A model generated the notes under the pieces. The model was not told the DNA's origin. It did no database searches and saw only the letters and a program-made list of their open reading frames with translations. From Bacteroidaceae bacterium (GTDB lineage: Bacteria; Bacteroidota; Bacteroidia; Bacteroidales; Bacteroidaceae): 52,041 bases of DNA. The stretch is taken from assembly GCA_017551925.1 (NCBI GenBank), contig JAFZKA010000038.1, forward strand, positions 1 to 52,041, given 5' to 3'. Below are positions 1 through 52,041 of the stretch, one piece after another (within the stretch, counting starts at the first letter, position 1; each line of letters opens with the position of its first letter). The translations under genes and the position numbers were made by a program.

Positions 1-466
1 AATTGGTCAGTTCAATGATGCAGTTAACAATTACATTCTTAGGATTGAATGATTTGACCAGTTCGTATGATGCACGCAGAGTTCCTCCTGTTGCAAGAAG
101 GTCATCATGTATCAGTACCACGTCATCGGTACTTATAGAGTCCTTGTGCATCTCTATACGGTCAAATCCATATTCTTTCTTATATTCTATGCTTACTTTC
201 TCATACGGAAGTTTTCCCGGTTTCCTTATGGGAATAAAGCCTGCATTAAGTTTATAAGCCAGGGCGGCACCTACTATGAATCCTCTTGATTCAACGCCAC
301 ATACCTTTGTGATGCCTTTGTCTTTATACATCTCATAGAGTGAATCCACAATCTCATCCATGTCATCAGGATTCATGAACCATGATGTGACATCTTTGAA
401 TTGCACACCCTTCATGGGGTAATCAGGTATATTCCTGAGATGGCTTATAAGTGTTTGTTTACTCAT
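1..466 (-). CDS. apt: Adenine phosphoribosyltransferase (3' end beyond window)
   Basis: Purine salvage enzyme that makes AMP from adenine and PRPP in the cytosol. The visible 155 residues start MSKQTLISHLRNIPDYPMKG and carry the type I phosphoribosyltransferase PRPP-binding signature VVLIHDDLLATGGTLRA near residues 123-139. An APT-like segment VESRGFIVGAAL precedes it. The family is usually about 170-178 residues, so roughly 20 C-terminal residues lie outside the window. The ATG is 37 bases after the mnmG stop codon on the same strand, and a parS-like palindrome occupies most of that gap. Identification is firm; only the C-terminus is unseen. Confidence 0.93.
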   Translation of the reverse strand, partial: MSKQTLISHLRNIPDYPMKGVQFKDVTSWFMNPDDMDEIVDSLYEMYKDKGITKVCGVESRGFIVGAALAYKLNAGFIPIRKPGKLPYEKVSIEYKKEYGFDRIEMHKDSISTDDVVLIHDDLLATGGTLRASYELVKSFNPKNVIVNCIIELTN

Positions 467-477
467 ATCTCTAAAAA

Positions 478-493
478 TGTTTCACGTGGAACA
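478..493. promoter_or_regulatory. parS: Putative parS site (ParB-binding centromere)
   Basis: The 16-mer TGTTTCACGTGGAACA sits between mnmG and apt. It differs from the widely conserved bacterial parS consensus TGTTTCACGTGAAACA at one position (G for A at position 12). With the flanking A and T it is an 18-bp palindrome with one imperfect pair. parS sites typically cluster near the replication origin, and mnmG (gidA) is a classic origin-proximal gene in many phyla. ParB binding here is inferred; parA and parB are not in the window. The other CACGTG cores I noticed lack the flanking arms. Confidence 0.75.
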
Positions 494-503
494 TTGTAGA
501 ATT

Positions 504-2378
504 CTATCTGTTTAACATCACCAGCAAAACGTTGATGTCGCTGGGTGAGACCCCCGGAATGCGACTTGCCTCAGCCAATGTTTCAGGGTCATGTCTGATA
601 AGCTTCTGTCGGCACTCGGTTGAGAGTGACAGAATAGAACTGTAATCAAAACGACCTTTGATGCGTATATCCTCAAGGCGTTTCATCTTATCGGCGATAA
701 GCCTTTCGCGGCTGATATATCCGCTGTATTTCATGAGAATCTCTGCGGCCTCAATTATCTCATCCTTGCGTTCTGCCGGTGTCTTGTCCAACTCTGCTTT
801 GAGCGCTTTTATATGTTGAGACAGATTGTCAAGTGTGAGTTGCGGTCTCTCAATCAGATCAGCCAACTTGCATCCCTCGCGTAGCGGAGTCGTTCCAAGT
901 TGCTCAAGAGCCTGGTTAATCAGAGCCGGTTTTACTGAGAATCCTTTGGCAAAATCAACAATCCGGTTTATTTCGTCGCGTTTGGAGCACATAAGGTTGT
1001 AACGCTCCTTGGTGGCCAGACCTATATTGTATGCACGCTCGGTAAGGCGCAGATCTGCATCATCCTGACGCAGGAGTATGCGGTACTCCGCTCTGGATGT
1101 GAACATACGGTACGGCTCATCTACACCTTTGGTAATAAGGTCATCAACGAGCACTCCTATGTATGCTTCATCACGTGCCAGAGTGAACGGTGCTCCGCCA
1201 TGGCAGGTAATATGTGCATTTATTCCGGCCAAGATGCCCTGGCCGCCGGCCTCTTCATATCCGGTTGTTCCGTTAACCTGCCCGGCCATAAACAGTCCGG
1301 ACACAACCTTTGATTCAAGTGTGTGCTTGAGTTGTGTCGGATCAAAGTAGTCATATTCTATGGCATATCCGGGGCGGTATATTACCAGGTCGCGGAAAGC
1401 GGGAATCTCTTTCAATGCTTTGATTTGGATGTCCATTGGCATTGATGATGAGAATCCGTTCAGATACATCTCATTGGTTTCTTCACCTTCAGGTTCCAGG
1501 AACAACTGGTGCTGGTCACGGTCAGGGAAAGTTACCAGTTTGGTCTCTATGCTGGGGCAATATCGCGGACCGATACTTTTAATCTGACCGTTGAAGAGAG
1601 GGGAGTCTTTGAGTCCGGAGCGTAACACCTCATGTACACGCTCGTTGGTATAGGTGGTCCAGCAGCACATCTGTTTGAGATGACGTTCTGAACCCATGAA
1701 TGAGAAACGGTGGAAATCATTTTCACCATCCTGGCGCTCCATCTCATCAAAGTGTACGCTGCGGCTGTCTATGCGTACCGGGGTACCGGTTTTCATTCGG
1801 CCGGTGCGTATTCCATGTTTCGTTATGGATTCTGTAAGCAGGTATGATGCAGGTTCTGAAATTCGCCCTCCCGGCATTGTCACGCGGCCTATATGCATCA
1901 GTCCGTTCAGGAATGTACCGGCGGTCAGAACTACGCACTTGCAAGAGAATTCCGCTCCCTCAAGTGTTTTTAATCCTGTAACCTGTCCGTCTTTTACCAA
2001 CAGTTCTGTAACGGTATCCTGCCAGATACTCAGATTGGGTTGATTCTCAAGGACCGTCCTCCATGCCCATATGAATTTGGCCCGGTCACACTGGGCGCGC
2101 GGGCTCCACATGGCGGGACCTTTGGAGCGGTTAAGTATGCGGAACTGTATGGCTGTTGAATCGGTAACCAGACCCATATGACCTCCAAGAGCATCTATCT
2201 CTCTGACTATCTGACCTTTGGCTATACCGCCAACGGCTGGATTGCAACTCATCTGTGCAATCTTGTTCATATCCATGGTTATCAGACAGGTCTTGGAACC
2301 CATCTGAGCGGCTGCGGTAGCCGCCTCACAACCGGCGTGTCCGGCACCGATAACTATAACGTCAAACTTAAAGTCCAT
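504..2378 (-). CDS. mnmG: tRNA uridine-5-carboxymethylaminomethyl(34) synthesis enzyme MnmG (GidA)
   Basis: FAD-dependent partner of MnmE (TrmE) that installs the 5-carboxymethylaminomethyl group on wobble uridine of tRNAs reading split codon boxes. At 624 residues it has the usual family length. Visible signatures are the N-terminal dinucleotide-binding motif GAGHAGCEAA (residues 12-21), the GidA block CNPAVGGIAKG (about 45-55), the conserved GQVNGTTGYEEAGGQG (about 367-382), and a helical C-terminal domain ending SPSDINVLLVMLNR. A TAACTTTG -7-like element lies just upstream of the ATG. The gene is followed on the same strand by apt, a pairing familiar in Bacteroidales. Confidence 0.97.
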   Translation of the reverse strand: MDFKFDVIVIGAGHAGCEAATAAAQMGSKTCLITMDMNKIAQMSCNPAVGGIAKGQIVREIDALGGHMGLVTDSTAIQFRILNRSKGPAMWSPRAQCDRAKFIWAWRTVLENQPNLSIWQDTVTELLVKDGQVTGLKTLEGAEFSCKCVVLTAGTFLNGLMHIGRVTMPGGRISEPASYLLTESITKHGIRTGRMKTGTPVRIDSRSVHFDEMERQDGENDFHRFSFMGSERHLKQMCCWTTYTNERVHEVLRSGLKDSPLFNGQIKSIGPRYCPSIETKLVTFPDRDQHQLFLEPEGEETNEMYLNGFSSSMPMDIQIKALKEIPAFRDLVIYRPGYAIEYDYFDPTQLKHTLESKVVSGLFMAGQVNGTTGYEEAGGQGILAGINAHITCHGGAPFTLARDEAYIGVLVDDLITKGVDEPYRMFTSRAEYRILLRQDDADLRLTERAYNIGLATKERYNLMCSKRDEINRIVDFAKGFSVKPALINQALEQLGTTPLREGCKLADLIERPQLTLDNLSQHIKALKAELDKTPAERKDEIIEAAEILMKYSGYISRERLIADKMKRLEDIRIKGRFDYSSILSLSTECRQKLIRHDPETLAEASRIPGVSPSDINVLLVMLNR

Positions 2379-2386
2379 ACAAGGCT

Positions 2387-2415
2387 CAAAGTTACTGCAA
2401 AATATTGGAACACAA
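2387..2415 (-). promoter_or_regulatory. Candidate promoter of mnmG
   Basis: Reading the minus strand, TTG (2415-2413), an 18-base spacer and TAACTTTG (2394-2387) approximate the Bacteroidota primary sigma-factor consensus (TTTG, about 19-21 nt, TAnnTTTG). The -7 element ends 8 bases before the mnmG ATG, so transcripts would have a very short leader. This is pattern matching only. Confidence 0.35.
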
Positions 2416-2525
2416 TAAAAGGGAAACCTATGTTCTATTTAAAATCGCGCCTGAATATGGGTAAAGGGGAGCAGTTTCTCCGAGCTACTCCGAGACTTTC
2501 CGGACCCTAAACGGCGAACTCCTTA

Positions 2526-4790
2526 TTAAAACTTTATGTTGAGAACTTTGATGTTGTTGCCATCGGGCTTGCGGATGATCTGAAGCTTGGATCTGTTTTC
2601 CTGCTGTATAATACCGTTCAAATCATAATACTTGCCATTTGTGCCGGTTTCATATACAGGACTTATTTCACTGGAGTTGTTTATAACCTTATACGGGTAT
2701 TTTGATGCGGTTGAATTATCGTCGTTTGAAATACATAAGCAGTCTGTTCCAAGAAATGCGGCACCTACTGTTCTGGAAAATATACCTCCATAGCATTTAA
2801 TGGAGCAACCTTTGTCTGCATACAGCAATGTGGTGGCATTCAACTTGCAGTCATTAATGACCACATTTCCTAATGACAGGCAGCCATATCCGTTACCGGT
2901 GTTTTCAATATCGGCATTGTCAATGACAGCTTCACCTTTAAAATAGAGAACCATATAATCACTGCTGAATTGCCCGTTGGTAATAAATGTTACAGTACCC
3001 GGGGTAGTATAGAGGGCAATGCGGTTATCATTTGAGTTTTTTGTTTTTGACAGATTTCTGAAAGTTCCTCCATTTATGGTCAATGTGTCAGCATTTGCAT
3101 AGAATATTAATACGCAATTATTTCCGGTAGTAGTAAATTCACCATTGTCAATTTTTAATTTACCTGCCGAAAGGATAACTTGGCCAATGCATGAGAACTT
3201 GCCGTCATTGATAATTGTTGTTGAATTTTCCGCAGCCACTATGCATCGACGAAAATCTTTTTCTGAAGAACCTATTTCAGTGACTTTGTTGACATACTCT
3301 CCACCATTAATAGTCAGCAGGCCAAAATTGTAGAAAATCTGCGTATTTCCTTGTGAAACTGTTATTTTTCCACCATCTTCACTGTCATTTACAGTAAAAG
3401 ACCCGTAATTATCGAATAAAGAATTTTTATAAAAATCAATTTCAGAACCGTTCAAGTCCAAAATAATGTTTTGACCAGGTAAGATAAAATAAGTTTTGGA
3501 AAGGTGCAGGTTTTCTACCATCTTTATATGCGTAGTTACTCCATTGTAAGGAGCCTGAGCAAAGGCAATATCAAGTGAAGGACATTCTATGCTGTCATTG
3601 ACAATGGCTACAGTCGGAAGTGTGTTTGTCGGTTGAAAATTCAGTATAGCGGACTGATCACTTTCTATGTAGTGGTGATTTTCAGTATAAAGTGCGTCTA
3701 AAGCAAAAAAACCGTTTTCAGAGCCTCCCCATCCCCAGTTAATGCTGAAATAGTTCTGGTCGGTATATCCGTCAATAACGAATGCATGGCCAAATCCAAT
3801 ACGACCTTCCTCATCTCCGTGATAGATAACAGGATGATTGTTATCAAGATCAATCTTCAATAGTGAATACCACTCTTCAGGAGTGTAGTCATTTTTATAT
3901 GATTTGACAGAATTGTATCCGAAATATGAAAAAAATGCTTTTGTTTGATTATCATAATTAGAGATGGTGCTGGTTCCATTTATGGAGTAATCTGATTGAA
4001 GGGCTGCACCTATATCGGCCATCAGCAGGGCAACGTTGTCTGCCTGCTGGCTGGAGTACTGACCCGGAACAAATTCCAAAGGCATTGAGTCCCAATCATA
4101 TGTATGCTGGTTCAGGTTTCTGGAATTGACATAAACGCCGCTATTAGGGCTGGTATAAGCCGGGGTGGTTCCACTGCCTTTTGCAGGGTAGCCATAATAT
4201 TTCATAGCTATAGCGTATGCAGTTGCCATACAACCTGTAAAGCATCTGTTCCCGTTTTGCATGGGGCATTGCCGGTTGTACGGATCGTCTTGATCCCATT
4301 TTGCTGTATTAAGTTGCTTTACCACATTGCCGATACCGGGAGACTGCCATAAAAGAGCCACTTCGGCACTCTGTTCCACGCCGTTCTCACGCGCATACAT
4401 TATCTGTCTTTCCATTTCATCCAGCCATTCTTTCATGGCAGGCGGAAGTTCTGCGTTTTCTTTATTCTGATGATCAATACTATAACCGAGAATAGGCCGG
4501 GCAACATCGTCACCTGCCACAATTATGAAATCATTGCGGTCAGCACCGCTGAATATATGATATGCCGGAGGATCTACAGTTGATTCCTTTAAGATAACGG
4601 GGGTGTCACCAGAGGAGCGTGACAAAGACATATTCTTACTGCTCAATCCTTTAGCGGCAAGAAAACTGTTAACCGTTTCCATCGCGTTTTCTTGAGTAAC
4701 AACTTTTGCGTTTGCGTTGAGAGTGACAAGAAAAAACGCTAAGAGAGCGCAGATTTTAATCTTGAATTGTATTGTTTCCTTTTTATGCAT
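2526..4790 (-). CDS. Secreted C10-family (streptopain-like) cysteine protease with beta-solenoid-like C-terminal region
   Basis: Probable exported thiol protease. I place the start at the internal Met (4790): the frame is open 14 codons further up to 4832, but MHKKETIQFKIKICALLAF followed by a hydrophobic run and ANA is a clean signal peptide. Numbering from that Met: an inhibitor-like propeptide at about 29-135 (QENAMETVNSFL...FIIVAGDDVARPILGYS); a peptidase domain at about 150-385 with the nucleophile Cys187 in CFTGCMATAYA, His335 in GFGHAFVIDGY and the INWGWGG loop; then about 370 residues of short repeats of the form LTINGGxF / IINDGKF / KIDNGEF, suggesting a parallel beta-solenoid. The C-terminus has YYDLNGIIQQ and then a short basic/hydrophobic strand, resembling the C-terminal sorting segment of T9SS cargo in Bacteroidales. 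Substrates are unknown. Confidence 0.85.
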   Translation of the reverse strand: MHKKETIQFKIKICALLAFFLVTLNANAKVVTQENAMETVNSFLAAKGLSSKNMSLSRSSGDTPVILKESTVDPPAYHIFSGADRNDFIIVAGDDVARPILGYSIDHQNKENAELPPAMKEWLDEMERQIMYARENGVEQSAEVALLWQSPGIGNVVKQLNTAKWDQDDPYNRQCPMQNGNRCFTGCMATAYAIAMKYYGYPAKGSGTTPAYTSPNSGVYVNSRNLNQHTYDWDSMPLEFVPGQYSSQQADNVALLMADIGAALQSDYSINGTSTISNYDNQTKAFFSYFGYNSVKSYKNDYTPEEWYSLLKIDLDNNHPVIYHGDEEGRIGFGHAFVIDGYTDQNYFSINWGWGGSENGFFALDALYTENHHYIESDQSAILNFQPTNTLPTVAIVNDSIECPSLDIAFAQAPYNGVTTHIKMVENLHLSKTYFILPGQNIILDLNGSEIDFYKNSLFDNYGSFTVNDSEDGGKITVSQGNTQIFYNFGLLTINGGEYVNKVTEIGSSEKDFRRCIVAAENSTTIINDGKFSCIGQVILSAGKLKIDNGEFTTTGNNCVLIFYANADTLTINGGTFRNLSKTKNSNDNRIALYTTPGTVTFITNGQFSSDYMVLYFKGEAVIDNADIENTGNGYGCLSLGNVVINDCKLNATTLLYADKGCSIKCYGGIFSRTVGAAFLGTDCLCISNDDNSTASKYPYKVINNSSEISPVYETGTNGKYYDLNGIIQQENRSKLQIIRKPDGNNIKVLNIKF

Positions 4791-4862
4791 GTTGCGAAGA
4801 TAGTAAAAAGAAATGCGATGAATTCTTTTCACCGCATTTCTTTTATATAGCCGTATCTATCT

Positions 4863-6266
4863 TTATTTCTTTTTCTTCTTGCCTTTGGCAGGAGGATTCA
4901 GTTCATCCTTGGCTGCCTGCAGAAGTGTCTGGAACTCAGGCATGGTGTGCAGATGAGCCAGTGTGGCCGATGCCCACAGACGGCCGGTCTGAACGTCGGT
5001 CGGGTAGTTGTAACCTGCTATGATGCGGCTGCGGCCGTACTCGAATCCACGGTTCAGAATATCGTTGGCGGTTTCACGCGGCATGATCTCAACCAACATC
5101 AGCGCAAGGCCCCATCCAATCTCAGCACTGGTTGAAGGATAGCTTGTTGTCTCCTTTTTGGCATCTTCATCATCACTGATAAGTGTCTTGTTTCTTCGGG
5201 GATTGAGCCTTACATACGGGCGCTCACGGAATGTGGAACTGCCCAATTCAGCGGCGGTTTTGACCATATTTTCTCTTGTGTAAGACAAAAGTGCGGCAAT
5301 AGCGGGAGTGGCCTCGGCGCTCAGTTCACGTCCGGCAGGTATTGAGAAGTTCTTGAGCAGTGCCTCAATGCTGTTGTCGGCATCAATTTTAGCCTGCTCG
5401 CCACGTTCGGTTTCTCTTTCAGGCAGAGTCTCGTAATATTTTATGACATCGCCGTAAAAACGGTGGCTCTCTTCAGTTACAGGACCGTCAAAAACCTTGG
5501 TTCCATCGGGGAATCCCTCTGTTTTGCTCACGCTCTTGATACCCTTGATTTTGCAGTATTCCTTACGGGCTGCTTCCAGGTCTTTCTGGAAATATTCGCT
5601 GGCATGCATAACGGCTACGGCTGTGGTTCCGCACAGGTAACCGGCATCAACGTCACTCTGATAATGTGCGCCTACAATCACACGGCTCTCACCATACTGG
5701 AATCCGGTACGCAGAAGCGTATCCTGCAGTTCGGGAACCATCTCTGCAAGAACCAGGGCTGTTGACCAGCCGAGTGAGGTATGTCCTGACGGATATGAGC
5801 CGTTGAAACGGAGTTCACGTTCATTGTCAAAACGGCCCCATGTGTGCTCGTTATATTGTGCAAAGGGGCGGGTGCGCATATATTTGCGCTTGGCATTGTG
5901 CGTACTCTCGTTCTCTGTCCACAATACATTGTAAAGCAACTTATAGATGGCAGGAGTCTTTTCCTTGCTGATTTCAAAACCTAATGTGCCGGAATGAATC
6001 TTGACCATAGCCTTGATACCCCACTGTGATTCATCATTGGCCTGTTGGCCACGGTCAGTAGGACGGATGGTCTTTCCCCACTGCCACTGTGCAAAATCAT
6101 CAGCATATTGAGGACTGGTCATTTCTGGTGGAGGGGGCAGGTAGATGCCGGCATCGGGCATGTCATTCAAAAATACGTAAACTGTGTCTTTTTCTGTCTG
6201 TGCGCAGCAAAAGCCTGAGTACATCAGGAATGATGCTGCGGCGAACAGTTTTGCCGAGTGTTTCAT
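4863..6266 (-). CDS. Exported tandem PAP2 acid phosphatase, second domain degenerate
   Basis: Periplasmic or surface phosphatase of the class A acid phosphatase / PAP2 superfamily, 467 residues with a signal peptide (about 1-22, ending FCCAQ). The first domain holds the complete motif KX6RP (K126, R133-P134), PSGH (159-162) and SRX5HX3D (R195, H201, D205). The second half repeats the architecture but is broken: the Lys is Gly342 before R349-P350, PSGH is PSTS (377-380), and the second-motif His is Asn420 (SRIIAGYNYPTD). Only the first domain should be catalytic; the second may be structural. The C-terminus is a KGKKKKK tail. Neighbours on the same strand are also exported proteins. The physiological substrate cannot be read from sequence. 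Confidence 0.88.
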   Translation of the reverse strand: MKHSAKLFAAASFLMYSGFCCAQTEKDTVYVFLNDMPDAGIYLPPPPEMTSPQYADDFAQWQWGKTIRPTDRGQQANDESQWGIKAMVKIHSGTLGFEISKEKTPAIYKLLYNVLWTENESTHNAKRKYMRTRPFAQYNEHTWGRFDNERELRFNGSYPSGHTSLGWSTALVLAEMVPELQDTLLRTGFQYGESRVIVGAHYQSDVDAGYLCGTTAVAVMHASEYFQKDLEAARKEYCKIKGIKSVSKTEGFPDGTKVFDGPVTEESHRFYGDVIKYYETLPERETERGEQAKIDADNSIEALLKNFSIPAGRELSAEATPAIAALLSYTRENMVKTAAELGSSTFRERPYVRLNPRRNKTLISDDEDAKKETTSYPSTSAEIGWGLALMLVEIMPRETANDILNRGFEYGRSRIIAGYNYPTDVQTGRLWASATLAHLHTMPEFQTLLQAAKDELNPPAKGKKKKK

Positions 6267-6311
6267 TGAATCTTTATTAATTGGTTAAGAATTATTGGTT
6301 TAAATCAGGCG

Positions 6312-6319
6312 CAAAGTTA
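6312..6319 (-). promoter_or_regulatory. Candidate -7 promoter element for the PAP2 phosphatase gene
   Basis: TAACTTTG on the minus strand matches the Bacteroidota TAnnTTTG -7 element, 45 bases upstream of the phosphatase ATG. I see no good TTG at the expected -33 spacing, so support is partial. Confidence 0.33.
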
Positions 6320-6334
6320 ATAGAAATACCTGAT

Positions 6335-7405
6335 TTACTGCATGTCTCTCAGCAACACCTTTGTGTCCGGCAGCAAATCAGGCAGGGCCGATATGTCTGT
6401 CTGGCCAAAGTGGTAAGGTATGAGTACCTGGGGATTGATTATCTTGGCGGCATTGACGCACTGGTCAACCGTCATGGTGTAGGGCTGGTTAACAGGCAGG
6501 AAAGCAACAGTTACCCTGCCGCCGAAAAGCATCTTGCGGATATTCTCCATTTCGGGAATATCCTCTGTATCACCTGCAACATAAGCGCACAGGGTTCCCA
6601 GGAAATGCACAAGATATCCGTTTCCGTTACCTTTTGGATGGAACTGCTCGCGTCCGGCTGTGGTGTTGTAGGCGGGAACGGCCTCGACAACGATTCCTAC
6701 AGGTGAAAGGGTAAAATGCTCACCGTTTGCCAATACCCTGCCTATGCCAATCTGCTGCTGTGACTTGGCATTGAGCAGAATCTCTGTTTTCTCTGATGAA
6801 AGCGCCGTAATTGCATTCTTGTCAAGGTGATCGCCGTGCTCATGGGTGATAAGTATGGCATCGGCCTTGGGGAATTCCTTGGAGTAATCAGTATTCTTGC
6901 CGTAACCGCTTACAGGATCAACCTGAATGGAGTAGCCCTTATATGACATCTCCAATGAACCGTGTTTGATCAGGGTTACGAACAAGGGTTCATTTCCGTT
7001 GCTGATGCTCTCCACCTGATAGGTGTTTGTCATCTTTCCGGCCTCGGCCCAACTCATATAACCATCCTTGAGGTTAATGACCTTATAGCCGGCCTCAGCC
7101 AGTGCGGCGGCAGCGGCAGCACTGCGGCGACCGCTCTTGCAGTAGATGGCAAGTTTAAGGCTTTTATCAAATTTTTTGCTGATTTCATCGATGAAACCGT
7201 CCTTTTGCCAATCGATATTGACGGCACGGTACAGATGTCCCTCTGAGTACTCTTGTGCTGTGCGTACATCAATTATGCAGGTACCTTCAGTAAATGCTTC
7301 TTTTTCAAACTCATCGGGATTCAGATCAGTCCAGGGGTTGGAACTGCATGAGGAATATCCGAGCAATGCCATAATTGCTGACAGTAAAAACGATTTTCTC
7401 TTCAT
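6335..7405 (-). CDS. Lipoprotein fusing a rhodanese domain to a UlaG-like metallo-beta-lactamase-fold domain
   Basis: Predicted 356-residue envelope protein. The start at 7405 is chosen because MKRKSFLLSAIMALLGYSSC is a lipoprotein-like signal with Cys20; the frame extends 21 codons further upstream without a signal. Residues about 25-125 are a rhodanese domain (CIIDVRTAQEYSEGHL; active-site loop IYCKSGRRS with Cys89), a sulfurtransferase/persulfide carrier fold. Residues about 140-356 are a metallo-beta-lactamase fold with THEHGDHLD (His188, His190, Asp192, His193), AGDTED and IPYHFG, closest in feel to the UlaG-like hydrolases. Known rhodanese/MBL fusions include persulfide dioxygenases, but there the MBL domain is ETHE1-like and usually N-terminal. 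Function here is therefore open: sulfur-compound hydrolysis is only an inference. Confidence 0.82.
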   Translation of the reverse strand: MKRKSFLLSAIMALLGYSSCSSNPWTDLNPDEFEKEAFTEGTCIIDVRTAQEYSEGHLYRAVNIDWQKDGFIDEISKKFDKSLKLAIYCKSGRRSAAAAAALAEAGYKVINLKDGYMSWAEAGKMTNTYQVESISNGNEPLFVTLIKHGSLEMSYKGYSIQVDPVSGYGKNTDYSKEFPKADAILITHEHGDHLDKNAITALSSEKTEILLNAKSQQQIGIGRVLANGEHFTLSPVGIVVEAVPAYNTTAGREQFHPKGNGNGYLVHFLGTLCAYVAGDTEDIPEMENIRKMLFGGRVTVAFLPVNQPYTMTVDQCVNAAKIINPQVLIPYHFGQTDISALPDLLPDTKVLLRDMQ

Positions 7406-7509
7406 TTTTCTTAAGGTTGGTTTTGGATTAGCGGTTGTAAAAATACAAGTTTCTCTTAAACGCGGCAAGAATCAGCTGCATAGTTATAGGATTAATACAC
7501 ATTTATAAG

Positions 7510-7517
7510 TATATTTG
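7510..7517 (+). promoter_or_regulatory. Candidate -7 promoter element for frdCAB
   Basis: TATATTTG fits the Bacteroidota TAnnTTTG element, 56 bases before the frdC ATG. No clear -33 TTG at 19-21 bases is visible, so this is a half-match. Confidence 0.4.
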
Positions 7518-7573
7518 CACACATTTAATACACGCATAAACTAAAACATTCATAATCAAAAAACTAAACTTTT

Positions 7574-8257
7574 ATGTGGTTAATCGATTCTTCAATCGGA
7601 CGTAAGGTGGTGATGAGCGTTTCCGGTGGCGCTCTGATCCTGTTCCTGACATTCCACATGGCAATGAACTGCGTAGCCCTGATTTCAGGCGAGGCATATA
7701 ATGCCGTGTGTGAGTTCCTGGGAGCAAACTGGTATGCACTGGTAGGTACGGTGGGACTTGCCTTCCTGGTAGTTGTCCACTTTGTTTATGCTTTCATTCT
7801 GTCTGTTCAGAACGCGAAAGCACGTGGCAATCAGAAATATGCCGTTACAGAGAGACCAAAGTCTGTTGAATGGGCTTCACAGAACATGCTTGTTCTGGGT
7901 GTTATCGTGGCTCTGGGTCTGGTTCTGCACCTGGCCAATTTCTGGTCAAAGATGCAGTTGCAGGAACTTATCCATTCACAGGCTATCGTGAATGGTGTTG
8001 CTGTATCACCCACCGACGGTGCTGCTCTCATTGAGTACACCTTCTCACAGTGGTACTTTGTTGTACTTTATATCGTTTGGCTGGGTGCCCTTTGGTTCCA
8101 TCTGTCACACGGTTTCTGGAGCGCTCTCCAGACCCTTGGCTGGAGCGGTAAGACCTGGCTCTGCCGCTGGCAGGTAATAGGCAACATCTATGTGGCTGTG
8201 GTTATCCTTGGCTTCATGGCCGTTGTTCTTACATTCTTCTTCAAGAGCCTTTGTTAA
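7574..8257 (+). CDS. frdC: Fumarate reductase / succinate dehydrogenase cytochrome b subunit
   Basis: Membrane anchor of the quinol:fumarate reductase complex. The 227 residues form five hydrophobic segments with histidines positioned like those of the di-haem b558 family (FHMAMN near 28, HFVYAF, HLANFW, FHLSHGFWSALQ near 176-186). In anaerobic Bacteroidales this enzyme carries electrons from menaquinol to fumarate, which is central to succinate and propionate production. First gene of frdCAB, 19 bases before the flavoprotein start, on one transcript that ends at the strong hairpin at 11027-11064. It could equally be named sdhC; direction of catalysis is inferred from the group's physiology. 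Confidence 0.94.
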   Translation: MWLIDSSIGRKVVMSVSGGALILFLTFHMAMNCVALISGEAYNAVCEFLGANWYALVGTVGLAFLVVVHFVYAFILSVQNAKARGNQKYAVTERPKSVEWASQNMLVLGVIVALGLVLHLANFWSKMQLQELIHSQAIVNGVAVSPTDGAALIEYTFSQWYFVVLYIVWLGALWFHLSHGFWSALQTLGWSGKTWLCRWQVIGNIYVAVVILGFMAVVLTFFFKSLC

Positions 8258-8276
8258 ACTGTAAATGCACACAATT

Positions 8277-10235
8277 ATGGCTACTATAGATTCAAAAATT
8301 CCCGAAGGCCCGTTGGCTGAAAAATGGTCCAACTATAAGGCTCATCAGAAACTTGTCAACCCCGCTAACAAGCGTAAGCTTGACATCATAGTTGTAGGTT
8401 CAGGTCTTGCCGGCGCATCAGCTGCTGCAACACTTGGTGACCTTGGTTTCAAGGTAAAGTGCTTCTGCATCCAGGATTCACCCCGTCGTGCACACTCTAT
8501 CGCTGCACAGGGTGGTATCAATGCTGCCAAGAACTACCAGAATGACGGTGACTCAGTATATCGTCTTTTCTACGATACCATCAAGGGCGGTGACTACCGT
8601 TCACGTGAGGCCAACGTATATCGCCTGGCTGAGGTTTCAAACAATATCATTGACCAGTGCGTAGCACAGGGCGTTCCCTTTGCACGTGAGTACGGCGGTA
8701 CACTTGCCAACCGTTCATTCGGTGGTGCTCAGGTATCGCGTACATTCTACGCCCGCGGTCAAACCGGTCAGCAGCTTCTGCTTGGTGCTTACTCAGCTTT
8801 GAGTTATCAGGTACATCAGGGTAACGTTGAATTGTTTACCCGTTGCGAGATGCTTGATCTGGTTATGATCAAGGATGAGAACGGAAAGGAGCGTGCACGC
8901 GGTATCATCTACCGTGACTTGGTAACCGGTGAGATCAAGCGTTGCTCAGCCCACGCCGTTGTTATCGGCACCGGCGGTTACGGAAATACCTATTTCCTGT
9001 CAACCAACGCTATGGGCAGTAACGGTTCAGCCGCAATGCAGTGCTACCGCAAGGGTGCCTGGTTTGCCAACCCCGCTTTTGCTCAGATTCACCCCACCTG
9101 TATTCCTGTACACGGTGACAAGCAGTCTAAACTGACACTTATGTCAGAGTCTCTGCGTAATGACGGACGTATCTGGGTTCCCAAGAAACTTGAGGATGCC
9201 AAGAAACTCCAGAAGGGTGAACTCAATCCTAACGATATACCCGATGAGGACCGCGACTTCTACCTGGAGCGCCGTTATCCTGCATTCGGTAACCTGGTTC
9301 CCCGTGACGTTGCATCACGTGCAGCCAAGGAGCGTTGCGACAAGGGCTATGGCGTAAACAACACCGGTCTGGCTGTATTCCTTGACTTCAAGTATGCTAT
9401 CCAGCGTCTTGGCAAGCAGGCTGTAGCCGACAAGTACGGTAACCTGTTCGATATGTATGAGGAGATTACCGATGTCAATCCGTATGAGAATCCTATGATG
9501 ATATTCCCCGCCATCCACTACACAATGGGCGGTATCTGGGTTGACTATGAGTTGCAGACCTCTATCCCCGGTCTGTTTGCCATTGGTGAGTGCAACTTCT
9601 CAGACCACGGAGCAAACCGTCTGGGTGCTTCTGCTCTTATGCAGGGTCTTGCCGACGGTTACTTTGTACTGCCTTACACCATCCAGAACTATCTGGCTGA
9701 CCAGATCCAGGTTCCGCGCTTCAGCACAGACCTGCCTGAGTTCGATGCTGCCGAGAAGGCTGTCAAGGAGAAGATTGCCAAGATAATGAGCATAGGCGGA
9801 AAGCGTTCTGTTGATTCTATCCATAAGGAACTTGGCCATATTATGTGGGAGTATGTCGGTATGGGCCGCACAGAAGAGTCTCTTAAGACCGCTCTCAAGA
9901 AACTGGATGAGGTAGAGAAGACCTTCTGGTCAGACCTGCGCGTTCCGGGTGATGCCCAGACTCTTAACATTGAACTTGAAAAGGCTCTGCGCCTGCTTGA
10001 CTTCATTGAGATTGGCAAGCTGATGGCTTATGACGCTCTTAACCGTGAGGAGTCATGCGGCGGTCACTTCCGTGAGGAGCATCAGACACCTGAGGGCGAG
10101 GCACTGCGTCATGATGACAAGTTCTCATACGTAGCCTGCTGGAACTACCAGGGTGAGGGCAAGGCACCTGAGTTGCTCAAGGAGCCTCTCAACTACGAGT
10201 ATATTAAGGTTCAGACCCGTAATTACAAGAACTGA
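8277..10235 (+). CDS. frdA: Fumarate reductase / succinate dehydrogenase flavoprotein subunit
   Basis: Catalytic subunit interconverting fumarate and succinate with covalently bound FAD. About 652 residues from the chosen ATG (8277, [17 protein letters not shown]); an in-frame ATG at 8265 is also possible but adds only four unconserved residues. Visible motifs: FAD-binding [16 protein letters not shown], flavinylation-site region [18 protein letters not shown] in the substrate region, and [21 protein letters not shown]. The length is that of the long group found in Bacteroidota and epsilonproteobacterial-type enzymes. Codon choice looks more restricted than in neighbouring genes, consistent with high expression. 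Confidence 0.96.
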
Positions 10236-10250
10236 TAAAAAAGCATCAAT

Positions 10251-11006
10251 ATGGAAAAGAATATAAGTTTTAAACTGAAAATTTGGCGCCAGAGAGGTCC
10301 TAAGGAGAAGGGCCAGTTCAAGGTGTATGAAATGAAGGATATCCCCACCGATACCTCATTCCTTGAGATGCTTGACATTCTGAACGAGCAGCTCATCAAT
10401 GCAGGTGAGGAACCCGTGGTATTTGACCATGACTGCCGCGAGGGTATCTGCGGTATGTGCTCACTCTATATCAACGGTCATCCGCACGGCCCCGCTACAG
10501 GTGCTACCACCTGCCAGCTTTACATGCGCCGTTTCAAGGATGGTGAGACCATCACTGTTGAGCCTTGGCGTTCAGCCGGTTTCCCGGTTATCCGTGACCT
10601 GATGGTTGACCGTCGTGCATATGACAAGATCATGCAGGCCGGTGGTTACGTATCAATCAATACCGGTGGTGTACCCGATGCCAACGCAATTCCTATCTCA
10701 AAGGAAAAGGCTGACCTGGCTATGGATGCTGCATCATGCATCGGTTGCGGTGCCTGCGTTGCTGCCTGCAAGAACGGCTCTGCAATGCTGTTTGTCAGCG
10801 CAAAGGTTAGCCAGCTTGCTCTGCTCCCGCAGGGTCAGGTAGAGGCCGCACGTCGCGCCAAGGCTATGCTCTCCAAAATGGATGAGCTTGGATTCGGTAA
10901 CTGCACCAACACCCGCGCCTGCGAGGCCGAGTGCCCCAAGTGCATCAGCATCAGCAACATCGCCCGCCTGAACCGCGAGTTCATTGCTGCCAAACTGAAA
11001 GACTGA
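10251..11006 (+). CDS. frdB: Fumarate reductase / succinate dehydrogenase iron-sulfur subunit
   Basis: Electron-transfer subunit linking cytochrome b haems to FrdA. 251 residues. The N-terminal 2Fe-2S ferredoxin-like domain has CREGICGMC and a later TTCQ. The C-terminal domain carries [11 protein letters not shown] and [14 protein letters not shown], which supply the 4Fe-4S and 3Fe-4S ligands. It starts 15 bases after frdA stops, with a strong stem-loop terminator about 20 bases downstream. Identification is secure from cysteine spacing and operon order C-A-B. Confidence 0.96.
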
Positions 11007-11026
11007 TTCCAAAGTAATCAAAAATC

Positions 11027-11064
11027 AAAACCGTGGTGAAAATCTGTTTTCACCACGGTTTTTT
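11027..11064 (+). terminator. Intrinsic terminator of frdCAB
   Basis: A perfect 16-bp inverted repeat: left arm 11027-11042 (AAAACCGTGGTGAAAA), 4-base loop TCTG, right arm 11047-11062, then two further T. It begins 20 bases after the frdB stop and ends 13 bases before the next start. Confidence 0.92.
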
Positions 11065-11077
11065 AACTATCATCGTT

Positions 11078-11257
11078 ATGAAGAACCGTAAGAAACAGAT
11101 AGGGACGCTGGCTGATTATATTAAAGCAAACCGTAAAGCCAGTCGTGAGGAGGAGATTCAGGCTCACGGAAAGCCTGTTTCATCACGACCTGTGGTTTTC
11201 AAGTCCAAAAAGGTCTATGACCGCAAGAAAATCAAGAGGGAGGAAGTGGGTTTCTAA
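11078..11257 (+). CDS. Small basic conserved-type protein of unknown function (59 aa)
   Basis: Starts MKNRKKQIGTLADYIKANRK and ends KKVYDRKKIKREEVGF; rich in Lys/Arg with no membrane segment or signal. The frame extends upstream into the frd terminator, but the ATG at 11078 just after that hairpin is the sensible start. Similar short Lys-rich proteins occur next to unrelated genes in Bacteroidales, so I think it is real, but I recognise no domain. A nucleic-acid or ribosome association would fit its charge, purely as inference. Its stop codon overlaps the convergent gene's stop by 4 bases. Confidence 0.7.
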   Translation: MKNRKKQIGTLADYIKANRKASREEEIQAHGKPVSSRPVVFKSKKVYDRKKIKREEVGF

Positions 11258-12408
11258 CGGTTCAGTTTGCGGTAGTCCCTGGTGCAGATCTCATAGCAGA
11301 GTTTGAACCAGACTATGACTACAGGCAGGGCTTTGAGTCCATAGGGTCTCATCCATTCATCACGTATAAACCTTGGCATGAGATCTGAGTGGGCCATGGT
11401 ACAGAAGAAGAATACATATACCATAAGCGCAATATCCCATTTGGAACGTTGCCATGGTGCCGCGGTGTACCATATTACAACACCGATGACAGGAGTGATA
11501 TAGCCGCTGTTTTCAGAGCCGGTAGAAAAGAGAACCACAAACATAAGCGTTGAAGCCAGGATGGTTTGGCGGAACCCCTGGTTCTGATACTGGTTCAGAC
11601 GCAGATAAGGTAATGCAAAAGCAATCAGACCAGGAATAATGAGCCATAGGTCAGAATATGTGGCACAGCCTGATATCTTACGTACAAGACCCAAGAGTGA
11701 TATATTTGTGGCATGGCTGAACATATTGTCACCGTTTTTGGCCACAAGTGATTCATACCAGTCCTGGTACTGTCCGATAATATATTCAGGACTGGAGATA
11801 ATCATGGGCGCCACAAACAGTATGACAGCCCAGAACAGAAGGCTTAGAATGAGTTTTCCTTTATGACGTGAGAAAAAGAAAAACGCAAGTCCTACAATAC
11901 CGTATAATTTGATGAATGTGCCCAGCATAATGGCAAAGGCTGCCCAGAAATCCTTTTCACGTTCTATAAAGCAGTAACTGAGTAGAATTATTGCAGCAAT
12001 GGCAATATTGAACTGCTGCATCTGGATGGCATTGAGCAATTCATGAGCGCAGAACCAGTAAATGAATATCTGCTGGTATTGTGTAAACTGATTGCGTCTG
12101 ACGGCAAAGTACAGAAGCAGCGTAAGGGCCACAAGCCACAACAGCATGCCCACCCATGTGGGCAGTACGGCAAAGGGTGCTATTACAAGTGAAAATGTGG
12201 GACCGTAATGGTTGACGTCAAAGTACTCGGCCGGATAAAGGCTGAAAAGAGGCAACTGATTGATGACGTGCCAGAACACCTGCTTAAAGATAAGATAGTT
12301 GTTTTCACGTCCATGGCCGTAGCGGGTCATACCTGTTACGGCGATGATCATCCATACACAGAACAAAGTTCTTGGATCAGTAAGAATTCGTTTCAGTTTC
12401 TCTTTCAT
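11254..12408 (-). CDS. Polytopic membrane protein, GT87/DUF2029-like glycosyltransferase
   Basis: 384 residues with about ten hydrophobic segments. It resembles the GT-C glycosyltransferase family 87 (DUF2029): an early loop with DVNHYGPTFSLVIAPFAVLP, the QMQQFNIAI segment, the GTFIKLYGIVGLAFF segment, and a late FVVLFSTGSENSGY loop. Family members use polyprenyl-phosphate sugars as donors outside the cytoplasmic membrane (e.g. mannosyltransferases of actinobacteria); donor and acceptor here are unknown. It stands alone, with a bidirectional terminator just upstream at 12421-12463, so it is probably monocistronic. Confidence 0.8.
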   Translation of the reverse strand: MKEKLKRILTDPRTLFCVWMIIAVTGMTRYGHGRENNYLIFKQVFWHVINQLPLFSLYPAEYFDVNHYGPTFSLVIAPFAVLPTWVGMLLWLVALTLLLYFAVRRNQFTQYQQIFIYWFCAHELLNAIQMQQFNIAIAAIILLSYCFIEREKDFWAAFAIMLGTFIKLYGIVGLAFFFFSRHKGKLILSLLFWAVILFVAPMIISSPEYIIGQYQDWYESLVAKNGDNMFSHATNISLLGLVRKISGCATYSDLWLIIPGLIAFALPYLRLNQYQNQGFRQTILASTLMFVVLFSTGSENSGYITPVIGVVIWYTAAPWQRSKWDIALMVYVFFFCTMAHSDLMPRFIRDEWMRPYGLKALPVVIVWFKLCYEICTRDYRKLNR

Positions 12409-12420
12409 ACGGCCAATAAG

Positions 12421-12463
12421 AAAAAAAATAGGTGTGCAAGTATCATTACTTGCCCACCTTTTT
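12421..12463. terminator. Bidirectional intrinsic terminator between DUF2795 gene and GT87-like gene
   Basis: 13-bp arms 12430-12442 (AGGTGTGCAAGTA) and 12447-12459 with one mismatch and a 4-base loop. An A-run lies on the left and a T-run on the right, so it can stop transcription on either strand. It would end the minus-strand DUF2795 transcript before the GT87-like gene. Confidence 0.8.
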
Positions 12464-12493
12464 GAATATTGACAGGTTCTCTATAATCATGCC

Positions 12494-12715
12494 TTAATAT
12501 TCATCCTCGTTGAAGAAAAAGTCTTCCTTGCTGGGATAATCGGGCCATATATCCTCTATGCTTTCATAGATATCGCCCTCATCTTCTATCTCTTGAAGGT
12601 TCTCTATTACCTCAAGAGGGGCTCCTGAACGGACGGCGTAATCAATCAACTCATCCTTGGTTGCGGGCCAAGGTGCATCTTCAAGTTTTGATGCCAGTTC
12701 CAATGTCCAATACAT
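12494..12715 (-). CDS. DUF2795-type small acidic protein
   Basis: 73 residues from MYWTLELASKLEDAPWPATK; the frame is open 14 codons further but this start matches the family pattern as I recall it. The sequence is strongly acidic toward the end (SKEDFFFNEDEY) and contains DELIDYAVRSGAPLEVIENL, a helical DUF2795-like block. No enzymatic motif is visible. It lies downstream of the cobalamin adenosyltransferase gene on the same strand, 72 bases apart. Function unknown. Confidence 0.82.
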   Translation of the reverse strand: MYWTLELASKLEDAPWPATKDELIDYAVRSGAPLEVIENLQEIEDEGDIYESIEDIWPDYPSKEDFFFNEDEY

Positions 12716-12754
12716 AGTAAAATGCGGTGTTTTAAGGTTACTTTTATAGGGGTG

Positions 12755-12762
12755 CAAAAGTA
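12755..12762 (-). promoter_or_regulatory. Candidate -7 promoter element for the DUF2795 gene
   Basis: TACTTTTG on the minus strand, 39 bases upstream of the DUF2795 ATG. TTTG lies 17 bases further upstream (12783-12780), slightly short of the usual spacing. Confidence 0.35.
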
Positions 12763-12787
12763 TAAAAAAAAATGTTATACAAAAGTT

Positions 12788-13333
12788 CTACCAGATATTT
12801 TCACTGACACCTGAAAAAAAGTTTATCCTACGTGCCAGGACAAAAAGGTAATCAGACAGGCGATTAATGTATTGGAGTAGTTCTGAAGGTGCTTTTGCGT
12901 CATCGGGAAGAGCCAATATAAGACGCTCGGCACGGCGGCATACGGTGCGTGCAACGTGGGCGTATGAAGCGGCCTGGGTTCCTCCGGGCAGGATGAATGA
13001 ACGCTGTTCGGGCAGTCCTTCCTGAACGGCATCAATCATATTCTCCATACGTGTCACATCAGGAGCAAGAACCTTGCAACTGTCAGGAAGTTGAAATGCC
13101 TTGGTATCGGTTGCCAGACAGCCGCCTATATTGAACAGTTTTTGCTGAATCCAACGTATGTTTTCTGCGCTTTCCGCTTTCTCATCCATAACGGAAAGCA
13201 TAAGGCCGATGAATGAGTTGAGTTCATCAATCGTACCGTAAGCATCCAGACGTGGATCGGTTTTGCTTACACGTTTGCCACCTACCAGGCTGGTGGTGCC
13301 TTTATCGCCGGTGCGGGTATATATCTTGCTCAT
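12788..13333 (-). CDS. ATP:cob(I)alamin adenosyltransferase, PduO type
   Basis: Makes adenosylcobalamin from reduced corrinoid and ATP in the cytosol. 181 residues beginning MSKIYTRTGDKGTTSLVGGKRVSK, the ATP-binding N-terminal signature of the PduO family. The C-terminal signature VCRRAERL...INRLSDYLFVLAR is also present. Bacteroidales use adenosylcobalamin for methylmalonyl-CoA mutase in the succinate-to-propionate route, which fits the fumarate reductase nearby; that link is inference. The start codon overlaps the stop of the upstream methyltransferase gene by 4 bases, indicating translational coupling. Confidence 0.92.
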   Translation of the reverse strand: MSKIYTRTGDKGTTSLVGGKRVSKTDPRLDAYGTIDELNSFIGLMLSVMDEKAESAENIRWIQQKLFNIGGCLATDTKAFQLPDSCKVLAPDVTRMENMIDAVQEGLPEQRSFILPGGTQAASYAHVARTVCRRAERLILALPDDAKAPSELLQYINRLSDYLFVLARRINFFSGVSENIW

Positions 13334-13986
13334 AACACGTAGTGTTGTTTAGTCATCTTATGGTCAAAGAACAGAAGTCCCACTTTTTTCATCTGGAATG
13401 TCACTCCCACTCTTTCATCTTTAATGATCTCTTTCCACCACTCTTTTTTCTGTTTCTTGCCCAGGTCTTCAACTACAATTACCGTTTCAGGTGTTGCGTA
13501 TTGAAGAATCATTCCTACCGCCTGTTTCCACAGAGCGGTGTGGGCAATATGGAAAAACTGCGGAACATTACCGCTGTCCAGAATGTCCTGAGTGGTTTCC
13601 AGTACATCGGCTGCAATATACTCAATATTCCTGATTTTCTTCAGGTTGCGGCGCACCTCTTTTTCACCGGGATTCGGAAAATCCAGAGTAACAACCTTTG
13701 ACTGTCTTGATACAGACGCAAGATAACCGGTACTTACTCCGGCACCTGTACCTATTTCAAGAATGAATTCGGGGTTGAAATGGTTCACCAGGCGAAAAAG
13801 CAGTTCATCACGGCTTTGGGGGTATTGAGGCATATATTGGGGAGCCTTTTCCCAGAAGGGGTACAGGTCTTCATATGCATAATAAGGGTGGCGTTCGTTA
13901 ATGACGTTTTCAATCAGGTCATACGCCCAGGGAGAGTGTACTCCGAATCCCTGACGGGTGAGCCAACGGTTATCGGTGAGTTTCAT
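13330..13986 (-). CDS. Class I SAM-dependent methyltransferase (O-methyltransferase-like)
   Basis: 218 residues. Motif I ILEIGTGAGVSTGYLA (about 77-92) and the following VVTLDFPN acidic strand mark a Rossmann-fold methyltransferase. The aromatic N-terminus (LTRQGFGVHSPWAYDLIENV) is typical of a Bacteroidota-specific group whose substrate is not known to me. The C-terminal part keeps VIVVEDLGKKQKKEWWKE, probably the segment corresponding to motif IV/V. It lies between the DUF3108 gene (6 bases upstream) and the adenosyltransferase gene (4-base overlap), so the three are one transcription unit. Confidence 0.82.
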   Translation of the reverse strand: MKLTDNRWLTRQGFGVHSPWAYDLIENVINERHPYYAYEDLYPFWEKAPQYMPQYPQSRDELLFRLVNHFNPEFILEIGTGAGVSTGYLASVSRQSKVVTLDFPNPGEKEVRRNLKKIRNIEYIAADVLETTQDILDSGNVPQFFHIAHTALWKQAVGMILQYATPETVIVVEDLGKKQKKEWWKEIIKDERVGVTFQMKKVGLLFFDHKMTKQHYVL

Positions 13987-13992
13987 ATCTTG

Positions 13993-14742
13993 TTATTTAA
14001 GCAGTGCCTTGATTTTTGTTCCGCCTCCCAGAATGATTTCAAGTTGGATGGGGGCGTGGTGTGAATCATTGGTAACGTATGCCTTGACTGTTTCACGCTC
14101 CTTACCCTCTTTGCGGTCCCTAATCGAGATTATCATGCAGTCATAGGTCTTTCCGTTATCGGCTTTGATTTTTTTATCGCCGGTATATACCAGATATTGT
14201 TGCACAACCATGTTTCCGTTCACCATTGGTAATGTCTTGGTGTAGCCAGGTTTGATGCCTTTAGTGTTTATCTTTTGAGCGAAAGATATCATGCTCATAA
14301 GGTCAAAGATACGCGTATCACGTGTCTCTGTTGCCTGGCTTGTGCGTGCACCGGTGACCATGTTCCATGTGGTGAGGTCTGCAACAAACTTTTCATTTTC
14401 TTTTGAGAAACGTGCGGTCTCAAGGTTGTGCCTGTTGCCCTCATTCACTATTTTTCTGAAAAACAGGCTCTCACCCTGAGGGGTATTGTAAGATTCTATA
14501 GTGTCCTTAAGTACAAACACCCTGTTTACGGTCTGGCTGGTGTTCAACTCAATAGCGGTACGTATTGCATCACGACCTTCAAAAACCGTTTCAGTATCAT
14601 ACAGGTGAGCGTTTCCTGTGGGTAAACTGAAAGGGCCGAAACCGAAATATAGATTGAATCTGTAGTCCGATGCGCTTGCCTGAATGAATCCCGACAGAAT
14701 GAGAAAGTAGAGAGAGAATCTTAATAGTCTTGCGCCAACCAT
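13993..14742 (-). CDS. DUF3108-family exported protein
   Basis: 249 residues from the ATG at 14742, which gives a signal peptide (MVGARLLRFSLYFLILSGFIQASA). The open frame continues upstream through tRNA-Leu, which must be non-coding read-through. The mature part, YRFNLYFGFGPFSLPTGNAHL onward, is all-beta, and the C-terminal half (TYDCMIISIRDRKEG...AYVTNDSHHAPIQLEI) matches the DUF3108 pattern of an alternating beta sandwich, probably periplasmic. Role unknown. The gene begins 35 bases after the tRNA-Leu 3' end on the same strand. Confidence 0.8.
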   Translation of the reverse strand: MVGARLLRFSLYFLILSGFIQASASDYRFNLYFGFGPFSLPTGNAHLYDTETVFEGRDAIRTAIELNTSQTVNRVFVLKDTIESYNTPQGESLFFRKIVNEGNRHNLETARFSKENEKFVADLTTWNMVTGARTSQATETRDTRIFDLMSMISFAQKINTKGIKPGYTKTLPMVNGNMVVQQYLVYTGDKKIKADNGKTYDCMIISIRDRKEGKERETVKAYVTNDSHHAPIQLEIILGGGTKIKALLK

Positions 14743-14759
14743 CAATACACAGATTAATG

Positions 14760-14767
14760 CAAAAATA
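14760..14767 (-). promoter_or_regulatory. Candidate -7 promoter element between tRNA-Leu and the DUF3108 gene
   Basis: TATTTTTG on the minus strand fits TAnnTTTG. Any -33 element would have to overlap the 3' end of the tRNA gene, and no TTG stands there, so read-through from the tRNA promoter is the alternative. Confidence 0.3.
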
Positions 14768-14777
14768 CGTAGGGAAG

Positions 14778-14862
14778 TGCTCGAAGCGGGACTCGAACCC
14801 GCACAGCCGATAAAGGCCAAGGGATTTTAAGTCCCTCGTGTCTACCATTCCACCATTCGAGC
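14778..14862 (-). tRNA. tRNA-Leu (anticodon TAA)
   Basis: 85-nt class II tRNA on the minus strand. Acceptor arms GCTCGAA and TTCGAGC pair, with discriminator A. The anticodon stem AGGGA/TCCCT encloses loop CTTAAAA, giving anticodon TAA. A long variable arm follows, and the T arm is GCGGG-TTCGAGT-CCCGC. No CCA is encoded. Confidence 0.96.
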
Positions 14863-15006
14863 AAAAATAAGCCATAATCTCGGTGAGACTTTATTTTAAT
14901 CCCACATTGGTGATTATAGGTGGTGCAAAAGTACGGGGTTTGGAGCGATTAGCCAAAAAATATGGAAAAAAAAGGCGCGCTAATTTTAACAAATAATAAA
15001 ATACAT

Positions 15007-15014
15007 TACATTTG
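15007..15014 (+). promoter_or_regulatory. Candidate -7 promoter element for the carboxylesterase gene
   Basis: TACATTTG matches TAnnTTTG 67 bases before the ATG, in the AT-rich stretch 14990-15060 that separates the divergent tRNA-Leu and esterase genes. No good TTG was found 19-21 bases upstream. Confidence 0.4.
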
Positions 15015-15081
15015 TAGTTGCTTTACTCGTATAAGGCAAATGTTGACAACTAACTTATTCTTAAACCAATAACAAGAAATT

Positions 15082-16686
15082 ATGAAAAAACTGTTGTTTA
15101 TTGCAGGTATTCTGACCTTGATGGCCAGTTGCCAGTGCAACACTGAGAAACTCAGTCCGGTACTGAGCATCGAAGGTGGACAGGTTCAGGGCGTGAGCGC
15201 TGACCGCGTTAAAGGTGTTTTTGTATTCCGCGGCATACCTTATGCAGCAGCACCTATTCGTGAGAACCGCTGGAAGGCTCCACAGCCTGTTACTCCTTGG
15301 GAAGGCATTAAACTTTGCAACCGTTTTGACCATCCCAGTTATCAGCACATCCAGTATAAGGGTGGCTACTACACTGAGTGGGGTTATGGTGATGAGGCTC
15401 CTTTCAGCGAGGATTGCCTGTATCTGAACATCTGGACCAAAAAGCCGGGTGATGTAAATGCCAAACTTCCGGTTGCCCTGTGGATTCATGGTGGCGGTTA
15501 CCGCGAGGGTTGGGGCTCAGAGCCTGAGTTTGACGCTCAGGAGTGGGCCGGCAAGGATGTTATCCTGGTTTCAATCAACTATCGTCTTGGAATATACGGT
15601 TTCATGACACACCCCGATCTCTCTGCTGAGAGCCCCAACGGTGTATCAGGCAACTACGGTATCCTGGATCAGATTGAGTCACTCAAGTGGATCAAAAAGA
15701 ACATCGCTCAGTTCGGTGGTGATCCTGACAACGTAATGATATTCGGTCAGTCAGCAGGTGGCGGCAGTGTACGTACACTTTGCGAGTCTCCTCTGGCACG
15801 TGGTCTGTTCCACAAGGCAATCATCATGAGTGCCGGTGGTCTTACCGTTCCTAACAACAACGCAGCAGGTGCCCGTGGCGGTATGGGCGGCATGCGCGGT
15901 GGTATGGGCATGGGCATGATGGGCGGCTTCGGCGGTTTTGGCGGTGGCGCTAACGCTAACAACACTCCGCGTCCTGCTGCTTACAAGGCTCCTCAGGCTC
16001 CCGAGGGTCTGAACGCTCTGCAGCGTGCTGAGTTCAACACCAAGGTTATCATGGACTGGGCAGGTTACAATACTCTGCAGAAGATGCGTAACGCTGACAC
16101 TGAGGTTATCTACTCATTGGCTACCATTTACAGCAATGCTACAGGTAATCAGGGCAGCATAACCGGTATGCCTATCGTTGACGGTTATGTATCAAAGGAG
16201 AGTTTTGATGAGGCTGCTCTTGACGGTACTCTGGCCGATGTTCCTTACATGTGCGGTTACACTCTGAACGATATGGGCAACATGTCTGCAGGCGTTGCAG
16301 CATTCTGCCAGAACCGTGCTGAAATGACCAAGAACGGCAGCAAGGCATATGCATATGAGTTTGCTCGTCCTCTGCCCGATGACGGTTCACATCCTGAGGT
16401 TACACAGCGTCTGCGTGGTGCATTCCACTCATCAGATCTGTGGTTCGTATTCAAGTCACTGCAGCACTGCTGGAGACCTTGGACACAGGGTGACTGGGAT
16501 CTGTCAGAGAAGATGCTTACCGCTTGGACCAACTTTGCAAAGTACAGCGATCCTAACGGTCCTCAGGGCGGCGAGTGGAAACCCTGCACCAAGGATGATC
16601 CTAACTTCATGGTATTCAAGTTGGATGAGAATGATGCTGAGAACTCAGAGTTCACTCAGCCTATCACCAAACTTCCATGGGAATAA
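15082..16686 (+). CDS. Lipoprotein type-B carboxylesterase with Gly/Met-rich insertion
   Basis: Alpha/beta-hydrolase esterase of the para-nitrobenzyl esterase/cholinesterase family, 534 residues. A lipoprotein signal ends LMASC (Cys17), so it is probably envelope-anchored. Family signatures: EDCLYLNIW (110-118), oxyanion region ALWIHGGGY (132-140), and nucleophile elbow GQSAGG with Ser224. The probable catalytic His lies in RGAFHSSDLWFVF near residue 442, and the acid is less certain. Residues about 262-289 are a low-complexity Gly/Met/Phe-rich insertion placed soon after the catalytic serine, which is unusual. Natural substrate unknown. Followed by a hairpin terminator. Confidence 0.88.
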   Translation: MKKLLFIAGILTLMASCQCNTEKLSPVLSIEGGQVQGVSADRVKGVFVFRGIPYAAAPIRENRWKAPQPVTPWEGIKLCNRFDHPSYQHIQYKGGYYTEWGYGDEAPFSEDCLYLNIWTKKPGDVNAKLPVALWIHGGGYREGWGSEPEFDAQEWAGKDVILVSINYRLGIYGFMTHPDLSAESPNGVSGNYGILDQIESLKWIKKNIAQFGGDPDNVMIFGQSAGGGSVRTLCESPLARGLFHKAIIMSAGGLTVPNNNAAGARGGMGGMRGGMGMGMMGGFGGFGGGANANNTPRPAAYKAPQAPEGLNALQRAEFNTKVIMDWAGYNTLQKMRNADTEVIYSLATIYSNATGNQGSITGMPIVDGYVSKESFDEAALDGTLADVPYMCGYTLNDMGNMSAGVAAFCQNRAEMTKNGSKAYAYEFARPLPDDGSHPEVTQRLRGAFHSSDLWFVFKSLQHCWRPWTQGDWDLSEKMLTAWTNFAKYSDPNGPQGGEWKPCTKDDPNFMVFKLDENDAENSEFTQPITKLPWE

Positions 16687-16701
16687 TTCCACGGTGAATG
16701 C

Positions 16702-16735
16702 AAAAAAATGCCGGCCATATGGTCGGCATTTTTTA
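16702..16735. terminator. Bidirectional terminator between carboxylesterase and Rieske-like lipoprotein genes
   Basis: Arms AAATGCCGGCC and GGTCGGCATTT flank an ATAT loop with one G-T wobble. An A-run precedes and a T-run follows, so it serves both convergent transcripts. Confidence 0.87.
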
Positions 16736-16751
16736 TTTCTGCATGTCCGAA

Positions 16752-17276
16752 TCAGTTGGATACCGTTAGAATTCCGTTGTTGAGTGTTGTTGGATACCGG
16801 TACAACGGACGCATTTCCCGGTCGTCAGTATTAATGGGTGTGCCGCTTGAATTAGGCAGCCATTTTCCTTGGCATTTGGGACATGATACAATAAATTGAG
16901 CCTCTTCCTGGTCAAACTTGAGTCGTGTAGAGGGGTTGTCACATTCGGGGCAGCCCAGATCATAGGCCCATATGGATGCTGCATCATCGTTGAACAGAGG
17001 CGTCCCTATTATCAGGCCTGAAAGACCCATAATGAATGAGCCGTTCTGTACGGCAGACATAGGCTGATCATATTTTTTGCCGTCTATATCAACTATATAC
17101 AACTTGCCGTCGGTTTTACGTACTGAAAGAAAGCGTCCGGGTGTGGTAAGTTGGTTGAAAGGGGACTGTGAAATGTCACAACTGAAAAAGACCCTGTATT
17201 TGTCTGAGTATTTCTTGTAACTGTCACAAGAGAATGCCAAACAGAGTGACAGTAAAAACAAAACAGGCCTTTTCAT
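16752..17276 (-). CDS. Lipoprotein with two CxxC motifs in a Rieske-like arrangement
   Basis: 174 residues with a lipoprotein signal (LAFSC, Cys17). Two pairs, CPEC (109-112) and CPKC (132-135), are 19 residues apart. The segment after the second pair (GKWLPNSSGTPI...RPLYRYP...NGILTV) resembles the C-terminal end of Rieske domains, where a Gly-rich loop precedes PLxxY and a final beta-strand. In true Rieske proteins each pair is CxH; here both histidines are cysteines, so it might bind an iron centre with four cysteines, or zinc. Redox function is inference. It follows argH by 13 bases, last gene of the pyrE operon, with no obvious link to arginine or pyrimidine synthesis. Confidence 0.7.
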   Translation of the reverse strand: MKRPVLFLLSLCLAFSCDSYKKYSDKYRVFFSCDISQSPFNQLTTPGRFLSVRKTDGKLYIVDIDGKKYDQPMSAVQNGSFIMGLSGLIIGTPLFNDDAASIWAYDLGCPECDNPSTRLKFDQEEAQFIVSCPKCQGKWLPNSSGTPINTDDREMRPLYRYPTTLNNGILTVSN

Positions 17277-17289
17277 CGTATGAAAGGGT

Positions 17290-18627
17290 TTATTTTGAAG
17301 TCAGTTTCGCTATGGCTTCATCTATCTTGTTGAACGGGAATGCGGCGGTCAGTCTCTCCATGCGTTCTGAAATCCTGTCATTGCACAGATTGCCTATGCT
17401 GCCCTCATGAGTATGGTGTATGTTGTGGTCTGCCTTGAACGTGCCGTTCTCTATCTCGGCACCCACTTTACGGTATGCTTCACGGAAAGGCATGCCCTCA
17501 TGTGCCAGGCGGTTAACCTCTTCAACACTGAATATGGCATCGTACTTGGGGTCAGACAGTATATCCTCACGTACCTTGATGTGGTCAAGCATATATGCGG
17601 TCATGGCTATTATCTCCTCAAGTTCCTGGAAAGCAGGCAGGAATACCTCCTTGACAAGTTGCATATCACGGAAATAGCCGCTCGGCAGGTTGTTTGTCAT
17701 AAGGGTTATCTCCTGCGGAATAGCCTGAATACGGTTGCATTTGGCGCGTGTCAGTTCAAAAACATCGGGATTCTTTTTGTGCGGCATGATGCTGGAACCT
17801 GTGGTGCAGTCATCGGGCAGTTTGATAAACCCGAAATTCTGGCTGTTGTACATGCAGGCGTCAAAGGCCAGACGGCTTATGGTGGCGGCGACCGATGCCA
17901 GGGCGTAGGCAACGTTGCGCTCCATCTTGCCGCGGGTCATCTGGGCATATACCACGTTGTAGTTCATTGATTCAAAACCAAGCAGGTCTGTTGTCATCTG
18001 GCGCTTGAGCGGGAATGATGATCCGTAGCCGGCTGCAGAACCCAGCGGATTGCGGTTAGCCTGGTCAAATGCGGCGCGCAGCAGAAGCATGTCATCGGTC
18101 AGAGCCTCGGCATAGGCGCCGAACCAGAGTCCGAATGATGAAGGCATGGCTATCTGAAGATGGGTGTAACCCGGCAAAAGCACATTCTTGTATTTTTCAC
18201 TCTGTTTGATAAGGATATCAAAGAGGCTCTTTACTGAGTTTACAATGCTGCGCAGACGGTCACGGGTAAACAGTTTTAAATCCACCAGTACCTGGTCATT
18301 GCGGGAACGTCCGCTGTGAATCTTTTTGCCCATGTCACCGAGTTGGCGGGTAAGCATGAGTTCAACCTGTGAGTGCACGTCTTCAACACCCTCTTCAATC
18401 ACGAACTCTCCACGCTCTATAACCGGGAGCAGATCTTTGAGTCCTGCAGAAAGGGCTTTGAGTTCATCGGGCTCAAGGAGTCCTATTGATTCCAGCATGG
18501 TTATATGTGCCAGTGAACCCTGCACGTCATATTTGGCGAGCAGCAGATCCATCTCACGGTCACGCCCTACTGTATATTTCTGAATCAGTTCATTTACGGG
18601 TTTACCCTTGTCCCAGATAGGTTTCAT
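17290..18627 (-). CDS. argH: Argininosuccinate lyase
   Basis: Last step of arginine synthesis: argininosuccinate to arginine plus fumarate. 445 residues, close to family size. The superfamily signature GSSIMPHKKNPD (about 277-288) contains the flexible catalytic-serine loop. HSGRSRNDQ (about 102-110) and GYTHLQIAMPSSF (about 153-165) are the other conserved blocks. It starts MKPIWDKGKPVNELIQKYTVG, the usual N-terminus in this order. Third gene of a pyrE / SRPBCC / argH / lipoprotein operon, 11 bases after the preceding gene. Confidence 0.96.
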   Translation of the reverse strand: MKPIWDKGKPVNELIQKYTVGRDREMDLLLAKYDVQGSLAHITMLESIGLLEPDELKALSAGLKDLLPVIERGEFVIEEGVEDVHSQVELMLTRQLGDMGKKIHSGRSRNDQVLVDLKLFTRDRLRSIVNSVKSLFDILIKQSEKYKNVLLPGYTHLQIAMPSSFGLWFGAYAEALTDDMLLLRAAFDQANRNPLGSAAGYGSSFPLKRQMTTDLLGFESMNYNVVYAQMTRGKMERNVAYALASVAATISRLAFDACMYNSQNFGFIKLPDDCTTGSSIMPHKKNPDVFELTRAKCNRIQAIPQEITLMTNNLPSGYFRDMQLVKEVFLPAFQELEEIIAMTAYMLDHIKVREDILSDPKYDAIFSVEEVNRLAHEGMPFREAYRKVGAEIENGTFKADHNIHHTHEGSIGNLCNDRISERMERLTAAFPFNKIDEAIAKLTSK

Positions 18628-18638
18628 ATTCTTTGGAT

Positions 18639-19064
18639 TTAGTAAGGTATCATTGCCAGCGTGTCAGCCAACTTATTCAGAGCCTCAGTGATAGGTTTCT
18701 CCACCATTTTGACCATAAATGCATTAAGGTCGATATCGGCCGTAAGTTTTATCTTACAACTTGAACTTCCGGTTGAGACCAGTTGAATCCACATGGTGAC
18801 CTTGACAGGTGAATTTGTAGTCTCAAGTTTAACGCACTTGAACGGTTCACGCGAGACCACTCCGAACTCTATCTGTCCGATAGGGGAAATGTTGCAACTC
18901 ACGGTGTCAGGCGTACATGTCAGACTTTCAATGTTGGCACTTGCTTTCTGATCTTCAGGAATAAGATCCACAAGGCTCTGCAGATTGCTCAGATCTGATA
19001 CCTTGGCATACACGGTCTCCTGTGAAAAGGAGATATGTTTTATGTCGCTTTCTATCCTTTTCAT
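18639..19064 (-). CDS. SRPBCC-fold (START/polyketide-cyclase-like) protein
   Basis: 141 residues from MKRIESDIKHISFSQETVY; the frame upstream of this ATG overlaps pyrE and looks non-coding. The pattern of an N-terminal strand, a helix (VYAKVSDLSNLQSLVDLIPE), long antiparallel strands and an amphipathic C-terminal helix (KPITEALNKLADTLAMIPY) is that of helix-grip/SRPBCC proteins, which bind hydrophobic ligands. Small proteins of this fold sit between pyrE and argH in other Bacteroidales as I recall. Ligand and role are unknown. Confidence 0.78.
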   Translation of the reverse strand: MKRIESDIKHISFSQETVYAKVSDLSNLQSLVDLIPEDQKASANIESLTCTPDTVSCNISPIGQIEFGVVSREPFKCVKLETTNSPVKVTMWIQLVSTGSSSCKIKLTADIDLNAFMVKMVEKPITEALNKLADTLAMIPY

Positions 19065-19068
19065 CGTA

Positions 19069-19701
19069 TTATTTTCCCCATTCTGACGGATTTTTCCGCC
19101 ATTCGTCAAGTGTTTGCAGACTCTCAACTTTGATATAACCTGAGGTTACTGCGGCTTCAAGCATGGCCGGATAGTCTGTGAGTGTGATCAGTTTGACTCC
19201 GGCTTTTTGGAAGGCCTCTTCGGCCACAGGGAAACCGTAAGTGAACGAGGCTGCCATTCCGACTACCTCACAACCGGCATTACGGATGGCGTCAACAGCC
19301 TTGAGACTGCTCAATCCGGTAGATACAAGATCCTCAACAACCATTACCCTGCTGCCCGGCTCCAGATAACCTTCAATGAGATTGGCCAGTCCGTGGTCTT
19401 TTGGTGCAGAGCGTACATATACGAAAGGTTTGCCCATTCTGTCAGCGACAAGGGCGCCCTGGGCAATGGCTCCGGTAGCAACACCGGCAATGACATCAAA
19501 TTCCGGGAAATTCTGTGATATGACGTTGCATAGCGAGTCACGTACCAAACTGCGCACTTCAGGAAAAGAGAGTGCTTTACGGTTGTCGCAATAGAATGGT
19601 GAAAGCCATCCTGATGCCCATGTAAAAGGGGAATCGGGCTGGACTTTTACAGCTTCAATGCGGAGCAGTTCACGTGCTACCTGATTCTTGACATTGTCCA
19701 T
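19069..19701 (-). CDS. pyrE: Orotate phosphoribosyltransferase
   Basis: Pyrimidine synthesis enzyme forming OMP from orotate and PRPP. 210 residues. The PRPP-binding motif is VMVVEDLVSTGLSSL (about 118-132). The N-terminal WASGWLSPFYCDNRKALS and the mid loop FVYVRSAPKDHG are characteristic of OPRTs. First gene of the operon, followed after 4 bases by the SRPBCC gene and then argH. A TAACTTCG sequence on the minus strand (19740-19733) is a weak -7 candidate. Confidence 0.95.
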   Translation of the reverse strand: MDNVKNQVARELLRIEAVKVQPDSPFTWASGWLSPFYCDNRKALSFPEVRSLVRDSLCNVISQNFPEFDVIAGVATGAIAQGALVADRMGKPFVYVRSAPKDHGLANLIEGYLEPGSRVMVVEDLVSTGLSSLKAVDAIRNAGCEVVGMAASFTYGFPVAEEAFQKAGVKLITLTDYPAMLEAAVTSGYIKVESLQTLDEWRKNPSEWGK

Positions 19702-19814
19702 ATTTTTTGATTTGTTTGAGTTTTTTGTGGTGCGAAGTTACTAAATAATGCCGGATATGACTAATCTTTAATATAAAACAACATTATTAAGGCCCCCGCT
19801 AAGGATTTTGTTGT

Positions 19815-19822
19815 TAAATTTG
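19815..19822 (+). promoter_or_regulatory. Candidate -7 element for the envelope cluster beginning at 19846
   Basis: TAAATTTG fits TAnnTTTG 23 bases before the ATG of the DUF6242 lipoprotein gene. The upstream -33 position is not convincing. Confidence 0.35.
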
Positions 19823-19845
19823 CGCGGTTCAAATAAAAAATAATC

Positions 19846-21204
19846 ATGCAGAGTCCGATAAAGAGACTGTCATTATCTGTTTTGTCTTGTGTTTTGCTGA
19901 CTTTGAACGTTTCATGTCTTAAAGTCACTGAAGAGGAAAAGACTCCCGATGCCGGCATCACTTCATTTGTTGTTGGTTATTACAACGTGAGGTTTCATGA
20001 CGTAAACGTGCAGCGTCGCGATACAATCGTCTATAATCGTGAAGGCGGTGTAATGTATCCCATGACAATAGACCAGATAAACAACAGGATCTACAACATA
20101 GATTCTCTTGCGTACGGTTCCGTGTTGGATTCCGTGACATGTTCCATAGGCTACAAGGGAGTCGTTACATACAGGTATGATGATGACGGTTCGGTCTATG
20201 ACTGGAATTCTTATGAGGCTTTGGATTTTACCCGTCCTCTCTCTTTCATTGTCACCTCGACAGACGGTTCCTACGTGAGAACATATGATTTCAAACTGAA
20301 TGTCTGCTCCGTATTCCCGGACTCCATGTTATGGACAAACGCAGACAGTGCAGGTTTTACTAAACTTGACGGACCATGTGCGGTTGTCAGCGGTGATACT
20401 CTCTATGATTTCGGAACAGATTCAGAAGGTGCGTTGAAGGTTGCCCGCAGGAATGTTTCAAAAGGTGTGTGGAGCGTTGCTGCAGTTTCGGGTCTTCCCG
20501 TCAGCGGTTGGGGTCACTTAGTCGTTGCCTTGAAAGACTCCCTTTACAGTGTGAGCGGCGGCAATCTTTATGTATCCCGTAACGGAACAGACTGGAAGGT
20601 TTCCCGTTCAGGAATATCGGCAATCATTCCTTCGGTCAACAGAAATGACTGCATTTGGGCGGTGACCACGTCAGACGATATAGTCAGGACGACCGATATG
20701 AAACAGTGGACAACAGTCCAGAAAAAGCCGCAGGGCTTTGCCGACTCTGTTGCCGTGGCGGTTGTCAGTCCTCTTGAAACCAATCCTAAAATTACCAGAA
20801 CCATACTGATAGGCAATAAGGCAGGAGAGAACTACTCCAGGATATGGACTATGCTTTCTACTGATACGGAACTGACCCAAATTGACTTTCCTGTCAATGA
20901 GGATCTGCGCCTGCCGGTTTACAAGACCCTTTCGGTCATATGGTATGATGAAGTGCTGTTTGCCTTCGGACGTGGGCTTGACGGGTTCAGACAGTCAACT
21001 GACAACGGCCTGACATGGTATTACTGCGACCGTTATGCTGACGAAACCTCTTCATGGAACCGTTATATGCAGTTGCCTGAGGCAATAAAAGGGGTTAATT
21101 CCGGTTTTTCTTATGCCACAGACTCTTTGGGAGGTCTATGGATAATGACTTCGGACGGCCAGGTTTGGCGCGGCGCTATAACAAGACTTAACAAAAGGAG
21201 ATGA
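19846..21204 (+). CDS. DUF6242-like surface lipoprotein with predicted beta-propeller
   Basis: 452 residues. A lipoprotein signal ends LTLNVSC (Cys24). The N-terminal part (ITSFVVGYYNVRFHDVNVQRRDTIVYNREGG and beyond) resembles the DUF6242 N-terminal beta domain seen in Bacteroides. From about residue 160 there are repeated blades of the form LYSVSGGNLYVSRNGTDW, VRTTDMKQWTTV and GFRQSTDNGLTWYY, as in BNR/kelch-type propellers. No catalytic residues are recognised; a binding or scaffolding role is inferred. Its stop overlaps the next start (ATGA at 21201-21204), so it is translationally coupled to the DUF6089 barrel. Confidence 0.8.
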   Translation: MQSPIKRLSLSVLSCVLLTLNVSCLKVTEEEKTPDAGITSFVVGYYNVRFHDVNVQRRDTIVYNREGGVMYPMTIDQINNRIYNIDSLAYGSVLDSVTCSIGYKGVVTYRYDDDGSVYDWNSYEALDFTRPLSFIVTSTDGSYVRTYDFKLNVCSVFPDSMLWTNADSAGFTKLDGPCAVVSGDTLYDFGTDSEGALKVARRNVSKGVWSVAAVSGLPVSGWGHLVVALKDSLYSVSGGNLYVSRNGTDWKVSRSGISAIIPSVNRNDCIWAVTTSDDIVRTTDMKQWTTVQKKPQGFADSVAVAVVSPLETNPKITRTILIGNKAGENYSRIWTMLSTDTELTQIDFPVNEDLRLPVYKTLSVIWYDEVLFAFGRGLDGFRQSTDNGLTWYYCDRYADETSSWNRYMQLPEAIKGVNSGFSYATDSLGGLWIMTSDGQVWRGAITRLNKRR

Positions 21205-21902
21205 TTAAATCTGCACTGAGATTACCGGTTCTTGCCGTTCTTGCGTTCTGCTGCACATTTGCGGCGGCACAGGATGACGGCTATCTTCTGGAGATAGGCC
21301 TGGGTGGAGGCGGTAGTTTCTATATGGGTGATGTCAATTCCCGTCTGTATTCCGGTACGAACGGCATGGCGTCAGTCATAGCAAGATATAATATCAATCC
21401 CAGATTTTCTCTCAAAGGCAATCTTGCCGCAGCGGGAATATCAGGTGATACAGAATTTGCTGACGGGGCGATACCCGGTGACAGACTTAAATTCAGCAGA
21501 ACCGTTTATGACTTTGGATTCCAGGTGGAATGGGGTTTTTGCGGGTATGGTATGGTAAACTGGAACGGTAGCAGCAGAATTGCTCCATACGGCCTTTTGG
21601 GCATCGGAATGACTTTTGCTCCCGCTCCGGCAAAAAATGACTTTGCCGCCAATTTCCCCATAGGTCTGGGCATCAGATACAAACTGTCTGAAAGGGTGAA
21701 TCTCGGGCTTGAATGGACAATGAGGTTCTCTACTTCAGACCGTCTTGATGTGACTGAAAACACGGGAACCTCACTGGAGAACCCGTTCATGATAAAGGGA
21801 CAAGGTATCAAAAACAAGGACAGTTACAGTTTTACTATGCTGTATGTCACTTTTGACGTATTCAAGCGTCCCTGCAACTGTAATGATGAAATAATCAAGT
21901 GA
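21201..21902 (+). CDS. DUF6089-family outer-membrane beta-barrel protein
   Basis: 233 residues. A signal peptide ends FAAAQDD, then [17 protein letters not shown] begins a Gly/aromatic-rich beta-barrel pattern of about eight strands. The C-terminus has [13 protein letters not shown] followed by a Cys-containing tail ([11 protein letters not shown]). DUF6089 proteins commonly sit just upstream of uppS and bamA in Bacteroidales, as here, suggesting a role in outer-membrane assembly; no biochemical function is established to my knowledge. uppS follows after one base. Confidence 0.85.
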
Positions 21903-21903
21903 T

Positions 21904-22644
21904 ATGACATATCAGGAGCAATTAGACAAAAACCGAATTCCACAGCACGTTGCAATCATTATGGACGGCAACGGCAGATGGGCGGAGCAGCGTGGTAAAG
22001 ACCGTACCGAGGGACATGCCAAGGGTGTTGAAGTTGTCAAGAAGATAATGGAGAACGCCGTGGAACTGGGCATAAAGTATCTCACTTTATACACTTTCTC
22101 TACAGAGAACTGGAACCGTCCCGAATATGAGGTTGCCGCATTGATGGAACTGATGTTCAAAAACATTGATGAGGAGGTGTTCATTAAGAATCATGTCCGT
22201 CTGCGTGTTGTAGGTGATCTGGATAGAATCCCTGAAAGGGTTCGTGCCAAAATATACCATTGCATTGATAACACCAAGGAGTTTGACAGGGCATGTATGG
22301 TAATTGCCCTCAGTTATTCTTCACGTTGGGAAATATCACGTGCAGTCCGTATGCTGGCTGAGAAAGCGGTTAAAGGAGAGATTTCAACATCTCAGATTGA
22401 TGAAAAGACGGTGTCAGACGCCATGACCACCAGTTTCATGCCAGATCCTGAACTGCTTATACGTACCGGTGGAGAGTTGAGGCTCAGTAATTTCCTGCTT
22501 TGGCAGGCTGCATATTCTGAATTGTATTTCTGCGACACATTCTGGCCTGATTTCAATATGGAGGAACTTTGCAAGGCCATTTATACCTACCAGCAGCGTC
22601 AGCGCCGCTTTGGTCTTACAGGAGCACAGGTCGCAGGACGCTAA
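21904..22644 (+). CDS. uppS: Isoprenyl transferase (undecaprenyl diphosphate synthase)
   Basis: Cis-prenyltransferase extending farnesyl diphosphate with isopentenyl diphosphate to the C55 lipid carrier for peptidoglycan and surface glycans. 246 residues. The catalytic P-loop region [13 protein letters not shown] (about 19-31) supplies the Asp. [22 protein letters not shown] and, near the C-terminus, [26 protein letters not shown] with the IPP-binding Arg residues are all present. Tightly packed behind the DUF6089 gene and 17 bases before the bamA start. Confidence 0.97.
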
Positions 22645-22661
22645 CAATTGTAACAATTAAG

Positions 22662-25304
22662 ATGAATTCAAGACTAAAGATACTCTTACTCTCATGGCTG
22701 TTCGTGTCAACTCCGTTGTTTGCACAGTCAGACGCCAACTCTGCAGGTGTTGATTCAGAAAAGCCTGTGATTCTCTATTCGGGAACTCCCAAGAGATATG
22801 AGATTGCCGATATTGAAGTTACAGGACTTGAAGCCAACAACCACAAGACTCTGATCAAGTTGTCAGGTCTGTCAGTAGGGCAGCGTATTGCAGTGCCCGG
22901 CCCTGATGTGACCGATGCAATGAAAAGGCTGTGGCAGACCGGTCTGTTTGCAAATATAAAGATTTCGGCAGCCAAGGTCTCCGGCGATAAGATATGGCTT
23001 GAGATGGCGATAGAGCAGAATCCTAAGATAAAGGAGGTTGTTTTTCACGGAATCCGTAAAGGTGAAGCATCGGAACTTGAGGATAAGATAGGAATGTTCC
23101 CGGGCAGTCAGATTACGCAGAACGGCCTGAACAGGTCTGAAAAACTTATACGCGACTATTTTGACGAGAAGGGTTTCAAGGATGCCGATGTCCGCGTTCA
23201 ACAGCGTTCGGCAGCCGATGAGGACGGACTGGCATATGTTGATATCTACATAGACAAGAAAGCCAAGGTTAAGGTTCGCACCATCCATCTTGAAGGAAAT
23301 TCCGCTTTGACAGACAGCAACATCAAGCGGCTCATGAAAAAGACCAATGAGAAAGGCAACCTGAAAGAGTTCTTCCGTACAAAGAAGTTTGTGAACGAGG
23401 CCTATCAGGGTGATCTTGACAGGATTCTTGAAAGATACAGTGAACTCGGATACCGTGACGCCTGCATAGTGTTTGACAGCATATCCAACAATTTTGAGGA
23501 CAACACAGTTGATGTATGGCTCAAATTTGAGGAGGGAGATAAATATTATATCCGCAATATCAGTTGGGTAGGCAATACCGTCTATACCAGCGATCAGCTT
23601 TCGGCAGTCCTGAATATGAAACCGGGTGATGTTTATAACCAGAAAAAACTTGGTGAACGTACCTCATCTGACCAGGACGCCATAGGAAAGCAGTATTACA
23701 ATAACGGTTATGTGATGCTTCAACTTAATACCGTCGAGGCCAATGTGGTCGGTGATTCCATTGATTTGGAGATTCGTCTGGCCGAGGGCCCGAAAGCCTC
23801 AATCAACCGTGTTGATATTCATGGAAACGACCGTTTGTATGAAAATGTGGTCAGACGTGAACTGTACACCCGTCCGGGAGACACGTTCTCATATGACGCA
23901 TTGGAACGTTCCTATCGTCAGATAGCCCAGATGGGTCATTTTGAACCTACAGCGATCAATCCTGACATCAAACCTGACGCTGTAAACGGTACGGTAGATA
24001 TTGACTGGCAGCTTGAGTCCAAGGCCAATGACCAGATAGAGTTGTCTATGGGTTGGGGCCAGACCGGTATTATCGGCAGGGCGGCTTTGAAATTCACCAA
24101 TTTCTCAATTTACAACCTTTTCCACAAGAGTGACAACTACCGTATGTTCATTCCACAGGGTGACGGTCAGACATTCTCGATCAGCGGTCAGACCAACGGT
24201 CAGTACTATCATTCCTACAGTATCTCATTCCTGGAGCCATGGCTTGGCGGAAAGCGTCCCAACTCATTGTCAGTAAGTCTGTTCTATTCAAAGCAGACTG
24301 ATATAAGCAGCAACTATTACAATTCCGCCTATTACCAGAACATGTACCAGTACATGTACGGATACGGCAATTACGGAAACTATGGCTCTTATTACAACAA
24401 CTACGAGTCATATTACGATCCTGACAAATACATTACGATGATCGGTGCGAGCGTCGGCTGGGGTAAGCGTCTGCATTGGCCCGATGATTATTTCACGTTC
24501 TATACCGAACTGTCATACACCCGTTACAAACTCAAGCAGTGGTCATATTTCCTTATCAATAACGGAACCTGCAACAACATCAATCTGGGCTTCACATTGG
24601 GCAGGAACACCACTGACAATCCAATTTTCCCGAGAATGGGTTCTGAGTTCTCGGCATCGGTTTACTTTACTCCTCCCTACTCTCTCTGGGACGGTCTTGA
24701 CTATGAGAACCTTGCCTCAGACAATACATCGGCCACATATCAGGATGAGTTGCGTCAGAAACACAAGTGGATTGAGTATAACAAGTGGAAATTCCGCAGC
24801 CGTACATATACATCGCTTGCGGGCGGTGCAAAGAGACATCTTGTGCTTATGACACGTTTCGATTTCGGATTGCTGGGTCATTACAACAAAAACAAGAGAT
24901 CACCTTTTGAGACCTTCTATATGGGTGGTGACGGTATGAGCGGAGGTTCATACACCTATGCTACTGAGATAGTGGGTCTGAGAGGTTATGACAACGGTTC
25001 GCTTACTCCGTATTCTGACGGTTACGCATATACCAGAATGGGTGCGGAATTGCGTTACCCGCTCCTGATGGAGAACTCCACCACCATTTTTGCCTTAGGT
25101 TTTGTTGAGGGCGGTAATGCGTGGGATACAATCGGCAAATTCAATCCGTTTGATCTTAAACGTTCTGCCGGTGTGGGCGTGAGAGTGTTCCTGCCGATGA
25201 TAGGTCTGATGGGTATAGACTGGGCATACGGATTTGATCCTGTCATGGGAACGAACCGTTACAGCGGCAGTCAGGTACACTTCATCTTGGGACAGGAATT
25301 TTAA
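22662..25304 (+). CDS. bamA: Outer-membrane protein assembly factor BamA
   Basis: Omp85-family insertase that folds beta-barrels into the outer membrane. 880 residues from the chosen ATG (22662), which yields signal peptide MNSRLKILLLSWLFVSTPLF; the frame runs upstream into uppS but without a signal. Five POTRA-like repeats span about 40-430, and the 16-strand barrel follows from about 460. Barrel landmarks include SMGWGQTGIIGRAALKF, the lid-loop VRGF equivalent GLRGYDNGS, and the C-terminal GSQVHFILGQEF strand ending in Phe. A Tyr/Asn/Gly-rich stretch at about residues 551-589 forms an unusual extracellular-loop insertion. skp homologues follow. Confidence 0.96.
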   Translation: MNSRLKILLLSWLFVSTPLFAQSDANSAGVDSEKPVILYSGTPKRYEIADIEVTGLEANNHKTLIKLSGLSVGQRIAVPGPDVTDAMKRLWQTGLFANIKISAAKVSGDKIWLEMAIEQNPKIKEVVFHGIRKGEASELEDKIGMFPGSQITQNGLNRSEKLIRDYFDEKGFKDADVRVQQRSAADEDGLAYVDIYIDKKAKVKVRTIHLEGNSALTDSNIKRLMKKTNEKGNLKEFFRTKKFVNEAYQGDLDRILERYSELGYRDACIVFDSISNNFEDNTVDVWLKFEEGDKYYIRNISWVGNTVYTSDQLSAVLNMKPGDVYNQKKLGERTSSDQDAIGKQYYNNGYVMLQLNTVEANVVGDSIDLEIRLAEGPKASINRVDIHGNDRLYENVVRRELYTRPGDTFSYDALERSYRQIAQMGHFEPTAINPDIKPDAVNGTVDIDWQLESKANDQIELSMGWGQTGIIGRAALKFTNFSIYNLFHKSDNYRMFIPQGDGQTFSISGQTNGQYYHSYSISFLEPWLGGKRPNSLSVSLFYSKQTDISSNYYNSAYYQNMYQYMYGYGNYGNYGSYYNNYESYYDPDKYITMIGASVGWGKRLHWPDDYFTFYTELSYTRYKLKQWSYFLINNGTCNNINLGFTLGRNTTDNPIFPRMGSEFSASVYFTPPYSLWDGLDYENLASDNTSATYQDELRQKHKWIEYNKWKFRSRTYTSLAGGAKRHLVLMTRFDFGLLGHYNKNKRSPFETFYMGGDGMSGGSYTYATEIVGLRGYDNGSLTPYSDGYAYTRMGAELRYPLLMENSTTIFALGFVEGGNAWDTIGKFNPFDLKRSAGVGVRVFLPMIGLMGIDWAYGFDPVMGTNRYSGSQVHFILGQEF

Positions 25305-25355
25305 CCTGACCGTGAAAACCGATATATTAAAGAAAACGGAAAACGAGAATATCAT

Positions 25356-25871
25356 ATGAAAAAGATTATTTCAACCGCAGCACTTATGTGCCTTTTCTGC
25401 ATCACCGCAGGTGCGCAGAAATTTGCTCTGGTAGATATGGAGTATATCCTTAACAGGATTCCCGCATACGAGCGTGCAAACGAGCAGCTCAATCAGTTCT
25501 CAAAACGCTGGCAGGCCGAGGTCGAGGCTTTGAACCTTGAGGCTCAGACCTTGTACAAGAACTACCAGAATGAGTCCCTTTTCCTCTCTGAGGAACAAAA
25601 GGCCAAGAAAGAAGAGGAGATTGTAGCCAAGGAGAAACAGGCCAGCGAACTCAAGCGTCAGTATTTTGGACCTGAGGGTGAACTCTATAAGAAACGTGAG
25701 AGTCTTATGGCTCCCATACAGGATGAGATTTATGAGGCAATCAAGCAGATCAGTGAGTCAGACGGCTATCAGGTGGTGGTTGACCGTTCTTCGGCTACAA
25801 GCATGATTTACGCTTCACCCAAGATTGACATAAGCAATGAGGTACTCCGTAAACTGGGTTATTCAAATTAA
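25356..25871 (+). CDS. Skp/OmpH-family periplasmic chaperone (first of three)
   Basis: 171 residues. A signal peptide ends ITAGAQKFALVDMEYILN; mature residues 22-33 match the OmpH opening (alanine-Gln-Lys-phe-ala-x-val-D). The middle is a long charged coiled coil, and the end DGYQVVVDRSSATSMIYASPKIDISNEVLRKLG is the conserved beta segment with the VDR...DIS...VL pattern. Skp holds unfolded outer-membrane proteins in trimers with helical tentacles. Placement right after bamA supports that role. This copy carries no unusual features. Confidence 0.93.
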   Translation: MKKIISTAALMCLFCITAGAQKFALVDMEYILNRIPAYERANEQLNQFSKRWQAEVEALNLEAQTLYKNYQNESLFLSEEQKAKKEEEIVAKEKQASELKRQYFGPEGELYKKRESLMAPIQDEIYEAIKQISESDGYQVVVDRSSATSMIYASPKIDISNEVLRKLGYSN

Positions 25872-25876
25872 TTGCT

Positions 25877-25884
25877 TACCTTTG
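25877..25884 (+). promoter_or_regulatory. Candidate internal -7 element before the second skp gene
   Basis: TACCTTTG fits TAnnTTTG in the 49-base gap before the second skp start. The -33 position reads TGG rather than TTG, so an internal promoter is possible but unproven. Confidence 0.35.
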
Positions 25885-25920
25885 TAGAGTATTAATCAGT
25901 ATAATAAAAACAGACATAAT

Positions 25921-26424
25921 ATGAAAAAGACTATTATCGTTGCACTTATGGCTTTCATGCCGTTTGTTGCTTTTGCACAGAAATTCGGACACGTGAATAC
26001 AGATGATATTATTCCCATGATGTCAGAGTATAAGGCTGCTCAGGCAGAACTTGAAACTCTCCAGAAACAGTATGGTGAGGAGTGGGAATATATGCAGAAC
26101 GAGTATCAGAAAAAGATTACTGACTATGAGAGCCAGCGCGAATCACTTCCGGAGAACATCCGCACACGCAGGGAGCAGGAGATAATGGACAGCCAGGATA
26201 AGATGCGTCAGTATGCCCAGGATGTCCAGACCAACCTTGACCAGAAGTCAAATGAACTTATGAGTTCAATTAACAATAAGGTACTCAAGGCTATCCAGGC
26301 CGTAGGTGAGGAGGGCGCGTATGTCTGCATCTTCAACATGGCCGGCGGAGTGGTTCCTTTTGTCAGTTCAACATTGACTACCGATGTTACCGAGGCTGTA
26401 AAAGCCAAACTTGGAATCAAGTGA
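25921..26424 (+). CDS. Skp/OmpH-family periplasmic chaperone (second of three)
   Basis: 167 residues with signal peptide ending FVAFAQKFGHVNTDDI. A central coiled coil of about 90 residues is rich in Glu/Gln. The C-terminal beta part (EEGAYVCIFNMAGGVVPFVSSTLTTDVTEAVKAKLG) is more divergent than in the first copy: VVDR is replaced by CIFN and the final motif reads TTDVTEAV. It therefore probably still trimerises but may prefer different clients. Starts 49 bases after the first copy; a hairpin separates it from the third. Confidence 0.92.
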   Translation: MKKTIIVALMAFMPFVAFAQKFGHVNTDDIIPMMSEYKAAQAELETLQKQYGEEWEYMQNEYQKKITDYESQRESLPENIRTRREQEIMDSQDKMRQYAQDVQTNLDQKSNELMSSINNKVLKAIQAVGEEGAYVCIFNMAGGVVPFVSSTLTTDVTEAVKAKLGIK

Positions 26425-26445
26425 TTCCTTTCCGTATAATACTGT

Positions 26446-26476
26446 AAGGGGAACAGGCTTCAGCCCGATTCCCCTT
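26446..26476. other. Intergenic RNA hairpin between second and third skp genes
   Basis: Arms AAGGGGAA (26446-26453) and TTCCCCTT (26469-26476) enclose a shorter inner stem GGCT/AGCC. No T-run follows, so it is more likely an mRNA-processing or stability hairpin, or weak attenuator, than a terminator. Confidence 0.5.
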
Positions 26477-26503
26477 GCCTGTTAATAGAGACACTAACCT
26501 TAT

Positions 26504-27091
26504 ATGAGACCTTTCAGACTGTTTTTGACATTTGTCTTTGCCAATATCTTTCTTGTGCTGACCGCGCAGGAGAGCAGGTTCGGCTATCTTGATTTCAATT
26601 CAACCCTTAAACTTATGCCTGAATATCTTGAGGCGGAAATAAATCTCCAGAAGATGCAGTCTGATTACAGGGCGGAGATTGAACGTGCCAAGAGAGAGTT
26701 TGAGAGACAGTATATTGAGTTCCTGCTGGAACAGGAGCATCTGCCTGCTTCAATTGTGGCAAAAAGACAAAAGGAGTTGCAGTTGCTTATGGACAACAAT
26801 GCCCAGTTCAGGGACAAGGTACAGGAGGAGTTGGAGAGTCAACGTGTCAATATGCTTGATCCGATTAAGAAAAAACTTCTTTCAGCCGTCTCAAAAGTAT
26901 GTTCTGACAAGGATCTTGATTATGTGATTGATACCGGTTCACAGGCTTATCTTGTCATTAATCCTGACAGGGGTGTGGACATCTCAAACAGTGTGTTTTC
27001 ATTGCTGGGTATAGAAAACACCATGGAGAGCGTGCCGAATGGCGGATCTGACAGGTCTGTGATCATAATTGAACAACAGGAAGGCAAATGA
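26504..27091 (+). CDS. Skp/OmpH-family periplasmic chaperone (third of three)
   Basis: 195 residues, longer than the other two by a C-terminal tail (NTMESVPNGGSDRSVIIIEQQEGK). Signal segment MRPFRLFLTFVFANIFLVLTAQ, then SRFGYLDFNSTLKLMPEYLEAEINLQ and a highly charged coiled coil. The end has DYVIDTGSQAYLVINPDRGVDISNSVFSLLG, retaining the DIS motif of the family. The signal cleavage site (LTAQ) is followed by a mature Glu-Ser. Its TGA overlaps the murI start (ATGA at 27088-27091), so this copy is coupled to cell-wall precursor synthesis. Confidence 0.9.
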   Translation: MRPFRLFLTFVFANIFLVLTAQESRFGYLDFNSTLKLMPEYLEAEINLQKMQSDYRAEIERAKREFERQYIEFLLEQEHLPASIVAKRQKELQLLMDNNAQFRDKVQEELESQRVNMLDPIKKKLLSAVSKVCSDKDLDYVIDTGSQAYLVINPDRGVDISNSVFSLLGIENTMESVPNGGSDRSVIIIEQQEGK

Positions 27092-27939
27092 ATGTGACGG
27101 GTAACGGCATAAAGTTGAGCAGGACCGGTCCGATCGGGGTCTTTGATTCGGGATACGGCGGATTGACCATACTTAAGCAGATCAGGCAGACTATGCCTGA
27201 ATATGATTTCTTTTATTTAGGTGACAATGCCAGGACACCGTATGGAACAAGATCATTCCAGGTGGTCTATGAATATACATTGCAGTGCGTAGTCAAGTTG
27301 TTTGAAATGGGTTGCCCGTTGGTTATTCTGGCCTGCAATACGGCATCGGCCAAAGCGCTTAGGACCATTCAGCAGATAGACCTTCCGCGTATTGATGCTT
27401 CACGCAGGGTTTTGGGCATCATACGTCCTACGGTTGAATCTATCGGTGCAATGACAAATACGCGTCATGTCGGTCTGCTTGCCACTCCGGGTACCGTAAA
27501 ATCGCTTTCATATCCGCTTGAGATAAACAAGTTGTTTCCTGATATTGTTGTGACCGGTGAGGCCTGCCCCATATGGGTTCCGCTTGTCGAGTCAGGTGAG
27601 TCCAGGTCAGACGGAGCGGATTTCTTTGTAAAACGCCATGTGGAAAACCTGCTGTCAAAGGATAGCCTGATTGATACGGTGATTCTCGGGTGCACTCACT
27701 ATCCTTTGTTGTTGGATAAGATTCGCAAGTATGTTCCTGACGGAATACGTGTAGTATCACAGGGGGAGTATGTGGCATCATCGTTGAAAGAATACATGAA
27801 ACGTCATCCGGATATGGATGCGCGTTGCACCAAAAACAGGGAGTGCAGTTATTTTACGACAGAATCTGTTGAGACATTCCTGCCTAACGCTTCGGTTTTC
27901 CTGAATGAGACCGTAAAGGTTGAGTCAATCTCGCTCTGA
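27088..27939 (+). CDS. murI: Glutamate racemase
   Basis: Supplies D-glutamate for peptidoglycan in the cytosol. 283 residues. The two catalytic cysteines are in LACNTASAKALR (about residue 79) and LGCTHYPLL (about 201). The N-terminal GVFDSGYGGLTILKQI and the LGDNARTPYGTRS loop are the other family blocks. Last gene of the DUF6242-DUF6089-uppS-bamA-skp cluster. Its final 15 bases overlap the convergent permease gene. No terminator was seen. Confidence 0.96.
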   Translation: MNVTGNGIKLSRTGPIGVFDSGYGGLTILKQIRQTMPEYDFFYLGDNARTPYGTRSFQVVYEYTLQCVVKLFEMGCPLVILACNTASAKALRTIQQIDLPRIDASRRVLGIIRPTVESIGAMTNTRHVGLLATPGTVKSLSYPLEINKLFPDIVVTGEACPIWVPLVESGESRSDGADFFVKRHVENLLSKDSLIDTVILGCTHYPLLLDKIRKYVPDGIRVVSQGEYVASSLKEYMKRHPDMDARCTKNRECSYFTTESVETFLPNASVFLNETVKVESISL

Positions 27940-29163
27940 TTTTTTTATAAAACGGCGTGCTATGGGACCAATGGGACGCACAGATATGAAACTGACCGCA
28001 AGAACGGTGATCAGCACAAGAATTATATCCTTTATATAAATGGCTACAGGGTAGGCGTCAACAATAAAACTGCCTTCAGAGCCAAGTTTGATAAAACCGA
28101 ATTTCTGTTGAAGCAGAATGGCCACAACTCCTAATACCAGACCGGATACAGCACCGATAAGTGATATGAGAACGCCGTTGGTAACGAATATGCTCTCTAT
28201 TGTCCGTTGTTCGGCACCCATACTGCGCAGCAACCCTGCATCCTGCTGTTTCTCCACCATAAGCATAATAAGGGAGCCGATGATATTGAAACATGCAATC
28301 AGCAATATGAATGACAGGAACAGGTATGAGATGAATTTTTCCAGTTTGACCACTTTGAATACATCCTGCTGTTGCTCTATCCGGTCCTGAATCAGGAAAT
28401 CATTGCCTAATACGGCGCTCAGTTCGCGTTTTGCTTTTTTCAGTGAGGTGCCTTGCCTGATCTTAAGTTCAAGTGCCGACGCTTCATTGTCGCGCCCTGT
28501 AAGTTTGCGGGCCAGAGCAAGTGAGATCAGAACATAATTGTCATCATATTTTTCCTGTTCGACCATGAACACCACTCCGGGTGAATATACATCTGCCTGA
28601 TTGAATGATGATGCCGGATTGGCAATGCTGACCTGTCCCTCTTTTTTGGGAACATACAGTTTCAATGGGGCTACAGGCTTCATTCCGCAATCCATTTTTC
28701 TCATCAGTCCAAGTCCCATTATTCCGTAATTGCAGATCTCATCCTCAAGCATATATATGCCATCGCCTTTGAGGACGTTCTCAATTCCGACAAGTTCATG
28801 ATAACTGTCCTCAACCCCTTTTATCATAACAATCTGCTGCTTGCTTTTATAGCCTATCAGAGCCTGCTCCTCAATGGTAAAGGAACTGATATCGATAAAG
28901 GGTAATGCCAGAGTGCGGTTTATCCTTTCGTCATCAGTACTGAAGAACTTGCCATGGGCCGGAACGACTTTCAGTTCCGGATCAAAATCCTTGAACAGTG
29001 ATTCAACCAGTTCATGGAATCCGTTGAATACTGAAAGCGTGCAGATAAGCGCAAAAGAGGCCAGCATTATTCCTGCCACTGATATGGCAGAGATAATATT
29101 GATCACGTTGTGGCTCTTTTTAGCAAAGAGATAACGGCGTGCTATGTAAAACGGAAAATTCAC
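27925..29163 (-). CDS. LolC/LolE-type ABC transporter permease (FtsX-like)
   Basis: 412-residue inner-membrane protein. The N-terminal segment FYIARRYLFAKKSHNVINIISAISVAGIMLASFALI contains TM1, then a periplasmic MacB-like domain of about 220 residues, then three TM helices near residues 270-395. The C-terminal LSFILLIACFNIIGSLIMLMVEKQQDAGLLRSMGA is the hallmark of the FtsX/LolE permease family. LolCDE extracts lipoproteins from the inner membrane in Proteobacteria; whether this Bacteroidota protein does so is inferred, and no ATPase gene is adjacent. Its ATG overlaps the rbfA stop by 4 bases. Confidence 0.88.
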   Translation of the reverse strand: MNFPFYIARRYLFAKKSHNVINIISAISVAGIMLASFALICTLSVFNGFHELVESLFKDFDPELKVVPAHGKFFSTDDERINRTLALPFIDISSFTIEEQALIGYKSKQQIVMIKGVEDSYHELVGIENVLKGDGIYMLEDEICNYGIMGLGLMRKMDCGMKPVAPLKLYVPKKEGQVSIANPASSFNQADVYSPGVVFMVEQEKYDDNYVLISLALARKLTGRDNEASALELKIRQGTSLKKAKRELSAVLGNDFLIQDRIEQQQDVFKVVKLEKFISYLFLSFILLIACFNIIGSLIMLMVEKQQDAGLLRSMGAEQRTIESIFVTNGVLISLIGAVSGLVLGVVAILLQQKFGFIKLGSEGSFIVDAYPVAIYIKDIILVLITVLAVSFISVRPIGPIARRFIKKSERD

Positions 29164-29495
29164 TTTTTAAGCAGTTCGTCAATATGAGCCATATAATCAA
29201 TGGTCCGGTCAAGAAAGAACCTGAGTTCAGGGATTATTCTAAGTTGATGGCGTACCCTTTGACCGAAATCATATCGGATATCCTTAACGTTGTCATTGAT
29301 GTTTTTGACTGTTTCTTCACCCTTCTCTGAAGGGAACACGCTCAGATATACGCTTGCAATGCTCAGGTCACTGCTTACCTTTACACCGCTTACGGTAATC
29401 ATAAGACCCTTGGTGAGTTTGGTCTGTTGCAGAAACAGTTCGCTCAGTTCCTTTTGTATGAGCCTTGAGATCTTTTGTTGTCTTGTACTATTCAT
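29160..29495 (-). CDS. rbfA: Ribosome-binding factor A
   Basis: Small 30S maturation factor that acts on the 16S rRNA 5' end helix. 111 residues with N-terminus STRQQKISRLIQKELSELF, then the KH-like core ITVSGVKVSSDLSIASVYLSVFP and C-terminal VRHQLRIIPELRFFLDRTIDY. The final HIDELLKK matches the family. Starts inside the 3' end of the O-methyltransferase gene (8-base overlap) and ends with a 4-base overlap on the permease gene, forming a compact three-gene operon. Confidence 0.93.
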   Translation of the reverse strand: MNSTRQQKISRLIQKELSELFLQQTKLTKGLMITVSGVKVSSDLSIASVYLSVFPSEKGEETVKNINDNVKDIRYDFGQRVRHQLRIIPELRFFLDRTIDYMAHIDELLKK

Positions 29496-30165
29496 TTGTA
29501 ATCTTCTTTCTTATAATTGATATGCCGTCACGGATGGGTATCATTGAAACTTCAACCCGCTCATCGGCGGCAACAATATCGTTGAATCTTTTTATGGCGC
29601 AGGTCTGCGGATCATTGTCATACTCCTGTTCTGCCACATGTCCGTCCCACAGGGTGTTGTCAGCCAGAATATAGCCTCCCGGTTTAAGACAGTCCAGAAC
29701 AACGTCATAATAATCAGGGTATTCCCTCTTTTCTCCGTCAAGAAATACAAGGTCAAATCCTGTTCCTAATGCGGGAACCACTTCAAGTGCGTTTCCGATA
29801 TGCAGCCTGATCTTGTCAGCATAAGGGGACAGCCTGATCCGGCTTGTTATAAAATCCTCCAATTCATCGTTGATTTCAATGGTATGGAGAACTCCTCCGG
29901 CAGGCAGGCCTTCGGCAATGCAGAGTGCGGAATAACCTGTAAATGTACCTATTTCCAATACGCGTTCAGGCCTTATCATGGTGACAAGCATTTTGAGCAG
30001 CCGGCCTTGAATGTGTCCCGATGCCATGCGCGGATTCAACTGCATCAGGTTGGTCTCCCTGTAAATTTTTCTGAGCAGTTCTCCCTCAGGACTTATATGG
30101 GCAGAGATATACTCCTCAAGTGCGTCCTCACCTGTATATCCTATTCCTTGACCTGACGTTGACAT
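29488..30165 (-). CDS. O-methyltransferase (COMT/YrrM-like, class I SAM)
   Basis: 225 residues. Motif I VLEIGTFTGYSALCIAEGLP (about 66-85), the acidic strand HTIEIND, the metal/catalytic strand LVFLDGEKREYPDYYD (about 142-157), and ILADNTLWDGHVAE mark the caffeoyl-CoA-O-methyltransferase-like family that uses a divalent metal. Bacterial members often have unknown catechol or tRNA substrates; TrmR (YrrM) methylates tRNA U34 in Bacillus, an interesting alternative given the translation neighbours, but not resolvable here. First gene of the operon, divergent from xerD. Confidence 0.88.
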   Translation of the reverse strand: MSTSGQGIGYTGEDALEEYISAHISPEGELLRKIYRETNLMQLNPRMASGHIQGRLLKMLVTMIRPERVLEIGTFTGYSALCIAEGLPAGGVLHTIEINDELEDFITSRIRLSPYADKIRLHIGNALEVVPALGTGFDLVFLDGEKREYPDYYDVVLDCLKPGGYILADNTLWDGHVAEQEYDNDPQTCAIKRFNDIVAADERVEVSMIPIRDGISIIRKKITNE

Positions 30166-30173
30166 ATTTTGCT

Positions 30174-30181
30174 TATCTTTG
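30174..30181 (+). promoter_or_regulatory. Candidate -7 element of xerD
   Basis: TATCTTTG fits TAnnTTTG, 44 bases before the xerD ATG. TTG at 30148-30150 gives a 23-base spacer, slightly long. Confidence 0.42.
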
Positions 30182-30200
30182 ATGTGTCGCTACCGCTCTG

Positions 30201-30208
30201 CAAAGATA
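30201..30208 (-). promoter_or_regulatory. Candidate -7 element of the O-methyltransferase / rbfA / permease operon
   Basis: TATCTTTG on the minus strand, 35 bases upstream of the methyltransferase ATG. It lies 20 bases past the identical octamer on the opposite strand, so the two transcripts would have overlapping start regions. Confidence 0.42.
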
Positions 30209-30225
30209 ACCGGTTTTCTGACAAT

Positions 30226-31161
30226 ATGAAAACAGACTCGGAACATAACACCTCAGGATCTCTTGATGCAATGCTGAAACGTTACCGTCAGTATCTGCTC
30301 CTTGAAAAGTCTCTCTCGCCCAATACGCTTGAGGCATATATTGACGATGCTTCAAAACTGTTGGATTATATGCGTGACTGCAACCTTGACATTCAGGAGA
30401 TAACGCTCGATGACCTGCATTCCTTCTCTGCCTCGATTGCAGACCTGGGCATTGCTCCGCGTTCCCATGCCCGTATCATATCAGGTATCAAATCCCTTTT
30501 CAGATTCCTTTGTCTTGACGGTTACAGGCCCGATGACCCGAGTGAACTTCTGGAACTTCCCAAGATAGGGCGCCATCTGCCTGATGTGCTGTCTGTGAGT
30601 GAGATTGACAGTATTATCGGACAGATAGACCTGAGCCAGCCTGAGGGCCATAGGAACAGGGCTATGATTGAGACCATGTACAGTTGCGGACTGCGTGTAT
30701 CGGAACTCTGCTCGTTGAAAATGGAGGACCTGTTCCTTGATGAGGGCTTTATCCGCGTAACGGGAAAAGGCAACAAACAGCGTCTGGTCCCTGTATCAGG
30801 AAGGGCTGTCCATGAGATCAACAACTATCTTTCAGACCGTTGCCATATCAAAATCAGGCCGGGTTCCGAGCCGTTCCTTTTCCTGAGTATCAGGCGTGGG
30901 CGTCAGTTGTCAAGGATAATGGTGTTTGACATCGTAAAGGACCTGACCGCCAAGGCGGGAATAAACAAGACAGTGAGTCCGCATACTTTCCGCCATTCTT
31001 TTGCAACCCATCTGCTTGAGGGCGGAGCCAACCTGCGTGCCATACAATGCATGCTGGGCCATGAAAAGATATCCACTACAGAGATTTACACCCACATAGA
31101 CCGCAGCCGTCTGCGTGAGGAAATAGTGACTCATCACCCCAGAAATATCGTAGATATTTAG
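30226..31161 (+). CDS. xerD: Tyrosine recombinase XerD
   Basis: Resolves chromosome dimers at dif together with a XerC partner. 311 residues from the ATG at 30226; 19 codons upstream are open but lie in the promoter region. The N-terminal SAM-like domain spans about 12-100, and the catalytic domain carries CGLRVSELC (Arg), HTFRHSFATHLLEGG (His/Arg) and LGHEKISTTEIYTHI (His and nucleophile Tyr). The C-terminal DRSRLREEIVTHHPR is typical of XerD. Intact and in a core-gene neighbourhood, so a housekeeping recombinase rather than a mobile-element integrase. A second one lies at 50014-50895. Confidence 0.93.
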   Translation: MKTDSEHNTSGSLDAMLKRYRQYLLLEKSLSPNTLEAYIDDASKLLDYMRDCNLDIQEITLDDLHSFSASIADLGIAPRSHARIISGIKSLFRFLCLDGYRPDDPSELLELPKIGRHLPDVLSVSEIDSIIGQIDLSQPEGHRNRAMIETMYSCGLRVSELCSLKMEDLFLDEGFIRVTGKGNKQRLVPVSGRAVHEINNYLSDRCHIKIRPGSEPFLFLSIRRGRQLSRIMVFDIVKDLTAKAGINKTVSPHTFRHSFATHLLEGGANLRAIQCMLGHEKISTTEIYTHIDRSRLREEIVTHHPRNIVDI

Positions 31162-31222
31162 GTTTTTTGCCATATTTGATGAAAAATCTTACGTTTTTAT
31201 CAAAAATATAGTGGCCGGAACG

Positions 31223-31252
31223 TTGTTTCTGATATTCTTTTTTGTAGTTTTG
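31223..31252 (+). promoter_or_regulatory. Strong Bacteroidota-type promoter of the OmpA/TPR lipoprotein gene
   Basis: TTG (31223-31225), exactly 19 bases, then TAGTTTTG (31245-31252). This is a full match to the consensus and leaves a leader of roughly 45-50 bases before the ATG at 31307. Confidence 0.62.
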
Positions 31253-31306
31253 CGCAAATATGCATTCAAGGCAAAAAATGTTTAACCAATAACTAATAAC
31301 AAAAGT

Positions 31307-32992
31307 ATGTTAAAGTCATTACGTTTTGCGCTTCTTGGCGCAGGTATTCTGATGCTTGCAAGCTGTAAGAATATGCAAATGAGCAGTGAGTACTATACAG
31401 TAACTCCCAACCCCCTCCAGGCTAAAGGCGGAGAGGTTGCTTATACTGTAACAGGGACATTCCCTGCCAAGTTCTTCCCCAAAAAGGTGGTTTGCACCGC
31501 AATTCCTGAACTCCGTTGGGAGGGCGGCTCAGTAAAGGGTGAGCCTATCACACTCCAGGGAGAGAAGGTTCAGGGCAACAACAAGGTTGTAAGTTACAAG
31601 GAGGGTGGTACATTCACCTATAACGGCAACTTCAAATATCAGCCTGAGATGGCAGAGTCTGAGTTGTATGTTACATTTGAGGCTACCAAGAAGGGTAAAC
31701 CTTTTGAACTCGCAGCCGTAAAGATTGCCGACGGTGTTGACGCTACCGCAGAATTTTATTCAGAGACTGCAAAGGGTGCCAACGTTGCTGCTTCAAAGGA
31801 TGCTTTCCAGCGTATCATTGACCAGAACAAGGATGCTACCATCATGTTCGTGATCCAGCAGGCAAACGTCCGTTCTTCAGAGACCAACAGTGATGAGGTC
31901 AAGAGTCTGAAACAGGCTTTGAAGGACTTTGCAGCTGACACCAAGAACTACGCTATCAAGGACGTTGAGGTTTCAGCATACGCTTCTCCTGATGGTGGTT
32001 TCAAACTGAATGACAAGCTGGCTTCACAGCGTATGTCAAATGCAACAAGTTATGTAAAAGGTGAGGTCAAGAAAGCAAAGGCAAGTGCCGATATCGTTTC
32101 AAACTACACCGCTCAGGACTGGGCTTATTTCCAGGAACTCGTTCAGCAGTCAACCCTGCAGGATAAGGACCTTATCCTCCGTATCCTCTCCAGATATGAT
32201 GATCCTGAAAAGCGTGAGACTGAAATCAAGAACCTCTCAGCTGTTTACAAGGACCTTGCATCTGACATTCTTCCTCAGTTGCGTCGTGCTCGCCTGAACC
32301 TGAACTACCAGATCATCGGCCGTTCAGATGAGGAGATCCAGGAGGCTTACAAGAGCGATGCTTCTGTTCTGAGTGTTGAGGAGTTGCTTTACGCTGCTAC
32401 CCTGACTGAGAACAAGGCTGAAAAGAAGGATATCTACACAACCACTTCAAAGAACTATCCTAATGATTACCGTGCATTCAACAACCTCGGTGAAATTGCA
32501 TTCCAGGATGGTGATCTGGCAACTGCAGAATCATTCTTCAAGAAGGCTCTGGCTCTCAACGCTTCTGCTCCTGAGGTTAACACCAACATGGGTCTGCTCT
32601 GCCTTGCACAGAGTAAGCCTGCTGAGGCTCAGACATATTTTGCAAAGGGTGGTCAGAGCAAGGAGAACCAGGAGGCTCTCGGCAACCTGTACATTGCACA
32701 GGGTCAGTATGACCGCGCCGTTACAGCACTCAAGGGCAGCAACACCAATGCTGAGGCTCTGGCTCTGTATATGAACAATGACCTGGCTGGTGCCAAGAAG
32801 GTTATTGCCGCTATCAAGAATGCCGATGCCAACACCGCTTACATTGCTGCTGTAATTGCTGCAAAGGAGAAGGATGCCGCTGCTGCTACACAGAACCTCA
32901 AGAAGGCCATCAGTCTTGATCCTGCTATGAAGGCTAAGGCTCAGAAGGAGTATATCTTCAAAACGGTTCCGGGTCTGTTGGCTGCCATTTAA
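31307..32992 (+). CDS. Outer-membrane lipoprotein with OmpA-like and TPR regions
   Basis: 561 residues. Signal ends LMLASC (Cys20). An N-terminal beta domain (about 25-130) is followed by a region with EVSAYASPDGGFKLNDKLASQRMSNATSYVK (about 222-252), which resembles the peptidoglycan-binding OmpA C-terminal pattern without the strict Asp/Arg pair. About 400-545 are helical repeats of TPR type (YRAFNNLGEIAFQDGDLATAESFFKKALAL). Codon choice is narrow and the promoter is excellent, so I expect an abundant protein. Similar TPR/OmpA lipoproteins are abundant surface antigens in this order; the exact function is unknown. Followed 25 bases later by dprA. Confidence 0.84.
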   Translation: MLKSLRFALLGAGILMLASCKNMQMSSEYYTVTPNPLQAKGGEVAYTVTGTFPAKFFPKKVVCTAIPELRWEGGSVKGEPITLQGEKVQGNNKVVSYKEGGTFTYNGNFKYQPEMAESELYVTFEATKKGKPFELAAVKIADGVDATAEFYSETAKGANVAASKDAFQRIIDQNKDATIMFVIQQANVRSSETNSDEVKSLKQALKDFAADTKNYAIKDVEVSAYASPDGGFKLNDKLASQRMSNATSYVKGEVKKAKASADIVSNYTAQDWAYFQELVQQSTLQDKDLILRILSRYDDPEKRETEIKNLSAVYKDLASDILPQLRRARLNLNYQIIGRSDEEIQEAYKSDASVLSVEELLYAATLTENKAEKKDIYTTTSKNYPNDYRAFNNLGEIAFQDGDLATAESFFKKALALNASAPEVNTNMGLLCLAQSKPAEAQTYFAKGGQSKENQEALGNLYIAQGQYDRAVTALKGSNTNAEALALYMNNDLAGAKKVIAAIKNADANTAYIAAVIAAKEKDAAAATQNLKKAISLDPAMKAKAQKEYIFKTVPGLLAAI

Positions 32993-33017
32993 TTCAGAAC
33001 AATAATCGCGTGAACTA

Positions 33018-34127
33018 ATGCCGGAAGATGAACTGACGGCGCTACTCACTCTAAACAGAATAGACGGACTTGGAAGCATAGGTGCCAAATACCTGTATGA
33101 ACAGTTCGGTAGCGCGCAGGAAATCTTAAGGAGCCGCGATCATCTTAAAGAAATCATACCTGGAATCGACACGCATCTTGTTGATGCATTGTCTAATTCC
33201 GGGTATGATTCTTTTATCCGTGAAGAACTTGAATTCATAGAAAAACACGGTATCAGATGTATCACACCTGCCCATCAAGATTATCCTGTCCGTTTAATGG
33301 ACTGTAAAGATGCCCCTCTAGTACTGTTTTCTTTGGGTAACGTCAATTATAACGCAGCACACACAGTTGCTGTCGTAGGGACACGTAAGGCCACAGATTA
33401 TGGCCGCAGAATGTGTCGTACCTTCATTAAGGAGTTACATGAACTATGTCCTGATGTGACTGTAATAAGCGGTCTGGCTTATGGCATAGACATAGAGTCA
33501 CATAAGGCTGCACTTGAAAATGATTGTCCTACCATTGCGGTACTCGCACACGGGTTGGATATGATTTATCCCTCTGCGCATCGAAGCATAGCAAAATCAA
33601 TGCTTCAAAAAGGAGGTCTGGTAACGGAGTTTACCTCACGTACCGTTCCCTTAGCCCACAATTTTGTGATGCGTAACCGTATCATTGCCGGTTTGGCCGA
33701 TGCTGTGGTGGTTGTTGAGAGTGCTGCGAAGGGCGGATCACTGGTGACTGCCGAAATAGCAGAGACATATAACAGGGAATGTTTTGCTTTTCCCGGAAGT
33801 GTAGGTGACCCGTATTCAGTTGGATGCAATGAACTGATCAGGGATAACCGTGCAAGTCTGATCTGTTCCGCTTTGGATTTTGCCAATGCAATGAACTGGA
33901 ATCAGCATGAACGCAGAGACCCTGTACAGAAAGAACTTTTCCCTGATCTTACCGATGATGAGAGAAATGTCTGGAACCGTGTAAGTGTAAAGGCTCAGGG
34001 TGTATCAATAAGCACTCTGATGGTGGATCTTAATATGCCGTTTCCAAAACTGACATCGGTTCTTTTCACTCTTGAAATGAAAGGAATGGTGAAACAGGCA
34101 CCGGGTTCAATCTACAAGCCCTGCTAG
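33018..34127 (+). CDS. dprA: DNA-processing protein DprA (Smf)
   Basis: Loads RecA onto incoming single-stranded DNA during natural transformation and is widely conserved even in non-transformable species. 369 residues. An N-terminal helix-hairpin-helix-like region has LNRIDGLGSIGAKYLYEQFG. The Rossmann-like core carries AVVGTRKATDYGRRM and VISGLAYGIDIESHKAAL, then HGLDMIYPSAHRSIAKSM, GGLVTEFTS, RNRIIAGLADAVVVVESAAKGGSLVTA and FAFPGSVGDPYSVGCNELI. The C-terminal winged-helix segment (about 310-365) is present. Lies 25 bases after the lipoprotein gene and ends at a strong hairpin. Confidence 0.96.
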   Translation: MPEDELTALLTLNRIDGLGSIGAKYLYEQFGSAQEILRSRDHLKEIIPGIDTHLVDALSNSGYDSFIREELEFIEKHGIRCITPAHQDYPVRLMDCKDAPLVLFSLGNVNYNAAHTVAVVGTRKATDYGRRMCRTFIKELHELCPDVTVISGLAYGIDIESHKAALENDCPTIAVLAHGLDMIYPSAHRSIAKSMLQKGGLVTEFTSRTVPLAHNFVMRNRIIAGLADAVVVVESAAKGGSLVTAEIAETYNRECFAFPGSVGDPYSVGCNELIRDNRASLICSALDFANAMNWNQHERRDPVQKELFPDLTDDERNVWNRVSVKAQGVSISTLMVDLNMPFPKLTSVLFTLEMKGMVKQAPGSIYKPC

Positions 34128-34157
34128 CCGCGGGAATGATTCTCTGCCGGAATAAAG

Positions 34158-34198
34158 AATGCCCCTGAAAGCCATTGAACTTTCAGGGGCATTTTTTT
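34158..34198. terminator. Intrinsic terminator between dprA and mdh
   Basis: A perfect 14-bp stem (AATGCCCCTGAAAG / CTTTCAGGGGCATT) with 8-base loop, followed by seven T. It stops dprA and probably also mdh from the opposite strand. Confidence 0.92.
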
Positions 34199-34230
34199 CC
34201 GTTTACTCTGTCGGCAATCCTTTTCAGGAA

Positions 34231-35229
34231 TCAGAGGTTCGGATTGTATTTCTTCCACTCGCTTACTGCGGGGAGAACGCCCAGTGAGATAACCTCGTCG
34301 CGCATAGCCTGGAGGTGCTTGTAACTGGCCTCAATGTCAGCCATCTCAGTAGCGGTACCCTTAACGTCTGTATAGTGAACGCCGGTAGCGTCGATGGTTG
34401 AAGGCATGGCCATCATTACGTTCTGGAACTGTGAGTTGTTTACATAGCAGCCTGCGGGCCACTCGAACTTGTCACCGCCCATGGCAGCACCTATCATCTC
34501 GATTGATACGAATGAGGGGCTCTGGAATGATGAACGTCCGCGCAGCTCGATGATCTTGGCACCGCCCTTGATTACATCCTGCTTCATCTGTGCCCACTGC
34601 TCATCAGTAAGAGCGGGAGTACCGATGATATCGGTCAGGGGTTTGCCGTCAATCTTGGCGGTTGATGCAAATACTGCCATCTGCTCACCGTGGCCGCCGT
34701 ATGTGCGGGCTGTGGTAACCTTGTCCTGAGCAATGCCGAAGTGCTTGGCCAGGGCGCTCTGCAGACGTGTTGAGTCAAGAGCGGCAAGAGTGGTGATCTG
34801 TGAAGGTTTGAGACCTGAGTAAACCAGGGTTACCAGACCGGTGATATCGGCCGGGTTGAAGATGATGACGCAATGCTTCAGGTCAGGGCAGTAGGTCTTG
34901 ATGTCCTTACCCAACTGCTCGGCTATCTTGGCGTTGCCAACCAGCAGATCCTCACGGGTCATACCGGCCTTACGGGGAGCACCACCTGATGAAACCATGT
35001 ACTTGGCATCCTTGAAAGCCTCCTCAACCTTATCGGTGAAGGTGATGTTCACACCGGGGAATGCGCAGTGGCGAAGTTCCTCAACTACACCCTCCAGACC
35101 GGGAAGATAAACATCATAAAGACAGATGTTTGATGACAGTCCCATCATTATGGCAGTCTGTGCCATGTTTGATCCGATCATACCGGCTGCGCCAGAGATG
35201 ACCAGTTTCTCATTTGTCAAAAACTTCAT
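34231..35229 (-). CDS. mdh: Malate dehydrogenase (NAD-dependent, lactate/malate dehydrogenase family)
   Basis: Interconverts malate and oxaloacetate with NAD(H). 332 residues. The N-terminal SGAAGMIGSN is the dinucleotide motif. NPADI (about 125-129), LDSTRLQ (about 151-157, with the catalytic-base region), and the catalytic histidine in RTYGGHGEQMAVFA (about 178) follow. The active-site loop Arg is in SSGGAPRKAGMTRED. Together with fumarate reductase in this window it supplies the reductive oxaloacetate-to-succinate branch. The length and N-terminus differ from the 313-residue Bacteroides type, so it seems a distinct subgroup. Monocistronic, with divergent promoters toward the carbonic anhydrase gene. 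Confidence 0.92.
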   Translation of the reverse strand: MKFLTNEKLVISGAAGMIGSNMAQTAIMMGLSSNICLYDVYLPGLEGVVEELRHCAFPGVNITFTDKVEEAFKDAKYMVSSGGAPRKAGMTREDLLVGNAKIAEQLGKDIKTYCPDLKHCVIIFNPADITGLVTLVYSGLKPSQITTLAALDSTRLQSALAKHFGIAQDKVTTARTYGGHGEQMAVFASTAKIDGKPLTDIIGTPALTDEQWAQMKQDVIKGGAKIIELRGRSSFQSPSFVSIEMIGAAMGGDKFEWPAGCYVNNSQFQNVMMAMPSTIDATGVHYTDVKGTATEMADIEASYKHLQAMRDEVISLGVLPAVSEWKKYNPNL

Positions 35230-35272
35230 AGTTGTTTTAAGTATTTTAGTCCGTTATTTTTGTCTTGGACCA

Positions 35273-35280
35273 CAAAAGTA
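35273..35280 (-). promoter_or_regulatory. Candidate -7 element of mdh
   Basis: TACTTTTG on the minus strand, 43 bases upstream of the mdh ATG. No good -33 TTG was seen. Confidence 0.37.
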
Positions 35281-35358
35281 ATCAATTACTTGTTTGATTG
35301 GTATATAAATTCAGAAAAGTTGCACTATTTTCGCAATGCAAAACAACAAAGACAACAT

Positions 35359-35877
35359 ATGGCTATTATAAAATCAGTGAGGGGCTTTACTCCTGAAATC
35401 GGCAAGGATTGTTTCCTGGCTGATAACGCTGCAATCATAGGTGATGTGGTGATAGGAGAGGGTTGCAGTATATGGTTCGGAACTGTACTCAGGGGCGACG
35501 TGAACTCCATCCGCATAGGTAACGGAACCAATATCCAGGACGGCAGTGTCATTCATACGCTTTACCAGCGTTCCACTACAGTAATAGGTGATAATGTGTC
35601 AGTAGGTCACAATGTGACTATCCATGGTGCTGAGATAAAGGACAATGCACTGATTGGTATGGGATCAGTCGTGCTTGACCACGCAGTCGTGGGTGAAGGT
35701 GCCATTGTGGCTGCCGGTTCAGTGGTTCTGAGCAAGACGGTTATCCCGCCCAACACTATCTGGGCCGGGGTTCCTGCCAAGTATGTCAAGGATGTGGATC
35801 CGGAGCAGGCAAAGGAGATTAACCAGCGGATTGCGCGGGATTACCACATGTACGCAAGCTGGTATAAGGAGGATTAA
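35359..35877 (+). CDS. Gamma-carbonic anhydrase family hexapeptide protein
   Basis: 172 residues from MAIIKSVRGFTPEIGKDCF; the open frame begins 33 codons earlier but that part lies in the promoter region. A left-handed beta-helix of hexapeptide repeats runs from about residue 20 to 140 (IIGDVVIGEGCSIWFGTVLRG, and so on). Candidate zinc-ligand histidines lie in VIHTL, SVGHNVTIHG. The C-terminal helix ARDYHMYASWYKED packs against the helix in homologues. Family includes YrdA and PaaY-type enzymes; activity toward CO2 hydration is plausible but not proven. It overlaps the waaA stop codon by 4 bases. Confidence 0.88.
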   Translation: MAIIKSVRGFTPEIGKDCFLADNAAIIGDVVIGEGCSIWFGTVLRGDVNSIRIGNGTNIQDGSVIHTLYQRSTTVIGDNVSVGHNVTIHGAEIKDNALIGMGSVVLDHAVVGEGAIVAAGSVVLSKTVIPPNTIWAGVPAKYVKDVDPEQAKEINQRIARDYHMYASWYKED

Positions 35878-37103
35878 TCCAAACCTATTTCACCTAGAAT
35901 CCTATCTGAGGTGCCGCTGTTGCTGCGGACATAGTCTCCGGCATTGCGGCCGGCTTTTTTGAGGAAGCCGGGATCGCTGATAAACTTGTCAATGAGAATT
36001 CTGAAACTGTAGGCGTCAGTTATTTCAAATCCGCCTTTGAGGCGTTTCAGATCCTGAGCCTCACGGAACCGTTGGTTATTGGGACCAAAGAGAACCGGAA
36101 TATCAAACACGGCAGCCTCAAGAATGTTGTGTATTCCTACTCCGAATCCGCCGCCGATGTAGGCGATATGGCCGTAACGGTAGATGGATGAGAGCATTCC
36201 GAAACAGTCTATGATAAGGGTGTCATACCCCTTTATGTTTTCAAGTGTGGCTTTTGACAGTCTTATGAAGTCACGTCCTTCAAGACGTCCCTCAATCTCT
36301 GCCAGATGCTCCTCATGTATCTCGTGCGGTGCTATGATCAGTTTCCAGTCCCTTTTTGGCATAAAATAGGGAATGAACAGTTCCTCATCGGCCGGCCACG
36401 AACTGCCTGCAATAAATGTCGGGTTTCCGTTGACGAACTTTTCTATTATGGGGAACTGTTTTGATGCGGCTGCAACTTCAATCACGCGGTCGGCTCTGGT
36501 ATCGCCCACAATTGAGACATCGCTTATACCGATACTGTACAGCAGGTCCTTGGAGTGACGGTCCTGGACAAACAGATGCTTGAAATATGTCAGTGCCTTG
36601 GCATAACTCTTTCCGTACCATTTGAAAAAGAGTTGGTTGTCACGGAAAATTGATGAAACGCTGAATATCTCAATGTTGCGGCGGTGAAGTCCTTTCAGGA
36701 AATTGGGCCAGAACTCATATTTTATAAAGAAGGCTTTCTCTATCTTTATGTTGTCCAGGAATTTCCTGACATTGCGTGGAGTGTCAAAAGGAATATAACA
36801 AACGATATCGGCACCCTTGTAGTCTTTTCTTACCTCATAACCTGACGGAGAAAAGAATGTCAGCAGAATCCTGCATTCGGGATGTTTGCGGTGAATGCGT
36901 TCAATCAGCGGACGCCCTTGTTCAAACTCGCCCAGTGAGGATGCATGGAACCAAAGATAAGAGGCGGCCTTATCAACCTGATTCTCAAGTGTACTGAAAA
37001 TCTGCCTGTGTCCTTTAACCAAAAGACGGGCTTTCTTGTTGAATAGGGACGCTATTTTTATGCATCCTGCATATAAATATATACCGAGTGAATATATGAT
37101 CAT
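35874..37103 (-). CDS. waaA: 3-deoxy-D-manno-octulosonic-acid (Kdo) transferase
   Basis: Adds Kdo from CMP-Kdo to lipid A precursor at the cytoplasmic face. 409 residues. N-terminal membrane-associated helix IIYSLGIYLYAGCIKIASLF, then the GT30 family block LWFHASSLGEFEQGRPLIERI (about 48-68), YEVRKDY, EYWPN-equivalent KYEFWPNFLKGL, GDTRADRV, and the C-terminal VGIHNILEAAVFDIPVLFGP with Glu that contacts the sugar nucleotide. It starts 11 bases after gltX on the same strand. A Kdo-lipid A outer membrane is implied. Confidence 0.94.
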   Translation of the reverse strand: MIIYSLGIYLYAGCIKIASLFNKKARLLVKGHRQIFSTLENQVDKAASYLWFHASSLGEFEQGRPLIERIHRKHPECRILLTFFSPSGYEVRKDYKGADIVCYIPFDTPRNVRKFLDNIKIEKAFFIKYEFWPNFLKGLHRRNIEIFSVSSIFRDNQLFFKWYGKSYAKALTYFKHLFVQDRHSKDLLYSIGISDVSIVGDTRADRVIEVAAASKQFPIIEKFVNGNPTFIAGSSWPADEELFIPYFMPKRDWKLIIAPHEIHEEHLAEIEGRLEGRDFIRLSKATLENIKGYDTLIIDCFGMLSSIYRYGHIAYIGGGFGVGIHNILEAAVFDIPVLFGPNNQRFREAQDLKRLKGGFEITDAYSFRILIDKFISDPGFLKKAGRNAGDYVRSNSGTSDRILGEIGLD

Positions 37104-37114
37104 TACTTTCAGTT

Positions 37115-38644
37115 TCAGGAAAGAGCCGAAATGGCCTTGCGGGCACGTCTCAAAGTCTCTTCACGTCCTAGAAAATCAGTGATGCAGAATATCTGCGGTC
37201 CCATGGCGGCGCCTACAAGAGTTACCCTTAAGGCATTCATGACCTTTCCGGTCTGGTAACCTTTAGAGGCTATCCATTCCATAACCAGCGGTTCCAATAC
37301 CTCTCCGTTCCAGTCAGGTTGGCTCTCCAGGAAATCACACAACTCGGCTGTTGTCTGAGGTGCGTTCTCCTTCCACCATTTTTTGAGTGACTTTTCATCA
37401 TACTCATCGGGTGCCTGGAAAAGATAACTGCAGTTATCCCAAAGTTCGCCTACAAAATTGACGCGGTTCTTGACAAGACCTACAGCCGTCTCAACCCGTT
37501 CCATCGGAACTTTTATGCCGTGGCTCTCAAGTATGGGGTTGAACAGGAGCGCAATTTCACGGTCGCTTTTGAGCATTATGTATTCGTGGTTGAACCACAC
37601 AAGTTTCTGATAGTTGAAACGTGCACCGGCCTTGCTGCACTTTTCAAGGTTGAACAGGTCAACCATCTCGTCAAGTGACATGATTTCACGGTCATCACCC
37701 GGGTTCCAGCCCAGCAGGGCCAGGAAATTGATTACAGCCTCAGGCAGATAATCCTTTTCACGGTAGCCCGATGATATCTCGCCGGTCTTGGGGTCATGCC
37801 ATTCAAGCGGGAATACGGGGAATCCCAGACGGTCACCGTCACGCTTGCTCAGTTTGCCGTTGCCTTCAGGCTTGAGCAGCAGTGGAAGATGTGCAAACTG
37901 CGGCATGGTGTCCTCCCAGCCGAAAGCACGGTACAGGAGCACATGCAGCGGGGCTGACGGCAGCCACTCTTCACCACGTATTACGTGACTCACCTCCATG
38001 AGATGGTCATCGACAATATTTGCCAGATGATAGGTGGGCAGTTGGTCTGCTGATTTATAGAGAACCTTGTCATCAAGAACAGATGAGTTTATGGTCACTT
38101 TGCCGCGGATAAGGTCATCAACCTCAACCTCCTGTCCGGGTTCAATCAGGATACGTACAACATACTGGTTTCCAGCCTCGATCAGAGCCTTGACCTCATC
38201 GGCCCGCAGCGTAAGTGAGTTCCGCATTTGCAGACGTGTGGTGGCATCATACTGGAAATTGGGAATTTCGTTGCGTTTGGCCTCAAGTTCTGCAGGAGTG
38301 TCAAAGGCTATGTATGCCTTGCCTGCCTCAAGCAACATGTCAACGTATTTCTTGTAGATATCCTTTCGCTCAGACTGACGGTACGGGCCGTAGTTTCCGC
38401 CAAAAGAAACACCTTCATCAAATTTTATTCCTAACCAGCGGAATGATTCAAGTATGTATTCCTCTGCTCCGGGAACAAAGCGGTTTGTGTCTGTGTCCTC
38501 AATCCTGAAGATGAAATCACCTCCGTGTTTACGGGCAAAAAGGTAGTTGTAAAGGGCCGTCCTGACGCCTCCGATGTGCAGAGGTCCGGTAGGACTCGGT
38601 GCGAATCGCACCCTTACCCGACGGTTGCCTGAGTTTTGTGTCAT
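37115..38644 (-). CDS. gltX: Glutamyl-tRNA synthetase
   Basis: Class I aminoacyl-tRNA synthetase charging tRNA-Glu. 509 residues from [18 protein letters not shown]; the frame is open 21 codons further but that part overlaps the divergent promoter region. HIGH-type motif [13 protein letters not shown] (about 14-26) and KMSKS-type motif KLSKRDGD are both present. [19 protein letters not shown] is another conserved block. Length is in the typical range. Probably cotranscribed with waaA, whose start lies 11 bases downstream of its stop. Confidence 0.97.
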
Positions 38645-38728
38645 CTCGTTCTTTTTTTGCGCTGCAAAAGTAATCATTTTCTCATGAAAAAGACTTATTT
38701 TTACCATTCAACAAAAGGCCGTTTCTTA

Positions 38729-40789
38729 ATGAATGATAAAAGACAAATAATAAAGAGCAACAGGCACCTGCTCATACTGCTTTCACTGGTATCCGTATTG
38801 CTTACGGTTTATTTTATGCCTGCCAGTCATAAGGAAAACTATATCTACAACATCGGTAAACCATGGACTTATGATGTCCTGATTGCTCCATTCAGCTTTT
38901 CAATAGAAAAAAGCAATGAAGTATGGCAACAGGAGGCAGACAGTGTCAGAACATTCTTTGCCCCGTATTTCAGCCGTAATGCCAGTGTAGGTGAGACCGC
39001 ATTGGCCGATTTTGACCGCTTTTATACCGACAGCCTGAGCAAGTTGGTATGGGAGGAGTCCCATAAGATCCTGCGCCGCAGGTTGGAGAAAGTGTATAAT
39101 GACGGAGTAATCTCCACTGCCGATGAGGAGTTGCTTTCAGGCAAGGAACTGTTCCGTATCTATGAGGGCAATACATCATCGTTTGTCCAGACATCAAGCG
39201 TACGCAGCGTGCGTGACGCATACCGTTATGTGACTGATGCCGACATTTATGTATATGACCGCTATATTCTGCTGCAGCACAATCTTGAAAACTTTATCCA
39301 GCCCAATGTCACATATGATGCGGCACGTTCCGAGGCTGACCTTGCAGCGCAGTTGGATGAGATTTCACATTTCCGCGGGATGGTTGTGGCGGACCAGAAG
39401 ATAATAGATCAGGGTGAGATAGTTGACGAGCAGAAAAGCCAGATGATCAAGTCCTATCTTGATATTGTCAATGAGAAAAACGCTTCCAAGCAGTTCCAGT
39501 TGCTTACCTGGGGCGGTCGTTCGGTTTTTGTACTTATATGTTTTCTTGTACTGTTCATATATCTGAGCCTGTACCGGATGGATGATATCGAGAACCGTTC
39601 CACCCTGTATTTCCTTTTCGGTTCAATTTCTGTATTTACCGTTGCAGCAGGATTGTTCTGCCAATATTCAAACTGGAGCATCTTTTTGTTTCCATGTTCC
39701 ATGCTGGCCATTCTGCTACGCATTTTCCTTGACTCGCGTACCGCCTTTACCGGATATATGGTGTTTGTACTCTCGTCATCGCTTATAGTATCCATGCCGT
39801 ATGAGTTTGTGCTGCTTCAACTTGTGGCCGGTCTGACAGGTATATACTCCCTGAAGGAACTGTCACAACGTTCTCAGATTCTCTGGACATCATTCCTTGT
39901 CTTTATCTCTTACAGTCTTGTATGGATTGCCATCCAGATGACTCAACTGGAGTATATCCGTGACATGGATACCTGGATATTCCTCTATTTTGCCATAAAC
40001 TGCATAATAATTCTGCTGGTATATCCGCTTCTGTTTGTCATAGAGAAACTGTTCGGATTCACATCAAATGTAACTCTTATTGAACTGTCAAACATAAACA
40101 ATCCGTTGTTGAGGGAACTTGCAGAGAAGGCTCCGGGAACATTCCAGCATTCAATGCAGGTTTCAACGCTGGCATCAGAGGCTGTCACCCATCTCAAGGC
40201 CAATCCCCAACTGGTGCGTACCGCTGCGCTTTACCATGATATCGGCAAAATGGAGAATGCGCCTTTCTTTACTGAAAACCAGAACGGTGTCAATCCTCAT
40301 GACAAACTGACGCCACAGGAGAGTGCCCGCATTATCACAAGCCATGTTGAGAAAGGACTGCAGTTGGCTGACAAGTACGGTTTGCCGCAGGCTATACGCG
40401 GTTTCATTGCATCGCATCACGGCAAGGGAGTGGCACGGTATTTTTATATCAAATACACTCAGGATCATCCGGGTGAGGAACCTGATTCAAAAGATTTCAG
40501 TTATCCCGGTCCCAATCCATATTCAAAGGAGACTGCCGTACTTATGATGGCCGATGCCGTTGAGGCTGCTTCACGCAGTCTTAAGGAATACACAGAGGAA
40601 AGCATAAATGATCTGGTGGATAAAATCATTGACAGGCAGGTGCAGGAGGGCTATTTTAAGGACTGCCCTATAAACTGGTTGGAGATTGAAAAGGTAAAAG
40701 ACACCTTCAAGGAGAAACTCCGCACAATGTATCACACCAGAATAAGTTATCCTGAGCCTACTGCGGATCTGCATCAAAAGAAAAAGTAA
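38729..40789 (+). CDS. 7TM-HD family phosphohydrolase (PgpH/YqfF-like)
   Basis: 686 residues from the ATG at 38729; ATG 38684 would add 15 residues. The frame continues upstream but overlaps gltX. N-terminal TM helix, then an extracellular 7TMR-HDED domain (about 40-265) with KENYIYNIGKPWTYDVLIAPFSF, then a 7TM region (about 270-440), then a cytosolic HD domain with FQHSMQVSTLASEAV, LVRTAALYHDIGKM (HD pair) and ASHHGKG. PgpH of this family degrades cyclic di-AMP in Firmicutes; that activity is plausible but inferred here. Its 3' end overlaps the convergent priA gene by 32 bases. Confidence 0.9.
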   Translation: MNDKRQIIKSNRHLLILLSLVSVLLTVYFMPASHKENYIYNIGKPWTYDVLIAPFSFSIEKSNEVWQQEADSVRTFFAPYFSRNASVGETALADFDRFYTDSLSKLVWEESHKILRRRLEKVYNDGVISTADEELLSGKELFRIYEGNTSSFVQTSSVRSVRDAYRYVTDADIYVYDRYILLQHNLENFIQPNVTYDAARSEADLAAQLDEISHFRGMVVADQKIIDQGEIVDEQKSQMIKSYLDIVNEKNASKQFQLLTWGGRSVFVLICFLVLFIYLSLYRMDDIENRSTLYFLFGSISVFTVAAGLFCQYSNWSIFLFPCSMLAILLRIFLDSRTAFTGYMVFVLSSSLIVSMPYEFVLLQLVAGLTGIYSLKELSQRSQILWTSFLVFISYSLVWIAIQMTQLEYIRDMDTWIFLYFAINCIIILLVYPLLFVIEKLFGFTSNVTLIELSNINNPLLRELAEKAPGTFQHSMQVSTLASEAVTHLKANPQLVRTAALYHDIGKMENAPFFTENQNGVNPHDKLTPQESARIITSHVEKGLQLADKYGLPQAIRGFIASHHGKGVARYFYIKYTQDHPGEEPDSKDFSYPGPNPYSKETAVLMMADAVEAASRSLKEYTEESINDLVDKIIDRQVQEGYFKDCPINWLEIEKVKDTFKEKLRTMYHTRISYPEPTADLHQKKK

Positions 40790-43028
40790 CTCCGCCCAAT
40801 CCGTCTTGTGAGGCTGTCTTGCTGACAGCCTCATTTATTTGTGCACGTACAGAGGCAGAGGGCTGTTCAAGGCCGGCTTTAATCATTATGCGCCTGATAT
40901 GGCGGAACTGTACTTTTGATACAGGAGGCGCATCAGGACCAAGAACCCTGTCCCTGCCGAAATAATCGGCAAGATTACGTGACAAAGCGTTTGCCGCCCT
41001 GTCAACTTTTTGTAGATCAGTTCCTTTTACTGTTACAAGAGTCAGTCTGGAATATGGCGGGTAAAAGAATGCGCATCTCTCTTCAATCTGTTCATTGTAG
41101 AACCCGGTATAATCATTACGGCGAACCATATCCAGAACGGCTGCGTCAGGCTGCCTTGTCTGGATAATTACGGTACCCTGCTCATCTTTGCGTCCGGCCC
41201 GTCCGGCAACCTGGGCCATAAGCTGGAACGCTCTCTCTGTCGCCCTGAAATCAGGATAACTTATTATTGAGTCTGCCTGGATAATTCCCACAACACTAAC
41301 CTTGTCAAAATCAAGTCCTTTTGAAACCATCTGTGTTCCTATGAGAATATCGGTACGACCCTCTTGGAAATCATTGATTATGGATTCATATCCTGATTTG
41401 GCGGAGTCAAGGTCAAGTCTTGCCACGCGCACTCCCGGAAACAGGTTCTGTACCTCCTCTTCAATACGTTCCGTGCCGAATCCGCGGCTGCGCAGGTTCC
41501 TGCCGCCGCATGACGGGCATACTGACGGCACCTTGTAATTACGGCCGCAGTAATGGCATGTGGCGGTATCGGTACTCTTGTGGAATGTGAGACTTACGTC
41601 ACAGCGGTCACATTTCTGCACCCAGCCGCAATCAGGACACTGAACCGTACCTGAATATCCGCGGCGGTTATGGAACAGGATTGCCTGTTTCCCTTTTTCA
41701 AGTGCCAGGCTGACCTGTTCAATAAGTTGGGGTGAGAACAGGCCCTGCATATATTTCTTGCGCCGCAACTCGGCGGTGTCTATTATCTCTATCCTGGGGA
41801 GTTTTATGTTGCGGAACCTTTCATTCAGTGTTACAAGCCCGTATTTGCCGTTCATGGCGTTGGTGTAACTTTCTATTGAGGGGGTTGCGCTTCCAAGCAG
41901 GGTCCTGGCTCCTGACAATGATGCCAGCATTATCGCCGTGTTGCGTCCCTGATAACGCGGAGCGGGGTCCTCCTGTTTGAAACTTGGCTCATGCTCCTCA
42001 TCAACAATTACCAGACTGAGTTTCTGAAGCGGCAGGAATACGGCTGAACGTGCGCCAAGAATGAGTTTGTAGGGATTGTCGCTGACCAGACGTTTCCATA
42101 CCTCAACCCTTATGTTGTCAGAACAGCGTGAGTGATACACGCACATGTCATCCCCGAAGACCCTCTGAAGACGATGCATGATCTGTGTTGTGAGTGCAAT
42201 CTCAGGGAGCAGATACAACACCTGTCCGCCTTTGGCAATATGCTCCTTTATCAGGTGAATGTAAATCTCTGTCTTGCCGCTTGAGGTGACTCCGTGGAGC
42301 AGACACACGTTCCTGTTTCTGAAACACTCCTTTATCCCGTCAAAGGCTTTCTGCTGCGCCTCACTCAGGGACTGAGGCTCTTCGGTCTGTCCGCTGAACT
42401 GGGGCAGTCTGCCTGTTTCAAGTTCATAAAAATCAAGGAATCCGTTCTCCTGGAGAGACTTCATGGCCGATGCCGACTTGCATGCATCAGCAAGCGTTTT
42501 CCTGGATACAGGTGACGGATTGACCGGATTATCCTTAAAACCGGACAACTCAATGTACTTGTCAAGCAACTCCTTCTGCTTTACAGCGGTTTTACTGAAA
42601 AGGGTACTGTAGTCAGAACCGGAATACTCCGTCAGTTTTTTACCGGGTTTGACGAATATCTCGATTCTGGGTTTATAGGGATGGTCATTTGAGCCGTTGT
42701 CGGGACGCATTCCTGCCGGGAGCGCGGCTTTCATGGCATCGCCGGGGGTGCACATACAGTAACCGGCCATCCATTCCATCAGTTTGAGTTGGGCGGGCAG
42801 TACCGATGGCTTATCCGTATCGAGCACACTTAAAATCTCCTTGATTGTGTGGGCCGAAGGTTTCTCAGAGTGGATTCTGACAATTATGCCTGTAAGCCTG
42901 CGGGTCTTTCCGAAAGGTACATAAACCCTAGCCCCTTCAACTGCAAGTTGCTGAAGGGCTTCTGGTACCAGATAGGTGAAAAGTTCATTTAACGGTACTG
43001 GAAGAATGACATCGGCATATAGAGTCAT
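40758..43028 (-). CDS. priA: Primosomal replication helicase PriA
   Basis: Restarts collapsed replication forks. 756 residues from MTLYADVILPVPLNELFTYL; ATG 43046 would add only MYFRTI. An N-terminal 3'-DNA-binding domain (about 1-105) is followed by a winged-helix-like segment, then the helicase core: Walker A GVTSSGKTEIY, DEExH box VDEEHEPSFKQEDPAPRYQGRN, motif III LGSATPS and motif VI QVAGRAGR. Eight cysteines in CPDCGWVQKCDRCD...CHYCGR...CPSCGG bind two zincs. The C-terminal domain ends SKVQFRHIRRIMIKAG.... All hallmarks are intact. Confidence 0.96.
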   Translation of the reverse strand: MTLYADVILPVPLNELFTYLVPEALQQLAVEGARVYVPFGKTRRLTGIIVRIHSEKPSAHTIKEILSVLDTDKPSVLPAQLKLMEWMAGYCMCTPGDAMKAALPAGMRPDNGSNDHPYKPRIEIFVKPGKKLTEYSGSDYSTLFSKTAVKQKELLDKYIELSGFKDNPVNPSPVSRKTLADACKSASAMKSLQENGFLDFYELETGRLPQFSGQTEEPQSLSEAQQKAFDGIKECFRNRNVCLLHGVTSSGKTEIYIHLIKEHIAKGGQVLYLLPEIALTTQIMHRLQRVFGDDMCVYHSRCSDNIRVEVWKRLVSDNPYKLILGARSAVFLPLQKLSLVIVDEEHEPSFKQEDPAPRYQGRNTAIMLASLSGARTLLGSATPSIESYTNAMNGKYGLVTLNERFRNIKLPRIEIIDTAELRRKKYMQGLFSPQLIEQVSLALEKGKQAILFHNRRGYSGTVQCPDCGWVQKCDRCDVSLTFHKSTDTATCHYCGRNYKVPSVCPSCGGRNLRSRGFGTERIEEEVQNLFPGVRVARLDLDSAKSGYESIINDFQEGRTDILIGTQMVSKGLDFDKVSVVGIIQADSIISYPDFRATERAFQLMAQVAGRAGRKDEQGTVIIQTRQPDAAVLDMVRRNDYTGFYNEQIEERCAFFYPPYSRLTLVTVKGTDLQKVDRAANALSRNLADYFGRDRVLGPDAPPVSKVQFRHIRRIMIKAGLEQPSASVRAQINEAVSKTASQDGLGGVTFSFDADPQ

Positions 43029-43044
43029 GATTGTGCGAAAATAC

Positions 43045-43084
43045 AAAAAAATGACCGGTCCTTTGGTCGGAACCGGTCATTTTT
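43045..43084. terminator. Terminator downstream of the small outer-membrane protein gene
   Basis: Arms AAAAATGACCGGT (43047-43059) and ACCGGTCATTTTT (43072-43084) enclose a 12-base loop. It lies between the omp stop (43104) and the priA start (43028) on the minus strand and would separate them. Confidence 0.85.
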
Positions 43085-43103
43085 ATAATGATATGTTCTG
43101 TGG

Positions 43104-43763
43104 TCAGAATGTCCAGGTCAGGATGAACTGGAGTGTGCTGGCCTTGAAAGCCTCACTGCCTGATTCAACAAGATCCTTGTAGTTAGCTTCCGTTGCATCT
43201 TTATATAGATTATGTGTGCCTTCTTCTGTTAGAGGAATATTATAGTTAATGGCAGCCTGAATATGGTTAATGAGTTTTACACCTGCTCCAACATTAATAC
43301 TCCATGAATATTGATTCAGAATGAATTCCTGTACGTTTGTACCATTTCCTTCCGATTTAGCAACCTCAAATTCTTCGTTCAACTTACCTATGTTGTAATC
43401 AAACTGAGGACCGACCTGTCCGAAAATGCCGAGCATGTTACCCAGACCAAATGTATATTTGAGATAAACGGGAACTGATAACAATTGGTCTTTTATGTTA
43501 TCGCCATTAGTTAGTTCAAGACCTTTTTGAGAATATAAAAGAGCAGCGTCAACGCCTAATCCTATGATAGGAATCTGAATCTCGGCCATAGGTCCGATAA
43601 AGAAACCTGTGTAACTATCTTTACTTTTAATGTTGGTTTCGTTTAAGTCGCCAAGGTTATTGAAAGCGACGTTCAGACCGCCGCGGATACCCCAACTGAA
43701 CTGAGCAGATGCAGGGATAAATGAAAGCAGTGCAAGACTGCAAACGATTAATGCTTTTTTCAT
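43104..43763 (-). CDS. Small outer-membrane beta-barrel protein
   Basis: 219 residues. Signal peptide MKKALIVCSLALLSFIPASA, then SWGIRGGLNVAFNNLGD and alternating strands of an eight-stranded barrel, ending FKASTLQFILTWTF with a terminal Phe recognised by BamA. PorT-family-like and similar to the OMP_b-brl_2 group common in Bacteroidota. It follows the T9SS operon on the same strand, but a terminator-like hairpin and its own -7 element separate them, so a shared function is only a guess. Confidence 0.85.
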   Translation of the reverse strand: MKKALIVCSLALLSFIPASAQFSWGIRGGLNVAFNNLGDLNETNIKSKDSYTGFFIGPMAEIQIPIIGLGVDAALLYSQKGLELTNGDNIKDQLLSVPVYLKYTFGLGNMLGIFGQVGPQFDYNIGKLNEEFEVAKSEGNGTNVQEFILNQYSWSINVGAGVKLINHIQAAINYNIPLTEEGTHNLYKDATEANYKDLVESGSEAFKASTLQFILTWTF

Positions 43764-43811
43764 ATCTGTAAATGATTGATTGTTGTTATGATCTTGTCAG
43801 TATTGTAGTGG

Positions 43812-43819
43812 CAAAGTTA
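43812..43819 (-). promoter_or_regulatory. Candidate -7 element for the small outer-membrane barrel gene
   Basis: TAACTTTG on the minus strand, 48 bases upstream of the ATG. The nearest TTG is 25 bases further, outside the usual range. Confidence 0.35.
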
Positions 43820-43832
43820 AAACTTTTTAAAT

Positions 43833-43870
43833 AAAAAAATAGGCCAACCGTAAAAAAAGGTCAGCCTACT
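43833..43870 (-). terminator. Terminator-like hairpin after gldN
   Basis: Imperfect arms TAGGCCAACC (43840-43849) and GGTCAGCCTA (43859-43868), broken by two mismatched positions, lie 24 bases beyond the gldN stop. On the minus strand a T-run follows (43838-43832). It probably ends the T9SS operon. Confidence 0.6.
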
Positions 43871-43893
43871 CTGATTTTGTCTGTTTTAGGTCA

Positions 43894-44892
43894 CTATCTG
43901 TGAACGGAAATCCTTTCTCCGCTTGAAGCGCTCTGTCTTGGAGCCCTGGGTGTCTTCTCCTTTTTGGGTTTGGGTTCCTTGGCCTCTTTCTGCTTTTTGT
44001 CGGCAGTAACAGCGGTGGTCTTGGTCTCTTCTGCCTCAGCATCATTCCAAAGTCCGTTCTGGAAATCGGTGAGTTGCTTTTCTATGCGTGCCCTTTCAGC
44101 CTGCAGTGCTGAATCGGTCTCACAATATTCTGACAGAGGCTGGTTGCGCAGGTTTGAGGTCTTGTATATATCACCTTCATACTGACGCATCACAAAATAG
44201 TCGTCAAGTGACATGTTTGTGGTGTTGTTGTAACTGCTTGTCATGACCTGAGTCTGTCCAAGATAGGGGCTTATCTCATCATAGTTTAGCCAGAACATGG
44301 GGTGAGAAATGGGCTTTCCATCGCCGAAATCGCTTTCCAACATCACCGGACAGATGGCAGTAACACGGGTCTGATAATTTGACAACTGGTCCAGATAATT
44401 GCTCTCCTTGATGTAATATTTCTCAGGGTTGGGAATGTCATTGGGCTTGATAACATACTTGCCGTTCACTTTGGTATATTCAATATAGAAATTGTCAAGC
44501 ATCTTTTCTATATCCAGTACGTTGTCAGGAGTGAACAGTTCATTACCGTCCAGACGGCACTCGTAAGCCGTAATCTTTCCGTCCAGAATAAGGTTGAGTA
44601 CCAGCGTGAAGAAATTGACGCGGTCACCGAGAGGAGCCTCGGGGTAGTAGAGCGCGGCATTCTTCTCCTTTTTCAGGTCCAGTTCGCGGTAGATGTCACG
44701 CCTCCAGTTCAATTCTGTAGGCATTGAGGTCTGGGCTGTATATTGTGAGCGGGCACGATCTGAGATTGTTACCGCCGTGGGGCTTTTCTCAGCCTCTTTC
44801 TGGGCAGCCTGTTCCTGCAGACGGCGTGTGGGCTGTGCATTCACACCCATTACGGCTGTCATGATCAGCAATAGTGAAACGACCTTTTTCAT
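43894..44892 (-). CDS. gldN: T9SS periplasmic ring protein GldN (PorN)
   Basis: 332 residues from MKKVVSLLLIMTAVMGVNAQ, which makes a clean signal peptide; the open frame runs 25 codons further into gldM. Conserved GldN text includes NWRRDIYRELDLKKEKNAALYYPEAP, NLILDGKITAYEC and IKESNYLDQLSNYQTRVTAICPV. PorN binds PorK to form the large outer-membrane-associated ring of the type IX secretion machine. The C-terminal tail (about 285-332) is rich in Lys/Pro/Ala and probably disordered. Last gene of porP-gldK-gldL-gldM-gldN, 31 bases after gldM. Confidence 0.93.
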   Translation of the reverse strand: MKKVVSLLLIMTAVMGVNAQPTRRLQEQAAQKEAEKSPTAVTISDRARSQYTAQTSMPTELNWRRDIYRELDLKKEKNAALYYPEAPLGDRVNFFTLVLNLILDGKITAYECRLDGNELFTPDNVLDIEKMLDNFYIEYTKVNGKYVIKPNDIPNPEKYYIKESNYLDQLSNYQTRVTAICPVMLESDFGDGKPISHPMFWLNYDEISPYLGQTQVMTSSYNNTTNMSLDDYFVMRQYEGDIYKTSNLRNQPLSEYCETDSALQAERARIEKQLTDFQNGLWNDAEAEETKTTAVTADKKQKEAKEPKPKKEKTPRAPRQSASSGERISVHR

Positions 44893-44923
44893 ATTGTTAT
44901 AACTTATCTGTTCTGTATTAATA

Positions 44924-46501
44924 TCAATTGACAACAACCTCAAGTGAAGTGGTGAGTTGACGCTCAATGCCGTCAGGACCTATGGCTTTTACACGTGTTA
45001 TATAAAAGCGCTTGCCACGTTGAAGTTGATTGAAGTTGTTCTTTTGGCGGGTTGAAAACTTGTCACCGTCAGACAGTTCGGTAACGGCGTTACCGTTCCT
45101 GTCAAAGAAAGTGGTCTGAAAACTCAGGACGCGGAATCCTATGTTGAGCAGACCGTTATCTATGGCTGCCACTATACCGTCGGCTGCCAGCAGGTTCTTT
45201 CTTGCAAGGTCTGTGCCGCCGCGATAACGCTGTGTATTGCCGTTCTCATCCTTGTACTCTATGAAAGGAGCGGGATCAGGCAACCTGCGTACATGGAATT
45301 CATATTCTCCCATGCTCTGCTGGCGTCCCTCCTGATTTGCTGTCACTGCAATAACCACATCTTTGTCAACTACGTCAGGATTGCATATGAACCCGTTACC
45401 GCTGCGTGTCAGAGTTCCGCCGCCGTTCTTGAGCCTTGCAGAGATCATATTGCTGGGTACGCCCGGTACAGATATGCTGATAGGGTTGTCAATACCGGCG
45501 TAGAGCACGTTCATCATTGTTGCCGATACGGTGGCAAGCGGTGATACCACAGAATAGTTCTGCGTGAAATCACGTCTGATCACACCGTTGCCTGAATTGA
45601 GTTCCATATATCCTGAAAGGGTATAGTCACCGGTTCTGGTTGCGGGAACCTCATACCATCCGTCCTCTGAATCAATCTTTTTGCCGTCAATGTATATGGC
45701 GGGGCGTGCGGTTGAGTCAACGGCAGCCATTATGATGCGTGCCTTGAAATTGTTACCCTGCACTACATTCTGTGATGTTGGAATCACGTATGCGTTTATG
45801 GCGTTTACGCGCAGGTCACCAATGTCAATGTTGTTTACAAGAGTATGAAGCACCTGGCCTTCGGCATAGCGGACATCATTCTGCAGTTTGGTGAGCATGG
45901 TTATGGCTGCTGCCACCGGCATGTTCTCATAGTTGTATTCCTGCCAGTTTTTGCCTAATGAACCTATCCTGACGGGAACCTCAGTGCTGAAGTTGTTGCT
46001 TATGATGTCTCTCTGAGTGGGGTCTGTCACCATCTCAAGGATTCTCTCACGATAATTGTTGATAGCGTCAAAGAGCATTCCTCCTTTTCCGCGCGTGGGA
46101 TGCAGCATGACCTGGGTGGCAGCCTCCAGATCTTCCCTGTTATGGATATTGTCCACATTGGCATCCTTACCGTCAGCCTCAATTGCAATCAGAGTCTTGA
46201 GTTCATCGGCAAAGTTGAAAAGGGAATCTGAAATCTGCTTTACGTAGAGAGCCCTAGAATACCAGTAGCCCACCTTTTCATGGTTTATGGAATCGGCCGC
46301 GGCAAACTCACGGTAGGCCGCGTCGTTCTGAAGGGTGGCGTTTGAGGTGCTCTTTGACAGGCTTTCCTCAACTATAGTGAAACCGTTCAGCACATCCGAT
46401 GATATATTCATGGCAAGCATCGCCAGCAGGACGATGTACATGAGGTTTATCATCTTCTGACGCGCCGATGGCGGTCTTTCAGTCGTTTTCTTTCTGCTCA
46501 T
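44924..46501 (-). CDS. gldM: T9SS motor-associated protein GldM (PorM)
   Basis: 525 residues. The N-terminus MSRKKTTERPPSARQKMINLMYIVLLAMLAMNIS carries the single TM helix. The rest is a periplasmic stalk: D1 helical part (about 40-220) and D2-D4 beta domains, with QNVVQGNNFKARI, DGKKIDSEDGWYEVPATRTG, and ISVPGVPSNMI. GldM spans the periplasm from the GldL motor toward the GldKN ring and transmits rotation driven by the proton gradient. Starts 6 bases after gldL ends. Full length, no defects. Confidence 0.95.
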   Translation of the reverse strand: MSRKKTTERPPSARQKMINLMYIVLLAMLAMNISSDVLNGFTIVEESLSKSTSNATLQNDAAYREFAAADSINHEKVGYWYSRALYVKQISDSLFNFADELKTLIAIEADGKDANVDNIHNREDLEAATQVMLHPTRGKGGMLFDAINNYRERILEMVTDPTQRDIISNNFSTEVPVRIGSLGKNWQEYNYENMPVAAAITMLTKLQNDVRYAEGQVLHTLVNNIDIGDLRVNAINAYVIPTSQNVVQGNNFKARIIMAAVDSTARPAIYIDGKKIDSEDGWYEVPATRTGDYTLSGYMELNSGNGVIRRDFTQNYSVVSPLATVSATMMNVLYAGIDNPISISVPGVPSNMISARLKNGGGTLTRSGNGFICNPDVVDKDVVIAVTANQEGRQQSMGEYEFHVRRLPDPAPFIEYKDENGNTQRYRGGTDLARKNLLAADGIVAAIDNGLLNIGFRVLSFQTTFFDRNGNAVTELSDGDKFSTRQKNNFNQLQRGKRFYITRVKAIGPDGIERQLTTSLEVVVN

Positions 46502-46507
46502 AGTTCT

Positions 46508-47200
46508 TTACTTGGTTCCCATCTGGGAATTCACCTTCATTGCCTCAACCATGCGTGCATAGACGCGGTTCAGTTCCTCAATCTGGGCAACCATCTGGCG
46601 GGTCTGCTCGTTCACCTTCTCAATGTTCTCCATCTGTGTACTTGCTGATTTGAGATGCATTTCATAGAAGGTGTTAATGCTTATGAGGTTGCGTGAAAGT
46701 TGCTCAATCTCCTCAGAACTCTGTTCCATCTTCTCAGAGTGACGGCACATCTGCTCCATCTTTACTGTCAGGTCATGGATACGTGCTATATAATCCTGGG
46801 TAATCTGTTCTACACCGCCCACGTTGAGGCTGCTTGTATTCTCAACCGCAGCAACCGGCGGAACTGATGCAGGTGCAGGTGTAGCCTGTCCTTGTACGGT
46901 ACCGTTTATTATTATGTTGCCGCGTACCTTAGGTCCTTCATAGTCATCCTCATCGGCCTGCGCATCAGAGGGAATGTAGGGTCTTTCAAAACCTGAAATG
47001 AAGAACACCAGAACCTCTGTACCCATACCGATGAAAAGCATGAGGTTTGCTCCCTTGATATGAGTCAGTTTGAACAGGGCTCCAAGTATAACCACTGCGG
47101 CACCCCAACTGTATAGATAGTTCAGCAGAATCCTGCCTTTCGGTGAGTCCAGATAATCCTGTATTCTGGTCAACAGACCTTTTTTCTCAGTATTTTCCAT
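46508..47200 (-). CDS. gldL: T9SS proton-driven motor subunit GldL (PorL)
   Basis: 230 residues. Two TM helices at about 27-46 and 51-71 (YLYSWGAAVVILGALFKLTH, then LMLFIGMGTEVLVFFISGFE), with a Glu in TM2 (Glu62) at the position conserved for proton transduction in GldL. A Pro/Ala-rich linker (about 105-125) and cytosolic coiled coil (about 130-215) follow. GldL pentamers form with GldM dimers the rotary motor of type IX secretion. Spacing of 22 bases from gldK and 6 bases to gldM supports one transcript. Confidence 0.94.
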   Translation of the reverse strand: MENTEKKGLLTRIQDYLDSPKGRILLNYLYSWGAAVVILGALFKLTHIKGANLMLFIGMGTEVLVFFISGFERPYIPSDAQADEDDYEGPKVRGNIIINGTVQGQATPAPASVPPVAAVENTSSLNVGGVEQITQDYIARIHDLTVKMEQMCRHSEKMEQSSEEIEQLSRNLISINTFYEMHLKSASTQMENIEKVNEQTRQMVAQIEELNRVYARMVEAMKVNSQMGTK

Positions 47201-47222
47201 ATTGAATCTTTTTTCTTTTCAG

Positions 47223-48662
47223 TTATTTGCGGCCCTTGGTTGATGTGGCGGTGCCTACCTGTGTGCGAACGCAGCGGAAACCGATGTATGAGCGCTGCTC
47301 ATTCTGATACTCATATGTGCGCCATGATGATTCTATGAACTTTTCAGGGTCTTTCCATGAACCTCCGCGTACAGCCTTACGTTTCATATAATACGGATCT
47401 TCAACCGCAGCATTGTAGTAAAGTTCGGGATTCATGTCATTCATCTGAAGAATTCCAGCCTCGGTATATGTGGTTGATGTCCATTCAGCGACATTACCGG
47501 CCATATCATAGAGCCCGTTGGAGTTTGGTTTGTAAGAACCGACCTTTGTCGTAATCAGGCTTCCGTCCTTGGTGTAGTTGCCGCGCTCCGGTTTGAAATT
47601 GGCGTAGAAACAGCCATCCTCATCCTTTGAGCCTGAAACTTTCCAGGGATAGCGGTTGTTCTCACGTCCGCGTGCGGCGAACTCCCATTCAGCCTCGGTG
47701 GGGAGACGATAGCGCTGTATGTATTTGGCCTGTGCGCCAAGTCCTGCCAGCAGATAATCGGTACGCCACGCACAGAATGCGTTTGCCTGCTCCCAACTTA
47801 CACCCACAACAGGATAGTCATTGTAATTGGGGTGTGAGAAATAGAGCCTCATGTAGGTCTCATTGTTGGAGTTGGGGAAATCATTGACCCAGCATGTGGT
47901 GTCAGGGAATACGTTTACAATGTATGTATTCAAAAAATCATACAGGCTTGTCAGTTCCCTGTTTATGGTTTTGCGTACAATGTTACCGTTATCGTCAATG
48001 TAAGCGGTATCTTTTGAGATCATTACTTTCTCTTTTGATACCTCCATGTCTGTATTCTTGACTCTGGCATTCGGATCCAACTGGTTCTTGCGCAGAGCAG
48101 CCTGAGTGTAGTCAAATATCTCATACCGGTAGTTGAGTTGCTTGGTATCGAGCAGTCTCTCACCGGTAATGGGATGTGTGAAATAGATGCTTTCAATGGC
48201 TCTGGCCTGATCCTCATTGGGCTTTTTCCATGGAATAGGCTTGTTCCAGTTGAGGTGGGGAGTTACGGGCTCGCCGAACTTGTCTTCGGTAATCATGAAT
48301 GATTCGTCACCGCCGTAGGCAGGATCAGCCAGACGTGTACGGATAATGGAATCACGTACCCAGTTGATGAACTGGCGGTATTTTGCGTTTGACACCTCCT
48401 TTTCATCCATCCAGAATGATTCCACTGAAATCTCCTTGGTGGGCGCATTTGAACCCCAAAGGCTGTCGTTGCCTTCTTCACCTATCTTGAGCGAACCTCT
48501 CTTGACAAGAACCATACCGTATGGTACGGGTTCGCGTAATGCCACCTGTGATGAACCGGTTACTTCGCCTCCGTTTGCACCGGCGTAACCGCTGCTGGTG
48601 CATGACGGTGTCAGAAACAATAAGGCTGTCACCCCTGTCCAAACAATGTTCTTTAGTCTCAT
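47223..48662 (-). CDS. gldK: T9SS outer-membrane lipoprotein GldK (PorK)
   Basis: 479 residues. Lipoprotein signal with Cys21 (FLTPSC), then a domain of the sulfatase-modifying-factor/FGE fold: MVLVKRGSLKIGEEGNDSLW, then EISVESFWMDEKEVSNAKYRQFINW, VVGVSWEQANAFCAWR, YRLPTEAEWEFAARGRENNRYPW, GLYDMAGNVAEWTSTTY, AVRGGSWKD, and SYIGFRCV. In PorK the fold is structural rather than enzymatic. With PorN it builds the ring under the outer membrane. Starts 10 bases after the porP stop. Confidence 0.95.
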   Translation of the reverse strand: MRLKNIVWTGVTALLFLTPSCTSSGYAGANGGEVTGSSQVALREPVPYGMVLVKRGSLKIGEEGNDSLWGSNAPTKEISVESFWMDEKEVSNAKYRQFINWVRDSIIRTRLADPAYGGDESFMITEDKFGEPVTPHLNWNKPIPWKKPNEDQARAIESIYFTHPITGERLLDTKQLNYRYEIFDYTQAALRKNQLDPNARVKNTDMEVSKEKVMISKDTAYIDDNGNIVRKTINRELTSLYDFLNTYIVNVFPDTTCWVNDFPNSNNETYMRLYFSHPNYNDYPVVGVSWEQANAFCAWRTDYLLAGLGAQAKYIQRYRLPTEAEWEFAARGRENNRYPWKVSGSKDEDGCFYANFKPERGNYTKDGSLITTKVGSYKPNSNGLYDMAGNVAEWTSTTYTEAGILQMNDMNPELYYNAAVEDPYYMKRKAVRGGSWKDPEKFIESSWRTYEYQNEQRSYIGFRCVRTQVGTATSTKGRK

Positions 48663-48672
48663 TGTATATTTA

Positions 48673-49626
48673 TTATAAGTATCTTACACTTTTATGTGCG
48701 TTTTTGCCCTTCTTGAAAAAATCCACTTCAGTCTGCCAACTCACCATCAGATCGTGACTGCCGTTCAAAGAACCTACGCCGCTGGTGAAAAACTCATATG
48801 CATATCCAATCAGGACATTCCTGTATTTTCCGCCCGCCATTGCGGTCACAGATATGCCCGGACTGTATGTTGCACCCAAGTAGAACAGTGCCGAATCATA
48901 AGTGTAACTGCCTTTGACTGAAATGTCAGTCCTGAAAAACTTCAGGTCGCTTTCAACCAATATGGCCGGCTGCACCTGTAATAACGGATTTCTGAGAGCT
49001 ATATTGCATCCGCCGGTCAAATATAGTGTCGGGCTGATATCCATTTCTGATGTTTTTCCGCTTGTCTTGCCGAACTCCACATGCGGAAAATTCAGGTGCT
49101 GGGCCGATGCCCCCAGATACCAGTCACCTCTGACATACAGAAGTCCGAATCCCAGGTCACCTACGGTTCCCCTTTCTTCAGATGAGGGAAACGCCGGGTC
49201 ATTCTGGGTCTCAGTCTTGAGTTTGCCGCTGTTGAACTGTTCAGACATTACACCACCCTGAATGCCTATATTCATCCATCCTTTCTTTATACCTATTTTA
49301 TAGGCATAGTTGAAAAGCAGTCTGCGGTTGGTAAATAGTCCGATGGTTTCATTCAGCAGAACTACTCCGAGCGAGTGTTTCATACGGTCAAACGGCAGTG
49401 CAGTGTTGCCGCCCAGAAACATTGTTACCGGTGCGTTTGTATATCCTGTCATCTGCATTGAAAGAGAGCCGGTGACATTTGCCATGCTGTTGCGGTTCAT
49501 TGCCGCAGGATTATAAAAATTTTCCACTTCACGGAAATGTGTGAAGTGTGCATCAAACTGAGCCTTGGCTGAGAGAGCCAGACAGAGTGTCACGGCAAAG
49601 AATAGAGACCGTTTTATGGTGTTCAT
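48673..49626 (-). CDS. porP: PorP/SprF-family type IX secretion outer-membrane protein
   Basis: 317 residues from ATG 49626 (a TTG one codon upstream is less likely). Signal peptide ends SAKAQF. Hallmarks are AQFDAHFTHFREVENFYNPAAMNRN near the start, the GLF...RRLLFNYAYKI block, LGFGLLYVRGDWYLGASAQHLNFP and a final YAYEFFTSGVGSLNGSHDLMVSWQTEVDF. The PorP/SprF family has a predicted 14-strand barrel and in this order is the first gene of the T9SS operon porPKLMN. It is read divergently from rpsU over an intergenic region of about 115 bases. Confidence 0.92.
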   Translation of the reverse strand: MNTIKRSLFFAVTLCLALSAKAQFDAHFTHFREVENFYNPAAMNRNSMANVTGSLSMQMTGYTNAPVTMFLGGNTALPFDRMKHSLGVVLLNETIGLFTNRRLLFNYAYKIGIKKGWMNIGIQGGVMSEQFNSGKLKTETQNDPAFPSSEERGTVGDLGFGLLYVRGDWYLGASAQHLNFPHVEFGKTSGKTSEMDISPTLYLTGGCNIALRNPLLQVQPAILVESDLKFFRTDISVKGSYTYDSALFYLGATYSPGISVTAMAGGKYRNVLIGYAYEFFTSGVGSLNGSHDLMVSWQTEVDFFKKGKNAHKSVRYL

Positions 49627-49658
49627 CAATAATATAACGGCAAAAAATGGTCATTATT

Positions 49659-49689
49659 TTTGCTCTTGATGAAAAAATGCCTAATTTTG
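49659..49689 (+). promoter_or_regulatory. Strong Bacteroidota-type promoter of rpsU
   Basis: TTTG (49659-49662), 19 bases, then TAATTTTG (49682-49689). A full match to the consensus, with a leader of about 50 bases before the rpsU ATG at 49744. It lies in the divergent porP/rpsU region. Confidence 0.65.
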
Positions 49690-49743
49690 CGCCGCTAATT
49701 TCGACAGAAAAAGTAAGAACTAAATAAAAACAAACAACTTAAA

Positions 49744-49935
49744 ATGATCATTGTTCCAGTTAAAGAGGGTGAGAACATAGAGCGCGCCCTTAAGAAATTC
49801 AAGAGAAAGTATGAAAAGACCGGTGTTGTAAAAGAACTCCGTCGTCGTCAGCAGTTTGACAAACCTTCTGAGTTGAAGCGTCTCAAAATGGAGCACGCCA
49901 TATACGTACAGAAATTGCAGCAGACAGAAGAATAA
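49744..49935 (+). CDS. rpsU: 30S ribosomal protein bS21
   Basis: 63-residue basic ribosomal protein: MIIVPVKEGENIERALKKFKR followed by KYEKTGVVKELRRRQQFDKPSELKR is the bS21 signature. In Bacteroidota bS21 is tied to sequestration of the anti-Shine-Dalgarno tail of 16S rRNA, in line with the scarcity of Shine-Dalgarno sequences here. Followed after 44 bases by a strong terminator hairpin and then immediately by the xerC-type gene. Confidence 0.96.
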   Translation: MIIVPVKEGENIERALKKFKRKYEKTGVVKELRRRQQFDKPSELKRLKMEHAIYVQKLQQTEE

Positions 49936-49979
49936 AAAAGGCCTTAGGGCTTGCTTTTTGTTTTTTTCTTTTCTATATT

Positions 49980-50009
49980 CGTCACTGAAACCATTCAGTG
50001 ACGTTTTTT
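49980..50009 (+). terminator. Intrinsic terminator of rpsU abutting the recombinase start
   Basis: A perfect 10-bp stem (CGTCACTGAA / TTCAGTGACG) with ACCA loop, followed by six T (50004-50009). The T-run ends 4 bases before the ATG of the next gene, so this hairpin also occupies what would be that gene's ribosome-binding region. Confidence 0.9.
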
Positions 50010-50013
50010 GTAT

Positions 50014-50895
50014 ATGTACATAGACCAGTTTGCAGAATATCTTAAGTTGGAGCGTAACTACTCTGACAGAACGGTTTCAAGTTACTGCTGTGACCTTACC
50101 CTTTTCCGGCAGTTCTTGACTGAAACTGAGACTGGTCTGGATTTTTTGACGGCCGATAGAGATGTCGTGCGTTTATGGGTTGTGGATATGATGGAAAAAG
50201 GTGAGGCTACCACTTCGGTCAACCGCAAGTTGAGTGCCTTACGTTCCTTTTACCGTTTTCTGCGTATAAAAGGTATCATAACCGCATCGCCTGTTCAGGG
50301 TGTCAAGGGACCAAAGAACAAAAAACCGCTTCCTCAGTTCGTAAAAGAGTCTGATATGAACAGGCTTTTAGATGATACTGATTTTGGCGGGGGGTTCATT
50401 GGTGTCAGGAACAGGACCATAATAGCCGTTCTTTATGAAACGGGAATGCGTATGGCGGAACTCATCGGGCTTGATGACCGTGATGTTGATTTCGGTACAC
50501 GTAACATTAAGGTAACAGGAAAACGCAACAAACAGCGTTTCATTCCGTTCGGAACAGACTTGGAAAAGAGTCTGCGCGATTATCTTGATGCACGTACCAG
50601 CACATTCGGTCAGGTGCAAGGGGCTTTCTTTTTGAGCCGGAAAGGGGAGCGTATCCCACGGCATCAGGTGTATCTTTTGGTCAAAGATGCTTTAAGCAAG
50701 GTTTCTGATGTCTCAAAAAAGAGTCCTCATGTGCTCAGGCACACATTTGCCACCTCCATGCTCAACCATGATGCAGAACTGGGTGCTGTCAAGGAACTTT
50801 TAGGCCACAGTAGTCTGCAGACCACTGAAATCTATGTGCATACTACATTTAAGGAACTGAAGGAAATATATAAACAGGCTCATCCAAGAGCCTAA
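50014..50895 (+). CDS. xerC: Tyrosine recombinase of XerC type
   Basis: 293 residues from ATG 50014; a TTG at 50008 is in frame but inside the terminator T-run. N-terminal SAM-like domain about 3-90 (IDQFAEYLKLERNYSDRTVSSYCCDL). Catalytic residues sit in TGMRMAELIGLD (Arg), HVLRHTFATSMLNHD (His, Arg), LGHSSLQTTEIYVHT (His, nucleophile Tyr). Located between rpsU and hpf, a core arrangement in Bacteroidales, so a housekeeping chromosome-dimer resolvase that probably works with XerD at 30226-31161. The XerC label is by elimination and context. Confidence 0.9.
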   Translation: MYIDQFAEYLKLERNYSDRTVSSYCCDLTLFRQFLTETETGLDFLTADRDVVRLWVVDMMEKGEATTSVNRKLSALRSFYRFLRIKGIITASPVQGVKGPKNKKPLPQFVKESDMNRLLDDTDFGGGFIGVRNRTIIAVLYETGMRMAELIGLDDRDVDFGTRNIKVTGKRNKQRFIPFGTDLEKSLRDYLDARTSTFGQVQGAFFLSRKGERIPRHQVYLLVKDALSKVSDVSKKSPHVLRHTFATSMLNHDAELGAVKELLGHSSLQTTEIYVHTTFKELKEIYKQAHPRA

Positions 50896-50911
50896 CTAAA
50901 ACCATTTGACT

Positions 50912-51211
50912 ATGGAAACAAAAATTCAGGCGTTGCATTTCACTGCAACAGAACAGCTTCAGGCGTTCATTGAGAAGAAGTGTGCAAAACTCGAAAGAGT
51001 GCACGAGTTGATCCGTAAGGTTGATGTGATTTTGAAGGTAGTCAAGCCCGAGACAGCATTGAACAAACAGGCAAGCATTACTGTTGTCGTTCCCAATGGT
51101 GAACTATTTGCAGAGAAAACCTGTGATACATTTGAGCAGGCAGTTGATGAATGTTTGGATGCATTGACCAAACAGTTGAAAAAAATGAAGGAAAAACAGC
51201 GTGAAAAGTAA
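50912..51211 (+). CDS. hpf: Ribosome hibernation-promoting factor (HPF/YfiA family, short form)
   Basis: 99 residues from METKIQALHFTATEQLQAF; a TTG two codons upstream is less likely. The beta-alpha-beta-beta-beta-alpha fold has helix ATEQLQAFIEKKCAKLERV, strands KVDVILKVV and KQASITVVVP, and a second helix with FEQAVDECLDALTKQLKKMKEK. Binds the 30S decoding region in stationary phase. The short form lacks the C-terminal dimerisation domain. Starts 16 bases after the recombinase gene. Confidence 0.93.
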   Translation: METKIQALHFTATEQLQAFIEKKCAKLERVHELIRKVDVILKVVKPETALNKQASITVVVPNGELFAEKTCDTFEQAVDECLDALTKQLKKMKEKQREK

Positions 51212-51227
51212 AAAACACGTGGATTTT

Positions 51228-51258
51228 TTTGTTCTGAAGAAAATTTGAGATATCTTTG
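51228..51258 (+). promoter_or_regulatory. Strong Bacteroidota-type promoter of the tRNA-tuf operon
   Basis: TTTG (51228-51231), exactly 19 bases, then TATCTTTG (51251-51258). A full match to the consensus, about 46 bases before the first tRNA. It would drive tRNA-Thr-Tyr-Gly-Thr and probably tuf. Confidence 0.7.
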
Positions 51259-51304
51259 CACCCGCTCTTCGCTCAAGCGATGGGCGGGTGTACTTTGACA
51301 CTAT

Positions 51305-51376
51305 GCCGCTATGGCTCAATGGTAGAGCAACGCACTTGTAATGCGTAGGTTGTTGGTTCGATTCCGACTAGCGGCT
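51305..51376 (+). tRNA. tRNA-Thr (anticodon TGT)
   Basis: 72 nt. Acceptor arms GCCGCTA / TAGCGGC with discriminator T. Anticodon stem ACGCA/TGCGT around loop CTTGTAA gives TGT. T arm is GTTGG-TTCGATT-CCGAC. No CCA is encoded. Confidence 0.96.
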
Positions 51377-51381
51377 CTGAA

Positions 51382-51464
51382 GGGTGAATTCCAGAGTGGC
51401 CAAATGGGGCAGACTGTAAATCTGCTGTCTCTCGACTTCGGTGGTTCGAATCCATCTTCACCCA
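51382..51464 (+). tRNA. tRNA-Tyr (anticodon GTA)
   Basis: 83-nt class II tRNA. Acceptor GGGTGAA / TTCACCC with discriminator A. Anticodon stem GCAGA/TCTGC around loop CTGTAAA gives GTA. A long variable arm follows. It starts only 5 bases after tRNA-Thr. No CCA is encoded. Confidence 0.95.
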
Positions 51465-51465
51465 C

Positions 51466-51546
51466 AAGGCAGGCCTTGACGATGCCGGGAAACCGGTGCC
51501 TGCGGTTCTTCTGTGAAACCACCTTATTATATAAGGCAGGTCTTGA
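51466..51546 (+). repeat. Pair of 14-base direct repeats in the tRNA spacer
   Basis: AAGGCAGGCCTTGA (51466-51479) and AAGGCAGGTCTTGA (51533-51546) are identical except one base and lie within the 107-base spacer between tRNA-Tyr and tRNA-Gly. They may be remnants of an earlier duplication or processing signals. Confidence 0.6.
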
Positions 51547-51571
51547 AGTGACAATCGTGACAAAGAAAGTT

Positions 51572-51647
51572 GCGGGAATAGCTCAGTTGATAGAGCATTA
51601 GCCTTCCAAGCTGAGGGTCGCGGGTTTGAGTCCCGTTTCCCGCTCCA
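51572..51647 (+). tRNA. tRNA-Gly (anticodon TCC), CCA encoded
   Basis: Acceptor GCGGGAA / TTCCCGC with discriminator T (51644) then CCA (51645-51647). Anticodon stem TTAGC/GCTGA around loop CTTCCAA gives TCC. It is the only tRNA of the window's five with a genomically encoded CCA tail. Confidence 0.95.
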
Positions 51648-51655
51648 GATTTGTC

Positions 51656-51728
<73 letters not shown>

Positions 51729-51745
51729 CTATAAAAGAGGATAGG

Positions 51746-51773
51746 AGGAGACCGCCCTGGCGGGAGCCTTTTT
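51746..51773 (+). terminator. Weak terminator-like hairpin between tRNA-Thr and tuf
   Basis: AGG-CCGC / GCGG-CCT pairs with a 3x3 internal loop and a CCTG tip, followed by TTTTTG. It could cause partial termination so that tRNA and tuf levels differ. Low certainty. Confidence 0.4.
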
Positions 51774-51816
51774 GTAGTTGACATCAAGTTTATAATCAAT
51801 AAAATAGCTTTAAACT

Positions 51817-52041
51817 ATGGCAAAAGAGACATTTGTGCGCACGAAACCGCACGTAAACATTGGTACTATCGGTCACGTTGACCACGGTAAGACTACCCTG
51901 ACCGCCGCTATCACCAAGGTTTTGGCTGAGAGAGTATCAGGTAACGCTGACAAGATCAAGTCATTTGATCAGATTGATAACGCCCCTGAGGAGAAGGAGC
52001 GTGGTATAACCATCAACACCGCTCACATTGAGTACGAGACT
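51817..52041 (+). CDS. tuf: Elongation factor Tu (N-terminal part; runs off the window)
   Basis: The first 75 residues are visible: [20 protein letters not shown], then [13 protein letters not shown], which contains the P-loop [26 protein letters not shown] follows, the switch I region just before the DCPGH motif expected after the window. EF-Tu delivers aminoacyl-tRNA to the ribosome. The remaining roughly 320 residues are beyond the end. Its placement after Thr-Tyr-Gly-Thr tRNAs mirrors the tufB operon of E. coli. Confidence 0.97.

What the first reader, a model, noticed from the sequence alone, without database searches (positions are those of the whole stretch)
478..493. A parS-like site between mnmG and apt, suggesting an origin-proximal location
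TGTTTCACGTGGAACA matches the conserved parS palindrome at 15 of 16 positions and sits beside mnmG, a gene classically near oriC. Few sequences of this kind should occur by chance in 52 kb, and I see only one. If functional, it marks a ParB loading site in an order where partition is little studied. The ATG of apt is 12 bases away, so ParB spreading could also affect apt.
Basis: partly seen in the sequence, partly recalled or inferred. Interest (0 to 1): 0.72.

Follow-up and report, generated by a model that had tools for sequence, protein, structure and literature searches.

The report
Origin-proximal parS centromere beside mnmG
A 16-letter DNA palindrome next to the gene mnmG is very probably the docking site for the chromosome-sorting protein ParB of this bacterium; the same site sits beside the same gene in most of the relatives examined, close to where chromosome copying seems to start.

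Summary
TGTTTCACGTGGAACA (478-493) lies between the mnmG stop and the apt start. About 0.0007 such sites are expected by chance in the window; it is the only one within one mismatch in the 2.62-Mb genome. That genome encodes one clear ParB, next to ParA, with parS-type DNA-reading residues.

Of 80 relatives' mnmG loci, 76 carry the site within one mismatch just downstream of mnmG, 3 with two, 1 none; flanks have drifted. The 14-bp core occurs in 140 of 148 phylum genomes (reversed control 8), and 71 of 83 site loci examined have mnmG within 1.5 kb. In two close relatives the GC-skew switch falls at or within about 15 kb of the site. Where measurable, dnaA and parB are far away.

Among 17 genomes lacking an exact site, a degenerate copy lies beside mnmG in 11 of 14 with ParB and 0 of 3 without.

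It is a new member of a known kind (chromosomal ParABS). Unusual: anchoring to mnmG across the phylum, a distant par operon, and no ScpA or full-length SMC in 14 of 14 class-Bacteroidia genomes searched. ParB binding is inferred, not shown.

The parts
478..493 (.). parS site TGTTTCACGTGGAACA (read in mnmG direction: TGTTCCACGTGAAACA); inferred ParB loading site
504..2378 (-). mnmG (gidA), the conserved neighbour of the site
   Evidence: NCBIfam TIGR00136, 787 bits; adjacency in relatives
1..466 (-). apt (adenine phosphoribosyltransferase), 3' end cut by the contig start; start codon 11 bases from the site
   Evidence: NCBIfam NF002636, 191 bits

Best explanation
The palindrome is the chromosomal parS site, probably the only one, of a ParABS partition system in a Bacteroidales species (Bacteroidaceae by inference from kin). 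The ParB encoded elsewhere in the genome (contig C105, next to parA) is inferred to bind the two half-sites through its HTH domain, load as a CTP-dependent clamp, spread over mnmG, apt and neighbouring DNA, and be moved by ParA, so that the origin region is segregated first. Shown here: the site, its uniqueness, its conservation, its place at or near the GC-skew switch in relatives, a ParB with the GERRxR motif, HTH and dimerisation domains and parS-type residues, and absence of the site beside mnmG in the three genomes without ParB. Inferred: binding, spreading and segregation. No ScpA and no full-length SMC was found, so ParB probably does not load canonical condensin here.
For: Single site within one mismatch in the genome; expected 0.037. 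One ParB over the Pfam cut-off with ParA directly upstream and ParB_N, HTH_ParB and ParB_C domains; residues R/Y/K/G at the four specificity positions, R173 and G201 being the parS-type pair. Of 80 mnmG loci (best 80 kept of 584) 76 have the site within one mismatch near the mnmG end, 3 with two, 1 none (recounted); flanks average 0.16 and 0.39 bits against 1.78 for the site (anchored on the motif). 140 of 148 phylum genomes and 88 of 99 order genomes have the 14-mer, against 8 and 4 for the reversed control. mnmG lies within 1.5 kb in 27 of 30, 18 of 24 and 26 of 29 loci (32; 35). GC-skew change point at 60 kb with the site at 59.7 kb in G001, and 86 kb with 85.5 kb in G003; block permutations reached this in 3 of 300 and 0 of 300. 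Degenerate site beside mnmG in 11 of 14 ParB-bearing and 0 of 3 ParB-lacking genomes, p = 0.029.
Against: No binding data. 12 of 83 phylum- and order-level site loci show no mnmG within 1.5 kb; only two of these (L143, L195) were cut short by a contig start. In G001 the 2.5-kb bins stay mixed out to about 75 kb and the AT skew flips near 67.5 kb, so the switch is not sharp. In G011 it is about 90 kb from the site; in G005 the change point is about 40 kb away and the cumulative minimum 55 kb; G137 is noisy. No clear DnaA-box cluster. The reversed 14-mer matches once in the window's own genome. The window ends 477 bases beyond the site, so its own origin is not visible.
Confidence: 0.93

Rival explanations
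1. A transcription-factor operator or RNA hairpin that controls apt or mnmG, unrelated to partition.
For: The site lies 11 bases from the apt start codon and is a palindrome.
Against: In relatives the same site occurs downstream of mnmG or upstream of it, and often in tandem; the distance from the end of the mnmG match to the site varies from 1 to 159 bases over 79 loci; no terminator-like or promoter-like site at 380-620 and no Rfam family at 1-3000; absent beside mnmG in 3 of 3 genomes without ParB.
Confidence: 0.03
2. A real parS site that also, through ParB spreading, regulates apt and mnmG expression, so that selection on expression helps keep it there.
For: In Pseudomonas aeruginosa ParB at intergenic parS3 and parS4 represses adjacent genes (passages of PMC7022226); the site stays beside mnmG in 71 of 83 loci.
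Against: Side, number and distance of the sites relative to mnmG vary; in B. subtilis loss of Spo0J did not change genes next to parS (PMC7022226 passages). Not tested here.
Confidence: 0.25
3. A chance match.
For: The looser reversed 14-mer control also matches once in this genome.
Against: Expected 0.0007 in the window; the identical 16-mer at the same place in all six closest loci (L005-L010), with drifting flanks.
Confidence: 0.005

Closest known systems
Chromosomal ParABS (Bacillus subtilis Spo0J-parS, Caulobacter ParB-parS)
   Same: Same 16-bp palindrome; ParB with GERRxR motif, HTH and parS-type residues R173 and G201; ParA in the same operon; origin-proximal site.
   Different: parB lies 11-41% of the chromosome away from the site in 9 of 9 single-contig Bacteroidota genomes, whereas the review PMC7022226 calls par operons inside the ori domain a conserved feature (passages). 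A single site in this genome; the review says most species have more than one. No ScpA or full-length SMC found in 14 of 14 class genomes searched.
parS clusters of Bacteroides caecimuris and Muribaculum intestinale in the OMM12 Hi-C study (PMC10197239)
   Same: ParABS found; parS near the origin as judged from GC skew; the authors note that the origin does not always coincide with dnaA, and that no condensin homologue was found in the two Bacteroidetes (section 19 and passages read).
   Different: The section and passages read do not mention mnmG, phylum-wide conservation or separation from parAB; the rest of the paper was not read.
Noc and its NBS sites
   Same: Same protein superfamily and a similar palindrome.
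   Different: Noc carries Q173 and R201 and NBS differs at bases 1 and 6; this ParB and this site are of the parS type.

Membership tests
Chromosomal parS site (ParABS) | 16-bp palindrome close to TGTTTCACGTGAAACA | tested here: met
   15 of 16 identical
Chromosomal parS site (ParABS) | Cognate chromosomal ParB and ParA in the genome | tested here: met
Chromosomal parS site (ParABS) | ParB with parS-type, not Noc-type, specificity residues (R173, G201) | tested here: met
   R157 and G185 of this ParB align to them
Chromosomal parS site (ParABS) | Location in the origin domain | tested here: met
   By GC skew in relatives G001, G003, G048 and, 90 kb off, G011; G005 and G137 less clear; not testable in the window's own fragmented genome
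Chromosomal parS site (ParABS) | par operon also inside the ori domain (usual, not obligatory) | tested here: not met
   Measured from parS, parB is 11-41% of the chromosome away in 9 of 9 single-contig relatives, G049 (11%) being borderline; own parAB is on another contig
Chromosomal parS site (ParABS) | ParB binds the site and spreads from it | not testable with these tools
   needs ChIP-seq or in vitro binding
ParB-parS loading platform for SMC-ScpAB | SMC and ScpA present | tested here: not met
   ScpA in 0 of 14 class-Bacteroidia genomes and 5 of 5 others; SMC over the cut-off in 0 of 14 (partial sub-cut-off matches in all 14) and 4 of 5, the fifth as two partial pieces; ScpB not searched

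The most novel reading that the evidence does not exclude
In class Bacteroidia the mnmG-anchored parS is a condensin-independent centromere: SMC-ScpAB was lost, the par operon and dnaA moved away from the origin, and ParB-parS stayed at mnmG, working with ParA alone or recruiting an undescribed loop-extruding factor. Natural ParB variants with altered specificity residues have changed this site at the matching bases.
Probability: 0.3. Interest if true: 0.75.

Novelty: new member of a known kind. Interest (0 to 1): 0.5.

Why it matters
A site beside a widely conserved gene gives a simple origin marker for fragmented Bacteroidota genomes, where dnaA misleads. It makes chromosome segregation in a dominant gut phylum directly testable: one 16-bp site, one ParB, and apparently no canonical condensin.

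Tried and rejected
DnaA-box scans: TTWTNCACA gave no cluster near the site in G001, G011 or the window. TTATCCACA within one mismatch gave four boxes at 67.5-69 kb in G001, in a low-GC stretch 8-11 kb from the site, against about 0.25 per kb overall; too weak to call oriC.

Sampled GC skew of G137 is too noisy to place its origin alone. G005 gave a change point at 213 kb (block permutation 1 of 300) and a cumulative minimum at 310 kb against the site at 254.6 kb, which does not resolve it.

A pooled Fisher test of ParB against site presence (printed, p = 0.0026) is not used: the added genomes were chosen for having sites, and one of them (G049) has its site away from mnmG. Only the within-set test is cited.

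SMC-like hits: of six stretches fetched, frames from three were classified: one of G001 is SbcC-like (258 bits, below the curated cut-off), one of the window's genome matches SMC only weakly over a coiled-coil stretch, one of G001 matched nothing. The other three stretches were not classified. MukBEF, MksBEF and ScpB were not searched.

My first count of the loci took 28 of the 30 returned; L151 and L152 were added on recheck, both beside mnmG.

Literature: no listed title or abstract opening links parS to mnmG in Bacteroidota; several listings were capped well below the number of hits, and the library holds only openly licensed papers. Passages of PMC8653839 and PMC13342612 do not bear on it. 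The parS distribution survey that I looked up by DOI (Livny et al. 2007; recalled) is not held.

Full report
OBSERVATION. The window is the whole of contig C37 of a 2.62-Mb, 127-contig, 97%-complete genome. TGTTTCACGTGGAACA at 478-493 differs from TGTTTCACGTGAAACA at one base. It lies between mnmG (504-2378, minus strand) and apt (start codon 464-466, minus strand, gene cut by the contig start). Sites within one mismatch are expected 0.0007 times in the window and 0.037 times in the genome. The genome holds one such site and two with two mismatches, where 0.84 are expected within two; both of the latter are inside long open frames. The looser reversed 14-mer control matches once in this genome, so weak matches alone mean little.

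PARTNERS. The genome has one ParB over the Pfam cut-off, on contig C105. It has ParB_N, HTH_ParB and ParB_C domains and a GERRFR motif, and the ParA frame upstream overlaps its start by four bases. A second HTH_ParB hit (C121) is below the cut-off. Aligned to Caulobacter ParB, the four positions that set DNA specificity read R, Y, K, G; R173 and G201 are the parS-type pair and Noc has Q and R there (PMC7383237, passages).

CONSERVATION AT mnmG. Of these 80, 76 have a site within one mismatch of TGTTYCACGTGRAACA between 50 bases before and 300 after the end of the mnmG match (42 with no mismatch, 34 with one), 3 have two mismatches (L037, L052, L071), and L079 has none. In the window and its six closest loci (L005-L010) the 16-mer is identical while the flanks vary; over 80 sequences anchored on the motif (the window and 79 loci) the site averages 1.78 bits against 0.16 and 0.39 in the flanks (the core is partly fixed by the anchoring). 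In 19 of these genomes, sites within one mismatch number one in 12, two in 5, four in 1 and none in 1 (reversed control nonzero in 5 of 19).

PHYLUM. The exact 14-mer GTTYCACGTGRAAC occurs in 140 of 148 genomes drawn from the phylum (reversed control in 8) and in 88 of 99 drawn from the order (control in 4). Loci were returned for only part of these, one per genome: mnmG lies within 1.5 kb in 27 of 30 (the window included), in 18 of 24 from one genome in each of 24 further families, and in 26 of 29; 71 of 83 in all. Two sites about 1.9-2.0 kb apart in many genomes would fit one on each side of mnmG (inferred from spacing); some genomes have tandem sites. Many Prevotellaceae loci have a second site about 590-1440 bases downstream of mnmG.

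ORIGIN. In G001 and G003, whose mnmG proteins are 95% identical to the window's, the GC-skew change point is at 60 and 86 kb and the site at 59.7 and 85.5 kb; cumulative minima are at 57.5 and 87.4 kb; block permutations reached the observed fit in 3 of 300 and 0 of 300. At finer grain G001 is mixed between 57 and 75 kb and its AT skew flips near 67.5 kb, so the switch is placed only to within about 15 kb. In the complete genome G048 sampled skew is negative in 8 of 9 samples before 0.876 Mb, where the site is, positive in the next 7, and negative or near zero in the last 4. In G011 the switch is at about 2.34-2.35 Mb and the site at 2.250 Mb (this contig holds 4.48 of 6.8 Mb). G005 (change point about 40 kb from the site, cumulative minimum 55 kb) and G137 (noisy) are less clear. 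dnaA is 1.19 Mb from the site in G011 and 1.33 Mb in G019, and on a different contig in the other nine genomes that have both, where the distance is unknown.

PAR OPERON. ParB was found in 20 of 20 site-bearing genomes searched. In all 9 that are single contigs it is away from the site: 29% of the chromosome in G137, 23% in G122, 22% in G153, 31% in G048, 30% in G114, 25% in G076, 34% in G024, 11% in G049 and 41% in G151 (positions; lengths). [quoted passage not shown]

COVARIATION WITH ParB. The 20 genomes without a site (19 without the exact 14-mer; G018 without the 16-mer at one mismatch) were searched for ParB and mnmG. ParB was found in 17, mnmG in 17. Among the 17 with mnmG, 11 of 14 with ParB have a site within three mismatches beside mnmG in the fetched locus (up to 1.5 kb on each side), and 0 of 3 without ParB (G018, G211, G239) do (p = 0.029). 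The three ParB-bearing exceptions are L317, L318 and L324; L324's mnmG runs into a contig end. Of the 17 ParBs, 14 have R173 and G201, positions that PMC7383237 calls absolutely conserved. G167 has N173, and beside its mnmG (L317) lies TTTTCACGTGAAAA, with T in place of G at base 1, the base that R173 contacts. G204 has A201 and its site GTTCCTTGAGGAAC has T in place of A at base 6, the base read by the residue at 201 in Noc. G110 has A201 and no palindrome was found beside mnmG. Against this: it is post hoc and rests on two genomes; unrelated palindromes of like symmetry occur in 7 of the 11 loci; and G074 keeps R173 though one half of its site has A at base 1.

CONDENSIN. ScpA was found in 0 of 14 class-Bacteroidia genomes and in 5 of 5 phylum genomes outside the class; SMC over the curated cut-off in 0 of 14 and 4 of 5, the fifth (G049) as two adjacent partial hits; all 14 have partial matches far below the cut-off. 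The class of eight of the 14 is taken from record titles. This extends the report for two Bacteroidetes in PMC10197239, which also reports parS near the origin and origins away from dnaA.

MECHANISM. Shown: site, uniqueness, conservation, location in relatives, partner proteins, absence beside mnmG without ParB. Inferred from known ParABS systems: ParB loads at the site, closes as a CTP clamp, slides into mnmG and apt, and ParA moves the complex so that sister origins separate. Without SMC-ScpA the usual second role, loading condensin, would have to be absent or filled by something else. An effect on apt expression is possible and untested.

VERDICT. A functional parS is by far the best reading. 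The kind is known; the anchoring to mnmG across the phylum, the distant par operon and the missing condensin are what a specialist would find new.

Noticed in passing
L309/L317 (G167), L306/L314 (G204), L304/L318 (G110): Natural ParBs with N173 or A201, positions reported as absolutely conserved; in two of the three the mnmG-adjacent palindrome is altered at the matching base.
   Followed up: partly
G018, G211, G239 (L310, L313, L311): Three genomes (two placed in the order, G018 a Bacteroidaceae MAG by title) without a detectable HTH_ParB protein and without a parS-like site beside mnmG; G239 is a 1.2-Mb genome listed at 99% completeness.
   Followed up: partly
14 class-Bacteroidia genomes: No ScpA and no full-length SMC in 14 of 14, while 5 of 5 phylum genomes from outside the class have both (one SMC in two pieces).
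   Followed up: partly
L110, about 7500-10500 (G001:C1 67.5-70.5 kb): Low-GC stretch (29-37%) 8-11 kb from the site, with an AT-skew flip and four near-DnaA boxes; a possible oriC.
   Followed up: partly
L042, L043, L058, L062, L066, L072-L075, L077, L078, L080-L083: Second parS-like site about 590-1440 bases downstream of mnmG, mostly in Prevotellaceae by title.
   Followed up: no
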